Positions 1 through 52,609 of a DNA stretch of 52,609 nt are shown here, in pieces. Origin of the DNA: Comamonas denitrificans. Lineage in GTDB: Bacteria; Pseudomonadota; Gammaproteobacteria; Burkholderiales; Burkholderiaceae_C. Made by a program: the position numbers and the translations under genes. A model generated the notes under the pieces. That model had not been told where the DNA came from and did no database searches. It saw only the letters and a list, made by a program, of their open reading frames with translations. Positions within the stretch are counted from its first letter, which is position 1. Each line of letters begins with the position of its first letter. The DNA lies in contig NZ_JAFNME010000022.1 of assembly GCF_017368815.1 (NCBI RefSeq), positions 1-52,609 of the forward strand, given 5' to 3'.

Positions 1-78
1 TCCCGAACAGGACAGTGAAACAGGTCAGCGCCGATGATAGTGCGGGTTCCCGTGTGAAAGTAGGTCATCGTCAGGCTC
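1..78 (+). rRNA. rrf: 5S ribosomal RNA, 3' part
   Basis: The first 78 bases match the 3' two thirds of a bacterial 5S rRNA, including the GCGCCGATGATAGTG core and the closing AGTAGGTCATCGTCAGGCT strand. The 5' end lies outside the window, so this is the tail of an rRNA operon read on the plus strand. An intrinsic terminator follows about 12 bases later. Confidence 0.93.
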
Positions 79-90
79 TTATAGCAAAGC

Positions 91-127
91 AAACCCCCAG
101 TCCCAAAAGACTGGGGGTTTTGTTTTT
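91..127 (+). terminator. Intrinsic terminator of the rRNA operon
   Basis: A perfect 12-bp stem (91-102 with 109-120) built on CCCCCAGTC/GACTGGGGG closes a six-base loop. It runs into a T-rich tract (TTTTGTTTTT) and sits just after the 5S gene, so it most likely ends rRNA operon transcription. Confidence 0.93.
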
Positions 128-310
128 ATAGCGCCTTGCGCTTGCTGGGTAAGAGTTTAGGGTTTATTGGAGCCTAAAACTGCCTAAGGGGCTGCGCAAA
201 TAGCTATTGAGAAAATGCTGCTGACCTGCCCCCTCCAGCCATACCAATCAGTTGGAGAGAGGTCCAAGGGTTTGCAGGTCACTGCAGCGCTCATCCGGTA
301 ACCCCTCGAC
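128..310. other. Gene-free stretch between the rRNA terminator and the secA terminator
   Basis: No coding sequence is convincing here. The left part carries ATAGCGCC/GCGCTTGC and ATAGCTATTG words like those in the AT-rich repeats elsewhere in the window. A weak inverted pair, GACCTGC at 223-229 and GCAGGTC at 274-280, flanks about 45 bases and could be an insertion-sequence remnant. That reading is speculative. Confidence 0.4.
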
Positions 311-346
311 AAAAAAATGCCAGTCAGTAGTGAACTGACTGGCATT
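311..346 (-). terminator. Intrinsic terminator of secA
   Basis: Reading the minus strand, a 13-bp perfect stem (334-346 with 317-329, AATGCCAGTCAGT/ACTGACTGGCATT) with a four-base loop is followed by a run of T. It lies 40 bases past the secA stop codon and is a classical rho-independent terminator. Confidence 0.93.
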
Positions 347-385
347 GTGGGTTGAAGCGAATCTTTTATTTAGCAGTGGGTTGGA

Positions 386-3121
386 TTACGACAGCTTGCC
401 GTGGCATTGCTTGTATTTCTTGCCGCTGCCGCAAGGGCAGGGGTCATTGCGGCCTACGCGCACGCCTGCTGGCAGGGGGGGGAGTTCGTCTGCGGGGGTG
501 TCGCTCTTGTCGCCATCAGCGCTGGCGTATTGCATGCCGGGAATATGGCCAGCGCGGTCTTCGATGCTGTCGGCGGCTTGTTGCAGGGCTTCGGGTTCGC
601 GAATGCGGACGGTGAGCAGCACGCGTGTGACTTCGTTCTTTACCACGTCGATGAGCTGGCTGAACAGCTCAAACGCTTCACGCTTGTACTCTTGTTTGGG
701 CTGTTTTTGTGCAAAGCCGCGCAGGTGAATGCCTTGGCGCAGGTAGTCCAGTGCGGCCAAGTGGTCGCGCCAGTTGGTGTCAAAGCTTTGCAGCATCACG
801 GCGCGTTGGAAGTGCATGAATTGTTCGCTGCCTGCCAAGTCAAGCTTGCTCTCGTACTGGGCGATGGCGGCTTTTTGTACCAGCTCCAGAATATCTTCGT
901 CGGTGATGCTTTCGTTTTTGGCCACTTGTTCTTGCAGGTTGAGCTGCAAATGCCATTCACCCAATACTTTTTCGAGAGCAGGAAGCGCCCACTGCTCCTC
1001 CATTGATTCCTCTGGAACGTATTGGCGCACCAAGTCTTCTGCGCAGCCAGCTATCATTTTCTTTATCAGCCCGGTCAGATCGGGCGTGTCCAAGATGGCG
1101 TTGCGCTGTTCGTAAATGACTTTGCGCTGCTCGTTGGCCACGTCGTCGTATTCCAGCAGTTGTTTGCGCACGTCAAAGTTGCGGCCTTCGACCTTGCGCT
1201 GGGCGCTTTCGATGCTGCGTGTGACCATGCCAGCCTCAATGGCCTCGCCTTCGGGCATTTTCAGGCGGTCCATGATGGCGCGGACGCGGTCGCCCGCGAA
1301 GATGCGCATGAGCTGGTCATCCAAGCTGAGGTAAAAGCGCGAGGAGCCGGGGTCGCCTTGGCGGCCCGAGCGGCCCCGCAGCTGGTTGTCGATGCGGCGG
1401 CTTTCGTGGCGTTCGGTGGCAATGATGCGCAGGCCGCCCAGCGCCTTGACCTCTTCATGGTCTTTTTGCCATTGGCTGCGCAGGGCTTCGATTTGTTGCT
1501 GTTTTTGGCTTTCAGTCAGTTCTGCGTTGGCTTCAATGGCGGCAATTTCTTGGCTGATGTTGCCGCCCAGCACGATGTCGGTGCCGCGTCCGGCCATGTT
1601 GGTGGCGATGGTGATCATGCCCTTGCGGCCAGCTTGGGCGATGATGTCGGCCTCTTTGGCGTGCTGTTTGGCATTGAGCACCTGGTGCGCCAGTCCGGCC
1701 TTGGTCAGCAGTTCGTCGATGATTTCCGAGTTCTCGATCGAGGTGGTGCCCACCAGCACCGGCTGGCCGCGCTCGTGGCAGGCGCGGATATCGTCGATGG
1801 CGGCTTTGTACTTCTCGGGGGTGGTCTTGTAGACGCGGTCGAGTTGGTCCTCGCGGCGGCTGGGTTTGTTGGGCGGGATGACGATGGTTTCCAGTCCGTA
1901 GATTTGCTGGAATTCGTAGGCTTCGGTGTCGGCCGTGCCGGTCATGCCCGAGAGTTTGCTGTACAGGCGGAAGTAGTTCTGGAAGGTGATCGAGGCCATG
2001 GTTTGGTTCTCGGCCTGGATGTTTACCCCTTCCTTGGCTTCAACGGCCTGGTGCAGGCCATCGCTCCAGCGGCGGCCCGACATCAGGCGGCCGGTGAACT
2101 CGTCCACGATCACCACTTCGCCGTTTTGCACCACGTAATGCTGGTCGCGGTGGTAAATGTGGTGGGCCCGCAGCGCAGCGTACAGGTGGTGCACCAGCAC
2201 GATGTTCGCGGGGTCGTAGAGTGAGGCCCCTTCGGGCAGCAGCCCCGCTTTGGTCAAGATGGCTTCGGCGTTTTCGTGGCCTTGCTCGGTCAAGAAAACT
2301 TGGTGGGATTTTTCATCCACCGTGAAGTCACCAGGTTTGGTCACGCCCTCACCAGTGCGCGGGTCGGCTTCGCCTTCTTGGCGGGTGAGCTGTGGGGCGA
2401 TTTGGTTGATGGCCAGGTACAGCGAGGTGTTGTCGTCGGCTTGCCCGCTGATGATCAGGGGGGTGCGCGCTTCGTCGATCAGGATGGAGTCCACCTCATC
2501 GACGATGGCGAAGTTCAGCGCCCGCTGCACCCGGTCGCCTGCGTCGTACACCATGTTGTCGCGCAGGTAGTCAAAGCCGTATTCGTTGTTGGTGCCGTAG
2601 GTTACGTCGGCCAGGTAGGCCAGCTGCTTTTCTTCGCGCGGTGCTTGGGGCAGGTTCACCCCTACCGACATGCCCAAAAAGTTGTACAGCGGGCGCATGG
2701 TTTCTGCGTCGCGGGCCGCCAAATAGTCGTTTACTGTGACGATGTGCACGCCTTTTCCGGTCAGTGCATTCAGGTACACGGGCAAGGTGGAGGTCAGTGT
2801 TTTGCCTTCGCCGGTGCGCATTTCGGAAATCTTGCCTTGGTGCAGGCCGATACCACCCATCATTTGCACGTCAAAGTGGCGCATTTTCAGCACGCGCTTG
2901 GAGGCTTCACGCACCACCGCAAAGGCTTCGGGCAGCAAATCGTCCAGGGTTTGGCCTTGGGCTAAACGGTCTTTGAATTCTTGGGTTTTGCCGCGCAAGG
3001 CCTCGTCGGAGAGCTTTTCAAACTCAGGCTCTAGCGCATTGATGCGGGCAACGGTTTTGCGGTATTGCTTGAGCAGCCGGTCATTGCGGCTACCAAAGAT
3101 GGAGGTCAGGAATTTGGCCAT
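386..3121 (-). CDS. secA: Preprotein translocase ATPase SecA
   Basis: SecA is the cytosolic ATPase motor that drives unfolded preproteins through the SecYEG channel. The 911-residue product matches the usual length of about 900. Visible signatures are the Walker A segment RTGEGKT near residue 105, the [14 protein letters not shown] block near 210, the helicase-type [11 protein letters not shown] and [13 protein letters not shown] motifs, and the C-terminal zinc SEC-C motif [13 protein letters not shown] that contacts SecB. The ATG at 3121 fits the family N-terminus ([15 protein letters not shown]), although no strong ribosome binding site precedes it. The gene is divergent from the DciA-like gene and ends in its own terminator. 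No secM-like leader is seen upstream. Confidence 0.98.
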
Positions 3122-3300
3122 GCACGTTCAGCCCGCCAAGCGCTGCCAATCGCCTTCGATCGCTGCGGCTCAGGGGCCATCCTTTACGAGTTGTGTTTAC
3201 GGTTGCAACGGTTCAAAAGTGGGGATGTATTGCGCCGTTGCAAGCGGGTTATCTGGCAAAAAGCCAATCGGTAATTCTACCTGCCTCGGATAATGGGGCT

Positions 3301-3612
3301 ATGCAGCATCGACGACACCATGCCATTAGTGTGCAACAAGCCAGCCAAGAAGCGCCTGAATTGGTGCAGCTGTTGCGCCTGAACCAAGAGTCGCAGCAGC
3401 GGCTGCGCAGCATCATGGCCCTGGTGCCGCCGGGGCTGCGTGCGAGCGTGCAGGCGGGGCCGATTGAGGGCAGCACCTGGAGCGTGCATGTGCCCTCGCC
3501 CACGGCGGCGGCCAAGTTGCGCCAGTTGCTGCCGGCCTTTGCCGCCCATTTGCGCAGCAAAGGGTGGGATGTGCAGCACATTCGGGTGTATGTATTACCG
3601 CAAAACCGATAG
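3301..3612 (+). CDS. dciA: DUF721/DciA-like protein
   Basis: This 103-residue protein resembles the DUF721 family, whose characterised member DciA helps load the replicative helicase DnaB at the origin. The family core is visible as the LVQLLRLNQESQQRLRSIMALVPPGLRASV segment (two parts near residues 20-50) followed by a short alpha-beta region with SWSVHVPSP-type strands. I chose the ATG at 3301 because residues encoded upstream (3193-3300) look like intergenic DNA, yet no clear ribosome binding site marks it. It is divergent from secA, an arrangement common in betaproteobacteria. The DciA role is inferred from the family. The fold could also be a general nucleic-acid-binding domain. Confidence 0.72.
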   Translation: MQHRRHHAISVQQASQEAPELVQLLRLNQESQQRLRSIMALVPPGLRASVQAGPIEGSTWSVHVPSPTAAAKLRQLLPAFAAHLRSKGWDVQHIRVYVLPQNR

Positions 3613-3624
3613 CGCATGGGGCAT

Positions 3625-3663
3625 AAAAAAAGCTGCCTCAGGAGCAGCTGGGCAGCTTTTTTT
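3625..3663. terminator. Bidirectional terminator between the DciA-like gene and cheV
   Basis: A 13-bp inverted repeat (3625-3637 with 3651-3663) begins with AAAAAAAGCTGCC and ends with GGCAGCTTTTTTT. It gives a T tract on both strands between two convergent genes, so it can end transcription from either side. Confidence 0.9.
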
Positions 3664-3676
3664 GAAGTAGCTGGGT

Positions 3677-4660
3677 TTATTCGGCCATCATCGGATTTTT
3701 GGCCAGTGCTTCACGAATGGCATAGGCCAGCTCGGCGGGCTGGAATTTGGAGACATAGCCGTTGGCACCGACTTTTTGGACCAAGTCTTCGTTGGTGGTG
3801 CCTGAGAGCGAAGAGTGAATCAGCACCGGCAATTGGGAGAGGCGCGAGCTTTGTTTGATTTGGCTGGTGAGGGTGAAGCCATCCATTTCGGGCATCTCCA
3901 GGTCGGTGAGCACCATGCCGACTTTTTCATAAACACTGCCCCCTTCGCTGGCGGCTTGGTCGGCCAGGGCATTGAGGCGATCCCAGGCTTCTTTGCCCGA
4001 TTTGACGATTTCAAAGGGTGCCTCTAGCTCTTTGAGGGTTTGCTCAATCAAGGCACGGGCCACAAAGGAGTCGTCGGCGGCCAAAACGATGCTGTTGCTT
4101 TTCATTTTGACCTTGGCACCAATGTTTTTTCCGGCCACGGAAGGGCGCTCTTTTTCTGGGGTGACCATGTTCACGATGGCCTCTACGTCCAGGACTTGGG
4201 CCAGGCGCTGTTCGCCGGTGGCTTCGTCTTTCATGCGGGCAAAGCTGGTGACCAGGGATTTGACAGAGCCGCTCGATTCGGCCGGCACGACTTGCGTCCA
4301 GTCCAGTCGGGCAATGTCTTCCACGGATTCGACCGCGAAGGCTTGCACGGTGCGTGCGTATTCGGTGACCAGCAAGATGTTCAGGCCGGTCTCGGGCTTG
4401 CAGCCGACGATGGCGGGCAGGTCAAACACGGGAATCACTTGCCCGCGCAGGTTCAGCACCCCCAGGGAGGAAGGGTCGGCCCCCACCACGGGCGTGATTT
4501 GGGGCATGGCCATGATTTCGCGGATTTTGAAAACGTTGATGCCAAACAGCTCCGACTGCCCCAGCGTTTTGTCTTTGCCCAGGCGAAACATCAGCATTTC
4601 AAATTTATTGGAGCCAGCAAGGTTGGTGCGTTCGTCGATATCGGATTGGTGTGTGCTCAT
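3677..4660 (-). CDS. cheV: Chemotaxis coupling protein CheV (CheW domain plus receiver)
   Basis: CheV couples chemoreceptors to the CheA kinase and can be phosphorylated. Residues about 15-165 form a CheW-like domain (LFGINVFKIREI, GVLNLRGQVIPVFDLP). Residues about 190-320 form a response-regulator receiver with the acidic pair in VLAADDS, the phosphoacceptor in LTDLEMPEMDGF and the conserved lysine in YVSKF. The length of 327 residues is normal for CheV. An AGGAGA ribosome binding site sits before the ATG at 4660. The gene stands alone, with no other che gene nearby, although a flagellin remnant exists at 17170. It implies a motile organism or ancestor. Confidence 0.95.
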   Translation of the reverse strand: MSTHQSDIDERTNLAGSNKFEMLMFRLGKDKTLGQSELFGINVFKIREIMAMPQITPVVGADPSSLGVLNLRGQVIPVFDLPAIVGCKPETGLNILLVTEYARTVQAFAVESVEDIARLDWTQVVPAESSGSVKSLVTSFARMKDEATGEQRLAQVLDVEAIVNMVTPEKERPSVAGKNIGAKVKMKSNSIVLAADDSFVARALIEQTLKELEAPFEIVKSGKEAWDRLNALADQAASEGGSVYEKVGMVLTDLEMPEMDGFTLTSQIKQSSRLSQLPVLIHSSLSGTTNEDLVQKVGANGYVSKFQPAELAYAIREALAKNPMMAE

Positions 4661-4813
4661 GGTCAGTTCTCCTGCAAGGGCAGCGGGCGGTTAGCCGCAG
4701 ATCATAGTTGGTATTGCGGATTGTTACGGTGCTGATGCCCGTGATTGTGCGAGCGCTTTGCGCCGGGCGGTTACTGGGCAAGCCCGTAGCAGCAAGGGTG
4801 CGCCGGTATTTTT

Positions 4814-6217
4814 TTAATACACATCGCGCCGATAGCGGCCTTGCTGCAGCAGGTCGTCCACCACAGCGCTGCCCAAAATGCTGCGCAAAGCGGTATCCAC
4901 GCCTTCGGCCATGCCGTGCAGGCTGCCGCACACGTACAGGGCGGCGCCACGGGTTTGTACCCATTCGCGCAAGCGATTGGCGTGCTGGTGCAGGCGGTCT
5001 TGCACATAGGTTTTTGCGTCACCATCGCGCGAAAAGGCCCAATCCAGGTGCTGCAGGTGGCCAGTGGCGTGCCAGGCGTGCAGTTCGTCCCCGTAGAGCT
5101 GGTCGTGTGCGGCTTGGCGTTCCCCAGCGATGAGCCAGTTGGCGTGCTGGCCCAGGGCGGCGCGGGTGCGCAGGTGGGCCCGCAGCCCGGCCAAGCCGGT
5201 GCCATTGCCAATCAGAATCAGCGGGCGCTGGGCGTTGCCCTCCAGCCGAAAGCCGGGGTGGGCCCGCAGTTGCAGGGTGAGTGTGGTACCCACGTCCAAA
5301 CCGGTGGTGAGCCAGTGTGAGGCCCGCCCTGGCGTGCCGTCGTCGCGCCAGGTTTGGCGCACCAACAGGTGCAGGCGGCCATCGGTGGGGATGGACGCGA
5401 TGGAGTAGCTGCGCGGCGCAGGCGGCTCTTGCGCATCTGTTGCCAGTGGTGGCACCAGATCGACCAAATCGCCGGATTCCCACGTGGTGTTCGGCTCCTG
5501 CGTGACCAGCTCCAGGTGAAAGACTGCGCCGCCTTGGCTGCCGGGGTTCAGGTGCTGGCGCTGCACCAGCGTCCAGGTGGAGCGGGCGGGGGCACCGGGG
5601 GCGTTGGCCAGGGCGCTGGCATCCAGGTGCAGCGCGGCGGCCAGGGTGTTTTGCCAGTGGGCCAGGGTGGCAGCGGCGTGGCCGGACTGGTCGGCCTCAA
5701 GGCGTTCGTGCAGCGGCTGGGCTTGTTGGGCCTGCAGCCACGCATCCAGCGAGCGGCCAAAGCCGCAAAACTGGCGGTAGTGGCGATCGCCCAGGGCCAG
5801 CAGGCTGTACTGCAGCGCGGATAAATCAAGCGCTTGCGCCATGCACTGGCGCTGGAACAGGGCGGCATTGTCGGGCGCATCGCCCTCGCCATAGGTGCTG
5901 ACGATGAAGAGGGCGTGCGTGGCCGCTTGCAGTTGCGCGGGTGTGGTGTGGTTGAGCGCCTGCACGGTGACGGCCCAACCGGCGGCGTGCAGTGGCTGGG
6001 CGCATTGCTCGGCCAATTGCTGGGCCTGCCCGGTTTGGCTGGCGTAGGCGATGAGGATGGGGCGATGGCCGCTGGCCAAGGCGGCGGCTTGCGCCTGGGC
6101 GTGCAGGCGGGCGCGGCGGTGGCGCTGGTAGAGCGCCAGGCACAGCAGGGCGTAGGCCAGCAGCAGGGCCAATGCCCAGGCCCAGCGGGTGGGGTCGGGG
6201 GTGAGCAGGTCAGACAT
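4814..6217 (-). CDS. Membrane-anchored NADPH flavoprotein reductase (flavodoxin plus FNR domains)
   Basis: Residues about 12-31 form one transmembrane helix followed by RHRRAR, which by the positive-inside rule puts the rest in the cytosol. Then come a flavodoxin domain (YASQTGQAQQLA, VSTYGEGDAPDNA, LALGDRHYRQFCGFG) and a ferredoxin-NADP reductase module (RSYSIAS for FAD, GNGTGLAGLR and the C-terminal YVCGSLHGMAEGV for NADPH). It resembles the CysJ/P450-reductase type and should pass electrons from NADPH through FAD and FMN. The ATG at 6217 overlaps the ApbE stop by 8 bp, showing translational coupling. The neighbouring PepSY, DUF2271 and ApbE genes suggest it feeds a periplasmic flavoprotein rather than sulfite reductase. 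That role is inferred. Confidence 0.88.
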   Translation of the reverse strand: MSDLLTPDPTRWAWALALLLAYALLCLALYQRHRRARLHAQAQAAALASGHRPILIAYASQTGQAQQLAEQCAQPLHAAGWAVTVQALNHTTPAQLQAATHALFIVSTYGEGDAPDNAALFQRQCMAQALDLSALQYSLLALGDRHYRQFCGFGRSLDAWLQAQQAQPLHERLEADQSGHAAATLAHWQNTLAAALHLDASALANAPGAPARSTWTLVQRQHLNPGSQGGAVFHLELVTQEPNTTWESGDLVDLVPPLATDAQEPPAPRSYSIASIPTDGRLHLLVRQTWRDDGTPGRASHWLTTGLDVGTTLTLQLRAHPGFRLEGNAQRPLILIGNGTGLAGLRAHLRTRAALGQHANWLIAGERQAAHDQLYGDELHAWHATGHLQHLDWAFSRDGDAKTYVQDRLHQHANRLREWVQTRGAALYVCGSLHGMAEGVDTALRSILGSAVVDDLLQQGRYRRDVY

Positions 6218-7322
6218 GGGGCTCAAGGGCTGCCTCCCAGGCGCTGCTGCAGCGGCGGGTGGTGGGGCTGCTCAACAGGGCGGCAATGCCATGCTGCTCG
6301 GCAAATTCCCAGCCCGCTTCGGGGCCGAGGACGGTCAGCAGCGTGGCCAGCGCATCAGCGTGCAGGCATTCGGCGTGCAGCACGGTGACGCTGGCCAGCG
6401 CGTGCGCAATGGGGGCGCCGGTGCGCGGGTCGAGGGTGTGCGAATAGCTGCGCCCCTGCCACTGGTGGCGGTGGTAGAGGCTGCCCGAGGTGGCGATGGC
6501 GCAGTCGCGCAGGGCGATGGCGCAGGGCGGGGCATCGGGGGCTGGGCCGACAGCAGCAGGTACAGGGGCGATGGCCACGCGCCAGGGCTGGCCGTCGGGG
6601 CGCTGGCCGCTGCCGCGCAGTTCGCCGCCGATTTCGACCAGGGCGTTGCCCAGGCCCAGGGCGTGCAGGCGCAGCAGCACGGCATCCACGGCGTAGCCCT
6701 TGGCGATGCCGCTTAAATCCAGCTGCAGGCCGCCGTGTTGCCGCCAGCCGCGTTCCGGGTGGTAGTGCAGGCGTTGCCAGCCGCTGCACGCTTGTGCCTG
6801 AGCGATGGCGTGCGGGCTGGCGGGCCGCCAATCGGCAGGGTGGGCGGGAGCGTGCGGGCCAAAGCCCCAAGCGGCCACCAACGCCCCCACGGTGGGGTCA
6901 AATGCGCCGCCGCTGGCCTGGGCCCAGTGCAGGCCCGCGTGCAATACGGTGCTCAGATCGGCGGGCAGCGCGTGCCAGGTGTCGGCCGGGGCGCGGTTGA
7001 ATTGGGCGAGGGTGGAGTCGGCCTGCCAGTGGCTCATGTGGCGCACCACGCTGGCCAGCACGTCCTCGATGGCGCTGCGCAGGGTCTGCAGCGGCAAAAA
7101 TTGCGGATTGCTAACGCGCACGCGCCAATGCGTGCCCATGCTGGTGCCATGGAGGCTGTGCAGGGTGTCCGGGTCGGCGCGGCGCAGGCGCTGGGGGGCT
7201 GCCAAGGTGGGCAAGGCGGGTGCTGCGTGCGCAAAGCTGACGTTCTTTAAAAGAGGAGCTTGTTCCGCTTGATTAGCATGGTTTTTAAGCTTTAAAGTAT
7301 CTAAAGAGTAATGAATGCGCAC
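6210..7322 (-). CDS. apbE: FAD:protein FMN transferase (ApbE family)
   Basis: ApbE enzymes cut FAD and attach FMN covalently to Ser/Thr in target proteins outside the cytoplasm. The family body is clear: SMGTHWRVRVS near residue 60, LDLSGIAKGYAVDAV, GGELRGSG, ATSGSLYHRH, HTLDPRTGAPIAH and the magnesium-binding LHADALATLL. The only start that keeps the frame open is a GTG at 7322, because a TGA lies three codons upstream. The first 35 residues do not resemble a signal peptide or lipobox, which is odd for this family. They are encoded in an AT-rich patch carrying the AGCTGCTAGCG word, so the native N-terminus may have been altered. The gene sits 25 bp after the DUF4198 gene. Confidence 0.9.
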   Translation of the reverse strand: MRIHYSLDTLKLKNHANQAEQAPLLKNVSFAHAAPALPTLAAPQRLRRADPDTLHSLHGTSMGTHWRVRVSNPQFLPLQTLRSAIEDVLASVVRHMSHWQADSTLAQFNRAPADTWHALPADLSTVLHAGLHWAQASGGAFDPTVGALVAAWGFGPHAPAHPADWRPASPHAIAQAQACSGWQRLHYHPERGWRQHGGLQLDLSGIAKGYAVDAVLLRLHALGLGNALVEIGGELRGSGQRPDGQPWRVAIAPVPAAVGPAPDAPPCAIALRDCAIATSGSLYHRHQWQGRSYSHTLDPRTGAPIAHALASVTVLHAECLHADALATLLTVLGPEAGWEFAEQHGIAALLSSPTTRRCSSAWEAALEPHV

Positions 7323-7345
7323 GCTAGCAGCTCACTTTTATATGC
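7317..7345 (-). repeat. AT-rich repeat at the apbE start
   Basis: On the minus strand AGCTGCTAGCGTGCGC (7332 down to 7317) opens an AT-rich patch that runs to about 7240. It is close to AGCTACTACCGCACAC at 14000 and AGCTGTTACCGCACGC at 35582, so it looks like one member of a dispersed family. It covers the apbE start codon. Confidence 0.6.
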
Positions 7346-7347
7346 TT

Positions 7348-8160
7348 TTAGGGCAGTACTTCCAGCGTGCCGGCGTAGGTCAGGCGGCGTTCCTTGGCCT
7401 GGGGCAGGCTGGTTTTGTCGTCCTTGTGTTCGGCTTCCAGCCAGTAGGCACCGGCAGCGGGCCAGGTGACGCTGAAGACGCCCTGGGCATCGGTGGTCAC
7501 TTCGATCTCGTTGACGCTGTCGCGGTAGCGCGAACCGCCCGGGGTGATGGTGACGGTGACGTTGGCGGCAGGCTGGCCGTCCACCGTCATGCGCAGGCGG
7601 GCAGCCTCACCGGCGACCAGATCGTTGGGATGGTGGCCTGGGGTGGGCAGCAGCTCCAGCCCCTGGCCGGTGGCGGCAATGGCGCTGGGTTTGCCCAGGG
7701 TGACAAAGGTTTCGATGCGGCCCACGGCTTGGGTGACTTTGAGCTCCTGGGCATCGGCGGGCACTTCGGCGGCAAATTTCTCCGGGGTGCCGCGCCAGCG
7801 CTTGGGCTGGCCCTTGGCATCTTTGTAGCTGGCGAACAGGCCGCTGTTTACCGTGGCGATGCGGTAGGTGCCAGGCTGCTCCAGGTGCAGGTCAAACACG
7901 TTGCGCAGCTTGCCCTGGTGTGGGTTTTGTGGCTGCAGGGCGCTGCCGTCGGGGGCGGTGATGTGCAGGCCTTGCACATTCAGCGGCACGTGGTTGAAGA
8001 AGAATAGGTCGTTGGAGACGGCGGCATCCACGGTGATCCAGTCGGCTTTGGACAGCACCGAGGTGGAAGGCAGCAGCCAGGCGTTGTGCGCCTGGGCAGG
8101 CAGGGTGGCGGCGCAGGCCAGTGCCACGGCGGCGGTCAGGCGGGTGAGGGTTTTCTTCAT
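7348..8160 (-). CDS. DUF4198 periplasmic protein
   Basis: The 270-residue product starts with a clear Sec signal peptide (KKTLTRLTAAVALACAATL then PAQA/HNAW). The mature part is a beta-rich DUF4198-type protein: HNAWLLPSTSVL at its N-terminus, a long first domain, then a carboxypeptidase-regulatory-like domain near residues 190-260 (GQPAANVTVTITPGG, TTDAQGVFSVTWPAAGAYWLEAEH). Members often occur beside metal uptake or PepSY genes, but the exact role is not established. The ATG at 8160 follows a GGAG ribosome binding site. It lies inside the DUF2271-to-flavoprotein cluster with 26 bp to the gene before it, so it is probably a binding or scaffold partner of the periplasmic redox protein. Confidence 0.85.
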   Translation of the reverse strand: MKKTLTRLTAAVALACAATLPAQAHNAWLLPSTSVLSKADWITVDAAVSNDLFFFNHVPLNVQGLHITAPDGSALQPQNPHQGKLRNVFDLHLEQPGTYRIATVNSGLFASYKDAKGQPKRWRGTPEKFAAEVPADAQELKVTQAVGRIETFVTLGKPSAIAATGQGLELLPTPGHHPNDLVAGEAARLRMTVDGQPAANVTVTITPGGSRYRDSVNEIEVTTDAQGVFSVTWPAAGAYWLEAEHKDDKTSLPQAKERRLTYAGTLEVLP

Positions 8161-8186
8161 TGTGAACTCCAGGGAAGGGGACAAAT

Positions 8187-8723
8187 TTACGGTTTGACTT
8201 GCAGGGTGATGCCCCCCAGCTCAGTCTGGCCTTGGGCTTGCAGGCTGGTGGCCTGGGCGGCGGGCCAGGTGAAGGGGATGCTGACCAGCTCGCGCCCGCC
8301 CACTTCACGGGCGGCCTCCACCACCAGCTTGTAGTTGCCAGCGGGCAGGGCGGCCAGGGGGGCTTTGCCTTCGGTGAACTCCAGCGTGTGCTTGCCCACC
8401 GGGCGGGTGGGGCTGGTCACGCCGTCGATGGGCAGGTCCAGCTCGCGCCCGGTGCGCCGCCACCATTGGCGCATGTCTTTGAGCCATTTGGTGCCTTCGG
8501 CGTTTTTCAGCTTCAGGTCATACCACACGGCCAGGGTGCTGGCCACGCTGTTGTCGGCCCGCTCAATCCACACGGCCACGTAGGGGCGGTGGTATTCGGC
8601 CACTTGCAGGCGGGGAATTTCCACGCCCACCGTCAAACTGGCCGCCAGGGCTGGGGTGCCCAGGGCGGTAAAACCGGCAGCGGCCAGGGCCGCAGTGCCA
8701 AAGCGCAGGTGCAGGGGGTTCAT
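8187..8723 (-). CDS. DUF2271 periplasmic protein, possible FMN acceptor
   Basis: This 178-residue protein has an N-terminal signal peptide (LRFGTAALAAAGFTAL then TPALA/AS) and a DUF2271 body with the conserved segments RPYVAVWIERADN and TLAVWYD, the WLKDMRQWWRR block and a C-terminal KLVVEAAREVGGRE strand. Residues 100-106 read DGVTSPT, close to the D-G-x-T-G-A-T motif that ApbE flavinylates on Ser/Thr. Because apbE is two genes downstream, this protein is the best candidate FMN carrier of the cluster. I chose the ATG at 8723 since AAGGAAAG precedes it; the ATG-less extension to 8750 lacks a site and would start before the signal peptide. The FMN claim is inferred. Confidence 0.85.
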   Translation of the reverse strand: MNPLHLRFGTAALAAAGFTALGTPALAASLTVGVEIPRLQVAEYHRPYVAVWIERADNSVASTLAVWYDLKLKNAEGTKWLKDMRQWWRRTGRELDLPIDGVTSPTRPVGKHTLEFTEGKAPLAALPAGNYKLVVEAAREVGGRELVSIPFTWPAAQATSLQAQGQTELGGITLQVKP

Positions 8724-8746
8724 CGGTTCGCTTTCCTTTTTTTCAA

Positions 8747-9358
8747 TCAATGGATAAACAACAGCGCCAGCAGCGCCGGCAGCAGCAGCCCCAGGCCCAG
8801 CACCGGCCAGGCCATGGGGCGGTTTTTGGCGTGCAGGTACAAGATGCCCACGCCGGTGGCGCTGAACAGCACGCAGGCGATGGCAAAAATGTCAATGAAC
8901 CAGCGCCAGGCTGCGCCGGTGTTGCGGCCTTTGTGCAGGTCGTTGAAATACGAAATCCAGCCCCGGTCGGTGCGCTCGTATTCGGCCTGGCCATCGGGCA
9001 GGCTGATGCGCAGCCAGGCATCGCCACCGGGGCGCGGCAGGGACAGGTACACCTCGTCCTCAGAGAATTCGGCCTCGCGCCCGGCGGTGGCAATCTGCCA
9101 GGTGCTGTCCAGCCAGGCCTGCAAGGCAGGGGGCAGGGGGGCGTGGCCGGTAGGCAAATCGTGCAGCAGCGCGGCGGGCACCTGCGCCTGCCGCTGGGTC
9201 ACCTGGGGGCGGCCCTCAATATCGGCGGCGTGGTTCAGCGTAAAGCCAGTGATGGAAAACAGCAGCATGGTCACCAGGCTGACGGCGGCGCTGACCCAAT
9301 GCCATTGGTGCAAAGTTTTCAGCCAGCGGGCGCGAACAGAGGGGGCAGAGGTGGTCAT
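8747..9358 (-). CDS. PepSY-associated transmembrane protein
   Basis: The 203-residue protein has the layout of short PepSY-associated membrane proteins: a cytosolic N-terminus, helix 1 near residues 20-42 (VSAAVSLVTMLLFSITGFTLNH), a periplasmic PepSY-like segment, the conserved FNDLHKGRNTG motif, and two C-terminal helices (WFIDIFAIACVLFSATGVGILYL and VLGLGLLLPALLALLF). Related proteins carry electrons or heme across the inner membrane, with histidines in the HQWHW and DLHKG segments as likely ligands. It is the first gene of the five-gene cluster and overlaps no neighbour. A Fur-like box lies about 50 bp upstream. A role as the membrane electron carrier between the NADPH flavoprotein and the DUF2271 protein is inferred from order. 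Confidence 0.85.
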   Translation of the reverse strand: MTTSAPSVRARWLKTLHQWHWVSAAVSLVTMLLFSITGFTLNHAADIEGRPQVTQRQAQVPAALLHDLPTGHAPLPPALQAWLDSTWQIATAGREAEFSEDEVYLSLPRPGGDAWLRISLPDGQAEYERTDRGWISYFNDLHKGRNTGAAWRWFIDIFAIACVLFSATGVGILYLHAKNRPMAWPVLGLGLLLPALLALLFIH

Positions 9359-9406
9359 GCAAAAAAGGTGGGCAATTAGCGTGCAAAGCCGTGCATTCTA
9401 GCGAAT

Positions 9407-9425
9407 CTAAATGAAAATGAATCCC
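9407..9425 (-). promoter_or_regulatory. Fur-like box in front of the PepSY-DUF2271 cluster
   Basis: The plus strand reads AAATGAAAATGAATCCC from 9409, matching 11 of 19 positions of the classical 19-bp Fur site, with the AATGA-AAT core intact. On the minus strand a TAGAAT (9395-9400) could be the -10 element, so the box would overlap the promoter. An iron link fits the PepSY gene content, but the match is imperfect. Confidence 0.4.
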
Positions 9426-9520
9426 ATCTACAAAGATTTGCCAACTCTTTACATCCGCGCCACTGTGCAGCGCTGGCGTACCATTGCGGGCTTCGTTTTT
9501 TGCGACTTACGGATGCTTTT

Positions 9521-10615
9521 ATGCCCACTGCTTTTGCTGCCCCGCCTGCCTGCCATGCCCCGTTGATCATTGATATTGCGGGCACTGCGCTGACGGACAT
9601 CGACCGCCAACGCCTGGCCCATCCCCTGGTTGGCGGCATGATTTTGTTTGGCCGCAACTGGCACGACCGTGCCCAGCTCACTGCCCTGTGCGCCCAGATC
9701 AAGGCGCTGCGCCCTGATCTGCTCATTTGCGTCGATCACGAAGGCGGGCGCGTGCAGCGCTTTCGCACCGATGGGTTCACCCACCTGCCCGCCATGGGCG
9801 TGCTGGGCCAGTTGTGGACGCAGGCCAGCCCCGAACGCGCCCGCCAGGCAGCGCTGGCCTGCGGCTACGTGCTGGCGGCCGAACTGCGCGCCTGCGGGGT
9901 GGATTTAAGTTTTACCCCCGTGCTGGATTTGGATTGGGGCACCAGCGCCATCATTGGCGACCGCAGCTTTGGCCGCGACCCGGCCACCGTCACCAGCCTG
10001 GCGCAAAGCCTGATGCACGGCCTGCTGCAGGCGGGTATGGCCAACTGCGGCAAGCATTTTCCGGGGCACGGCTTTGCCGCAGCCGATTCGCACGTGGCCA
10101 TGCCGGTGGATGAGCGCCGCCTTGCGGCCATTCTGGCCGACGATGCCGCCCCCTATCCCTGGCTGGCGCAGGTGCTCACCAGCGTCATGCCTGCGCACAT
10201 TGTTTACCCCGAGGTGGACAGCCGCCCCGCTGGCTTCAGCGCCCGCTGGCTGCAAGACATCCTGCGCGGCCAGCTTGGCTTTGACGGGGTGATCTTCAGC
10301 GACGACCTGAGCATGGAGGGCGCGCGCATCATCGACGGCGCACCCGTCAGCTACACCGCCGCCGCCCTGGCCGCCTTGCACGCGGGCTGCGATGCCGTGC
10401 TGCTGTGCAACCAAAGCGTGGGCGATGGCCAGCCGGTCGATGCCTTGCTGGCCGGTTTGGCCGCCGCGCAAACCGCTGGGCGCTGGCAGCCCAGCGCCTC
10501 CAGCGCCCAGCGCATGGCCCGCTTGCGGCCCACGGCCCCGGCGCAGGATTGGGCCGCCTTGCAGCACGATGCGCGTTACCAGCAGGCGCTGTGTTTACTC
10601 CCAGCCCTTGAATAA
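9521..10615 (+). CDS. nagZ: Beta-N-acetylhexosaminidase NagZ
   Basis: NagZ is a cytosolic family 3 glycosidase that removes GlcNAc from 1,6-anhydro-muropeptides during cell-wall recycling. The 364-residue product shows the GGMILFGRN and DHEGGRVQRF segments, the FTPVLDLD block, the substrate motif KHFPGHG with the following DSH, whose histidine is the general acid/base in this family, and the nucleophile aspartate in VIFSDDLSMEGA. The ATG at 9521 fits the family N-terminus. A TTG at 9500 would add seven residues and is less likely. The gene is divergent from the PepSY cluster and 14 bp ahead of the phosphofructokinase gene, so the two may be cotranscribed. Confidence 0.95.
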   Translation: MPTAFAAPPACHAPLIIDIAGTALTDIDRQRLAHPLVGGMILFGRNWHDRAQLTALCAQIKALRPDLLICVDHEGGRVQRFRTDGFTHLPAMGVLGQLWTQASPERARQAALACGYVLAAELRACGVDLSFTPVLDLDWGTSAIIGDRSFGRDPATVTSLAQSLMHGLLQAGMANCGKHFPGHGFAAADSHVAMPVDERRLAAILADDAAPYPWLAQVLTSVMPAHIVYPEVDSRPAGFSARWLQDILRGQLGFDGVIFSDDLSMEGARIIDGAPVSYTAAALAALHAGCDAVLLCNQSVGDGQPVDALLAGLAAAQTAGRWQPSASSAQRMARLRPTAPAQDWAALQHDARYQQALCLLPALE

Positions 10616-10629
10616 GAAAGACTTCCCCC

Positions 10630-11697
10630 ATGAAAGTTGGCATCCTCACCGGCGGCGGCGACTGCCCCGGATTGAACGCCGTCATCCGCGCCGTGACCAA
10701 ATCCTTGATCGGCTATGGCCAGTGCGAGGTGCTGGGCATTGCCGACGGTTTTGAAGGCCTGATGGCCCCGCAGCCGCAGGCATGGCCTTTGCGCTGGGAC
10801 GATGTCTCGGGCATCTTGCACCGGGGCGGCACCATTTTGGGTACCAGCAACAGCGCCAATCCCTTGAAAGATGCCGCCACCTTGGCCCAGGTGCAGGCCA
10901 ATGTGCAGGCGCTGGGGCTGAAGGTGGTGGTGGCCATTGGCGGCGATGGCACCATGAGCCTGGCGCACGGCGTGGCCCAGGCCACGGGCATGCACTGCGT
11001 GGGCGTGCCCAAGACCATTGACAACGATATTGCCCACTGCGAGCGCAGCTTTGGCTTTGATACGGCCGTGGCCACCGTCACCGAGGCCCTGCACCGGGTC
11101 GAAAGCACGGCCAACAGCCACCACCGCGTGATGATTGTCGAAACCATGGGCCGCCATGCCGGCTGGTTGGCGCTGGAGGCGGGGCTGGCCGGCGGGGCCG
11201 ATGTGATCTTGCTGCCCGAGATGGATTACGACGTGTCCACCATCGCTGCCACCTGCCGCCGCCGCGAAGAGCGCCAGCGCTACACCATCATCTGCATTGG
11301 CGAAGGGGCCAAGCAAAGCGGTGCCGACCAGACCGTGCAGGCCCGTGTCGAGGGTAGCCCCGACCCGGTGCGCCTGGGCGGTGTTGGCCACGTCTTGCGC
11401 GAGCAATTGCAGCCCTACCTGAAAAGCGAGGTGCGTACCACCGTGCTGGGCCACGTTCAGCGCGGCGGTGACCCCACGCCCTACGACCGCGTGCTGGCCA
11501 CCCGCTACGGCCACAAAGCCGCGCAACTGGTGCTGGCCGGGCAGTTTGGCCAGATGGTGACCCTGCAAAACGGCCACATCGGCAGCGTGCCGATTGCCCA
11601 GGTGGCCAACACCCAGCGCAAGGTGCCGCTGGACCATGAGCTATTGGTCATGGCGCGGGACATCGGCATTTGCTTGGGTGAGCGGGCTGCTGGGTGA
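10630..11697 (+). CDS. pfkA: 6-phosphofructokinase, group III-like
   Basis: The enzyme phosphorylates fructose 6-phosphate to the 1,6-bisphosphate. The 355-residue protein shows GGGDCPGLNAVIR at the nucleotide site, AIGGDGT at residues 102-108, VPKTIDND at 126-133 with the catalytic aspartate, MGRHAGW at 173-179 and the C-terminal LGHVQRGGDPTPYDR. Glycine at the position following GGD favours ATP use, where pyrophosphate enzymes have a second aspartate. The lysine in PKTIDND is shared with pyrophosphate-dependent and group III enzymes, unlike the glycine of E. coli PfkA. Phosphoryl donor is therefore not settled by sequence. It follows nagZ by 14 bp and converges on the LysR gene with no clear terminator. 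Confidence 0.93.
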   Translation: MKVGILTGGGDCPGLNAVIRAVTKSLIGYGQCEVLGIADGFEGLMAPQPQAWPLRWDDVSGILHRGGTILGTSNSANPLKDAATLAQVQANVQALGLKVVVAIGGDGTMSLAHGVAQATGMHCVGVPKTIDNDIAHCERSFGFDTAVATVTEALHRVESTANSHHRVMIVETMGRHAGWLALEAGLAGGADVILLPEMDYDVSTIAATCRRREERQRYTIICIGEGAKQSGADQTVQARVEGSPDPVRLGGVGHVLREQLQPYLKSEVRTTVLGHVQRGGDPTPYDRVLATRYGHKAAQLVLAGQFGQMVTLQNGHIGSVPIAQVANTQRKVPLDHELLVMARDIGICLGERAAG

Positions 11698-11720
11698 TGC
11701 CTGTCTGCCTGCCTGCCGAC

Positions 11721-12641
11721 TCAGCCCAGCGCAGGGTGCTCCAGGGGCTGGGCGCACACCTGCAAATGCGCCACCAGCGCTGCAGCAAAGCCGGACAGCG
11801 CCCGGCCTTGGCGCGTGCAAATATGCAAGTCGCGCTGCGCCCAGGGCTCCTGCAACTCCAGCACCGCCAGCGGATGGCGTGCGCTGGTGGCTGGTAAGGC
11901 GCTGCGCGGCACCATGCCGATGCCCACCCCGGCGCTGACCATGCGGCAGACGGCCTCGAAGCTGCGCACCTGAATGCGCACATCCAGATGCTGGCCCAGC
12001 GCGGCAGCGGCGTTCATGGTGAAGGTGTGGATGGCCGAGCCGGTGTGCAGCATGACAAAGGCATGCTCCAGCACCTGGGCAAAGCGCAGCGGCCCGCGCC
12101 CGGCCAGGGCGTGGTCTTGGGGGGTGATGAGCACCAGCCGGTCGCGCCGGTAGGGCTGCAACTGCACGCTGCTGCCATCAATGGCGCTGCTATCGGCCAG
12201 CACGCCCAGCTCGATCTCGCCGTGGGCCACGGCCAGGGCAATGTCGCTGCTGGTGCGCTCTTCCAGCGTCACGCTGACCTGGGGGTGCTGGCGCAAAAAG
12301 CTGGCCAGATCGTCCGGCAGAAAAGTGTGCGTGGCATGGGTGTTGGCCCACAGGCTGACATGGCCGCGCACGCCGCTGGCAAAGGGCGAGAGGTTGGCGT
12401 GCATTTGCTCCAGCGCCGCCAACACCTGCCGGGCATTGCGCAGCAGGGCCTCCCCGGCGCGGGTCAGGGCCACGCCCCGGGCCTGGCGTTGAAACAATTG
12501 GGCCCCCAGGGCCGCCTCCAGCCGTTGCAAACGGTGGCTGGCCGAGGACGGAGCCAAAAACGCCCGCGCTGCACCGCGCGTGAGGTTGCCCTCTTCGGCA
12601 ATGGCGACAAACAGGCGCAGGTCGGTCAGGTCGTAGTGCAT
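11721..12641 (-). CDS. LysR-family transcriptional regulator
   Basis: A 306-residue regulator with the LysR winged helix-turn-helix at residues about 1-62 (LRLFVAIAEEGNLTRGAA, SSASHRLQRLEAALGAQLF, GVALTRAGEALL). The usual two-lobe effector-binding domain follows (residues 90-300), with the SAGVGIGMVPRSAL block in lobe 2. It is divergent from the EamA transporter gene, a common pairing in which the regulator controls the exporter and itself. A candidate ATTCG-N7-CGAAT site lies between them at 12675. The effector cannot be told from sequence. Confidence 0.93.
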   Translation of the reverse strand: MHYDLTDLRLFVAIAEEGNLTRGAARAFLAPSSASHRLQRLEAALGAQLFQRQARGVALTRAGEALLRNARQVLAALEQMHANLSPFASGVRGHVSLWANTHATHTFLPDDLASFLRQHPQVSVTLEERTSSDIALAVAHGEIELGVLADSSAIDGSSVQLQPYRRDRLVLITPQDHALAGRGPLRFAQVLEHAFVMLHTGSAIHTFTMNAAAALGQHLDVRIQVRSFEAVCRMVSAGVGIGMVPRSALPATSARHPLAVLELQEPWAQRDLHICTRQGRALSGFAAALVAHLQVCAQPLEHPALG

Positions 12642-12674
12642 GGCGGTGCTGGGTGGTGAAGCTGGTGGTTAAGC

Positions 12675-12691
12675 ATTCGTTTTTGACGAAT
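12675..12691. promoter_or_regulatory. Candidate LysR operator
   Basis: ATTCG-N7-CGAAT is a perfect five-base dyad that also contains the LysR-type T-N11-A pattern (TTC-N9-GAA). It lies 34 bp upstream of the LysR gene start and 117 bp upstream of the EamA gene start, the right place for control of both. Confidence 0.45.
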
Positions 12692-12807
12692 TCTGTGCTG
12701 GGTGATGGGCAATTGTGCAATGGGTGGCGGGCGGGCACCATTCGCGCCCATCGTATGTCCGCTGGGTGGTCGGCGGATGGTTCCCAAATTTTTTGCACTG
12801 TTCTCGT

Positions 12808-13794
12808 ATGCCTTGGAAACATTGGTCTGCCGAACGCCTCGGGCTGGCGCTTGCTGTGCTGGCGGCGCTGGGTTTTTCGTTCAAAGCCATTTTTGTCAAG
12901 CTGGCCTATGCCGTGCCCCAGCCGGTGGCGGTGGATGCGGTCACGCTGCTGGCGCTGCGCATGGCGTTTTCGCTGCCATTTTTCGCCTGGATGGGCTGGC
13001 GTGCGCACCGGGCGGCCGGTGGTGCCGGGCTGGATCGGCGCAGCCTGGTGTGGGTGGTGGCGCTGGGGCTGCTGGGGTACTACGGTGCCAGCATTCTGGA
13101 TTTTTTGGGGCTGCAATACATCAGCGCCAGCCTGGAGCGGCTGATTTTGTTCACCTACCCGCTGCTGACCATCCTGATTGGCGTGTTCTTTTTTGGTAAG
13201 CGCCTGGGGTGGCCAGAGGGCGCAGCGCTGCTGCTGTCGTATGCCGGGATTGGGCTGGCCTTTGCCCACGACCTGCACCTGACCGCCGATATGCGCACCG
13301 TGCTGCTGGGGTCGGCGCTGGTGCTGGGCTCGGCCCTGTCCTACGCCTTTTACCAAGCGGGCAGCGAACCGGCCATTGCCCGGCTGGGGGCCATGCGCTT
13401 CAGCGCCCTGGCGCTGCTGGTGTCCACCTTCGCCACTCTGGCGCACTTTGCCGCCACCCAGCCGCTGGCCGCCTTGCAGCAACCGCTGCCGGTGTACGGC
13501 CACGCGCTGGGCATGGCGGTGTTCTCCACCGTGCTGCCGGTGCTGATGACCTCGGCCGCCATCCGCCACATTGGCGCAGGGCGCACGGCGCTGGTCGGCT
13601 CGCTGGGGCCGGTGATGACGATTTTCTTCAGCGCCTGGTTGCTGGGCGAAGCCCTGTCCTGGTGGCAACTGGGCGGTGCCGCCCTGGTGCTGTCCGGCGT
13701 GCTGCTGATCGGCATCAGCCGCCAACGCACCACCAGCCGCCCGGCTGCAGCGGCGCAGCCAGCAAAGCCGCCCCACCTAGCAGCGCATCGGTAA
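12808..13794 (+). CDS. EamA/DMT-family membrane transporter
   Basis: The 328-residue protein belongs to the drug/metabolite transporter superfamily, with two five-helix EamA repeats and about ten transmembrane segments (for example LGLALAVLAALGFSFKAIF near residue 10 and VLPVLMTSAAIRHIGAGRTALVGSLGPV near 250). Members export amino acids, metabolites or drugs; the substrate is unknown. The ATG at 12808 (MPWKHWSAERLG) is chosen because the upstream extension to 12715 is not membrane-like. The C-terminal tail from about residue 312 (RPAAAAQPAKPP...) and the stop codon lie in the first GC-rich repeat copy, so the tail is probably repeat-derived. It is divergent from the LysR gene. Confidence 0.9.
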   Translation: MPWKHWSAERLGLALAVLAALGFSFKAIFVKLAYAVPQPVAVDAVTLLALRMAFSLPFFAWMGWRAHRAAGGAGLDRRSLVWVVALGLLGYYGASILDFLGLQYISASLERLILFTYPLLTILIGVFFFGKRLGWPEGAALLLSYAGIGLAFAHDLHLTADMRTVLLGSALVLGSALSYAFYQAGSEPAIARLGAMRFSALALLVSTFATLAHFAATQPLAALQQPLPVYGHALGMAVFSTVLPVLMTSAAIRHIGAGRTALVGSLGPVMTIFFSAWLLGEALSWWQLGGAALVLSGVLLIGISRQRTTSRPAAAAQPAKPPHLAAHR

Positions 13795-13978
13795 GAGCGC
13801 AGCCGCCATAACCAGCAAGTCGCCTCCCGTCTGACTCGCCGTAGCTGTTTGAACGGAGCGCCGCAGGCGCGAAGTGAGTTTTACGGCGGGTATCCAAAGC
13901 TGCGCAGCACGCCTTCTTTGCTGACTTTCTTGCGCGCGCAAGAAAGTTAGTCGCCCGCCGGGGCGAGTCCCGGCCAGC
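13745..13978 (+). repeat. GC-rich interspersed repeat, copy A
   Basis: First of four related elements of about 235 bp. In this orientation it runs CAGCGCATC, AGAGCGCAGCCGCCATAACC, CCCGTCTGACTC, GCGCCGCAGGCGCGAAG, then the palindrome TTTCTTGCGCGCGCAAGAAA (13926-13945), and ends in CGCCCGCCGGGGCGAGTCCCGGCCAGC. Its left end overlaps the last codons of the EamA gene. It lies between convergent genes, and short reading frames across it are not considered real. The rest of this gene-free stretch, 13979-14098, is AT-rich. Confidence 0.88.
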
Positions 13979-13999
13979 CAACCACCAATCAAAAAAGAA

Positions 14000-14045
14000 A
14001 GCTACTACCGCACACAGTCATTAGCTTTCAAAGCAATAAAGCTAA
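14000..14045 (+). repeat. AT-rich repeat beside copy A
   Basis: AGCTACTACCGCACAC (14000-14015) is nearly the same as the words at 35582 and 7317. A perfect 8-bp stem, TTAGCTTT (14021-14028) with AAAGCTAA (14038-14045), follows. It lacks a T tract for either strand, so it is not a standard terminator. It starts 22 bp after GC-rich copy A. Confidence 0.6.
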
Positions 14046-14098
14046 AATATCAATAAATACAAGCGCAACAAGCTACAAAAAACATAATCAATCCCTGC

Positions 14099-14590
14099 TC
14101 ACCCCAAGTCCCACTGCGTCCCAAACTTCGCCCGCTTGGTCGCAAAAAACGCCTTCGCATTGCGCACATTGGCCGGTTGGGTAAACAGCGCCTGGCTGAC
14201 GCGCAGGTAATCGGGCATATCGCGGCAGGCCAGCACCAGCACAAAGTCGGGGCCGGGGCTGACGCGCCAGCACTGCTGCACCGCCGGGTGGGCGCAGGCC
14301 AGGTGCTCAAAAGCATCCAGCGCCTCGGCGTGCTGGCGCTCCAGCGTCACCTCGACCAGGGCCTGCAGGCCCGGCCCCTGCACCGCGCTGAGGGCCTGCG
14401 GGCCGAGGATGGCCACTTGCTTCTCCAGCACGCCGCGCTCCCACAGCCGTTTGACCCGGCGCAAACAGGTGGGGGCCGAGATGCCCACGGCAGCGGCCAG
14501 CGCTTGGTTGCTGCGGCTGGCATCGGTTTGCAAAAGGGTGAGCAATTGCAAGTCGATGGCATCGAAATCGGTGTTTTTAATTTCATCCAT
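14099..14590 (-). CDS. Lrp/AsnC-family transcriptional regulator
   Basis: The 163-residue protein has the AsnC-type helix-turn-helix at residues about 8-65 (DAIDLQLLTLLQTDASRSNQALAAAVGIS, in parts, then CLRRVKRLWERGVLEK) and a C-terminal RAM ligand-binding domain (LVEVTLERQHAEALDAF, the CWRVSPGPDFVLVLAC turn, ANVRNAKAFF). Such proteins usually bind amino acids and act locally. It is divergent from glmS. Two TGAA-N7-TTCA type 15-bp palindromes lie directly before its start codon, so it very likely represses itself. Control of glmS is possible but unproven. Confidence 0.93.
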   Translation of the reverse strand: MDEIKNTDFDAIDLQLLTLLQTDASRSNQALAAAVGISAPTCLRRVKRLWERGVLEKQVAILGPQALSAVQGPGLQALVEVTLERQHAEALDAFEHLACAHPAVQQCWRVSPGPDFVLVLACRDMPDYLRVSQALFTQPANVRNAKAFFATKRAKFGTQWDLG

Positions 14591-14600
14591 AAACTGATTA

Positions 14601-14644
14601 TGAAATTATTTTTCAGAATCAAGGGTGGTTGAATTTAAATTTCA
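14601..14644. promoter_or_regulatory. Tandem Lrp-type operators
   Basis: TGAAATTATTTTTCA (14601-14615) and TGAATTTAAATTTCA (14630-14644) are two 15-bp inverted repeats with centres 29 bp apart, close to three helical turns. The first is embedded in a longer dyad, with GATT on its left and AATC on its right. Size and AT-rich centre match the general form of Lrp/AsnC sites. They start 11 bp upstream of the regulator start codon. Confidence 0.6.
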
Positions 14645-14766
14645 TCTTCGCTAGATAAGTTAATTTTTATTTCTTTTGACTTCTTCTAGGATGGCGCACA
14701 TTGCAGTTTTATGCGGTTTTTGTGCGCTTTTCGCGTGGTTTTGGCTTTCTTGGAAGGAATGGTTGT

Positions 14767-16665
14767 ATGTGTGGCATCGTCGCGTCTGTCTCGAATCGCA
14801 ACATCGTGCCCCTGCTGGTGCAGGGCTTGCAGCGGCTGGAATACCGGGGCTATGACTCCTGTGGCGTGGCCGTACACCGCATGGTCAGTGGCTCGCCCAT
14901 CAGCCAGGGCCTGGAGCGCACCCGCAGCACGGCGCGGGTGGCGCAATTGCTGGCGCAGGTACAGACCGAGGATTTTCAGGGCCTGACCGGCATCGCCCAC
15001 ACCCGCTGGGCCACGCACGGCGCACCGGCCGTGGCCAACGCCCACCCGCACTTTAGCTACGGCCCCGGCCTGGATGCGGGCAGCGGCGTGCCCGCGCGCG
15101 TGGCCCTGGTACACAACGGCATCATCGAAAACTACGAGGAACTGCGCCGCCAGCTGCAGGCCAAGGGCTATGTGTTTACCAGCCAGACGGACACCGAAGT
15201 CATCGGCCACCTGGTCGATAGCCTGTACAACGGCGACCTGTTCGAGGCCGTCAAAGCCGCCCGCACTGAATTGCGCGGGGCCTACGCCATTGCCGTGCTG
15301 CACAAGGACGAGCCGCACCGCGTGGTGGGGGCGCGTGCTGGCTCGCCCCTGGTGCTGGGTGTGGGGCGCGATGAAAATGAATTTTTCCTGGCCAGCGACC
15401 CCATGGCCATTGCCGGGGTGACCGATCAAATCGTGTACCTGGAAGAGGGCGATTTGGTCGATTTGCAGCCGGGCCGCTACTGGCTGGCCGATAAAACCGG
15501 CCATGTGCTGCTGCCCGAGCAGCGCCCGGTCAAAACCGTGCAGGCCTTCAGCGGCGCGGTGGAGTTGGGGCCGTACCGCCACTACATGCAAAAAGAGATT
15601 TTTGAGCAACCCGATGCCATCGCCAACACCCTGGACGGCATCAGCGCCATCGTGCCGGAGCTGTTCGATGGGGCCGATGGCAACGCTGCCTGGCGCGTGT
15701 TCAAGGACATCGACCGCGTGCTCATCCTGGCGTGTGGCACCAGCTACTACAGCGGCTGCACCGCCAAATACTGGCTGGAGTCGATTGCCGGCATCCCCTG
15801 CAGCGTGGAGGTGGCCAGCGAATACCGCTACCGCACCAGCGTGCCCGAGCCGCGCACCCTGGTCGTCACCATCAGCCAATCGGGCGAAACCGCCGACACC
15901 CTGGCCGCCCTGCGCCACGCGCAAAGCCTGGGCCTGACGCAGACGCTGACCATCTGCAACGTGGCCACCAGCGCCATGGTGCGCGAGTGCAAGCTGCGCT
16001 ACATCACCCGCGCGGGGGTCGAAATTGGCGTGGCCAGCACCAAAGCCTTCACCACCCAGCTGGCCGGGCTGTTTTTGCTGACGCTGGTGCTGGCGCAAAC
16101 CAAGGGCCGCTTGACCGAGGCGCAAGAGCAGGACTATTTAACCGCCATGCGCCACCTGCCCATGGCCCTGCAGGCCGTGCTGGCGCTGGAGCCGCAAATC
16201 GTCAGCTGGGCCGAAGACTTCGCCAAGCGCGAAAACGCCCTGTTCCTGGGCCGGGGCCGCCACTACCCGATTGCGCTGGAAGGGGCGCTCAAGCTCAAAG
16301 AAATCAGCTACATCCACGCCGAGGCCTACCCGGCTGGCGAGCTCAAACACGGCCCGCTGGCGCTGGTCGATGCCGCCATGCCGGTGGTAACCGTCGCGCC
16401 CAACGATGAGTTGCTGGAAAAGCTCAAAAGCAATATGCAAGAAGTGCGCGCGCGCGGCGGCGTGCTCTATGTGCTGGCCGATGCCGACACGCACATTGAA
16501 AGCGCCGAGGGCCTGCATGTGATTCGCATGCCCGAGCACTACGGGGCGCTGTCGCCCATCCTGCACGTGGTGCCGCTGCAATTGCTGGCGTACCACACCG
16601 CCGTGGCCCGCGGCACCGATGTGGACAAGCCCAGGAACCTTGCCAAGAGTGTGACGGTTGAATAA
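14767..16665 (+). CDS. glmS: Glutamine--fructose-6-phosphate aminotransferase GlmS
   Basis: GlmS makes glucosamine 6-phosphate, the entry step to peptidoglycan and lipid A amino sugars. The product begins MCGIVASVS, so Cys2 becomes the N-terminal nucleophile after Met removal. The glutaminase domain has THGAPA and [14 protein letters not shown]. Two SIS sugar-binding domains follow ([45 protein letters not shown]). The end is [20 protein letters not shown] ribosome binding site fixes the start at 14767. At 632 residues it is slightly longer than the E. coli 609, partly from a loop after [11 protein letters not shown]. The last twelve codons use codons unlike the rest (AGG, CTT, AGT, GTT). A second copy of that end lies 156 bp downstream. 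Confidence 0.97.
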
Positions 16666-16785
16666 CCGTCGCGCTCTTGGGGGCGCGTAGTGCCCCGCCG
16701 CAGGCGCAAGGTTGATGGGCTTGCGGCGTAAGCTCATGTCGGCGTAGCCGACGTGAAGCTGCGTAGCAGCGTGCTGGAGCCACAA
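16666..16785. other. Hairpin-rich insert between the two glmS 3' ends
   Basis: This 120-base stretch separates the present glmS stop codon from a second copy of the glmS end. It holds three hairpins with a GTA loop: GGGGCGC/GTGCCCC (16680-16696), CATGTCGGC/GCCGACGTG (16735-16755) and GCTGC/GCAGC (16758-16770). A further stem CGCAAG/CTTGCG (16705-16725) lies between them. No gene is seen. It is best read as the residue of an inserted element. Confidence 0.6.
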
Positions 16786-16821
16786 CCGCGCAATTTGGCC
16801 AAAAGCGTGACGGTGGAGTGA
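16786..16821 (+). pseudogene. Displaced second copy of the glmS 3' end
   Basis: These 36 bases translate as [11 protein letters not shown] followed by TGA, identical to the last eleven residues of GlmS that end at 16665. Twenty-five of 36 bases match and every difference is synonymous (or TAA versus TGA). This copy uses codons typical of the window (CGC, TTG, GTG, GAG), while the joined copy does not. It is therefore probably the original gene end, cut off when a foreign segment brought a replacement end. Confidence 0.75.
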
Positions 16822-16859
16822 GGGGCAGTACTGCTGCTGGTTTTGTTCGATTGAGGTCT

Positions 16860-17096
16860 GCTGGCCGGGTTTCGCCCCGGCGGGCGACTGACTTTCTTGC
16901 ACGCGCAAGAAAGTCAGCAAAGAAAGCGCTGCTGCGCAGGCTTGGGCGCTGTGGAACTCACTTCGCGCCTGCGGCGCTACGTTCAGACAGCCACAGCAAG
17001 TCAGACGGGAGGCGCTTTGCGCTATCTAACCGCTGTGCCTTGATGGATGTGCTGTTGTGCAGGGCTTCTTCGCTTGCTACGCAGTTTCAAAAGGTG
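16860..17096 (-). repeat. GC-rich interspersed repeat, copy B
   Basis: The element runs opposite to copy A: GCTGGCCGGG, then CCCCGGCGGGCGACTGAC, the palindrome TTTCTTGCACGCGCAAGAAA (16893-16912), CTTCGCGCCTGCGGCGC, GTCAGACGGGAGG, and ends near CTTCGCTTGCTACGCAGTTTC. Its interior is the most diverged of the four copies. With 16666-16821 before it and the flagellin remnant after it, it fills the gap between glmS and aceE. The bases 17097-17169 show nothing recognisable. Confidence 0.85.
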
Positions 17097-17169
17097 CAGC
17101 CCAGCCAACTGCGTATGCCTATCGTGGCGTTATTTCGCTTGGCGCTCTGCTTCGCTGGCCTGCTGGTCA

Positions 17170-17334
17170 ACCAACCAAAACCTCTCTGCCGCCCGTGGGC
17201 GCATCGTGGATGCCGACTTTGCCAAGGAAACCGCCAACCTGGCACGCGTGCAAATCCTGCAACAGGCGGGGATGGCCATGGTGGCCCAGGCCAACCAGAT
17301 TCCGCAAAACGTCTTGCAGCTGCTGCAAGGCTGA
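17170..17334 (+). pseudogene. fliC: Flagellin 3' remnant
   Basis: The frame reads [20 protein letters not shown], then [14 protein letters not shown] and a C-terminal [10 protein letters not shown] before TGA. This is the conserved C-terminal D0 domain of bacterial flagellin, about 54 codons. A complete flagellin has several hundred residues with a matching N-terminal D0 domain, which is absent. Upstream the frame continues into unrelated DNA and the GC-rich repeat copy B. The reading frame of the remaining part is intact, so the loss may be fairly recent. It lies 14 bp from the convergent aceE stop codon. Confidence 0.85.
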
Positions 17335-17348
17335 CGTACCAGAACGGA

Positions 17349-19979
17349 TTACCCCCTGAGCAGGGCGTGTGCCGTGGCGGCAATGCTGTGCGCATCCACG
17401 CCAAACGCCCGGCGCAAGGCGGCCCGGGTGTCGCTGCGGCCAAAGCCGTCGGTGCCCAGGGTGCGGTAGGCGCGGCCTGGGGGTAGGTAGGCCCGCACGG
17501 TTTCGGGCACGGCGCGCACGTAGTCGGTGGCGGCCACGATGGGGCCTTGGGTGTGCGCCAGCACCTGGGCCAGCCAGGGTGTGGCGGCACCGTCTGCATG
17601 GCCCTCGCAGGCCTGGCCGTCGCGGGCCAGCTCGCTCCAGCTGGTGACGCTGACCACGTGGGCGTTGATGCCCTGGGCGGCCAGTTGCTCGGCCGCTTGC
17701 AGCACTTCGGTGAGGATGGCGCCAGAGCCCAGCAGGGTGACGTGTTTTTCGGATGAAATAGCGCCTGAGCCGTTACTGCTATTGCGGAGATAGCTCTTAA
17801 AAAGATAAGCGCCGCGCAGCACGCCGGCATGGGCACTGTCCGGCAGGTCGGGCTGGGCGTAGTTTTCGTTCATCGTGGTGAGGTAGTAGAAAACATCGCG
17901 CTGCTCGATCAGCATTTCGCGCATGCCGGTGTCGATGATGACGGCCAGCTCCCCGGCAAAGGCCGGGTCGTAGGCCTTGCAGTTGGGGATGGTGGCGGCC
18001 ACCAGGTGGCTGGTGCCGTCTTGGTGCTGCAGGCCTTCGCCGCCCAGGGTGGTGCGCCCGCTGGTGGCCCCGATCAAAAAGCCCCGGGCGCGTTGGTCGG
18101 CAGCAGCCCAGATGGCATCGCCCACGCGCTGAAAGCCAAACATCGAGTAGTAGATGTAAAACGGCAGCATGGCCAGGCCGTGCACGCTGTAGCTGGTGGC
18201 CGCCGCCGTCCAGCTGGCCAGGGCACCGGCTTCGCTGATGCCCTCTTCCAGAATTTGCCCATCTTTGGCTTCGCGGTAGGCGAGGATGGAGCCGATGTCT
18301 TCGGGCGCGTATTGCTGACCGGCGCTGCTGTAAATGCCCACTTGCTTGAACAAATTGGCCATGCCAAAGGTGCGCGCCTCGTCGGCCACGATGGGCACGA
18401 TGCGCGGGCCCAGCGTGGCATCTTTGAGCAAATTGGTCAGCAGGCGCACAAAGGCCATGGTGGTGCTCATCTCTTTGCCCTGCGCCGCCAGGGCGAACTG
18501 GGCGTACTGCGCCAGCGGCGGCACGGGTACGGTGGCGCACTGGGTTTGGCGCCGGGGCAGGTAGCCGCCCAGTTTGGCCCGCTGGGCGTGCAGGTAGCGC
18601 ATTTCGGCGCTGTCGGCACCGGGCTGCAAAAACTCCAGGTTCAGCGCCTGTTCGTCGGTCAGGGGCAGGTGAAAGCGGTTGCGAAAGGCGATCAGCTCGG
18701 CATCGTCCAGCTTTTTCTGGCTGTGCGTGGTCATCTTGCCCTGGCCGGCGGTGCCCATGCCGTAGCCTTTTTTGGTGTGCGCCAAAATCACCGTGGGTTG
18801 GCCCCGGTGCGTGGCGGCAGCGGCGTAGGCGGCATAAATCTTCACCAAATCATGGCCGCCGCGCTTTAAGCGGTCGATTTGCTCGTCGGTCATGCCCTGG
18901 GCCAGCTGCTCCAACTCGGGGTGCTGGTGAAAGAAGTGGTCGCGGTTGTAGCGCCCGTCCTTGGCGGCAAAGGTTTGCATTTGCCCATCCACCGTCTCGC
19001 CCAGGGTGCGCACCAGGGTGCCGGTCAGGTCGCGGGCGAACAGGCCGTCCCAGTCGCTGCCCCACAGCAGCTTGATCACGTTCCAGCCGCTGCCGGTGAA
19101 CAGGCGCTCGAGTTCATCGACGATGCGGCCATTGCCACGCACCGGGCCATCCAGGCGCTGCAGGTTGCAATTGACCACCCAGACCAGGTTGTCCAGCCCC
19201 TCGCGGGCGGCCAGGGTCAGGGCGCTGGTGCTTTCGGGCTCGTCCATCTCGCCATCGCCAAACACGCCCCAGACTTTGCGGCCTGCGCAATCGAGCAGGC
19301 CCCGGTCGGTCAAAAAGTGCATGAAGCGGGCGTGGTAAATGCTGCTGATTGGCCCGATGCCCATCGAGCCGGTGGGAAACTGCCAAAAATCGGGCATGGC
19401 CCAGGGGTGCGGATAGCTGCACAGGCCACGGGCCCCGGCGCTGGGGGCGGTGATTTCTTGGCGGAAATGCAGCAAATCCTGCTCGGTCAAAAAGCCTTCC
19501 AAAAACGCGCGGGCGTACACGCCAGGGGCGCTGTGCGGCTGGAAAAACACCAAATCGCCCCGGTGCTGACCGGCATCGAGGCCCTCGCGGGCGTGGAAGA
19601 AGTGGTTAAAGCCCACCTCAAACAAATCGGCCGCGCTGGCGTAGCTGGCAATGTGGCCGCCCAGCTCGCCATAGGCTTTGTTGGCGCGCACCACCATGGC
19701 CAGGGCGTTCCAGCGCATCAGGCTGGCCAGGCGCTCTTCCACCGCCAAATCGCCGGGGAAGGCGGGCTGCGCCGGCGCGGCAATGGTGTTCACGTAGGGG
19801 GTGTTCAGCGCCGGTTGCCAGCCCACCTGGGCGCGGTGGGCGGCATCGGCCAGGGTGTCCAGAATGAACCGGGCGCGGGCCGGGCCGTGGGTGGCCACCA
19901 GGGCGGTAAAGGCATCGCGCCACTCGGCGGTTTCTTGCCCGTCGGTATCCAGGGCAGCGGGGGCAGGTAAAAGGGCCAT
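17349..19979 (-). CDS. aceE: AceE-type 2-oxoacid dehydrogenase E1 (homodimeric)
   Basis: The 876-residue protein is a homodimeric thiamine-diphosphate E1 like E. coli AceE (887). The cofactor motif GDGEMDEPESTSAL begins at residue 241 and closes with VVNCN at 268-272. Other landmarks are HHxx-type FNHFFHAREG, SIYHARFMHFL, KKGYGMGTAGQGKM and ITSGRTTLGGEGLQHQDG-like blocks. The ATG at 19979 follows GGAGA; a longer frame to 20219 is not family-like. No E2 or E3 gene is adjacent. An Lrp/AsnC gene is divergent, the arrangement known for mdeB, an E1 for 2-oxobutyrate in Pseudomonas putida. Pyruvate or 2-oxobutyrate are both possible. Residues about 723-741 come from an inserted AT-rich repeat. Confidence 0.9.
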   Translation of the reverse strand: MALLPAPAALDTDGQETAEWRDAFTALVATHGPARARFILDTLADAAHRAQVGWQPALNTPYVNTIAAPAQPAFPGDLAVEERLASLMRWNALAMVVRANKAYGELGGHIASYASAADLFEVGFNHFFHAREGLDAGQHRGDLVFFQPHSAPGVYARAFLEGFLTEQDLLHFRQEITAPSAGARGLCSYPHPWAMPDFWQFPTGSMGIGPISSIYHARFMHFLTDRGLLDCAGRKVWGVFGDGEMDEPESTSALTLAAREGLDNLVWVVNCNLQRLDGPVRGNGRIVDELERLFTGSGWNVIKLLWGSDWDGLFARDLTGTLVRTLGETVDGQMQTFAAKDGRYNRDHFFHQHPELEQLAQGMTDEQIDRLKRGGHDLVKIYAAYAAAATHRGQPTVILAHTKKGYGMGTAGQGKMTTHSQKKLDDAELIAFRNRFHLPLTDEQALNLEFLQPGADSAEMRYLHAQRAKLGGYLPRRQTQCATVPVPPLAQYAQFALAAQGKEMSTTMAFVRLLTNLLKDATLGPRIVPIVADEARTFGMANLFKQVGIYSSAGQQYAPEDIGSILAYREAKDGQILEEGISEAGALASWTAAATSYSVHGLAMLPFYIYYSMFGFQRVGDAIWAAADQRARGFLIGATSGRTTLGGEGLQHQDGTSHLVAATIPNCKAYDPAFAGELAVIIDTGMREMLIEQRDVFYYLTTMNENYAQPDLPDSAHAGVLRGAYLFKSYLRNSSNGSGAISSEKHVTLLGSGAILTEVLQAAEQLAAQGINAHVVSVTSWSELARDGQACEGHADGAATPWLAQVLAHTQGPIVAATDYVRAVPETVRAYLPPGRAYRTLGTDGFGRSDTRAALRRAFGVDAHSIAATAHALLRG
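17757..17811 (-). repeat. AT-rich repeat inside aceE
   Basis: On the minus strand AGCTATCTCCGCAATA (17795 to 17780) matches the AGCT-N3-(A/T)CCGC word of the other AT-rich repeats. It encodes Ser/Asn/Gly-rich residues between GAYLFKSY and EKHVTLLGSG, where E. coli AceE has a short strand-loop. The frame is kept, so it is a tolerated in-frame insertion or replacement. Confidence 0.6.
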
Positions 19980-20056
19980 GAAATTCTCCAATAATGAGAA
20001 AAACTGTAGCAAAAAATCTCCGAAATAGGCTACTGAAAACGCAGTGGCTGCCCTGG

Positions 20057-20079
20057 TTTGCAGCACAATATGCCGCAAA
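20057..20079. promoter_or_regulatory. Palindrome before the second Lrp/AsnC gene
   Basis: TTTGC-A-GCA on the left and TGC-C-GCAAA on the right form matching arms around a CAATA centre. It ends 18 bp before the ATG at 20098, just ahead of the AAGGA ribosome binding site. Position suggests an autoregulatory operator that might also act on the divergent aceE gene. Confidence 0.5.
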
Positions 20080-20097
20080 AAAAAGGATTGAAAGCAT

Positions 20098-20565
20098 ATG
20101 AAGCTGGATAGCACCGATTTGCGTATTTTGGCGGCGTTGCAGGCCGATGGCGCTTTGTCCAATGTGGAGCTGGCCCGGCGCGTGCATTTGTCGCCCTCGC
20201 CCTGTCTCACGCGGGTCAAAGCCCTGGAGGCCGCCGGGGTGATCGAGCGCTATGTGGCCCTGGTCAATGCCAAAAACTTGGGGCTGGGGCTGAACGTGTT
20301 CATCAGCATCAGCCTGAAAACCCAAAGCAAGGAGGTGCTGGCCGACTTTGAGCGGCGCATCGCCGAGCATGACGAGGTGATGGAGTGCTATTTGATGAGC
20401 GGCGATTCGGATTACCTGATCCGGGTGGCCTTGCCCGATATTGCCGCGCTAGAGCGCTTTATCTTGGAGCAGCTCACGCCGATTGCGGACATTGAAAAAA
20501 TTCGCTCCAGCTTTGCCTTGAAGCAGGTGCGCTACAAGACGGCGCTACCGCTGGCGCATCTTTAA
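20098..20565 (+). CDS. Lrp/AsnC-family transcriptional regulator
   Basis: The 155-residue regulator has the helix-turn-helix at residues 1-60 (LDSTDLRILAALQADGALSN, VELARRVHLSPSPCLTRVKAL) and the RAM domain after it (NVFISISLKTQSKEVLADFE, ECYLMSGDSDYLIRV, IRSSFALKQV). It resembles Lrp more closely than the regulator at 14099, for example in the SPSPCLTRVK recognition helix. An AAGGA ribosome binding site precedes the ATG. It is divergent from the aceE-type gene, and Lrp-type regulators paired with such an E1 (MdeR with mdeB) activate amino-acid degradation. Local control of that E1 gene is therefore likely but inferred. Confidence 0.93.
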   Translation: MKLDSTDLRILAALQADGALSNVELARRVHLSPSPCLTRVKALEAAGVIERYVALVNAKNLGLGLNVFISISLKTQSKEVLADFERRIAEHDEVMECYLMSGDSDYLIRVALPDIAALERFILEQLTPIADIEKIRSSFALKQVRYKTALPLAHL

Positions 20566-20606
20566 GAATGTGATAGCGCTTCCCGCAGGGATACCTAGAA
20601 AAATAT

Positions 20607-20642
20607 AAAAAAACGCCTTTATTTTGTTATATATAAAGCGCC
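20607..20642 (-). terminator. Terminator of the hyi-glycerate kinase pair
   Basis: On the minus strand GCGCTTTAT pairs with ATAAAGGCG, allowing one bulge, and a run of seven T follows. It lies 18 bp past the glycerate kinase stop codon. The neighbouring AGCGCTTCCCGC word at 20575 places it in an AT-rich repeat patch. Confidence 0.65.
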
Positions 20643-20659
20643 AATAGCTATTGATTTGG

Positions 20660-21940
20660 TTATTTGTTCAAGATCAGAATCGCCCGGAAATCATTCACAT
20701 TGGTCAGCGTTGGCCCCGTCACCACACTGGCCCCCAGGGCTTGAAAAAAGCGGTGCGCATCGTGGCCGTCCAAGTGGGCCAAGGGGCTGAGGCCCTGGGC
20801 AAAAGCCTGCGCCAAGGTGTGCGGCCCGCTGCAGGCCCCGGCAATCTCGGCCCCGCCATCCACCCCATCGGTATCGCCCATCAGGGCATGGATGCGCGGA
20901 TGCCCCCGCGTGGCCAGGGTAAAGGCCAGCAGGCATTCGACATTGCGCCCACCCAGGCCCGCCGTTTGCGGGGTGCTGCGCAGGGTGACGGTGGTTTCTC
21001 CGCCGCTCAGCAGCACACACGGCGGCTGAAAAGGCTGGCCACGCTGGGCCACTTGCAAGGCCAGGGCGGCGAGCACTTGGCCCACATCGCGGGCCTCGCC
21101 CTCGATGGCATCGCTCAGGATGTGGCAGGCAATGCCGTGCTGCTGCGCCACCCGGGCGGCCGCTTCCAGGGCCTGCTGGGGCGCGGCAATGAGGTGGGTG
21201 CGGGCGGTGGCCAGGCGCGGGTCGTTCGGTTTGATGGATTCGCCCGCGCCGCTTTCCAGTGCGGCCAGCACCGGGGGCGGCAGCTGCAGGCCATAGCGCT
21301 GCACGATGGCCAGCGCATCGGCGCAGGTGCTGGCATCGCCCACGGTGGGGCCAGAGGCAATGTCGGCCGGGTGGTCGCCCGGCACATCCGACAGCAGCAG
21401 GGTGATGACCCGGGCCGGGTGGCAGGCGGCGGCCAGGCGGCCGCCTTTGATGGCCGAAAGGTGGCGGCGCACGGTGTTCATCTCGCCAATGCTGGCCCCG
21501 CTGGCCAGCAAGGCGCGGTTGATGGCCTGCTTGTCCTGTAGCGTGATGCCCGGCAGCGGCAAAGGCAGCAGGGCCGAGCCGCCGCCCGAAATCAGCGCCA
21601 GCACCACATCGTCGGCCGTCAGGCCCTCGGCCAGGGCCAGCATGCGCTGGGCGGCGTGCAGCCCGGCGGCATCGGGCACAGGGTGGGCGGCTTGCACCAC
21701 TTCAATGCGCTGGCACGGCACTTGGTAGCCGTAGCGGGTGACGACCAGGCCACTTAGAAGCCCGGGCCAGTGCTGCTCGACCACCTGGGCCATGGCGGCC
21801 GAGGCTTTGCCTGCGCCCAGGACGACCAAGCGGCCTTTAACCTCCTCAGGCCGGGGCAAATAGGGCGGCACGCACTGCGCGGGCTGGGCGCTGGCGATGG
21901 CGGCGGCGAACAGGTGCTGGAGCAGGTCAGGCGGCGGCAT
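20660..21940 (-). CDS. ttuD: Glycerate 2-kinase (MOFRL family)
   Basis: This 426-residue enzyme should phosphorylate D-glycerate to 2-phosphoglycerate. It has the DUF4147 N-terminal domain with GAGKASAAMA near residue 43, HPVPDAAG, LALISGGGSALL and NTVRRHLSAIKGGRLA, and the C-terminal MOFRL domain with LLSGGETTVTL, GLGGRNVECLLAF and GDTDGVDGGAEIAGA. It follows hyi by nine bases, so the two are one operon for the glyoxylate-to-glycerate route. Glyoxylate carboligase and tartronate semialdehyde reductase, the usual partners, are not nearby. TtuD and GckA are alternative names for this family. Confidence 0.93.
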   Translation of the reverse strand: MPPPDLLQHLFAAAIASAQPAQCVPPYLPRPEEVKGRLVVLGAGKASAAMAQVVEQHWPGLLSGLVVTRYGYQVPCQRIEVVQAAHPVPDAAGLHAAQRMLALAEGLTADDVVLALISGGGSALLPLPLPGITLQDKQAINRALLASGASIGEMNTVRRHLSAIKGGRLAAACHPARVITLLLSDVPGDHPADIASGPTVGDASTCADALAIVQRYGLQLPPPVLAALESGAGESIKPNDPRLATARTHLIAAPQQALEAAARVAQQHGIACHILSDAIEGEARDVGQVLAALALQVAQRGQPFQPPCVLLSGGETTVTLRSTPQTAGLGGRNVECLLAFTLATRGHPRIHALMGDTDGVDGGAEIAGACSGPHTLAQAFAQGLSPLAHLDGHDAHRFFQALGASVVTGPTLTNVNDFRAILILNK

Positions 21941-21949
21941 GGGGAGCTT

Positions 21950-22735
21950 TCAGGGGGTTTGCAAAAAATTTTTCAACCATACCAGCCCGGCCTGGGTATC
22001 GCCCAGGGGGTGGTATTCGCAGCCGACCCAGCCCTGGTAGCCGATGGCATCCAGGTGGCGCAGCAAAAAGGGGTAGTTGATCTCGCCCGTGCCCGGCTCG
22101 TGGCGGCCTGGGGTATCGGCAATTTGGATGTGGCCAATGTGCGGCAGCAGGCGCTGCAAGGTGGTGGCCAGTTCGCCCTCCATGCGCTGCATGTGGTAGA
22201 TGTCGTACTGCAGCTGCAGGTTGGGGTGGGCCACGGCGTGCAGCACGTCCAGGGCCTGGGCGCTGCGGTGCAAGTAGAAGCCGGGCATGTCCACGGTGTT
22301 GATCATCTCCACCACCAGGCCGATGCCGTGCTGAGCCAGGGCCTCGGCGGCAAAGCGCAGATTGGCCACCAGGGTGTGGCGCACCAGCACCGGATCGGTA
22401 TCGGCGGGGGTGCAGCCGGCCAGGCAATTGAGGCGCGGCACCTGCAGTGCGCTGGCGTAGGCGATGGCTTGGGCCACGCTGTCGCGAAATTCTTCTATGC
22501 GATCGGGGTGGCAGGCAATGCCCCGGTCACCGGCCGCCCAGTCCCCCGGGGGCAGGTTGTGCAGCACCACATGCACCTTGCTGTGGGCGATGGCATCGCG
22601 CAGGTCGGCGATGGCAAAAGCGTAGGGAAACATGAACTCCACTGCGCTAAATCCGGCCTGGGCGGCGGCGGCAAAGCGCTGCAAAAAGGGGCGCTCAGGA
22701 AACAGCATGCTCAGGTTGGCACTGAATTGCGGCAT
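21950..22735 (-). CDS. hyi: Hydroxypyruvate isomerase
   Basis: Hyi interconverts hydroxypyruvate and tartronate semialdehyde. The 261-residue protein is a xylose-isomerase-like TIM barrel, beginning PQFSANLSMLFPERPFLQRF, with FSAVEFMFPY, LNCLAGCTPADTDP, VVEMINTVDMPGFYL, LQYDIYHMQRMEG, IQIADTPGRHEPGTGEIN and GWVGCEYHPLGDTQAGLVWL, all typical of Hyi. Metal ligands are expected in the VEMI, YDIYH and CEYHP segments. The ATG at 22735 is the family start; the longer frame to 22843 reaches into the narX promoter region. It is divergent from narX and starts the two-gene operon with the glycerate kinase. Confidence 0.94.
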   Translation of the reverse strand: MPQFSANLSMLFPERPFLQRFAAAAQAGFSAVEFMFPYAFAIADLRDAIAHSKVHVVLHNLPPGDWAAGDRGIACHPDRIEEFRDSVAQAIAYASALQVPRLNCLAGCTPADTDPVLVRHTLVANLRFAAEALAQHGIGLVVEMINTVDMPGFYLHRSAQALDVLHAVAHPNLQLQYDIYHMQRMEGELATTLQRLLPHIGHIQIADTPGRHEPGTGEINYPFLLRHLDAIGYQGWVGCEYHPLGDTQAGLVWLKNFLQTP

Positions 22736-22884
22736 AGGAAAAATATTTTCAGTACAAAAAAGTGGCCCAAGCTTAGCGGGGTTGGGGCTGGGTTGGGGAC
22801 AATGCACAGCGCCAGCGTGCTGCGCTTTTGCGCTGTTGTTCATTTTCCACTTCTCTGGCGCACGCCGTGCGCAAGGTGCCGCCC

Positions 22885-24768
22885 ATGTTTCGTTTGCTGT
22901 CGCTGTCGGCCAAGATCAAAGCCGTGAGCTTGGTGTTCTTGCTGGCCGGGTTGGCCTCGGTCAGCATTACTTTGTGGGTGACCTGGCAGCTCGAAGGCGG
23001 CGCGGCGGCGGTGAATGAGGCGGGGCGTTTGCGCATGCAGGTGTTTCGCATGCAGCTATCGTTTCAAAACCATGAGCAGCATGTGCTTGACCAGGGCAAT
23101 GCGCGGTTTACCGCCAGCCTGCAGTTGCTGCGCGAGGGCGATCCGTCGCGGCCTTTGCAAATTTTATGGACACCGCCGCTGCGCGCGCAGTTTGCCCGCA
23201 TCGAAGAGGGCTGGCAGCACCTGAGCCGCATGCAAACGGCGGCCACCTTGCCCGAGTTTCGCGCCCAGGGCGATGCCCTGGTGCAGGTGATTGATGACTT
23301 GGTGACGTTGCTGGAGCGGGAGATGGTGCGCTGGACGGCGGGCCTGCACCTGTTCCAGCTGATGATGGTGGCGCTGGTGATTGGGGCGACCATCGTGTTC
23401 TGGATGATGAGTTACTGGGAGGTGCTCTACCCCCTGGAGCGCCTGGAAGGCGGCATGGCCCATATCCGCCAGGGGCAGCTGCAAACGCGCTTGCAGCTGG
23501 AGTCGGGCGGGGAGTTTGGCCGCGTGGCCTCGGGCTTTAACCTGATGGCCGCTTCGCTGCAATCGGCCCGGGAGAATCTGGAATTCAAAGTGCGCGAGAA
23601 AACCGCCAGCCTGCAGGCCCAGCATGCCCAGTTGCAGGCGCTGTACACCGTCAGCGCCCAAATGGCCGAGGCCGACAACCTGCAGACGCTGGCCCAGGGC
23701 TTTGTCCACCAAGTGCGTGCCAGCGTGCAGGCCGATGCCGTGGCGGTGCGCTGGTCGGACGAGGCCAATGAGCGCTACGTGCTGCTGGCCAGCGAGGGCC
23801 TGCCGCCCAGTCTGAGCACCCAAGAGCATTGCCTGCCCACGGGCGCGTGCATTTGTGCGCCGCCCAAAGAGGGGGCCAAAGCGCGGGTGATTCGCCTGCA
23901 CACGGACGAGGTCGTCACCCTGCCCCATTGCCGCGAGGCTGGCTACGTCACCTTGGTGGGGGTGCCGCTGCGCCACCAGCAGCGCCTTCTGGGCGAGGTG
24001 AATTTGTACTTTGTGCAAGAGCAAACCCTGACCCCCGAAACCCATGCCCTGCTCACTGCCATGGCCGAGCACTTGGCCAGTGCGATGGAGAGCCTGCGCG
24101 TCACGGCCCTGGAGCGCGAGGCCGCCGTGGCGCAAGAGCGCAGCCTGATTGCCCGCGAGTTGCACGATTCGATTGCCCAATCGCTGGCATTTTTAAAAAT
24201 CCAAACCCAGCTGCTGCGCGATGCCATTGCCAAAGGCAACACCGCCGCCCGCGACCGCAGCGTGAGTGAATTGGAGGTGGGCGTGCGCGAGTGCTACGCC
24301 GATGTGCGCGAGCTGCTGGTGCACTTTCGCACCCGCACCAGCGATGAAGACATTGGCCATGCCCTGCGCTCCACCTTGTCCAAGTTTGAGCACCAAACCG
24401 GCCTGAAAGGGGCGCTCATCATGGGCGGTGCCGAAGGCCTGCCGCTGCCCCCCGATGTGCAAGTGCAGGTGCTGCACATCGTGCAAGAGGCGCTGTCCAA
24501 CATCCGCAAGCACGCCCAGGCCACCCAGGTCACGGTCAGCGTGCAGCGCCATCCGGTGTGGACTTTCAGCATTACCGACAATGGCTGCGGCTTTGCCTCG
24601 CAAGAAGTGGCACCAGATTCTTTGCACGTGGGCCTGGGAATAATGAAGGAGCGCGCTGCGCGTATCCATGCTGATTTACAGGTGATTTCCACCCCCGGAA
24701 CGGGTACTACCGTGCGCTTGCAGCTCCCATCTTTAGCCGCTTTGCCCGCCTTGGGCGACCCCCTTTGA
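22885..24768 (+). CDS. narX: Nitrate/nitrite sensor histidine kinase NarX
   Basis: NarX senses nitrate and nitrite in the periplasm and phosphorylates NarL. In the 627-residue protein, helix 1 lies at about 12-33 and is followed by the P-box (VNEAGRLRMQVFRMQ, 43-57) that binds the anion. Helix 2 is at about 155-176, with HAMP after it. A GAF-like central region carries a cysteine cluster (EHCLPTGACIC, LPHC) as in E. coli NarX. The HisKA_3 segment LIARELHDSIAQSL has the phosphorylated His at 427. The ATPase domain shows QEALSNIRKHA, DNGCGF and GLGIMKERA. The ATG at 22885 follows AAGGTG. narL starts 12 bp downstream. A patch near 24630-24680 is AT-rich but in frame. Confidence 0.95.
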   Translation: MFRLLSLSAKIKAVSLVFLLAGLASVSITLWVTWQLEGGAAAVNEAGRLRMQVFRMQLSFQNHEQHVLDQGNARFTASLQLLREGDPSRPLQILWTPPLRAQFARIEEGWQHLSRMQTAATLPEFRAQGDALVQVIDDLVTLLEREMVRWTAGLHLFQLMMVALVIGATIVFWMMSYWEVLYPLERLEGGMAHIRQGQLQTRLQLESGGEFGRVASGFNLMAASLQSARENLEFKVREKTASLQAQHAQLQALYTVSAQMAEADNLQTLAQGFVHQVRASVQADAVAVRWSDEANERYVLLASEGLPPSLSTQEHCLPTGACICAPPKEGAKARVIRLHTDEVVTLPHCREAGYVTLVGVPLRHQQRLLGEVNLYFVQEQTLTPETHALLTAMAEHLASAMESLRVTALEREAAVAQERSLIARELHDSIAQSLAFLKIQTQLLRDAIAKGNTAARDRSVSELEVGVRECYADVRELLVHFRTRTSDEDIGHALRSTLSKFEHQTGLKGALIMGGAEGLPLPPDVQVQVLHIVQEALSNIRKHAQATQVTVSVQRHPVWTFSITDNGCGFASQEVAPDSLHVGLGIMKERAARIHADLQVISTPGTGTTVRLQLPSLAALPALGDPL

Positions 24769-24780
24769 TTTTTGACCGCC

Positions 24781-25503
24781 ATGCCTGCTTACCTTGACCC
24801 GATCACCGTTTTTGTTGTCGATGACCACACCTTGTTTCGCCGGGGGCTGATGGCCTTGATTGGGCAGGATGCCGGGCTGCAGGTGATTGGCGATGCCAGC
24901 GATGCCAGCGAGGCGCTGCGCCAAGTGCCACAGCTGCAGCCGCAGGTCATCTTGCTGGACAACCACCTGCCCGGCGTGCTGGGGGTGGATGCCATTGCCG
25001 GGCTGCGCCAGGCCAGCCCCACCAGCCGGGTGGTGATGCTCACGGTGAGTGAAGACGGGCAGGACCTGGCCACGGCGCTGCGCAATGGGGCGCAGGGCTA
25101 TTTGCTCAAAACCATGGATGGCGAACTGCTTTTTGAAGCCATCCGCCGCGCGGCGCGGGGCGAGCCGGTGGTCAGCCCCGAGCTGCTGGGCAAGCTGGTG
25201 ACCGCCTTTCAAAGCCAAGGGGCCCCCGAACCCGCCGCCGTGGCCGAGGGGGCGCAGGGCACACCGGCCGCAGCGGCTTCGCCTTCGCCTTCGCCTTCGC
25301 CTTCGCCTTCGCCTTTGTCGCCGCGCGAAGAGGAGGTGCTGCGCGAAATTGCCCAGGGTGCGAGCAACAAGGAAATTGCCCGGCGGCTGGATATTGCCGA
25401 AACCACGGTGAAGATTCACGTGCAGCACATTTTGCGCAAGCTGGGCCTGTCTTCGCGGGTGCAGGCGGCGGTGTACGCCTCTGACCGCATACGCAGTGAA
25501 TAA
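24781..25503 (+). CDS. narL: Nitrate response regulator NarL
   Basis: The 240-residue protein has a receiver domain with the acidic pair D14-D15, phosphoacceptor D60 (LLDNHLPGV) and K110, and a LuxR-type helix-turn-helix at residues about 179-232 (LSPREEEVLREIAQG, SNKEIARRLDIAETTVKIHV). It should control the nar genes next to it. The linker between domains is unusual: twelve residues of alternating Ser-Pro (167-178) encoded by six exact TTCGCC units. I chose the ATG at 24781; a TTG nine bases earlier is also open. It forms an operon with narX and ends in a terminator at 25517. Confidence 0.95.
   Translation: MPAYLDPITVFVVDDHTLFRRGLMALIGQDAGLQVIGDASDASEALRQVPQLQPQVILLDNHLPGVLGVDAIAGLRQASPTSRVVMLTVSEDGQDLATALRNGAQGYLLKTMDGELLFEAIRRAARGEPVVSPELLGKLVTAFQSQGAPEPAAVAEGAQGTPAAAASPSPSPSPSPSPLSPREEEVLREIAQGASNKEIARRLDIAETTVKIHVQHILRKLGLSSRVQAAVYASDRIRSE
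25278..25313 (+). repeat. Hexanucleotide repeat (TTCGCC)6 in narL
   Basis: Six perfect tandem TTCGCC units code for the Ser-Pro linker of NarL. Because the unit is two codons long, gain or loss of copies by slippage would change linker length without breaking the frame. Confidence 0.93.
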
Positions 25504-25516
25504 TTGATAGCTGCAT

Positions 25517-25550
25517 CCGCTTTACACATAAGCAGTTAAAGCGGTTTTTA
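25517..25550 (+). terminator. Terminator of narXL
   Basis: CCGCTTTA (25517-25524) pairs with TAAAGCGG (25537-25544) around a 12-base loop, and TTTTTA follows. It lies 13 bp past the narL stop. The left arm is part of an AGCTGCATCCGC word of the AT-rich repeat type. Confidence 0.8.
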
Positions 25551-25562
25551 TTGAAAAATTAA

Positions 25563-25586
25563 TTCCAAGGGACTACTCCTTTGGAA
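25563..25586. promoter_or_regulatory. Dyad with a NarL heptamer upstream of narK1
   Basis: TTCCAA (25563-25568) and TTGGAA (25581-25586) are the outer arms of a 24-bp dyad matching at 10 of 12 pairs. TACTCCT at 25574-25580 fits the NarL half-site consensus TACYYMT. It lies 119 bp upstream of the narK1 start. No convincing FNR site was seen. Confidence 0.35.
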
Positions 25587-25704
25587 CGAGGGTACCTGCA
25601 GTCCTATCGTTCTTTTGCCTTGCCTTTTAGCCCCACTGGCGGATAGGCAGCGCCAGGGCGAACGGGGAGGATGCAGGCCATTGCTGCTCTACCGGATTTT
25701 TGCA

Positions 25705-26988
25705 ATGGCCTTCGCTTCTACCCCTTCTGTCAGTGCTGAGCGTTACAGCCGCCAGGCTTGGTCGGTGCTGATTGCCAGCACCTTGGCGTTTACCGTGTGC
25801 TTCATGGTCTGGATGATGTTTGCCGTGGTGGGCATCCCGATCAAGCAGATGCTCGACCTGAACGCCACCGAGTTCGGCCTGCTCATGGCCATGCCGGTGT
25901 TAAGCGGCTCTTTGGTGCGCGTTCCGCTGGGCATTTGGACGGACAGGTTCGGTGGCCGCATCGTCATGGCGGCGCTGCTGGCGATCACCGTGCCGGCGAT
26001 TTGGGCGATTTCTTTTGCCACGCAGTTTTGGCATTTTTTGGCCATTGGCTTGGTGCTGGGGCTGGCGGGGGGCGCGTTCTCGGTGGGCACGCCCTATGTG
26101 GCCCGCTGGTTTCCCAAAGAGCGCCAGGGCATGGCCATGGGTGTGTTTGGGGCGGGCAACTCGGGCGCGGCGGTGAACAAGTTTGTCGCGCCGGTGATTT
26201 TGGTGGCCTTTGGCTGGAAGGCCGTGCCGCATGTGTACGCGGCCATCATGCTGGCGGCGCTGGTGGTGTTTTGGCTGATGAGCCACAGCGATCCGCGCCA
26301 CCTGGTGCCCAGCCATGTCAAGTTTTCGGACCAGCTCAAGCTGCTGAAAGACCCGCGCGTGCTCAAGTACTGCCAGTACTACAGCATCGTTTTTGGGGGC
26401 TACGTGGCGCTGGCGCTGTGGATGGTGCAGTACTACGTGGGCGAATACGGGCTGGACATCCGCGTGGCCGCGCTGCTGGCGGCGTGTTTTTCGCTGCCCG
26501 GCGGTGTGTTGCGGGCCATCGGCGGGGTGCTGTCGGACAAATACGGTGCCCACAGCGTCACCTGGTGGGTGATGTGGGTGTGCTGGATTTGCTTGTTTTT
26601 GCTCTCTTACCCGCAGACGCAATTCACCATCCAAACCGTCAGCGGCGCCACCACCTTCCACCTCGGGCTGAACGTGTACGCCTTCACCGCCATCATGGCC
26701 GTGCTGGGGGTGGCGATGGCCTTTGGCAAGGCCAGCGTGTTCAAGTACATCAGCGACGACTACCCCGGCAACATCGGTGCCATCAGCGGCATTGTGGGGT
26801 TGGCCGGTGGTTTGGGCGGTTTTATCTTGCCGATTTTCTTTGGCGCTTTGCTCGATTGGACGGGCATTCGCTCCAGCGCTTTCATGCTCATGTACGGCGT
26901 GGTGTGGGTGTCGCTGATCTGGATGTATTTCACCGAGGTGCGCCGCACCAACGTCATGACTGCCCCGGCAGATCACCCCTCCCACTGA
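25705..26988 (+). CDS. narK1: Nitrate transporter NarK1-type (MFS)
   Basis: This 427-residue major-facilitator protein has twelve predicted helices and the nitrate/nitrite porter signature, seen as GLAGGAFSVGTPYVARWFPKE (in parts, near 110) and AFGKASVFKYISDDYPGNIGAISGIVG (in parts, near 340). NarK1-type proteins import nitrate with protons, supplying the reductase before nitrite accumulates. The ATG at 25705 follows a weak CGGA site; the frame extends to 25615 but those residues are not membrane-like. It starts the transporter-reductase operon and is 25 bp ahead of narK2. Confidence 0.94.
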   Translation: MAFASTPSVSAERYSRQAWSVLIASTLAFTVCFMVWMMFAVVGIPIKQMLDLNATEFGLLMAMPVLSGSLVRVPLGIWTDRFGGRIVMAALLAITVPAIWAISFATQFWHFLAIGLVLGLAGGAFSVGTPYVARWFPKERQGMAMGVFGAGNSGAAVNKFVAPVILVAFGWKAVPHVYAAIMLAALVVFWLMSHSDPRHLVPSHVKFSDQLKLLKDPRVLKYCQYYSIVFGGYVALALWMVQYYVGEYGLDIRVAALLAACFSLPGGVLRAIGGVLSDKYGAHSVTWWVMWVCWICLFLLSYPQTQFTIQTVSGATTFHLGLNVYAFTAIMAVLGVAMAFGKASVFKYISDDYPGNIGAISGIVGLAGGLGGFILPIFFGALLDWTGIRSSAFMLMYGVVWVSLIWMYFTEVRRTNVMTAPADHPSH

Positions 26989-27013
26989 TGCCCTTGCCCG
27001 GAGCCCGCATCCT

Positions 27014-28471
27014 ATGACTTCCCCCACCCCCATCCAGCCCGCCACCCGCGCCGGGCGCACGCTCACCCTGTGGACCCCGGAGGACAAAGCCTTCTGGGAG
27101 CGCGAGGGCGAGGCGATTGCCAAGCTCAACCTGTGGATCTCGGTGCCCGCGCTGTTTCTGGCCTTTGCCGTCTGGCAGGTCTGGAGCGTGGTGGCCGTGA
27201 ACCTGCCGGCACTGGGCTTTAAGTATTCGACCAACCAGCTGTTTTGGCTGGCCGCCGCCCCGGCGCTGTCGGGGGCGACGCTGCGCATTTTTTACTCATT
27301 CATGGTGCCCATCGTCGGCGGGCGGCGCTGGACGGCGCTGTCCACCGCCTCGCTGCTTATTCCCATGCTGGGCATTGGCTTTGCCATTCAAGACCCCAGC
27401 ACCAGCTACCCGACCATGCTCATCTTGGCGCTGCTGTGCGGCTTTGGCGGGGGCAATTTCAGCTCCAGCATGTCCAACATCAGCTTCTTTTTTCCCAAAG
27501 AGCGCAAAGGCTCGGCCCTGGGCGTGAACGCGGGGCTGGGCAATTTGGGTGTGTCGGTGGTGCAGTTTTTAAGCCCGCTGGTGATTTCGCTGGGCATCTT
27601 CGGCGTGCTCGGTGGCGATGCCCAGGTGATGGTGCGCAACGGCGAGCCGCAGCACGTCTGGGCGCAAAACGCCGCCTTCATCTGGGTGCCATGGATAGCT
27701 ATTGCCGCTGTGGCTGCTTGGTTTGGCATGCATGACATTGCCGATGCCAAGGCCAGCTTTGCGGCGCAAGCTACGATTTTTAAGAACAAGCACAACTGGC
27801 TGATGTGCCTGCTCTACCTGGGCACCTTTGGCTCGTTCATTGGTTTTGCCGCTGGGTTTCCGCTGCTGATGAAGGCGCTGTTCCCCGGCATCAACCCCTT
27901 GGCCTACGCCTGGATGGGGCCGCTGGTGGGGGCGCTGTCGCGGCCCTTTGGCGGCTGGCTGGCCGACAAGATCGGCGGCGGCGTGGTCACGCTGTGGAAC
28001 TTTGTCGTCATGGTGCTGGCCGTGCTGGGCGTGCTGTATTTCTTGCCCAAAGGGGCCACGGGCTACGCCCTGCCGTTTGGCCCGCAGGAGGGCAGTTTTA
28101 TCGGCTTCTTTCTGATGTTTCTGGTGCTGTTTCTGACTACCGGGGTGGGCAATGGCTCGACCTTTCGCATGATTCCGGTGATTTTTCTCACGCAAAAACT
28201 GCGCGCCATCACCGCACGCGGCCAGGGCAACGATGCTGCCGCCCGGGCCCAGGCCATCAAAGAGGGCAACACCGAAGGGGCCGCGGCCGTCGGCTTTGCC
28301 GGGGCGCTGGGCGCGTATGGCGGGTTTTTTATTCCGAAAAGTTACGGCAGCTCGATTGAGGCCACCGGCGGCCCCGAGTTTGCGCTGTGGATGTTTGTCG
28401 CTTTTTACCTGCTGTGCGTGGTGGTGACGTGGTGGTGCTACGCCCGCAAAAACGCTGAGATGCCTTGCTGA
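27014..28471 (+). CDS. narK2: Nitrate/nitrite antiporter NarK2-type (MFS)
   Basis: The 485-residue protein is a second MFS nitrate porter, longer than NarK1 and closer to E. coli NarK. It has the amphipathic N-terminal LWTPEDKAFWEREGEAIAK, the signature GFGGGNFSSSMSNISFFFPKE (in parts), NAGLGNLGVSVVQFLSPL and the GGFFIPKSYG motif near the C-terminus. It should exchange nitrate for nitrite. Tandem NarK1 and NarK2 systems are usual in denitrifiers. A short AT-rich word, AGCTATTGCCGCTGTG at 27697, encodes IAIAAVAAW in a helix and matches the dispersed AT-rich repeat. narG starts 45 bp downstream. Confidence 0.94.
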   Translation: MTSPTPIQPATRAGRTLTLWTPEDKAFWEREGEAIAKLNLWISVPALFLAFAVWQVWSVVAVNLPALGFKYSTNQLFWLAAAPALSGATLRIFYSFMVPIVGGRRWTALSTASLLIPMLGIGFAIQDPSTSYPTMLILALLCGFGGGNFSSSMSNISFFFPKERKGSALGVNAGLGNLGVSVVQFLSPLVISLGIFGVLGGDAQVMVRNGEPQHVWAQNAAFIWVPWIAIAAVAAWFGMHDIADAKASFAAQATIFKNKHNWLMCLLYLGTFGSFIGFAAGFPLLMKALFPGINPLAYAWMGPLVGALSRPFGGWLADKIGGGVVTLWNFVVMVLAVLGVLYFLPKGATGYALPFGPQEGSFIGFFLMFLVLFLTTGVGNGSTFRMIPVIFLTQKLRAITARGQGNDAAARAQAIKEGNTEGAAAVGFAGALGAYGGFFIPKSYGSSIEATGGPEFALWMFVAFYLLCVVVTWWCYARKNAEMPC

Positions 28472-28516
28472 CGTCTCCTTTCGCCCATTTTTTCTTCGAT
28501 TTTCAAGGAGCCCTCG

Positions 28517-31500
28517 ATGAGTCATTTACTCGACCGCCTGACGTATTTTTCGCAAGCCCGCGAAGAATTCTCCGATGGCCACGGCCAGACCAATGGTGAA
28601 GACCGCACCTGGGAAGACGCTTACCGCGACCGCTGGGCGCACGACAAGATCGTGCGCTCCACCCACGGCGTGAACTGCACGGGCAGTTGCAGCTGGAAGA
28701 TTTATGTCAAGGGCGGCATCGTCACCTGGGAAACCCAGCAGACCGATTACCCGCGCACCCGCCCCGACCTGCCCAACCACGAGCCGCGCGGCTGCGCCCG
28801 GGGCGCGTCGTACAGCTGGTATTTGTATTCGGCCAACCGCGTGAAATACCCCCTGGTGCGCGGCCGCCTCTTGAAGCACTGGCGCGCGGCGCTGGCCGTG
28901 GCCAACAGCCCGGTCGATGCCTGGGCCGCCATCGTGCAAAACCAGGAGGCCCGCCAGGAATGGCAAAAGCAGCGCGGCCTGGGCGGCTTTGTGCGCAGCA
29001 CCTGGGACGAGGTGAACCAGATGATTGCTGCGGCCAACGTGTACACCATCAAGCAGCATGGCCCGGATCGCATCATTGGTTTTTCGCCCATCCCGGCGAT
29101 GTCGATGATTTCCTATGCCGCCGGCAGCCGCTACCTGAACCTGATCGGCGGCGTGCCAATGAGTTTTTACGACTGGTATTGCGACCTGCCGCCGTCCAGC
29201 CCGCAGGTGTGGGGCGAGCAGACCGACGTGCCCGAATCGGCCGATTGGTACAACTCCAACTTCATCATCGCCTGGGGCTCCAACATCCCGCAGACGCGCA
29301 CGCCGGATGCCCACTTCTTTACCGAGGTGCGCTACAAGGGGGCCAAGGTGGTGGCCGTCACGCCCGACTATTCCGAAGTGGCCAAGCTGGCCGACCTGTG
29401 GATGCACCCCAAGCAGGGCACGGATGCGGCGGTGGCCATGGCCATGGGCCATGTCATCTTGAAAGAGTTCTACTTCGCCAAGCGCAGCAGCTACTTTGAC
29501 GACTACGCGCGCCGCTACACCGACCTGCCACTGCTGGTCGTGCTGGAAGACAAAACCCTGCCCGATGGCCGCGTGGTCAAGGTGCCGGGCCGCTACGTGC
29601 GGGCCAGCGACTTTGTCGGCCAACTGGGCCAGGCCAACCACCCGGACTGGAAAACCGTGGCCTACAACGTCGATGGCCAGGTGGCGCTGCCCAATGGCTC
29701 GATCGGTTTCCGCTGGGGCCAAGACGGGCGCGACGACCAAGGGCTGTGGAACCTGGAGAACAAAGATGCCCGCCAGGGCAACACCGTCAAGCTCAAGCTC
29801 TCGGTGCTGGAAGACGGGGCGCAAGCGCACGAGATCACCGATGTGGCCTTCCCCTACTTTGGCGGGATTGATACCCCCAACTTCAACGCCAACGACCAGG
29901 GCAACGATGTAATGCTGCGCCGCGTGCCCATTACTTATTTGGATTTAAACGGAGAAGGCGTTGCTGGGCGTGTGGCAGTAGCTACGGTTTTTGATTTGCA
30001 AGTGGCCAACTACGGGGTGAACCGGGGCCTGGAGGGCGAGGGTGCCGACGGCGGCTACGATGCCAACGCCCCCTACACCCCGGCCTGGCAAGAGCGCATC
30101 ACCGGCGTGCCGCGCGAGCAAATCATCACCATTGCCCGCCAGTTTGCCGACAACGCGGACAAGACCCACGGCAAGTCCATGGTCATCATTGGCGCGGCCA
30201 TGAACCACTGGTACCACTGCGACATGAACTACCGGGGCATCATCAACATGCTGATGATGTGCGGCTGCATCGGCCAATCGGGCGGCGGCTGGTCGCACTA
30301 CGTGGGCCAGGAAAAATTGCGCCCGCAAACCGGCTGGACGGCGCTGGCCTTTGCGCTGGACTGGATTCGCCCGCCGCGCCAGCAAAACTCCACCAGCTTC
30401 TTTTACGCCCACACCGACCAGTGGCGCTACGAAAAACTGGGCGTGGAAGAAGTGCTCTCGCCCCTGGCCGACAAGGCCGCCTACCAGGGCAGCATGATCG
30501 ACTTCAACGTGCGCTCCGAGCGCATGGGCTGGCTGCCCAGCGCCCCGCAGCTGGAGATCAACCCGCTGCAAGTCGTCAAAGACGCGGCCGCCAAAGGCGT
30601 GGATGCCAAAGACCACGTGGTGCAGGGGCTGAAAGACGGCAGCATCAAACTCAGCTGCGAAGACCCGGACAACCCGCTGAACTGGCCGCGCAACATGTTT
30701 GTCTGGCGCTCCAACATCCTGGGCAGCTCGGGCAAAGGGCATGAATACTTCCTCAAGCACCTGCTGGGCACCACCCACGGCGTGCAGGGCAAGGATTTGG
30801 GTAAGGACGAGGCCAAGCCCATGGAAGTGCAATGGCACGACAAAGCGCCCGAAGGCAAGCTCGATTTGCTGGTGACGCTGGACTTTCGCATGAGCACCAC
30901 CTGCCTGTATTCGGACATCGTGCTGCCCACGGCCACCTGGTACGAGAAGAACGACCTCAACACCAGCGACATGCACCCCTTCATCCACCCGCTGTCGGCG
31001 GCCGTGGATCCGGCCTGGCAGGCGCGCAGCGACTGGGAGATTTACAAAGGCTTTGCCAAAGCCTTCAGCGAAGTGTGCGTTGGCCACCTGGGCGTGGAAA
31101 AAGAGGTGGTGCTCACCCCCATCATGCACGACACCGCCGGCGAGCTGGCCCAGCCCTTTGATGTGAAAGACTGGAAGAAGGGCGAGATCGACCTGATTCC
31201 CGGCGTGACCGCGCCGCAAATCACCGTGGTCGAGCGCGACTACCCCAACACTTTCAAGCGCTTTACCGCCCTGGGCCCGTTGCTGGACAAGGTGGGCAAC
31301 GGTGGCAAAGGCATTGGCTGGAACACGCAGACCGAGGTGGAGCAGCTGGGCGACTTGAATGGCCGCGTGCGCGAAGAAGGCGTGACGCAGGGCCGCCCGA
31401 AAATTGTCACCGACATTGATGCCACCGAGGTGGTGCTGCAACTGGCGCCCGAGACCAACGGCCACGTGGCCTGCAAGGCCTGGGAGGCGCTGGGCAAGCA

Positions 31501-32305
31501 AACCGGGCGCGACCACGTCCACCTGGCGCTGCACCGCGAGGACGAGAAAATCCGTTTCCGCGACATCCAGGCGCAGCCGCGCAAGATCATCAGCTCGCCC
31601 ACCTGGAGCGGGCTGGAGAGCGAGAAGGTCAGCTACAACGCCGGCTACACCAACGTGCATGAGCTGATTCCATGGCGCACCCTGACGGGCCGCCAGCAGT
31701 TCTACCAAGACCACCCCTGGATGCGCGACTTTGGCGAGGGCTTTGTCAGCTACCGCCCGCCGGTACACCTCAAGGCCCTGCACGAGGTGCAAGGCAAGAT
31801 GCCCAACGGCAACCCCGAGATTGCGCTGAACTTCATCACCCCGCACCAGAAATGGGGCATCCACAGCACCTACAGCGACAACCTGCACATGCTCACCCTC
31901 AACCGGGGCGGCCCGGTGATCTGGCTGAGTGAAGACGATGCCAAGCGCGGCGGCATTGTCGATAACGACTGGGTCGAGCTGTTCAACGCCAACGGCGCGA
32001 TTGCCGCCCGGGCCGTGGTCAGCCAGCGGGTGAACAACGGCATGGTGCTGATGTACCACGCGCAGGAAAAGATCATCAACACCCCCGGCTCGGAAATCAC
32101 CGGCACGCGCGGCGGCATCCACAACTCGGTCACCCGGGTGGTCTTGAAGCCCACGCACATGATTGGCGGCTACGCGCAGTACAGCTACGGCTTTAACTAC
32201 TACGGAACGATTGGCACCAACCGCGACGAGTTCGTGCTGGTGCGCAAGATGCGCCGCGTCGATTGGCTGGATGCTGAAACCGAAGCAGCGGCCCAACACG
32301 CCTGA
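28517..32305 (+). CDS. narG: Respiratory nitrate reductase alpha subunit NarG
   Basis: NarG is the cytoplasmic-side catalytic subunit reducing nitrate to nitrite with a bis-MGD molybdenum centre and an FS0 cluster. The 1262 residues match the usual length. The FS0 ligands are visible as His50, Cys54, Cys58 and Cys93 (STHGVNCTGSCSW, RGCARGASY). The molybdenum ligand is Asp223 in YDWYCDLPPSSPQ. Other landmarks are AAMNHWYHCDMNYRGI and MSTTCLYSDIVLPTATWYEKND. There is no twin-arginine signal, as expected. An AAGGAG site precedes the ATG. Bases about 29930-29995 use AT-rich codons (ATT ACT TAT TTG GAT TTA) unlike the rest, probably a repeat-derived patch. Confidence 0.98.
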   Translation: MSHLLDRLTYFSQAREEFSDGHGQTNGEDRTWEDAYRDRWAHDKIVRSTHGVNCTGSCSWKIYVKGGIVTWETQQTDYPRTRPDLPNHEPRGCARGASYSWYLYSANRVKYPLVRGRLLKHWRAALAVANSPVDAWAAIVQNQEARQEWQKQRGLGGFVRSTWDEVNQMIAAANVYTIKQHGPDRIIGFSPIPAMSMISYAAGSRYLNLIGGVPMSFYDWYCDLPPSSPQVWGEQTDVPESADWYNSNFIIAWGSNIPQTRTPDAHFFTEVRYKGAKVVAVTPDYSEVAKLADLWMHPKQGTDAAVAMAMGHVILKEFYFAKRSSYFDDYARRYTDLPLLVVLEDKTLPDGRVVKVPGRYVRASDFVGQLGQANHPDWKTVAYNVDGQVALPNGSIGFRWGQDGRDDQGLWNLENKDARQGNTVKLKLSVLEDGAQAHEITDVAFPYFGGIDTPNFNANDQGNDVMLRRVPITYLDLNGEGVAGRVAVATVFDLQVANYGVNRGLEGEGADGGYDANAPYTPAWQERITGVPREQIITIARQFADNADKTHGKSMVIIGAAMNHWYHCDMNYRGIINMLMMCGCIGQSGGGWSHYVGQEKLRPQTGWTALAFALDWIRPPRQQNSTSFFYAHTDQWRYEKLGVEEVLSPLADKAAYQGSMIDFNVRSERMGWLPSAPQLEINPLQVVKDAAAKGVDAKDHVVQGLKDGSIKLSCEDPDNPLNWPRNMFVWRSNILGSSGKGHEYFLKHLLGTTHGVQGKDLGKDEAKPMEVQWHDKAPEGKLDLLVTLDFRMSTTCLYSDIVLPTATWYEKNDLNTSDMHPFIHPLSAAVDPAWQARSDWEIYKGFAKAFSEVCVGHLGVEKEVVLTPIMHDTAGELAQPFDVKDWKKGEIDLIPGVTAPQITVVERDYPNTFKRFTALGPLLDKVGNGGKGIGWNTQTEVEQLGDLNGRVREEGVTQGRPKIVTDIDATEVVLQLAPETNGHVACKAWEALGKQTGRDHVHLALHREDEKIRFRDIQAQPRKIISSPTWSGLESEKVSYNAGYTNVHELIPWRTLTGRQQFYQDHPWMRDFGEGFVSYRPPVHLKALHEVQGKMPNGNPEIALNFITPHQKWGIHSTYSDNLHMLTLNRGGPVIWLSEDDAKRGGIVDNDWVELFNANGAIAARAVVSQRVNNGMVLMYHAQEKIINTPGSEITGTRGGIHNSVTRVVLKPTHMIGGYAQYSYGFNYYGTIGTNRDEFVLVRKMRRVDWLDAETEAAAQHA

Positions 32306-32322
32306 AAAAGAAGGAGAACACA

Positions 32323-33846
32323 ATGAAAATTCGTGCCCAAATCGGCATGGTGCTGAACCTGGACAAGTGCATTGGCTGCCACACCTGCTCGGTCACCTGC
32401 AAAAACGTCTGGACCAGCCGCCCCGGCGTGGAATACGCCTGGTTCAACAACGTTGAGACCAAGCCCGGCATCGGCTACCCCAAAGAGTGGGAGAACCAGG
32501 ACAAATGGAACGGCGGCTGGAGCCGCCACGCCGATGGCTCCATCACCCCGCGCCAGGGCGGCAAGTGGAAGATGCTGATGAAGATCTTTGCCAACCCCAA
32601 CCTGCCGCAGATTGACGACTACTACGAGCCCTTCACCTTCGACTACGACCACCTGCAGTCGGCCCCCGAGATGAAGGCCGCCCCCACCGCCCGCCCGCGC
32701 AGCCTGATCACCGGCCAGCGCATGGAAAAAATCGAGTGGGGCCCGAACTGGGAGGAAATCCTGGGCGGCGAGTTCGCCAAGCGCAGCATCGACGTGAACT
32801 TCGAGCAGGTGCAAAAGGAGATGTACGGCCAGTTCGAGAACACCTTCATGATGTACCTGCCGCGCCTGTGCGAGCACTGCCTGAACCCGGCGTGCGTGGC
32901 CTCGTGCCCCAGCGGCTCGATCTACAAGCGCGAGGAGGACGGCATTGTGCTGATCGACCAGGACAAATGCCGGGGCTGGCGCATGTGCGTGAGCGGCTGC
33001 CCGTACAAGAAGATCTACTACAACTGGCAAACCGGCAAGGCCGAGAAGTGCATCTTCTGCTACCCGCGCATCGAGGCGGGCCAGCCCACCGTGTGCAGCG
33101 AGACCTGCGTGGGCCGCATCCGCTACCTGGGCGTGCTGCTGTACGACGCCGACCGCATCCAGGAAGCCGCCAGCGTGGAGCGCGACCGCGACCTGTACCA
33201 GGCGCAGCTGGACATCTTCCTTGACCCCCACGACCCGGCGGTGATTGCCCAGGCCAAGCGCGATGGCATTGCCGACAACTGGATTGAAGCGGCGCAGAAA
33301 AGCCCGGTGTACAAGATGGCCGTCGATTGGAAAATCGCCCTGCCGCTGCACCCCGAATACCGCACCCTGCCCATGGTGTGGTACGTGCCGCCGCTGTCGC
33401 CCATCACCTCGGCGGCCAATGCGGGCCACCTGGGCGTGAATGGCGAGATTCCAGACGTAGGCCAGCTGCGCATTCCCGTGCAGTACCTGGCCAACCTGCT
33501 CACCGCCGGCGACACCGCCCCGGTCATTCGGGCGCTGGAGCGCATGCTGGCCATGCGCTCTTACCAACGCAGCGTCCACGTGGACAAGGTGCAAAACCTG
33601 GCCGTGCTCAAACAAGTGGGCCTGACCGCGCACGACGTGCAGGACATGTACCAGGTGATGGCCATTGCCAACTACGAAGACCGCTTCGTCATCCCCAGCA
33701 CGCACCGCGAGTACGCCGAAAACGCCTTCGACATCCGGGGCGGCTGCGGTTTCTCGTTTGGCAATGGCTGCTCGGACGGCTCCACCCCGGTGAGCATCTT
33801 TGGCAGCAAGAAAAAGCGCACCGTGCCCATCAAGGCCACGGTGTAG
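32323..33846 (+). CDS. narH: Respiratory nitrate reductase beta subunit NarH
   Basis: NarH carries electrons from NarI heme to NarG through four iron-sulfur clusters. The 507-residue protein shows the first ligand set Cys16, Cys19, Cys22 and Cys26 (CIGCHTCSVTC), then LCEHCLNPACVASC, the CRGWRMCVSGCPYKK set and CIFCYPRIEAGQPTVC. Tryptophan in CRGW replaces a cysteine and gives the known [3Fe-4S] cluster of this subunit. It begins 17 bp after narG with an AAGGAG site and is followed by narJ after 16 bp. Everything expected for a working subunit is present. Confidence 0.98.
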   Translation: MKIRAQIGMVLNLDKCIGCHTCSVTCKNVWTSRPGVEYAWFNNVETKPGIGYPKEWENQDKWNGGWSRHADGSITPRQGGKWKMLMKIFANPNLPQIDDYYEPFTFDYDHLQSAPEMKAAPTARPRSLITGQRMEKIEWGPNWEEILGGEFAKRSIDVNFEQVQKEMYGQFENTFMMYLPRLCEHCLNPACVASCPSGSIYKREEDGIVLIDQDKCRGWRMCVSGCPYKKIYYNWQTGKAEKCIFCYPRIEAGQPTVCSETCVGRIRYLGVLLYDADRIQEAASVERDRDLYQAQLDIFLDPHDPAVIAQAKRDGIADNWIEAAQKSPVYKMAVDWKIALPLHPEYRTLPMVWYVPPLSPITSAANAGHLGVNGEIPDVGQLRIPVQYLANLLTAGDTAPVIRALERMLAMRSYQRSVHVDKVQNLAVLKQVGLTAHDVQDMYQVMAIANYEDRFVIPSTHREYAENAFDIRGGCGFSFGNGCSDGSTPVSIFGSKKKRTVPIKATV

Positions 33847-33862
33847 GAAAGGAGCGGTAACC

Positions 33863-34555
33863 ATGTTGAAAACCACCTCGACCCCGGCCAGCCTGCGCAT
33901 CACCTTGCGCGTGCTGGCCCGGCTGCTGGACTACCCCGATGCCCAGCTGCGCCCGCAAGTGGGCGAGCTGCTGCAGGCCCTGGCCGAAGAGAACGTGCTG
34001 GGCAAAGACCGCCTGGCCGAGCTGCACGCCCTGGGCCGCCAGCTGGCGCAGCACGATATGTACGCCCTGCAAGAGCGCTATGTGGAAACCTTTGACCGGG
34101 GGCGGCAGACCTCGCTGCACCTGTTTGAGCACATCCACGGCGATTCGCGCGAGCGCGGCCCGGCGCTGCTGGATTTGGCACAAACCTACGAGAAAGCCGG
34201 TTTGCTGTTCAACGCCCCCGAGCTGCCCGACCACCTGGGCGTGGTGCTGGAGTTCGCCTCCACCCAGCCCGCCGCGCTGGCGCGCGAGTTTCTGGGCGAG
34301 ATGACGCACATCCTGAACGCCCTGTTCACCGCCTTGCTGCAGCGCCAAAGCCCCTACGCCAGCGTGATTGCCGCCATCTTGGAGGCAGCGGGCGAAAAAG
34401 CCCAGGCCGTGCCCCTGGCCCCCGAGCCGGACATGGACGAGGCCTGGGCCGAACCCGAGCCCTTTGACGGCTGCACCAACCAAGGGCAAAACCGCCCCAG
34501 CCCGCAAACGGTGCGCAAAACACGTTCTCAATCTTCCCAAGGAGTTGCGCCATGA
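33863..34555 (+). CDS. narJ: Nitrate reductase chaperone NarJ
   Basis: NarJ is a cytosolic assembly factor that holds apo-NarGH until molybdenum cofactor is inserted and the complex meets NarI. The 230-residue helical protein shows the family blocks LARLLDYPDAQLRPQVGELL, YVETFDRGRQTSLHLFEHIHGDSRERG (in parts) and LPDHLGVVLEFAS. The ATG at 33863 follows AAAGGAG; an earlier in-frame start at 33800 lies inside narH. The stop codon overlaps the narI start (ATGA at 34552), a sign of translational coupling. Confidence 0.96.
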   Translation: MLKTTSTPASLRITLRVLARLLDYPDAQLRPQVGELLQALAEENVLGKDRLAELHALGRQLAQHDMYALQERYVETFDRGRQTSLHLFEHIHGDSRERGPALLDLAQTYEKAGLLFNAPELPDHLGVVLEFASTQPAALAREFLGEMTHILNALFTALLQRQSPYASVIAAILEAAGEKAQAVPLAPEPDMDEAWAEPEPFDGCTNQGQNRPSPQTVRKTRSQSSQGVAP

Positions 34556-35271
34556 CCGCCTGGCTTGATCACTTTTTGTTCGGCCTGTACCCCTACATCT
34601 GTCTGGCCGTGTTCTTTATTGGCAGCTGGATTCGCTTTGACCGCGACCAGTACACCTGGAAAAGCGACTCTTCGCAGCTGCTGCGCCGGGGCAGCCTGCG
34701 CTGGGGCAGCAACCTGTTTCACATTGGTGTGCTGTTTTTGTTCTTCGGCCACACCGTGGGCATGCTCACCCCGCACTTTATGTACGAAGCCTTTATTAGC
34801 GCGGGCGACAAGCAGCTGATGGCCATCGTCAGCGGCGGCATTGCCGGGCTGCTGGCCTTCATTGGTGTGAGCCTGCTGCTGCACCGGCGACTGACCGACG
34901 CACGCATCCGCGCTACCAGCAAGACCAGCGACATCCTGCTGCTGTGGCTGCTGTGGGTGCAACTGGCGCTGGGGCTGGCGACGCTACCGCTGTCGGCCCA
35001 GCACCTGGATGGCTCGGTCATGATGCAGCTGGCCGGCTGGGCGCAGTCCATCGTCACCTTCCAAAGCAATGCCGTCGGGCTGTTGGCGGGCGTGAGCTGG
35101 GTGTTCAAACTGCACATGGCGCTGGGCATGACGGTGTTTTTGATCTTCCCCTTCACCCGCCTGGTGCATGTGTGGAGCGGCTTTGGCACCTTGGCCTACA
35201 TCGCCCGGCCGTACCAACTGGTGCGGGCGCGGCGGTTGAATGTGCCCACAGGCCAGAACCAGCCCCGCTAA
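34552..35271 (+). CDS. narI: Respiratory nitrate reductase gamma subunit NarI
   Basis: NarI is the membrane cytochrome b that takes electrons from quinol. The 239-residue protein has five transmembrane helices. The four heme-ligand histidines align with E. coli positions: His57 and His67 in NLFHIGVLFLFFGHTVG, and His188 and His206 in WVFKLHMALGM and FTRLVHVWSG. It begins in the ATGA overlap with narJ. After its stop the operon is interrupted by the third GC-rich repeat copy and an AT-rich patch, 404 bp before the next gene. Confidence 0.97.
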   Translation: MTAWLDHFLFGLYPYICLAVFFIGSWIRFDRDQYTWKSDSSQLLRRGSLRWGSNLFHIGVLFLFFGHTVGMLTPHFMYEAFISAGDKQLMAIVSGGIAGLLAFIGVSLLLHRRLTDARIRATSKTSDILLLWLLWVQLALGLATLPLSAQHLDGSVMMQLAGWAQSIVTFQSNAVGLLAGVSWVFKLHMALGMTVFLIFPFTRLVHVWSGFGTLAYIARPYQLVRARRLNVPTGQNQPR

Positions 35272-35298
35272 GGAGAGAAGCCGTGCACACCGGAACCG

Positions 35299-35531
35299 TT
35301 TCTGAAGCTGCGCAGCAAGCGAAGAAACTTTCCGCTCCAGCGCATCCGTCCGGGCACAGCGGCCAGCACAGGCAAGCCGCTTCCCGTCTGACTCACCGCA
35401 GTTGTTTGAGCGCAGCGCCGCAGGCGCGAAGCGAGTTCTGCGGTGCCCCAGCTGCGCCAGCACGCTTTCTTTGCCTCCTTTCTTGCGCGGGCAAGAAAGG
35501 AGGTCGCCCGCCGGGGCGAGACCCGGCCAGC
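35299..35531 (+). repeat. GC-rich interspersed repeat, copy C
   Basis: Orientation as copy A. It starts TTTCTGAAGCTGCGCAGCAA, passes CCCGTCTGACTCACCGCAG, GCGCCGCAGGCGCGAAG, the palindrome CTTTCTTGCGCGGGCAAGAAAG (35483-35504), and ends CGCCCGCCGGGGCGAGACCCGGCCAGC. Unlike the other copies it lies between two genes of the same direction, narI and the isomerase gene, so it may weaken or process the operon transcript there. Confidence 0.88.
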
Positions 35532-35581
35532 GGAACCAACAATCCGCAAGACCGCATTGTTCGTAAATACTTTTAAAGAGA

Positions 35582-35650
35582 AGCTGTTACCGCACGCAAA
35601 TAAACATTTTTAAAAACAAAACCATCAAAAACCTTGTATTTAAAAGCGCA
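35582..35650 (+). repeat. AT-rich repeat beside copy C
   Basis: AGCTGTTACCGCACGC (35582-35597) matches the words at 14000 and 7317. AT-rich sequence with AAAAGCGC and AGCTATCAA follows up to the isomerase start. It begins 51 bp after GC-rich copy C, the same order as at copy A. Confidence 0.6.
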
Positions 35651-35675
35651 AAAAGCTATCAATAAAGGATTCGCT

Positions 35676-36458
35676 ATGCCACAAGCCATCGCCACAGCCG
35701 AAGCGGCCCACATCAACGGCATCCCCCTGCACGCCCCTGGCGAACACCTGCCCCCCGAGCTGCTGCGCCAACGCGCCTGCACCGAGCTGCTGCGCCAGCA
35801 GGCCCTGCAGCAAGGCTTGCTGGCCCAGGACGACCCGGCCCCGCACGACGGTGCCACCAGCGCCGCCGCCACGGCCGCCATCGAGCAGTTGCTGGAGCAG
35901 GCTTTGAGCGTGCCCGAGCCATCGGAAGAAGCCTGCCGCCGCTACCACGCTGCCCACCCCACCATTGGCGCGCGGGGCGAACGCGCCCACCTGCGCCACA
36001 TTTTGTTTGCTGTCACACCGGGGGTAAACGTAAACCTGTTGCGCCAGCGGGCCGAGGCCTTGCTGCTGGAGCTGCGCTGCGCCGACGAGGGCGGCCCCGC
36101 TTTTGCCGAGGCGGCCAAAAAATGGTCCAACTGCCCCAGCGGGGCCGAAGGCGGTGACCTGGGCTGGCTCACCCGCGAAGACTGCGCCCCGGAATTTGCC
36201 CGCGATGTGTTCGAGGGCCAAGAAATCGGCGTGCTCGCCCGCCTGGTGCATAGCCGCTTTGGCCTGCACGTGGTGCAGGTCTGTGCCCGGCAAAAACCCG
36301 AAGCCAAGCCCTTTGAGCAGGTGCATGCCGCCGTGGCCCAGCAACTGCGCCACCAGGCCTGGCTGAACGCCCTGCGCCAGTACCTGCAGCTGCTGGCGGG
36401 CGAGGCCGAGGTGGTCGGCATCGACCTGGACGCGGCCAGCACCCCGCTGGTGCAATAA
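35676..36458 (+). CDS. Parvulin-type peptidyl-prolyl isomerase (NifM/PpiC-like)
   Basis: The 260-residue protein has an N-terminal helical part (residues 1-100) and a parvulin rotamase domain at about 105-215 (HLRHILFAVTPG, EGGDLGWLTREDCAPEFARDVFEG in parts, SRFGLHVVQV). It lacks a signal peptide, so it acts in the cytosol like NifM. NifM-like isomerases recur at the end of nar operons in betaproteobacteria and may help fold NarG or NarH; that is inferred. The ATG at 35676 follows AAAGGA. The carbonic anhydrase gene starts 24 bp later. Confidence 0.88.
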   Translation: MPQAIATAEAAHINGIPLHAPGEHLPPELLRQRACTELLRQQALQQGLLAQDDPAPHDGATSAAATAAIEQLLEQALSVPEPSEEACRRYHAAHPTIGARGERAHLRHILFAVTPGVNVNLLRQRAEALLLELRCADEGGPAFAEAAKKWSNCPSGAEGGDLGWLTREDCAPEFARDVFEGQEIGVLARLVHSRFGLHVVQVCARQKPEAKPFEQVHAAVAQQLRHQAWLNALRQYLQLLAGEAEVVGIDLDAASTPLVQ

Positions 36459-36482
36459 GCCGCAAGCGCAAGCAAAAAGCGT

Positions 36483-37178
36483 ATGCCTGATGACGAGCTG
36501 CTGGAGCGCCTCCAGCACTTTCACCACAACGCCTTCCCCCAGTACCGGGCGCAGTTCCAGGCGCTGGTGCAGGACGGCCAACACCCGACCACGCTGTTCA
36601 TCGGCTGCTCCGATTCGCGCCTGCTGCCCTATTTGCTCACGGGGGCCGGGCCGGGCGAGCTGTTTTTGGTGCGCAACGTGGGCGCATTTGTGCCGCCGTA
36701 CGACGGCTCGCACGGCCACCACGGCACCACCGCCGCCATCGAATACGCCACCCTCACGCTGAACGTGCAGCGCATTGTGGTTTGCGGGCACAGCCACTGC
36801 GGGGCCGTGCAGGCGCTCTACCAGGGCGTGCCGGACGAGGCCATTAACCTGCGCCGCTGGCTTGACCTGGGCCGCCAGGCGGTGCTGCCCATGCAGCCCT
36901 GCCCGGAGGTGCTGCGCCGCACCGAGCAACGGGCCGTCGTCCTGCAACTGGAGCGCCTGCTGGACTACCCCATGGTGCGCCAGCGCGTGCAGCAGGGGCA
37001 GCTGACCCTGCACGGCTGGCACTATGTGATCGAGGAGGGGCAGGTCTACGTCTTCGACGTGGCCAGCGGCGGCTTCATTGCTGCTTCCCTGGCCGAGCAC
37101 AGCGGTACCATGCCGTGCCCGCCTTGTCCCCCTCACCCGCCCTATGTAGAACACGACGGCCAGATTCCCGCCGTGTAA
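36483..37178 (+). CDS. Beta-class carbonic anhydrase
   Basis: The 231-residue enzyme hydrates CO2 to bicarbonate. Zinc ligands are Cys42, His103 and Cys106, with the Asp44-Arg46 dyad (CSDSR) and the CGHSHCGAV motif. The conserved LFLVRNVGAFVPPYDG and TTAAIEYATLTLNV segments are present. The C-terminus carries an extra tail with MPCPPCPPHPP, whose two cysteines could bind metal; I do not know its meaning. The gene lies 24 bp after the isomerase and 17 bp before the small unknown gene, so all three are probably cotranscribed behind narGHJI. A role in pH or bicarbonate supply during nitrate respiration is a guess. Confidence 0.93.
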   Translation: MPDDELLERLQHFHHNAFPQYRAQFQALVQDGQHPTTLFIGCSDSRLLPYLLTGAGPGELFLVRNVGAFVPPYDGSHGHHGTTAAIEYATLTLNVQRIVVCGHSHCGAVQALYQGVPDEAINLRRWLDLGRQAVLPMQPCPEVLRRTEQRAVVLQLERLLDYPMVRQRVQQGQLTLHGWHYVIEEGQVYVFDVASGGFIAASLAEHSGTMPCPPCPPHPPYVEHDGQIPAV

Positions 37179-37195
37179 CCCGTCCCCCCATTGCC

Positions 37196-37627
37196 ATGAA
37201 CACCACCACCATCGAACACTTCGACGACCTGCTGCGCATCGCCCGTGCCCAGCCCGAGCCGCAGCGCCTGCTGCTGGTCTTCGCCAGCGCCGGCCTGCCC
37301 GATCAGCCCAGCACCCGCCAGCAGGCGCAGTTCGCCCAGGCCCAGGGCGGCACGCTGGAGCCGTTGCTGTGCGTGGACAAAAAGCCGGCAGAAATTGCCT
37401 CGTTTGCCGCCCTGCTGGAAGAGTCGCACACCCTGGAGGCCCCCTTGCCCCAGCCCTGGTCGCTGGTCTTTGTCGCCGCCCTGGGCGGGGTGCTCCATGA
37501 AGAGCCCAGCGATGCCCAGGTCGATGCGCAACTGCACCGCATGGTCGAATCCATTCGCGGCGGCATGGTCAATGCCTACCTGCCCTTCAACCGCCAGGGC
37601 CAGCCCGTGCAACTGCAACCGGGCTAG
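37196..37627 (+). CDS. Conserved protein of unknown function after the nar operon
   Basis: The 143-residue cytosolic protein has no signal peptide or membrane segment. Visible blocks are RLLLVFASAGLPDQPS, TLEPLLCVDKKPAEIASFAAL, LEESHTL, SLVFVAALGG and RMVESIRGGMVNAYLPFNRQG. I recall relatives in Comamonadaceae nar operons that databases label as a ribonucleotide reductase subunit. Nothing in the sequence supports that label: there are no reductase motifs and the protein is far too short. The ATG at 37196 starts 17 bp after the carbonic anhydrase gene. The conserved Asp-Lys pair and C-terminal PFNRQG could mark a binding site. Confidence 0.8.
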   Translation: MNTTTIEHFDDLLRIARAQPEPQRLLLVFASAGLPDQPSTRQQAQFAQAQGGTLEPLLCVDKKPAEIASFAALLEESHTLEAPLPQPWSLVFVAALGGVLHEEPSDAQVDAQLHRMVESIRGGMVNAYLPFNRQGQPVQLQPG

Positions 37628-37677
37628 TGAGGGAGGCTCTGCACGAATCCTCGCGCCGCCGCCTCCCACCCCACCGT

Positions 37678-37708
37678 TTGACCTTGCCACCATGGCAAGC
37701 CTTACAGT
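37678..37708 (+). promoter_or_regulatory. CueR-type promoter of the copper ATPase
   Basis: TTGACC (37678-37683) and TACAGT (37703-37708) are separated by exactly 19 bp, the long spacer typical of MerR-family promoters. The spacer region contains the dyad CTTGCC-ACCAT-GGCAAG inside an ACCTTGCC...GGCAAGCCT frame, close to known CueR operators. No cueR gene is in the window. Confidence 0.75.
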
Positions 37709-37735
37709 CCCCGCATGACTGAAGGAACCACTGCC

Positions 37736-40234
37736 ATGAATACCGCAGCCAGCGCCGTTACCGCCCCCACCGCCGCCGCCGTGACCCTGCCGGTGCAGGG
37801 CATGACCTGCGCCTCGTGCGTGGGCCGGGTCGAGCGGGCCTTGAAAAAACTGCCCGGTGTGGCCAGCGTGCAGGTCAATCTGGCCACCGAAAGCGCCACC
37901 CTGCACTTTGAGGGGCCGCCCGACGTGGCCGCCGCCATCGCCACCATTGAAAAATCCGGCTACGCCGTGCCGCAGGCCAGCGTTGAGCTGCAGGTGCAGG
38001 GCATGACCTGCGCCTCGTGCGTAGGCCGGGTCGAGCGCACGCTGCGCCGCGTGCCCGGCGTGCAGGACGTGGCGGTGAACCTGGCCACCGAACGCGCCCG
38101 CATCCAGCTGCTGGCGGGCACGCCGGAGCAGGCGCTGATTGCTGCCGTACACAAGGCCGGTTACGAGGCTACGCTTGTCGTGCAAGACACCAGCGCCCAG
38201 GCCCACGATGCCCAGGCGCAGCGCCAGGCCGCCGAGCGCCAGCGCTTGCAACGCAGCCTGGGGTGGGCCTTGGTGCTGGCCTTGCCTGTCTTTATTCTGG
38301 AAATGGGCGGGCATGTTTTCCCGCCGCTGCATGGGTGGATCGAGGCCACCATCGGCATGCGCACCAGCTGGCTGCTGCAATGTGTGCTGACCAGCGCCGT
38401 GCTGCTGGGGCCGGGGCGGCAGTTCTACGCCCTGGGCGTGCCTGCCCTGCTGCGCGGTGCGCCGGACATGAATTCCCTGGTGGCGCTGGGCACGGCGGCG
38501 GCGTTTGCCTATTCGGTGGTCGCCACCTTCGCCCCCGGCGTGCTGCCCACGGGCACGGTGCATGTGTATTTTGAGGCGGCGGCCGTTATCGTCGCGCTGA
38601 TTTTGCTGGGTCGTTTTTTAGAGGCGCGGGCCAAGGGCCAGACTTCCGATGCCATCCGCCGCCTGGTGCAATTGCAGGCCAAGACCGCCCGCGTGCAGCG
38701 CGGCGCTGGCGCATGGCAAGAGGTGGACATCGTGCAGGTCATGGCCGGCGACCGGGTGCAGGTGCGCCCCGGCGAGCGCATTCCCGTCGATGGCGTGGTG
38801 CTGGAGGGCGAGAGCTTTGTCGATGAATCCATGGTCAGCGGCGAACCCGTGCCCGTGGCCAAGCAGGCCGGGGCCGAGCTGGTCGGCGGCACGGTGAACC
38901 AAAACGGCGCGTTGGTTTTTGAGGCCACCAAGGTCGGCGGTGATACGCTGCTGGCGCAAATCATCCGCATGGTGGAGCAGGCGCAAGGGGCCAAGCTGCC
39001 CATCCAGGCGCTGGTCGACAAGGTCACCATGTGGTTCGTCCCAGCGGTCATGGCAACAGCGCTGCTCACCTTTTTCGTTTGGTGGTTGTGGGGGCCGCAG
39101 CCCGCACTGAATTTTGCGGTGGTGAATGCCGTGGCCGTGCTCATCATCGCCTGCCCCTGTGCCATGGGGCTGGCCACGCCGACCTCGATCATGGTCGGCA
39201 CCGGCCGCGCGGCGCAGCTGGGCGTGCTGTTGCGCAAGGGCGAGGCGCTGCAGCAGCTCAAAGCCACCCGCGTCGTGGCCGTCGATAAAACCGGCACCCT
39301 GACCCTGGGGCGACCCGTGCTGACCGATCTGGCCCTGGCCTCCGGTTTCGACCGCGCCCCGGTGCTGGCGGCCATCGCGGCGGTCGAGGCGCAGTCCGAG
39401 CACCCCATCGCCCGTGCCATCGTCCAGGCCGCCGAGGACGAAGGGCTGGCGTTGCCCACGGTGGCCCAGTTCGAAAACCTCTCCGGCATGGGCGTACGCG
39501 CCCAGGTGCAAGGACACCACGGCGGCCAGCGCATCGAAATCGGTGCCGATCGCTTTATGCGCCAGCTGGGGCTGGATGTGACCGCGTTTGCTGCTGCCGC
39601 CGAGCAACTGGGACAAGAGGGCAAAACCCCGCTCTACGCCGCCATCGATGGCCAGCTGGCCGCCATGCTGGCCGTGGCCGACCCGATGAAGCCCAGCACC
39701 CCCGCAGCCATTGCCGCGCTGCACCAACTGGGGCTGAAGGTGGCCATGATCACTGGCGACAACCGCCACACCGCCCAGGCCATTGCCCGCCAGCTGGGCA
39801 TTGACGAAGTGGTGGCCGAAGTGCTGCCCGGCGGCAAGGTCGAGGCCGTGCAGCGCCTGCAACAAAGCCATGGCACGCTGGTGTTTGTTGGCGACGGCAT
39901 CAACGATGCCCCGGCGCTGGCGCAGGCCGATGTGGGCATCGCCATTGGCACCGGCACCGATATTGCGGTGGAAGCGGCGGACGTGGTGCTCATGTCCGGC
40001 GACCTGGGCGGGGTGCCCAAGGCAATTGCCCTGTCCCAGGCCACCATGGCCAATATCGCGCAAAACCTGTTCTGGGCGTTTGCCTACAACGTGGCGCTGA
40101 TTCCGCTGGCCGCCGGGGTGCTGTACCCGGTCAATGGCATGCTGCTGTCGCCCATGTTTGCGGCGGGGGCGATGGCTTTGTCCAGCGTGTTTGTGGTGAG
40201 CAATGCGCTGCGGTTGCGCAGGTTTCAGCCTTAG
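37736..40234 (+). CDS. copA: Copper-exporting P1B-type ATPase CopA
   Basis: CopA pumps Cu(I) out of the cytosol. The 832-residue protein has two N-terminal heavy-metal domains, each with GMTCASC (residues about 21-27 and 89-95). Eight transmembrane helices, the metal-site motif [13 protein letters not shown], the actuator [17 protein letters not shown], the phosphorylated aspartate in DKTGTLT, the SEHPIARAI motif and the [10 protein letters not shown] hinge follow. I chose the ATG at 37736 because GAAGGAA precedes it and the predicted transcript start is near 37715, which would leave the other ATG there without a leader. A CueR-type promoter precedes it. The gene ends 120 bp before GC-rich repeat copy D. 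Confidence 0.96.
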
Positions 40235-40356
40235 GGGTGATGATAAAAAGAAGCGTTTTACGCTGGTATTTATTGAAATTTAAGGTGTTTTTATAGTGAA
40301 GTTGTTTGTTTGAATGCGGGTGCAGCTATTAATTTTTATAGCTTATTTTTGCGGCG

Positions 40357-40595
40357 GCTGGCCGGGACTCGCCCCGGCGGGCGACTGACTTTCTTGCCCG
40401 CGCAAGAAAGTCAGCAAAGAAGGCGTGCTGCGCAGCTTTTGCACCGCAGAACTCGCTACGCGCCGCTTTGCGGCGCTGCGCTCGGACAACTGCGGTGAGT
40501 CAGACGGGATGCGGCGTGCTGGTTATGGCGGCTGCGCTCTGACGGATGCGCTGTGGTTGGGCGTGGCTGCTTCGCTTGCTGCGCAGCTTCAGAAA
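40357..40595 (-). repeat. GC-rich interspersed repeat, copy D
   Basis: Orientation as copy B: GCTGGCCGGGACTCGCCCCGG, CGGGCGACTGAC, the palindrome TTTCTTGCCCGCGCAAGAAA (40391-40410), then ACCGCAGAACTCGC, GTGAGTCAGACGGGATG, GGTTATGGCGGCTGCGCTCT, and an end at CTTCGCTTGCTGCGCAGCTTC. It is very close to copy A. It separates convergent copA and yacG. The remaining bases of this gap, 40235-40356, are AT-rich with AGCTATTAATTTTTATAGCT; 40596-40617 shows nothing. Confidence 0.88.
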
Positions 40596-40617
40596 ATTCA
40601 CAGTCCAAGCGCAAGCA

Positions 40618-40839
40618 TCAAGCGTCCTGACTATCGGGGGCGCTATCCGCCTCGGATTCCCGGCTGGGAACGCGAAACTCTTCGGCCGCCCAGGCTCCCA
40701 GGTCGATGCGCTTGCAGCGTTCGCTGCAAAAAGGCCGCCAGCGGTTGCTGGGTGCAAACAGGGCCGGGCCGCCGCAGGTTGGGCAGGCCACTGTGGGCGG
40801 TGTCGATGCGGGTGGCTGGGGGGCGGCAGGTGTGGTCAT
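40618..40839 (-). CDS. yacG: DNA gyrase inhibitor YacG
   Basis: YacG is a small zinc protein that binds GyrB and blocks gyrase. The 73-residue product has the zinc ribbon CPTCGG with the later FCSERCK pair (four cysteines) and the downstream [15 protein letters not shown] segment that is diagnostic of the family. The ATG at 40839 leaves 23 bp to the zapD stop; a GTG at 40872 would overlap zapD and is an alternative. No strong ribosome binding site is seen for either. It is the last gene of the pilBCD-coaE-zapD-yacG group, an order widely conserved in beta- and gammaproteobacteria. Confidence 0.93.
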
Positions 40840-40862
40840 GGGGCCGGGGCAGGAGCGGGTTT

Positions 40863-41627
40863 TTAGGCGCACAGCGTGAGCTCAAAATCGGCATTGACCG
40901 TGCTGGTCTGCCAGTGGTAATGGCCGTTTTGCAATTGCATTTGCTGCAGCCGCACAGAAACGATCAGGCGGTTGCCACTGATTTCAGGGATCAAGCCCAG
41001 CGCTGGATCAATGCGCAGCCGCAGCAATTGGTAGGCTTTGGACGAGGGCAGCGATTGCTGAAATTGCCCATTGCTGGCCGCCACCCTTTGCGGGGTTCCT
41101 GTGTCCCGCAAGAGGCCCAGAAGCAGAAAAATGGCATCGGCCAGGGGCTTTAAGCATTGGCCCCAGTGGCGCAAATCATTCTGGCGCTGCTCCGCCGGGA
41201 AGTGTTGCCAGTGGTGGTAAGCCGGCAGGTCAAAACCGTTGGTGCCACCAGGGATTTCCAGGCGGCTGCGCAGGGCGTTGAGCATTTCGCTGTCGAGCAA
41301 GCTTTGGCCGGATTTACCCGTTTGGGCATGCAAGCTGGCATAGCGTTGGTTGAGCTGGTCGATGATTTTGGCCAGCATGTTCTGGGCGATGTCCGGGTTG
41401 TCATGCAGGCCATCGAGAATGTTTTTTTGTCGCTCTAAATCTCGCATCACGTCCGATTTGAGGTCGGTGCGCGAGGCAATTTCCACAATCTCAAACATGG
41501 TGGCCAACGCAAAATGGTGGTCCAAGGCCGATTCACGGCCCATCAATTCGAGCAAACGGCGAAAAAGCTGCTCTAGGCGCAAGTAAGTGCGCACACGCTC
41601 GTTGAAGGGGTATTCGTACAGAATCAC
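40863..41627 (-). CDS. zapD: Cell division protein ZapD
   Basis: ZapD bundles FtsZ filaments at the division ring. The 254-residue protein begins [19 protein letters not shown], the typical family start, and continues with [21 protein letters not shown] (in parts), a helical N-terminal domain and a beta-rich C-terminal domain ([28 protein letters not shown] in parts). Length is normal. It lies 58 bp after coaE and 23 bp before yacG in the conserved group. Confidence 0.96.
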
Positions 41628-41685
41628 GCGGGGACTTTGCGGTGGTTGGGCAGTAGCGGACAGGTTTTCCGGGCAGGGGCGCTAA

Positions 41686-42294
41686 TCATAACGGCAACTT
41701 TTGTGAAATTGATAGCACCTGTGCCCGCAATTGCTCCAAAGTGATTCCGTCATTCTCGATGATCCAATCGGCCACAGCGCGGCGTGCTTCTCGTGTGGCT
41801 TGGCTGGCAATAATGCTGCGCACGGCTGATTCATCGAGCTGGCTGCGCTGCATTACACGGGTAATTTGGGTGGCTTCACTGCAATCAACGACCAAAATGG
41901 CATCTACCTGCGCGCGCCAATATGCCGATTCGACCAGCAAAGGAATATCGAGCACCACAACCTTGGCCCCCGCGTGTTCGGCTTGGGCAATTTGTGCTGC
42001 CAGGGTCGTTTGCACCAGGGGGTGGAGGATGGCTTCCAGGCGCTGGCGCTCATGGGGGTGCTCAAACACCAAATTGCGCATGGCTGCGCGATTCAGGCTG
42101 CCATCCGCAGCCATCATGTGGGGGCCAAAAGCGTCGGCAATTGCTGGCATGGCTGCGCCGCCGCTGGCTGTTAAGTTGCGAGAAACAGCATCGGCATCCA
42201 CTACCGTGGCCCCATATTCGGCCAAGAGTTGGGCAACGGTGCTTTTGCCGCTGCCAATGCCACCGGTCAGGCCGAGCTTGAAAATACCAGCCAT
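41686..42294 (-). CDS. coaE: Dephospho-CoA kinase
   Basis: CoaE carries out the last step of coenzyme A synthesis, phosphorylating the 3'-hydroxyl of dephospho-CoA. The 202-residue protein has the P-loop GLTGGIGSGKST at its N-terminus, VVDADAVSR, LVFEHPHERQRLEAILHPLV (in parts) and VVLDIPLLVES, all family landmarks. Its ATG overlaps the pilD stop codon by one base (TAATG), so translation is coupled. Confidence 0.97.
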   Translation of the reverse strand: MAGIFKLGLTGGIGSGKSTVAQLLAEYGATVVDADAVSRNLTASGGAAMPAIADAFGPHMMAADGSLNRAAMRNLVFEHPHERQRLEAILHPLVQTTLAAQIAQAEHAGAKVVVLDIPLLVESAYWRAQVDAILVVDCSEATQITRVMQRSQLDESAVRSIIASQATREARRAVADWIIENDGITLEQLRAQVLSISQKLPL

Positions 42295-43178
42295 TACAAA
42301 CCAAGCAAAGCCAAGAATTTTTGCATCATGGTTTGCGCCCCAAAAAATAGCACAGCAAAACCGGCTCCGGCCAAAAATGGCCCAAAAGGAATATATCCAC
42401 CCGGCCGCAAGCGGCTATTGATTTTTAAAGCGATGCCAATGATTGCGCCAATGACCGACGAGGCCAGCAAAATCGGCACCAAGGCCTGCCAGCCAAACCA
42501 AGCCCCCAACGCTGCGAGCAACTTAAAGTCGCCGTAACCCATGCCTTCTTTGCCAGTGGCCAATTTAAAAACCCAGTAAATACTCCACAGCGATAAATAA
42601 CCCGCAGCAGCGCCCCACACCGCATCTAGTAAATTAATTCCCGTCCAGCCCAAAGTGGTTGCCATCAAGCCCGCCCATAGCAGTGGCAAGGTCATGCTGT
42701 CGGGCAGCAGCGTGGTATCCCAATCAATCAATGCCAGGGCCAGCAAGACGGCACTAAAGCCGCACCACACCAAGGCGGCGGCAGTCGGCCCCCAATGGGC
42801 GGCATTCCAAGCAAACAATAAGGCGGTGGTGATTTCGACCAACGGGTAGCGCACACTAATGCGGTGCTGGCACTGGCTGCAGCGCCCACGCAACACCAGC
42901 CAACTGAGTACGGGAATATTTTCAAACCAGCGAATGCCGTGCCCACACTGGGGGCAGCGCGAGTGCGGGTGTGAGAGGGTCAGCGCTGGTGCCGGAGGGG
43001 TAAAGTCCTCTTGCCCTGCTTGTGCTGCCATGTGCTCGGCGCACTCGGCATCCCATTGCGCTTCCATGATTTTGGGCAAGCGGTGGATGACAACATTTAA
43101 AAAGCTACCAACCAATAAGCCCAAACAACCGAAAACAATCATCGCACCAGTGGTACCTAATGAGGCGAAGAACTCCAT
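42294..43178 (-). CDS. pilD: Type IV prepilin peptidase PilD
   Basis: PilD cleaves the leader of type IV prepilins and pseudopilins and methylates the new N-terminus. The 294-residue membrane protein has the N-terminal GSFLNVVIHRLP motif, a cytosolic zinc loop with Cys75, Cys78, Cys100 and Cys103, and the two catalytic aspartates in ALIDWDTTLLPD (Asp152) and GMGYGDFK (Asp217). It has about eight helices. Its ATG overlaps the pilC stop (TAATG). No pilin gene lies in the window. Confidence 0.97.
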   Translation of the reverse strand: MEFFASLGTTGAMIVFGCLGLLVGSFLNVVIHRLPKIMEAQWDAECAEHMAAQAGQEDFTPPAPALTLSHPHSRCPQCGHGIRWFENIPVLSWLVLRGRCSQCQHRISVRYPLVEITTALLFAWNAAHWGPTAAALVWCGFSAVLLALALIDWDTTLLPDSMTLPLLWAGLMATTLGWTGINLLDAVWGAAAGYLSLWSIYWVFKLATGKEGMGYGDFKLLAALGAWFGWQALVPILLASSVIGAIIGIALKINSRLRPGGYIPFGPFLAGAGFAVLFFGAQTMMQKFLALLGL

Positions 43179-44392
43179 TAAACCACCTGGCCGAGTTTAA
43201 AGATGGGCAGGTACATAGAGACAACAATGCCGCCAATAATAGTTCCCAAGAAAACGATAATAATCGGCTCCATCAGGCTGGATAAGCCTGCGACCATTTC
43301 ATCTACTTCGGCTTCATAAAAATCAGCAGCTTTGCCTAGCATGTGGTCAATAGCGCCGGATTCCTCCCCAATGGCGCACATTTGCAGCACCATACTCGGG
43401 AATACGTTGGCATCGGTCATGGCGACAGCCAAACTGGTGCCGATAGAGACGGATTTTTGAATTTTATCGGTAGCCTCTTTGTAAATAATATTGCCAGAGG
43501 CACCGCCGACAGAATCCAAGGCTTCGACCAAAGGAACGCCGGCCGCAAACATGGTGGACAGGGTGCGTGTCCAGCGGGCAATACACGATTTATCAATCAG
43601 TGCCCCAAAGACGGGTAGCTTGAGCAAGGCACGATCCATAAAAACTTGGACTTTGGGGCTGCGCTTCCACGCTTGTAGAAAAAAGTAAATACCGCCGCCC
43701 AAAATACCAAAAATCAACCACCAGTAAGTAGTAAAAAATTCACTCATCCCAATCACGAACATGGTCGGAGCAGGAAGGTCAGCGCCAAAAGAGCTAAATA
43801 CCTCTTTAAAAGCTGGAATTACGAAAAGCATAATCAAAGTCACAACCACAAAGGCTACGATAATCACCGAGATTGGGTACATCAAGGCGGATTTGATTTT
43901 GCTTTTAATCGCTTCGGTTTTTTCCATGTATGTCGCTAAGCGATCAAGCAGTGATTCTAAAATACCTGCAGATTCACCGGCTTCAACCAGATTGCAGTAC
44001 AGATCGTCAAAGTACATGGGATGGCGACGAAAGGCAATACTGAGGGATGTGCCTGTTTCTACGTCTTGCCGAATTTCGTTGAGTAACCTGGTCACGCTGG
44101 GGTTGGGGTTGCCTCGGCCAACAATGTCAAACGACTGGAGTAAGGGGACACCGGCCTTCATCATGGTGGCCATTTGACGGGTAAACAGTGCAATATCTTT
44201 GGGTTTGATTTTTTTACCCGAAGACATTTTGCGTTTTTTTATTTTTGTAACCAAAATGCCTTGGCGGCGCAAAGTATTTTGTGCCGTCGCCTCGCCTGCC
44301 GCACGCAATTCACCCTGAACAATGCGGCCTTGTCGATCCTTGCCCACCCACTCAAAAACCGATTCTTTAACTTTTATCGTTCCAGTAGCCAT
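43178..44392 (-). CDS. pilC: Type IV pilus inner membrane platform protein PilC
   Basis: PilC is the membrane platform that works with PilB in pilus extension. The 404-residue protein has the tandem T2SSF domains: the first near residues 68-190 (FTRQMATMMKAGVPLLQS, ESLLDRLATYMEK) and the second near 270-395 (WTRTLSTMFAAGVPLVEAL, EAEVDEMVAGLSSLMEP). Three membrane helices are visible. It lies 28 bp after pilB and shares a TAATG overlap with pilD. Confidence 0.97.
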   Translation of the reverse strand: MATGTIKVKESVFEWVGKDRQGRIVQGELRAAGEATAQNTLRRQGILVTKIKKRKMSSGKKIKPKDIALFTRQMATMMKAGVPLLQSFDIVGRGNPNPSVTRLLNEIRQDVETGTSLSIAFRRHPMYFDDLYCNLVEAGESAGILESLLDRLATYMEKTEAIKSKIKSALMYPISVIIVAFVVVTLIMLFVIPAFKEVFSSFGADLPAPTMFVIGMSEFFTTYWWLIFGILGGGIYFFLQAWKRSPKVQVFMDRALLKLPVFGALIDKSCIARWTRTLSTMFAAGVPLVEALDSVGGASGNIIYKEATDKIQKSVSIGTSLAVAMTDANVFPSMVLQMCAIGEESGAIDHMLGKAADFYEAEVDEMVAGLSSLMEPIIIVFLGTIIGGIVVSMYLPIFKLGQVV

Positions 44393-44420
44393 GCGTACCT
44401 CTGGTTAAGCTTTGCTTGTT

Positions 44421-46139
44421 TTATAGATTGGTGACAGCGATAACTTCTTCCAAGGAGGTTACGCCTTGTTTTACTTTGTGTAGCCCTGATTCACGCAAAG
44501 ATTTAACCCCTTCTTTGCGTGCTTGATTGGCAATTTCCAAAGCAGAACCATCTTTGAGAATAATTTCTTGCATCGCCTCGGAGATGGGCATGACTTGGTA
44601 AATACCGACCCGGCCTTTGTAGCCATTGTTGCATTCAGCACAACCTACGGGTTTATAAGGTGTCCAGCTGCCATCCAGCTCTTCTTCTTGGTAGCCCGCT
44701 TCCAAAAGGGCTTCATGTGGAATATCGACCGGTTCTTTGCACTTTTTGCAAAGCCTGCGGCCCAGCCGCTGGGCGGTAATCAATATCACACTGGATGCAA
44801 TATTAAAGGGTGCGATGCCCATATTGCGCATGCGGGTGAGGGTCGTGGGGGCATCGTTGGTGTGCAAGGTAGATAACACCAAGTGACCGGTTTGTGCAGC
44901 TTTGATAGCAATGTCGGCAGTTTCCAGATCGCGAATCTCACCCACCATGATCACGTCTGGGTCTTGGCGCAGAAAGGATTTAAGAGCGACGGCAAATGTC
45001 AGGCCCGCTTTGTCATTCACGTTCACTTGATTGACACCCGGCATGTTAATTTCGGAAGGGTCTTCTGCCGTTGAAATGTTCACCCCAGGCTTATTCAAAA
45101 GATTCAAACAGCTGTAGAGCGACACGGTTTTACCCGATCCGGTGGGGCCGGTTACTAAAATCATGCCGTAAGGGCGACTGATGGCGTTCAGAAGGCGCTC
45201 TTTTTCTTCTGGCTCATACCCTAAGGCATCAATCCCCATTTTTGCGCTGCTGGGGTCCAAAATACGAATAACGATTTTTTCGCCAAATAAAGTGGGCAGG
45301 GTAGAAACCCGAAAGTCAATGACTTTTTCCGGCCCCATTTTGAGCTTCATGCGCCCGTCTTGTGGAACCCGCTTTTCTGAAATGTCTAGGCGTGAGATAA
45401 CTTTGATGCGCGAAGCGAGCTTGTCTTTAATCGCAATGGGCGGAGCGGCGATTTCGCGCAATTCACCATCAATGCGAAAGCGAACGCGGTAATTGTGCTC
45501 ATAGGGTTCAAAGTGCAAGTCTGAAGCCCGCATATTGAAAGCATCAATCAGCATTTTGTGCAGAAATTTGACGACCGGGGCATCTTCAACATCGGAGCCA
45601 TCGGCTTCATTCTTATTTGATTCATCGACATCTTTAATGTCCTCCAGATCAAAATCTGCCGCGCTGCTGAAAGACTCCAGAGATTCGCTGGTCGTTTTGG
45701 TGATCTTATCGACCAAGGCAACCAGTTTGTCATGTTCGGCAATCAGCCAATCGACCCCTACCTGCGCGGTAAATTTGATTTTTTCAGCGGCTTCTTTATT
45801 GGTGGGGTCGGCGGTAGCGATCACCAAGCGGCTGCCGCGTTTGGCCAAGGGCAGCACTTTGTAGCTGGCGCACAGCTTGCCGTCGAGCAGGTCTTTCGGG
45901 ATGCGGTTGATATCCAGGGCTTGCACGTCCACCAAGGGGATGCCAAAAATCCCAGAAACATGGTGGGCCAGATCGGCTGCCGAAAGCACGCCGGATGCGA
46001 CCAGTTGAGAGGCAAAACTGGTTTTGTTGGCCAAGGCTTTTTGGGAAAGTTCTTCGCCAGCGGCAGCCGAGAGCTTGCCCGCAGCAATCAAGGCACGGGC
46101 CAAGCCAGCGAGAGGGGGAGGTGTTGTCGTCGTTGTCAT
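44421..46139 (-). CDS. pilB: Type IV pilus assembly ATPase PilB
   Basis: PilB is the hexameric ATPase that powers pilus extension. The 572-residue protein has an N-terminal MshEN-type domain (residues about 40-140), Walker A GPTGSGKT at 331-338, the Asp box AEDPSEI near 358, Walker B PDVIMVGEIRD at 394-404, the His box STLHTNDAPTT and a zinc motif with Cys464, Cys467, Cys500 and Cys503. Everything needed for activity is present. It starts the pilBCD-coaE-zapD-yacG group; the start is the ATG at 46139 (MTTTTTPPP). Confidence 0.97.
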   Translation of the reverse strand: MTTTTTPPPLAGLARALIAAGKLSAAAGEELSQKALANKTSFASQLVASGVLSAADLAHHVSGIFGIPLVDVQALDINRIPKDLLDGKLCASYKVLPLAKRGSRLVIATADPTNKEAAEKIKFTAQVGVDWLIAEHDKLVALVDKITKTTSESLESFSSAADFDLEDIKDVDESNKNEADGSDVEDAPVVKFLHKMLIDAFNMRASDLHFEPYEHNYRVRFRIDGELREIAAPPIAIKDKLASRIKVISRLDISEKRVPQDGRMKLKMGPEKVIDFRVSTLPTLFGEKIVIRILDPSSAKMGIDALGYEPEEKERLLNAISRPYGMILVTGPTGSGKTVSLYSCLNLLNKPGVNISTAEDPSEINMPGVNQVNVNDKAGLTFAVALKSFLRQDPDVIMVGEIRDLETADIAIKAAQTGHLVLSTLHTNDAPTTLTRMRNMGIAPFNIASSVILITAQRLGRRLCKKCKEPVDIPHEALLEAGYQEEELDGSWTPYKPVGCAECNNGYKGRVGIYQVMPISEAMQEIILKDGSALEIANQARKEGVKSLRESGLHKVKQGVTSLEEVIAVTNL

Positions 46140-46256
46140 TGCGGTGCAGATGAGCCTGTGAAAAGCGCAGAACAGCTGTCTATCATCGGCAATAGCATAG
46201 CCGGTGTGTGGCCATTTTCAGGCGCACGCCGACCGGGATGCGACGGCGAACCAACA

Positions 46257-47057
46257 CTAAGCGGTGTTTTCAGCGCTTATGGGCTTTTCAGGGGCGGCAA
46301 AACAGTCGCGAAATGTAAACACGATCGAGGTGAACAGCATGGCGGCCAAGGCCATGGCCGCAGCGATCATGAGTGCCATGGCGATATGCCCTACGACCAA
46401 CGAGAGCAGGCCGGTGACCAAGGTGAGCACCGCTGCCACCAGTAAAAACAGCGTCACCCACCCCACGCCAAACATGAAAAAAGCCCCGATATTGCGGGTG
46501 CAGGCCACGATGCTGAAAAACATGGCTTTGAACGCCGGCAGGTTGTGCCAGTGCACCAACGCCGGGGCGTGCCAAAAAAGAAAAGACAGGGGCAGGTAGA
46601 GCAAGCAGGCGGTCCACATGGCGGCTTGGAAGCTGGCGCTTTGCGCCAGCTCTTGGCTCAGTGGGGCCAGCCCCAAATACACCCGGGCGAACTCGCCGCC
46701 ATCGACCAGGCTGGACAGGAACATCACCAGGCCAAACCCCACGGCGTAGCAAGCGCCCAGCGTGGCCAAGGCGGCCAGGCGCTCTTTGCCTTGGCGCAGG
46801 ATGTGCCAGATCAAGACCGGGGTGGGAACCCGGTTGCTCCACACTTCGGCAGCGGCCACCATCATGATGAGGGAGAAGGTGGGCAGCAAGGTCAGTGCCA
46901 AAATGGTGCCGACAATGGGCAGGGCGCTGATGAGCGACATCCCGGCCATGCACAGAAAAAACAAAGCGGCCAAAGCGATGGGTTGGCGCCAAAAAGTGCG
47001 CACGCCCAATTTGACCCATTCCAGGCCCATGCGGGGTTTAACGAGTTGAAGTTGCAT
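46257..47057 (-). CDS. BPSS1780-like integral membrane protein
   Basis: The 266-residue protein has about six transmembrane helices and no known catalytic motif. It starts MQLQLVKPRMGLEWVKLGVRTF and contains PTPVLIWHILRQGKERLAAL, FWHAPALVHWHNLPAFKAMFFS (in parts) and an RNIGAFFMFG segment. This layout matches a family common in Burkholderiales that is annotated after Burkholderia BPSS1780. Function is unknown. It begins 9 bp after the thrB stop codon, so it is probably cotranscribed with thrB. Confidence 0.82.
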   Translation of the reverse strand: MQLQLVKPRMGLEWVKLGVRTFWRQPIALAALFFLCMAGMSLISALPIVGTILALTLLPTFSLIMMVAAAEVWSNRVPTPVLIWHILRQGKERLAALATLGACYAVGFGLVMFLSSLVDGGEFARVYLGLAPLSQELAQSASFQAAMWTACLLYLPLSFLFWHAPALVHWHNLPAFKAMFFSIVACTRNIGAFFMFGVGWVTLFLLVAAVLTLVTGLLSLVVGHIAMALMIAAAMALAAMLFTSIVFTFRDCFAAPEKPISAENTA

Positions 47058-47066
47058 GCCGTGTTT

Positions 47067-48023
47067 TTACTTCAAGCGCAGCGGCTGCGTGATGCGCGCG
47101 CGCAGCACCCGCTCAAAATGGCGCGGATCGTGGGGGGTGAGCAGGGCCGCTTCGCGTGGCAGGTGGTAATCCCACAAGCGGGAAATCCAAAACCGCAGTG
47201 CCCCGGCCCGCAGCAAATCGGGCAGCAATTGCTGCTCTGCGTCGGTCAGTGGGCGCACGGCTTGGTACGCATGCAACATCGCCTGGGCCAAATCAGCGTG
47301 GTGGCTGCCATCGGTGTGGTGGATGCACCAATCATTCAGTGCCACGCACAGGTCGAATAACCACGTATCCACTCCGGCAAAGTAAAAATCGAAAAAACCG
47401 GTGAGGGCGGTCCCCTCAAACATGACGTTGTCGCGAAAGAGGTCGGCATGCACTGGGCCACGCGGTAGGGCCGCATAGGCTGTGCTGCTCGCGATGGTGT
47501 TTTGGTGGGCCAGCTCTGCTTGCAGCAGGTGCGCGGCCTCGGTGGCCATAAAGGGCAGCACCTGGGGCACCGTGGCATTCCACCAGGGCAGGCCGCGCAA
47601 ATTGGGCTGGTGCAGGCCAAAATCTTGCCCCGCCAAATGCATGCGCGCCAGCATGTCGCCGACGGCAGCGCAATGCGCAGCATCGGGCAGCAATTGGCTG
47701 GCCCCATGCAGTTTTTGCACCACGGCGGCAGGTTTGCCACAGACGCTGTGCAAGATGGCCCCGGTGTGGCGATCGGCTTGCGGATTGGGCACGGGAATGC
47801 CCTTGGCGGCCAGATGGCGCATCAGCTCCAAATAGAACGGTAGCTGCTCGGCGGTCAAGCGCTCAAACAGCGTCAGCACCCAATGGCCTTGGGTGGTGTC
47901 TAAAAAATAATTGGTGTTCTCAATGCCGCCTTGAATGCCACGCAGGCCGGTCAGTTGGCCGAGGTTGAGGCGCTCTAGCAGAGCGCGTGCTTGGTCTTCG
48001 CTAACTTGGGTAAAAACAGCCAT
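47067..48023 (-). CDS. thrB: Homoserine kinase ThrB (aminoglycoside-kinase fold)
   Basis: ThrB phosphorylates homoserine for threonine synthesis. The 318-residue enzyme is of the APH-like type found in many proteobacteria rather than the GHMP type of E. coli. It has GGIENTNYFLDT near residue 32, LTLFERLTAEQLPFYLELM (in parts), the catalytic PRGPVHADLFRDNVMF block and GFFDFYFAGVDTWLFDLCV. The downstream order with the DUF2782 and polA genes is typical of Burkholderiales. Confidence 0.95.
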   Translation of the reverse strand: MAVFTQVSEDQARALLERLNLGQLTGLRGIQGGIENTNYFLDTTQGHWVLTLFERLTAEQLPFYLELMRHLAAKGIPVPNPQADRHTGAILHSVCGKPAAVVQKLHGASQLLPDAAHCAAVGDMLARMHLAGQDFGLHQPNLRGLPWWNATVPQVLPFMATEAAHLLQAELAHQNTIASSTAYAALPRGPVHADLFRDNVMFEGTALTGFFDFYFAGVDTWLFDLCVALNDWCIHHTDGSHHADLAQAMLHAYQAVRPLTDAEQQLLPDLLRAGALRFWISRLWDYHLPREAALLTPHDPRHFERVLRARITQPLRLK

Positions 48024-48104
48024 GGGGGAGCAACGCAGGGGGCAATGGTCAAGAAAAGCCCCGCGCGTGCAGGGCTGAGGGGCCAGAGGGGGCAGGGGGC
48101 AGGC

Positions 48105-48449
48105 TTAAAACTGCAGCGCTTTCCAGGTGCGTCGGCCATTGGTGCCGTCTTGCGCAGCATCCTTGCCGGGCTTGGACGGGGTCACTTCATAGGCAGGGAA
48201 TTTGCCGCTCTTGGGCTGCACAGTAATGTTTTTGGTTTCACCACCCACGCGCAGCTCGTTGATTTGGCTGCCTTTGTCCTCGTGGTGAATGCGCTCAATG
48301 CGCTGGTTGTGGCGGTCGTTGCCGCCGGGGGCGGCTTGTGCCGCCGGTGGCTCGGCACTGTCCGTCTGGGTAGCAGGTGTTTGGGCACAGGCCAGGCTAC
48401 TGAGGAGCAGGCTGGCAAGAAAAAATGAGGAGGAGGTGGCGGCACGCAT
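48105..48449 (-). CDS. DUF2782 exported protein
   Basis: The 114-residue protein has an N-terminal signal peptide (SSSFFLASLLLSSLACAQ). The LACA segment with its cysteine could be a lipobox, so it may be a lipoprotein. The mature part has the DUF2782 features: RHNQRIERIHHEDKGSQINE, GGETKNITVQPK and the C-terminal YEVTPSKPGKD with RTWKALQF. Function is unknown. It lies between thrB and the divergent polA, its usual place. Confidence 0.88.
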   Translation of the reverse strand: MRAATSSSFFLASLLLSSLACAQTPATQTDSAEPPAAQAAPGGNDRHNQRIERIHHEDKGSQINELRVGGETKNITVQPKSGKFPAYEVTPSKPGKDAAQDGTNGRRTWKALQF

Positions 48450-48522
48450 CCGCGCATTGTAGATGCCTTGTTTCGATGCGGCTGGGTGGGCGCGGGCACA
48501 ATTGCGGGCTATGACGCGCCTT

Positions 48523-51324
48523 ATGACATATCCCCCTACCTTGCTGCTGGTCGATGGCTCCAGCTACTTGTACCGTGCCTACCACGCCATGCCCGACTTG
48601 CGGGCCGTGCCAGGCGACCCCAGCAGCCCGGCCACGGGGGCCATCCGTGGCATGGTGAATATGCTGCAGGCGCTGACCAAAGAGCCGCAAACGGCCCAGG
48701 CGGCCTATGCCGTGTGCGTGTTCGATGCCAGCGGCCCCACCTTCCGCGATGACTGGTACCCCGACTACAAAGCCAATCGCTCGCCCATGCCCGACGACTT
48801 GCGCAGCCAGATCGACCCCATCCACGAAGTGGTGCGGCTGCTGGGCTGGAAGGTGCTGAGCGTGCCCGGTGTCGAGGCCGACGACGTGATTGCCACCTTG
48901 GCCCATATCGCGGCGGCGCAAGGGGTGCAGACCATTGTCTCCAGCGGCGACAAGGACTTGAGCCAGCTGGTCAATGCGCACATCACCATCATCGACACCA
49001 TGAGCGGCAAGCGCCGCGACGTGGCCGGGGTGGAGCAAGAATTTGGCGTACCGCCCGCGCTGATGGCCGATTACCAAGCCCTGGTGGGCGATGCGGTGGA
49101 CAACGTGCCCGGTGTGGCCAAAGTGGGCCCGAAAACGGCGGTGAAGTGGCTGCAAGAGTTTGGCAGCCTGGACGGCCTGATCGCCCAGGCGGGCAGCATC
49201 AAGGGCGTGGCCGGCAGCAACCTGCGCGAAGCCATTGCCAGCGGCCAGCTGGCCCTGAGCCGCCAACTGGTCACGATGAAGACCGATTGCGACCTGAGCG
49301 CCTATGCCCCCAGCCTGCCGGATTTGACGGATCTGAAAAAACAAGAGCTGGATACGCTTAATCTGCGCCATTTTTACGATAAATATGGCTTTAAAGGCTT
49401 GGCAAGAGCGCTTGAAGCTCCTAAAAAAGAAGCTCCCAGCGCCAGCAGCGACGACCTGTTCAGCAGCTTTGACAGCGGCGATGCCGCCAGCACCGAAGTG
49501 GCCGTGGCCGCTCAGCAGCGCGAAGTGGCCTACCACTGCATTCAAACCCAGGCGCAACTGGACGAATGGCTGGCCAAAATCCATGCCGCAGAGCTGACCG
49601 CCATCGACACCGAGACCGACAGCCTCAACGCCTTGCAGGCACAGCTGATCGGCATCTCCTTGAGCGTGCAACCGGGCGAAGCGGCCTACATTCCGCTGGG
49701 CCACGAAGGTCTGGATGCCGTGCAGCAGCTGGCGCTGGCCGACGTGCTGGCCCAGCTCAAACCCTGGCTGGAGGATGCCAGCAAGCCCAAGCTGGGCCAG
49801 CATGTCAAGTACGACCAGCACGTGCTGGCCAACCACGGCATCACCGTGCGCGGCTACCAGCACGACACCATGTTGCAAAGCTATGTGCTGGAAGTGCACC
49901 GCCCGCACGGCCTGGAGAGCCTGGCGCTGCGCCACACCAACCGCACGGGCCTGAGCTACGAAGACCTGTGCGGCAAGGGCAAAAACCAGATTCCCTTTGC
50001 CCAGGTGCCGCTGGACAAGGCCTGCGCCTACGCCTGCGAAGATGCCGACCAGACCCTGGACGTGCACCGCGTGCTGTGGCCACAAATCCAGGTGCAGCCG
50101 GGGCTGCTGCACATTTATGAACTGGAGATGGCCACCAGCGAGGCGCTGTTTCGCATGGAGCGCAACGGCGTGGCCATCGACGCGCAGGAGCTGGCCCGCC
50201 AGAGCAACGACCTGGGCACACGCATCGTCGCGCTGGAACAAGCCGCGTACGCACTGGCCGGGCAGCCATTCAACCTGGCCAGTCCCAAGCAACTGGGCGA
50301 AATCTTCTTTGACAAGCTGGGCATGCCCGTGGTGAAAAAAACGCCCACCGGCGGGCGCAGCACCGATGAGGAGGTGCTGGAAAAACTGGCCGACGACTAC
50401 CCCCTGCCCGCCAAAATCCTGGAACACCGCAGCCTGTCCAAACTGAAAAACACCTACACCGACAAGCTGGCCCACATGGCCCTGCCGCGCACCGGGCGCG
50501 TCCACACCCACTACGCGCAGGCCGTGGCCGTGACCGGGCGGCTGTCCAGCAACGAGCCCAATTTGCAAAATATTCCGGTGCGCACGCCCGAGGGGCGGCG
50601 CATTCGCCAGGCCTTCATCGCCCCGCCGGGCCGGGTGATTGCCAGCGCCGACTACAGCCAGATTGAGCTGCGCATCATGGCCCACCTGAGTGGCGACGAG
50701 GCCCTGCTGAACGCCTTCCACCAGGGCCTGGACGTACACCGCGCTACGGCAGCCGAAGTGTTTGGCGTGGCGCTGGACCAGGTCAGCAGCGAGCAGCGGC
50801 GCTTTGCCAAGGTGATCAACTTTGGCCTGATTTACGGCATGAGCAGCTACGGGCTGGCGAAAAACTTAGGCATCGACAACCAGGCCGCGGCCGCCTACAT
50901 CGACCGCTACTTTCAGCGCTACCCCGGTGTGAAACGCTATATGGACGACACCGTGGCCCTGGCCCACGCCCAGGGCTATGTGCAAACCGTGTTTGGCCGC
51001 CGCTTGTATTTGCCGGATATCAACGGCGGCAACGGCCCGCGCAAAAAAGCGGCCGAACGCGCCGCCATCAACGCCCCCATGCAGGGCACGGCGGCCGACT
51101 TGATCAAAAAAGCCATGGTCGCCGTGCAAAACCGGTTGGATGCCGCCCAGCCCGAGGTGCTGCTGATCATGCAGGTGCACGACGAACTGGTGTTTGAGCT
51201 GCCCGCCGACAAGGCCGACTGGCTGCGCCAGGAGGTGCCCGCGCTGATGGCGGGCGTGGCCCAGCTCACCGTGCCCCTGCTGGCCGAGGTGGGCGTAGGG
51301 GCCAATTGGGAGCAAGCGCATTGA
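48523..51324 (+). CDS. polA: DNA polymerase I
   Basis: Pol I fills gaps and removes RNA primers. The 933-residue protein has the 5'-3' exonuclease domain first (LLLVDGSSYLYRAYHAMP, VEADDVIATLA, SSGDKDLSQLV). The proofreading domain starts near residue 345 with AIDTETDSLN, keeping its metal-binding acids. The polymerase domain has motif A SADYSQIELRIMAHLSGDE, motif B RRFAKVINFGLIYGM and motif C MQVHDELVFEL. The ATG at 48523 matches the family N-terminus; an ATG at 48511 would add four residues. Bases about 49320-49435 have AT-rich codons unlike the rest, falling in the linker between the exonuclease domains. Confidence 0.97.
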   Translation: MTYPPTLLLVDGSSYLYRAYHAMPDLRAVPGDPSSPATGAIRGMVNMLQALTKEPQTAQAAYAVCVFDASGPTFRDDWYPDYKANRSPMPDDLRSQIDPIHEVVRLLGWKVLSVPGVEADDVIATLAHIAAAQGVQTIVSSGDKDLSQLVNAHITIIDTMSGKRRDVAGVEQEFGVPPALMADYQALVGDAVDNVPGVAKVGPKTAVKWLQEFGSLDGLIAQAGSIKGVAGSNLREAIASGQLALSRQLVTMKTDCDLSAYAPSLPDLTDLKKQELDTLNLRHFYDKYGFKGLARALEAPKKEAPSASSDDLFSSFDSGDAASTEVAVAAQQREVAYHCIQTQAQLDEWLAKIHAAELTAIDTETDSLNALQAQLIGISLSVQPGEAAYIPLGHEGLDAVQQLALADVLAQLKPWLEDASKPKLGQHVKYDQHVLANHGITVRGYQHDTMLQSYVLEVHRPHGLESLALRHTNRTGLSYEDLCGKGKNQIPFAQVPLDKACAYACEDADQTLDVHRVLWPQIQVQPGLLHIYELEMATSEALFRMERNGVAIDAQELARQSNDLGTRIVALEQAAYALAGQPFNLASPKQLGEIFFDKLGMPVVKKTPTGGRSTDEEVLEKLADDYPLPAKILEHRSLSKLKNTYTDKLAHMALPRTGRVHTHYAQAVAVTGRLSSNEPNLQNIPVRTPEGRRIRQAFIAPPGRVIASADYSQIELRIMAHLSGDEALLNAFHQGLDVHRATAAEVFGVALDQVSSEQRRFAKVINFGLIYGMSSYGLAKNLGIDNQAAAAYIDRYFQRYPGVKRYMDDTVALAHAQGYVQTVFGRRLYLPDINGGNGPRKKAAERAAINAPMQGTAADLIKKAMVAVQNRLDAAQPEVLLIMQVHDELVFELPADKADWLRQEVPALMAGVAQLTVPLLAEVGVGANWEQAH

Positions 51325-51505
51325 AAGCGCATTAGGTCAGGGCCGTGCGGGCCGTCTGCAGGCCCGCGCTGGTGGGACAATTGCGGGTTTTCTGGGGCTT
51401 GACAGCGTGTGTAGTCTGGATGTGTGGCGACTGTGCGCTGCAATGGATGCGCTATTTTTGGCGCAATTTATCCCTGAAAACATTGAAATATAAGCGAAAT
51501 TAGCA

Positions 51506-52405
51506 ATGGTATTGATAGCAATTATTTTGGCCACCCTGGTCGCAGGAATCGGCAGCGTCTGGGTGGCCGACGCGCTGTTGCGCATCGGCTTTGGTCGCGC
51601 CAGTGCAGGGCGGGCGCAGCAAGGGCTGCTCAGCCTGGCGGCCGGGGCGCTGCTGGCCACGGCGTTTATGCATTTATTGCCCGAGGCGTTTGCCAGCGGG
51701 GCCAATCCCCAGCATTTATTCACCACGTTGTTGATTGGCATCGTGTTTTTCTTTTTGCTGACCAAGGCCGAGCTGTGGCACCACGGCCATGAGCACAGCC
51801 ATGCCCCGCAGGTGCAAAACCTGCACCATGGGCACGACCACCCCGCGCATGCGCACGACCACGCGCACCACCACCCCACCTCCGGCTGGTCGCTGCTCAC
51901 CGGCGACAGCGTGCATTGCTTTGGCGATGGGGTGTTGATTGCCTCGGCTTTTTTGGCCGATATGCGCCTGGGGCTGATTGCCGCCGTTTCGGTGTTGGCG
52001 CACGAGGTGCCACACCACATGGGCGATTTGATCGTCATGCGCCGGGGCAACCAGCGGGGGGTGGCGATGCTCAAAGTCTCCCTGGCTGGCTCGATTACCG
52101 CGCTGGGCGGGATTGCTGGCTACTTTTTGGTGGGCCAACTGCACGATTGGCTGCCGTTTTTCCTCACCGTGGCGTGCAGCAGCTTTATCTATGTGGCGCT
52201 GTCCGACTTGATTCCGCAATTGCAAAAACACCTCACGGCGCGGCAAACCCTGACCCAGGTGCTGTGGCTGGTGCTGGGCATTGCCCTGGTCACCACGGTC
52301 AGCAGCTTGGCCCACGACCTGGCCCACCAAGGCCACGACCACGACCATGACCACGCGGGTGGGGGCCATGCCCCGGCCCATTCCATTCATGCAGACGAAC
52401 ACTGA
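51506..52405 (+). CDS. ZIP-family metal transporter
   Basis: The 299-residue protein is a ZIP divalent metal transporter, probably for zinc, with about seven helices. Helix 4 carries HCFGDGVLIASAF (His137, Asp141) and helix 5 carries HEVPHHMGD (His166, Glu167, His170, His171, Asp174). The pattern resembles the LIV-1 type, HNFxDG with HExPHExGD, but Asn is replaced by Cys and the second Glu by His. His-rich loops at 92-123 and at the C-terminus probably bind metal. The start at 51506 has only a weak ribosome binding site. The next gene overlaps its last 17 bases. The gap 51325-51505 shows a TTGACA at 51399 but no clear -10. Confidence 0.93.
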   Translation: MVLIAIILATLVAGIGSVWVADALLRIGFGRASAGRAQQGLLSLAAGALLATAFMHLLPEAFASGANPQHLFTTLLIGIVFFFLLTKAELWHHGHEHSHAPQVQNLHHGHDHPAHAHDHAHHHPTSGWSLLTGDSVHCFGDGVLIASAFLADMRLGLIAAVSVLAHEVPHHMGDLIVMRRGNQRGVAMLKVSLAGSITALGGIAGYFLVGQLHDWLPFFLTVACSSFIYVALSDLIPQLQKHLTARQTLTQVLWLVLGIALVTTVSSLAHDLAHQGHDHDHDHAGGGHAPAHSIHADEH

Positions 52406-52609
52406 ATCTTCCTCCCCCTTCACCGCCGCCAGCGCCGCACCCCCTGCCACCGCCGCCTCAACACCCCGCACCTCGCGCACCGCCATGGCCATGGCGCTGG
52501 CCGTGTGGCTGGGGTTGTGCGCCGGTGGGCTGGCCTTATGGCAGGCTACGCCGCACACCGCGCCCGTGCCTTTGCATTCTTTGCGGGTGGAGCGCGGCAG
52601 CGCCCCGCC
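52389..52609 (+). CDS. Partial gene with N-terminal membrane anchor
   Basis: The frame starts at an ATG inside the last codons of the ZIP gene and stays open to the window end (73 codons). It encodes an Ala/Ser/Thr-rich cytosolic lead of about 32 residues, a single hydrophobic helix (MALAVWLGLCAGGLALW) and the start of a periplasmic part (APVPLHSLRVERGSAP). It looks like a real, coupled gene for an anchored or exported protein. The family cannot be told from this piece. Confidence 0.65.
   Translation, partial: MQTNTESSSPFTAASAAPPATAASTPRTSRTAMAMALAVWLGLCAGGLALWQATPHTAPVPLHSLRVERGSAP

Follow-up and report, generated by a model that had tools for sequence, protein, structure and literature searches.

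A 157-bp hairpin element at the 3′ end of glmS in Comamonas denitrificans, a probable member of a family of protein-free, gene-end-replacing elements of Betaproteobacteria

The 3′ end of glmS is a known landing site of Tn7 and of some islands; Tn7 itself leaves the gene end in place. Replacement of a gene end has been described for the mobile ORFs of fungal mitochondria (Allomyces, Glomus), where the insert supplies a new C-terminus and the native end stays downstream (PMC3630166). The bacterial element IS608 inserts 3′ of a word that stays behind in its left flank, and its cut sites are paired by guide bases located at a hairpin foot (PMC5934647). Here we describe a locus of Comamonas denitrificans that shares features with each of these systems, located in a stretch of 52,609 nucleotides (contig NZ_JAFNME010000022.1, termed “the window” below); the whole genome amounts to 3.0 Mb, spread over 74 contigs. 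A search of open-access papers returned no description of such elements.

The double end of glmS and the element between

The initial annotation of this DNA had noted two in-frame, synonymous 3′ ends of glmS lying 156 bp apart, and sequence comparison bears this out: the present end (V1, compared over 16630-16665) and the downstream end (V2) have 25 of 36 bases in common and encode the same 11 residues plus stop at an offset of 52 codons. In a six-frame translation of the window, the peptide NLAKSVTVE occurs at these two places only. The annotation had also described the joined end as rich in rare codons, which holds against the rest of glmS, where AGG accounts for 0 of 37 arginines, CTT for 0 of 70 leucines, GTT for 0 of 56 valines and AGT for 1 of 31 serines. 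Its description of the downstream end as typical applies to CGC (32/37), AGC (22/31) and GTG (38/56), but not to TTG (10/70) and AAT (3/13), which are scarcer in the rest of the gene. What it had missed is that the sequence between the two ends is complementary to V1 and that ACAA precedes both of them (16625-16628 and 16782-16785). Because ACAA stands to the left of V1 as well as of V2, the unit can be delimited as running from V1 to CACAA, with a probable entry behind GACAA. These 157 bp (16629-16785) are the complete element itself and not a scar.

The fold of 16625-16785 comprises two domains, domain I and domain II (D2), whose parts are listed in Table 1. It beats each of 200 dinucleotide shuffles, with a z-score of -7.6 as DNA and -8.4 as RNA, so that the arrangement is not a product of chance. 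In D2, a stem containing a three-by-three internal loop is accompanied by two hairpins, and CACAA forms the tail.

Table 1. Features of the glmS gene end and of its element in the window.
Feature	Position	Strand	Basis
glmS, completed by the element	14767..16665	+	ORF; Pfam SIS E 1.7e-52 and GATase_6
Left flank GACAA, a target- or cut-site-like word	16624..16628	+	sequence; GANAA is the usual left word elsewhere
V1, the present glmS 3′ end and left part of the element; its codons are foreign to glmS	16629..16665	+	pairs with the arm 16706-16723
Core hairpin: last glmS codons pair with bases after the stop, loop GAAT	16643..16680	+	fold
Pair of mini hairpins separating the core hairpin from the arm (approximate borders)	16680..16706	+	fold
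Arm complementary to V1; terminal TTG complementary to left-flank CAA	16706..16723	+	fold; covariation in relatives
D2, conserved right-end domain	16723..16785	+	R1 covariance model (built partly from the window sequence itself), 74.5 bits, E 9.4e-19
Right-end word CACAA, echo of left-flank GACAA	16781..16785	+	sequence
V2, displaced, probably native glmS end	16786..16821	+	33/36 bases equal to genus consensus

Two further features lie downstream. A dispersed repeat (GGTTTCGCCCCGGCGGGCGA...) starts right after V2 (window 16853-16900 and beyond) and has at least 18 further matches in the genome (40 of 82 candidates scored). A flagellin remnant at 17170-17325, placed between glmS and an opposite-strand pyruvate dehydrogenase E1 gene, consists of the C-terminal region only (Flagellin_C, E 2.9e-17), and its open frame begins in other sequence.

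Units at glmS in related genomes

The relatives suggest which of the two ends was there first. Of the 53 genomes in the genus, 26 relatives that have no D2 unit (among them G018, which has a plain tandem copy) were combined into a consensus, with which V2 agrees at 33 and V1 at 28 of 36 bases, individual relatives ranging from 29 to 36. In another genus, G056 bears no unit, and its glmS end opens with the codons of the first displaced end of G276 and, except for one base, with those of the displaced end of G193; in G276 itself, the displaced ends further along show slight differences from the first, and G344, the third member of the G056/G276 genus, has another version of the end. The fit of V2 to the consensus and the agreement of G056 with G276 suggest that V1 is probably the newcomer and V2 the native end. 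In G039, which carries a unit, the glmS end is nearly equal to that of G030, which carries none, and V1 therefore need not be foreign there.

In the genus, 53 genomes were searched and the glmS end was read in 32, six of which have a unit: the window, G015, G039 and G013 share one broad type, and G037 and G033 have another. G015 and G037 are 95% alike in the gene body (last 210 bp before the junction), and their units, being of different types, are 63% alike; read by eye, the unit of each is followed by what is left of a unit of the other type, and then by the same flank. Units also occur in arrays, with 4.1 perfect tandem copies of 121 bp in G013, six glmS ends 137 bp apart in G276, and four ends with three units of alternating type, each fitting its own arm, in G087. 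Across the family, the glmS end pattern was found in 382 of 399 genomes with two or more matches in 37, among which some are second glmS copies or lie on other contigs (G147, G340), the double match of G147 being a second glmS. Between the different genera of G033 and G276 the unit is 93% alike and the glmS body 81%, an order found in only 15 of 438 cross-genus pairs. The foreign V1 next to a native-like V2, the patchy and differing units in close relatives, and the greater likeness of unit than of gene between G033 and G276 make it likely, from comparison of sequences, that the elements are mobile.

Some glmS ends show repeats of other kinds. G018 (locus L034) has a plain, perfect 37-bp tandem duplication of the glmS end with no D2, possibly an excision footprint. 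Direct repeats such as AATTAAAGTCGTAAACA begin shortly behind glmS at five loci (L014, L017, L020, L288, L308), and another repeat is found at L301; repeats of the AATTAAAGTCGTAAACA type seem to shorten some units and have the look of the termini of a transposon that inserts at glmS.

The initial annotation had explained the double end by a mobile element that entered the glmS 3′ end with its own version of it and was later lost. Entry with an own end, leaving the native end downstream, agrees with our findings. The entry of a larger element through a site-specific recombinase, followed by its loss, is not supported: relatives have the same compact unit, single or in tandem, and D2 stands behind other genes. 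It had further suggested looking in relatives for an island between the two ends. Six glmS loci have 1.7 to 9.4 kb between the ends, and 11 ORFs from five of these gaps (G088, G323, G307, G275 and G311; 1.7 to 5.3 kb) were scanned, with no integrase among them. Three of the 11 had no match. The others are ordinary genes, coding for DUF6624, TPR and regulator proteins, a chemotaxis receptor, a beta-lactamase-fold protein, a carbonic anhydrase and an Xre/MbcA/ParS antitoxin domain, besides one IS110 transposase. The glmS units themselves, with 69-137 bp behind the stop, are too small for an integrase gene. Although V1 looks imported and V2 native, as the scar of an island would have it, the same compact unit in many species, D2 at other genes and the absence of an integrase from the 11 scanned ORFs led us to reject a lost island, which we consider highly improbable.

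The pairing of gene end and arm was followed in 31 glmS units, one per genome, selected by hand. The selection excludes loci without a unit, G088 (interrupted), G159 (contig end), G193 (run of N) and the shortened units of G113, G224, G325, G187 and G344. All 31 encode the same 17-letter peptide. In 26 of them the own gene end folds best with the own downstream part, beating the ends of all other units, and 19 are never equalled by 200 position-wise codon reshuffles (mean z over the units -3.0); the window is a moderate case, its own end being equalled by 5 of 30 foreign ends and by 7 of 200 reshuffles. When 112 distinct glmS ends were classed by a fixed rule, the codons GTC GAA TGA came last in 24 of the 29 ends that form a stem with a downstream arm, in 4 of the 17 intermediate ones, and in 8 of the 66 that form no such stem, several of these eight lying beside a shortened unit. 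The same codons terminate none of 35 hand-picked native-type ends from 33 genomes (G010 and G016 counted twice, G018 with its plain tandem copy), and it is the rule-based 8 of 66 that we rely on. The glmS end and the arm thus covary.

A conserved right-end domain behind many genes

A D2 covariance model made from 12 sequences matches 62 of 150 genomes of the family (E 1e-3; 36 candidates scored per genome) and, at class level, 2 of 274, both of the window's genus (E 1e-4; 19 candidates scored in each). An exact 29-base pattern was found in 95 stretches of named genome contigs; the titles among the matches listed (80 of 95) are Burkholderiales, Gallionellaceae, Rhodocyclaceae, Thiobacillus and the like, with some unresolved. 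In an alignment of 109 distinct D2 sequences that was fitted to the structure, 98.0% of the pair cells are standard pairs, and two-sided changes number 272 against 65.5 in shuffles, none of 500 shuffles reaching 272. We regard both the D2 family and its covariation as firm. Rfam gave no match for window 16500-17300 at E up to 1 and none at gathering score for seven other loci, so a known structured RNA family was rejected.

According to Pfam, the genes upstream of D2 include groES, metK, ftsW, a branched-chain amino acid permease and an ornithine carbamoyltransferase (argF-like), the metK and ftsW models each matching 4 of 49 upstream proteins. Two lists of 84 D2 loci, chosen by hand from the match tables and mostly one per array, were used for the position of D2, in which 8 loci of the frame-distance test and 6 of the gene-end copy test lie too close to a sequence end. 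D2 stands at most 100 bp behind the end of a same-strand open frame in 66 of 76 matches, compared with 24% of random positions; for the opposite strand the figure is 43 of 76, a weak control in GC-rich DNA. A downstream copy of the gene end exceeds the 99th percentile of shuffles at 34 of 78 loci, and no clear copy is seen at 44.

Plasmid and phage records, each searched with one glmS unit as query, gave no match, and one viral contig (L277) carries D2. This D2, at 2186-2243, has a minimal left hairpin, lies 184 bp from the end of the nearest same-strand open frame found (upstream) and shows no clear gene-end copy. Minimal units of a short hairpin and D2 also occur in three genera upstream of an opposite-strand gene that, judged by eye, is lepA (L138, L149, L151), with no evident duplicated gene end.

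The borders of the units follow a common pattern. The right word is ANAA at 72 of 84 D2 loci, TT stands directly before D2 at 71 of 84, and the left word at loci other than the window is usually GANAA. A clear stem is seen at 60 of 84 loci and not at the other 24; among these 60, the left-word N is complementary to the first base of D2 in 57 and identical to the right N in 43, where base counts predict 23. Between the first base of D2 and the right N, a Watson-Crick pair can form in 50 of 72 cases, and a pair of either kind in 59 of 72 when G-T is included. Cut-site-like words at both borders, with guide-like pairing at the hairpin foot, are present as a pattern in the sequence. Odd border words are mirrored at L255, L219 and L247, and not at L234, L214 and L207. 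In addition, 48 of 49 junctions inside open frames fall behind the second codon base; the background for GANAA in the same codon phase is 62-72%, and a true phase preference of the junctions is possible, though partly background and not leaned on here.

The loops are equally uniform: 140 of 168 triloops in D2 and 74 of 87 in the glmS units are GNA, and 27 of 38 tetraloops are CGAATG. Loops of the GNA and GAAT types are exceptionally stable in DNA. The loop types therefore favour a folded DNA strand as the acting form, as far as sequence can tell, and are still compatible with a role as RNA.

Possible origins and known systems compared

The elements share one anatomy, their D2 recurs behind many genes, and matching words stand at both borders. 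We consider it probable that they form a family of small, protein-free hairpin elements of Betaproteobacteria that replace gene ends, and that the 157 bp of the window are a complete member. On this reading, the insertion point in glmS would have been immediately behind GACAA. The first 37 bases of the element would replace the gene end and pair with the element's own arm, D2 would close the element and end in CACAA, and the native end would be pushed downstream. The element may move as folded single-stranded DNA, cut behind ANAA words that the arm's TTN would recognise through base pairing, as the guides of IS608 do, by an enzyme presumably acting in trans. A bolder version, which we put forward tentatively and with some doubt, makes it a protein-free homing element. 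The folded single strand would bear a synonymous copy of the gene's last codons together with an arm complementary to that end; guided by the arm to alleles of that gene in other cells which lack the element, it would enter behind GAN-AA, displace the native end and take over the reading frame, and a new lineage for another gene might arise when that gene's end is copied back on itself. If this were true, a nucleic-acid guide made of host coding sequence would direct its own insertion.

Two other explanations were weighed. The units could be structured RNAs at mRNA 3′ ends, acting in stability, termination or regulation, selected gene by gene and spread by homologous recombination, with the copied ends as by-products. 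Strong covariation, a position mostly behind stop codons, orientation with the gene, and a gene end that forms part of the fold would all suit such an RNA; yet it does not account for ANAA standing at each border, for native-like ends that have been displaced or for the tandem arrays, the D2 of the viral contig lies 184 bp from a frame end, and the loops, mostly GNA or GAAT, are not the tetraloops typical of RNA, which makes this explanation unlikely. Alternatively, with no dedicated mobility, template switching during replication at palindromes might have copied the gene end once in inverted and once in direct orientation, with tandem duplication later. It would account for the direct-inverted-direct arrangement, for the plain duplication without D2 in G018 (L034) and for the perfect or near-perfect arrays in G013 and G276. 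However, D2 keeps a conserved sequence at unrelated genes and in different genera, an outcome that local copying does not give, and we regard template switching as decidedly improbable; simple tandem duplication was rejected on the same ground.

As to a possible mover, the borders recall those of elements moved by Y1 transposases: a guide-like TTN lies beside the hairpin foot, the ANAA words resemble cut sites, and the layout is that of IS608 (PMC5934647). Y1_Tnp (PF01797) was matched in 22 of 27 genomes. Some of these are without D2, however, and no match was obtained in G150 and G159, the genomes with the most D2 matches (at least 18 and at least 15; 36 candidates scored per genome). Nor was D2 found at 30 Y1 loci, where the best match had an E of 0.019. 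That the units are non-autonomous IS200/IS605 or REP/RAYT members is thus quite unlikely, and RAYT/Y1 was rejected as their mover. Other palindromes, not D2, occur at two of four Y1 loci searched for them; those at the transposase loci L160 (1383-1449) and L161 (1009-1083) are of the TTGGGGTCAGATTCCAATT type and distinct from D2. Reverse transcriptase (PF00078, RVT_1) was matched in 9 of 23 genomes and was likewise rejected, as no match was found in D2-rich G196, in G000 or in G013. The mover is possibly a host function or a lost enzyme.

There is a real chance that these elements deserve a class of their own. If so, bacterial repeats would be rewriting the last codons of housekeeping genes without damage, and which synonymous codons stand at the ends of genes would tell of a mobile element rather than of the host. 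How a gene-less repeat finds one place in one gene becomes testable, with natural pairs of DNA guide and target at hand. In practice, work on Betaproteobacteria that deals with codon usage, glmS insertion sites or 3′ UTRs can be led astray by such elements.

Compared with known systems, the units resemble IS200/IS605 elements, as exemplified by IS608 (PMC5934647), in the word of the left flank, the word at the right end and the guide bases 5′ of the hairpin foot. They differ in having no room for a Y1 gene, in the absence of a Y1 match from G150 and G159, in a left part that is a gene end, in a single arm that serves both borders, and in words that read ANAA. With the REP and BIME palindromes of RAYT systems they share small size, palindromic structure and a position behind genes at many loci; unlike these, they are multi-branched, reach into coding sequence and often duplicate the gene end, and whereas REP repeats flank the RAYT gene, D2 is absent from the 30 Y1 loci. 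Tn7 and islands use the same end of glmS as a landing place, but the unit described here has neither a transposition gene nor an integrase gene. The mobile ORFs of fungal mitochondria carry an endonuclease ORF, for which our units have no room, and here the new end is one half of a hairpin; the outcome is alike, a new C-terminal end with the native end downstream (PMC3630166).
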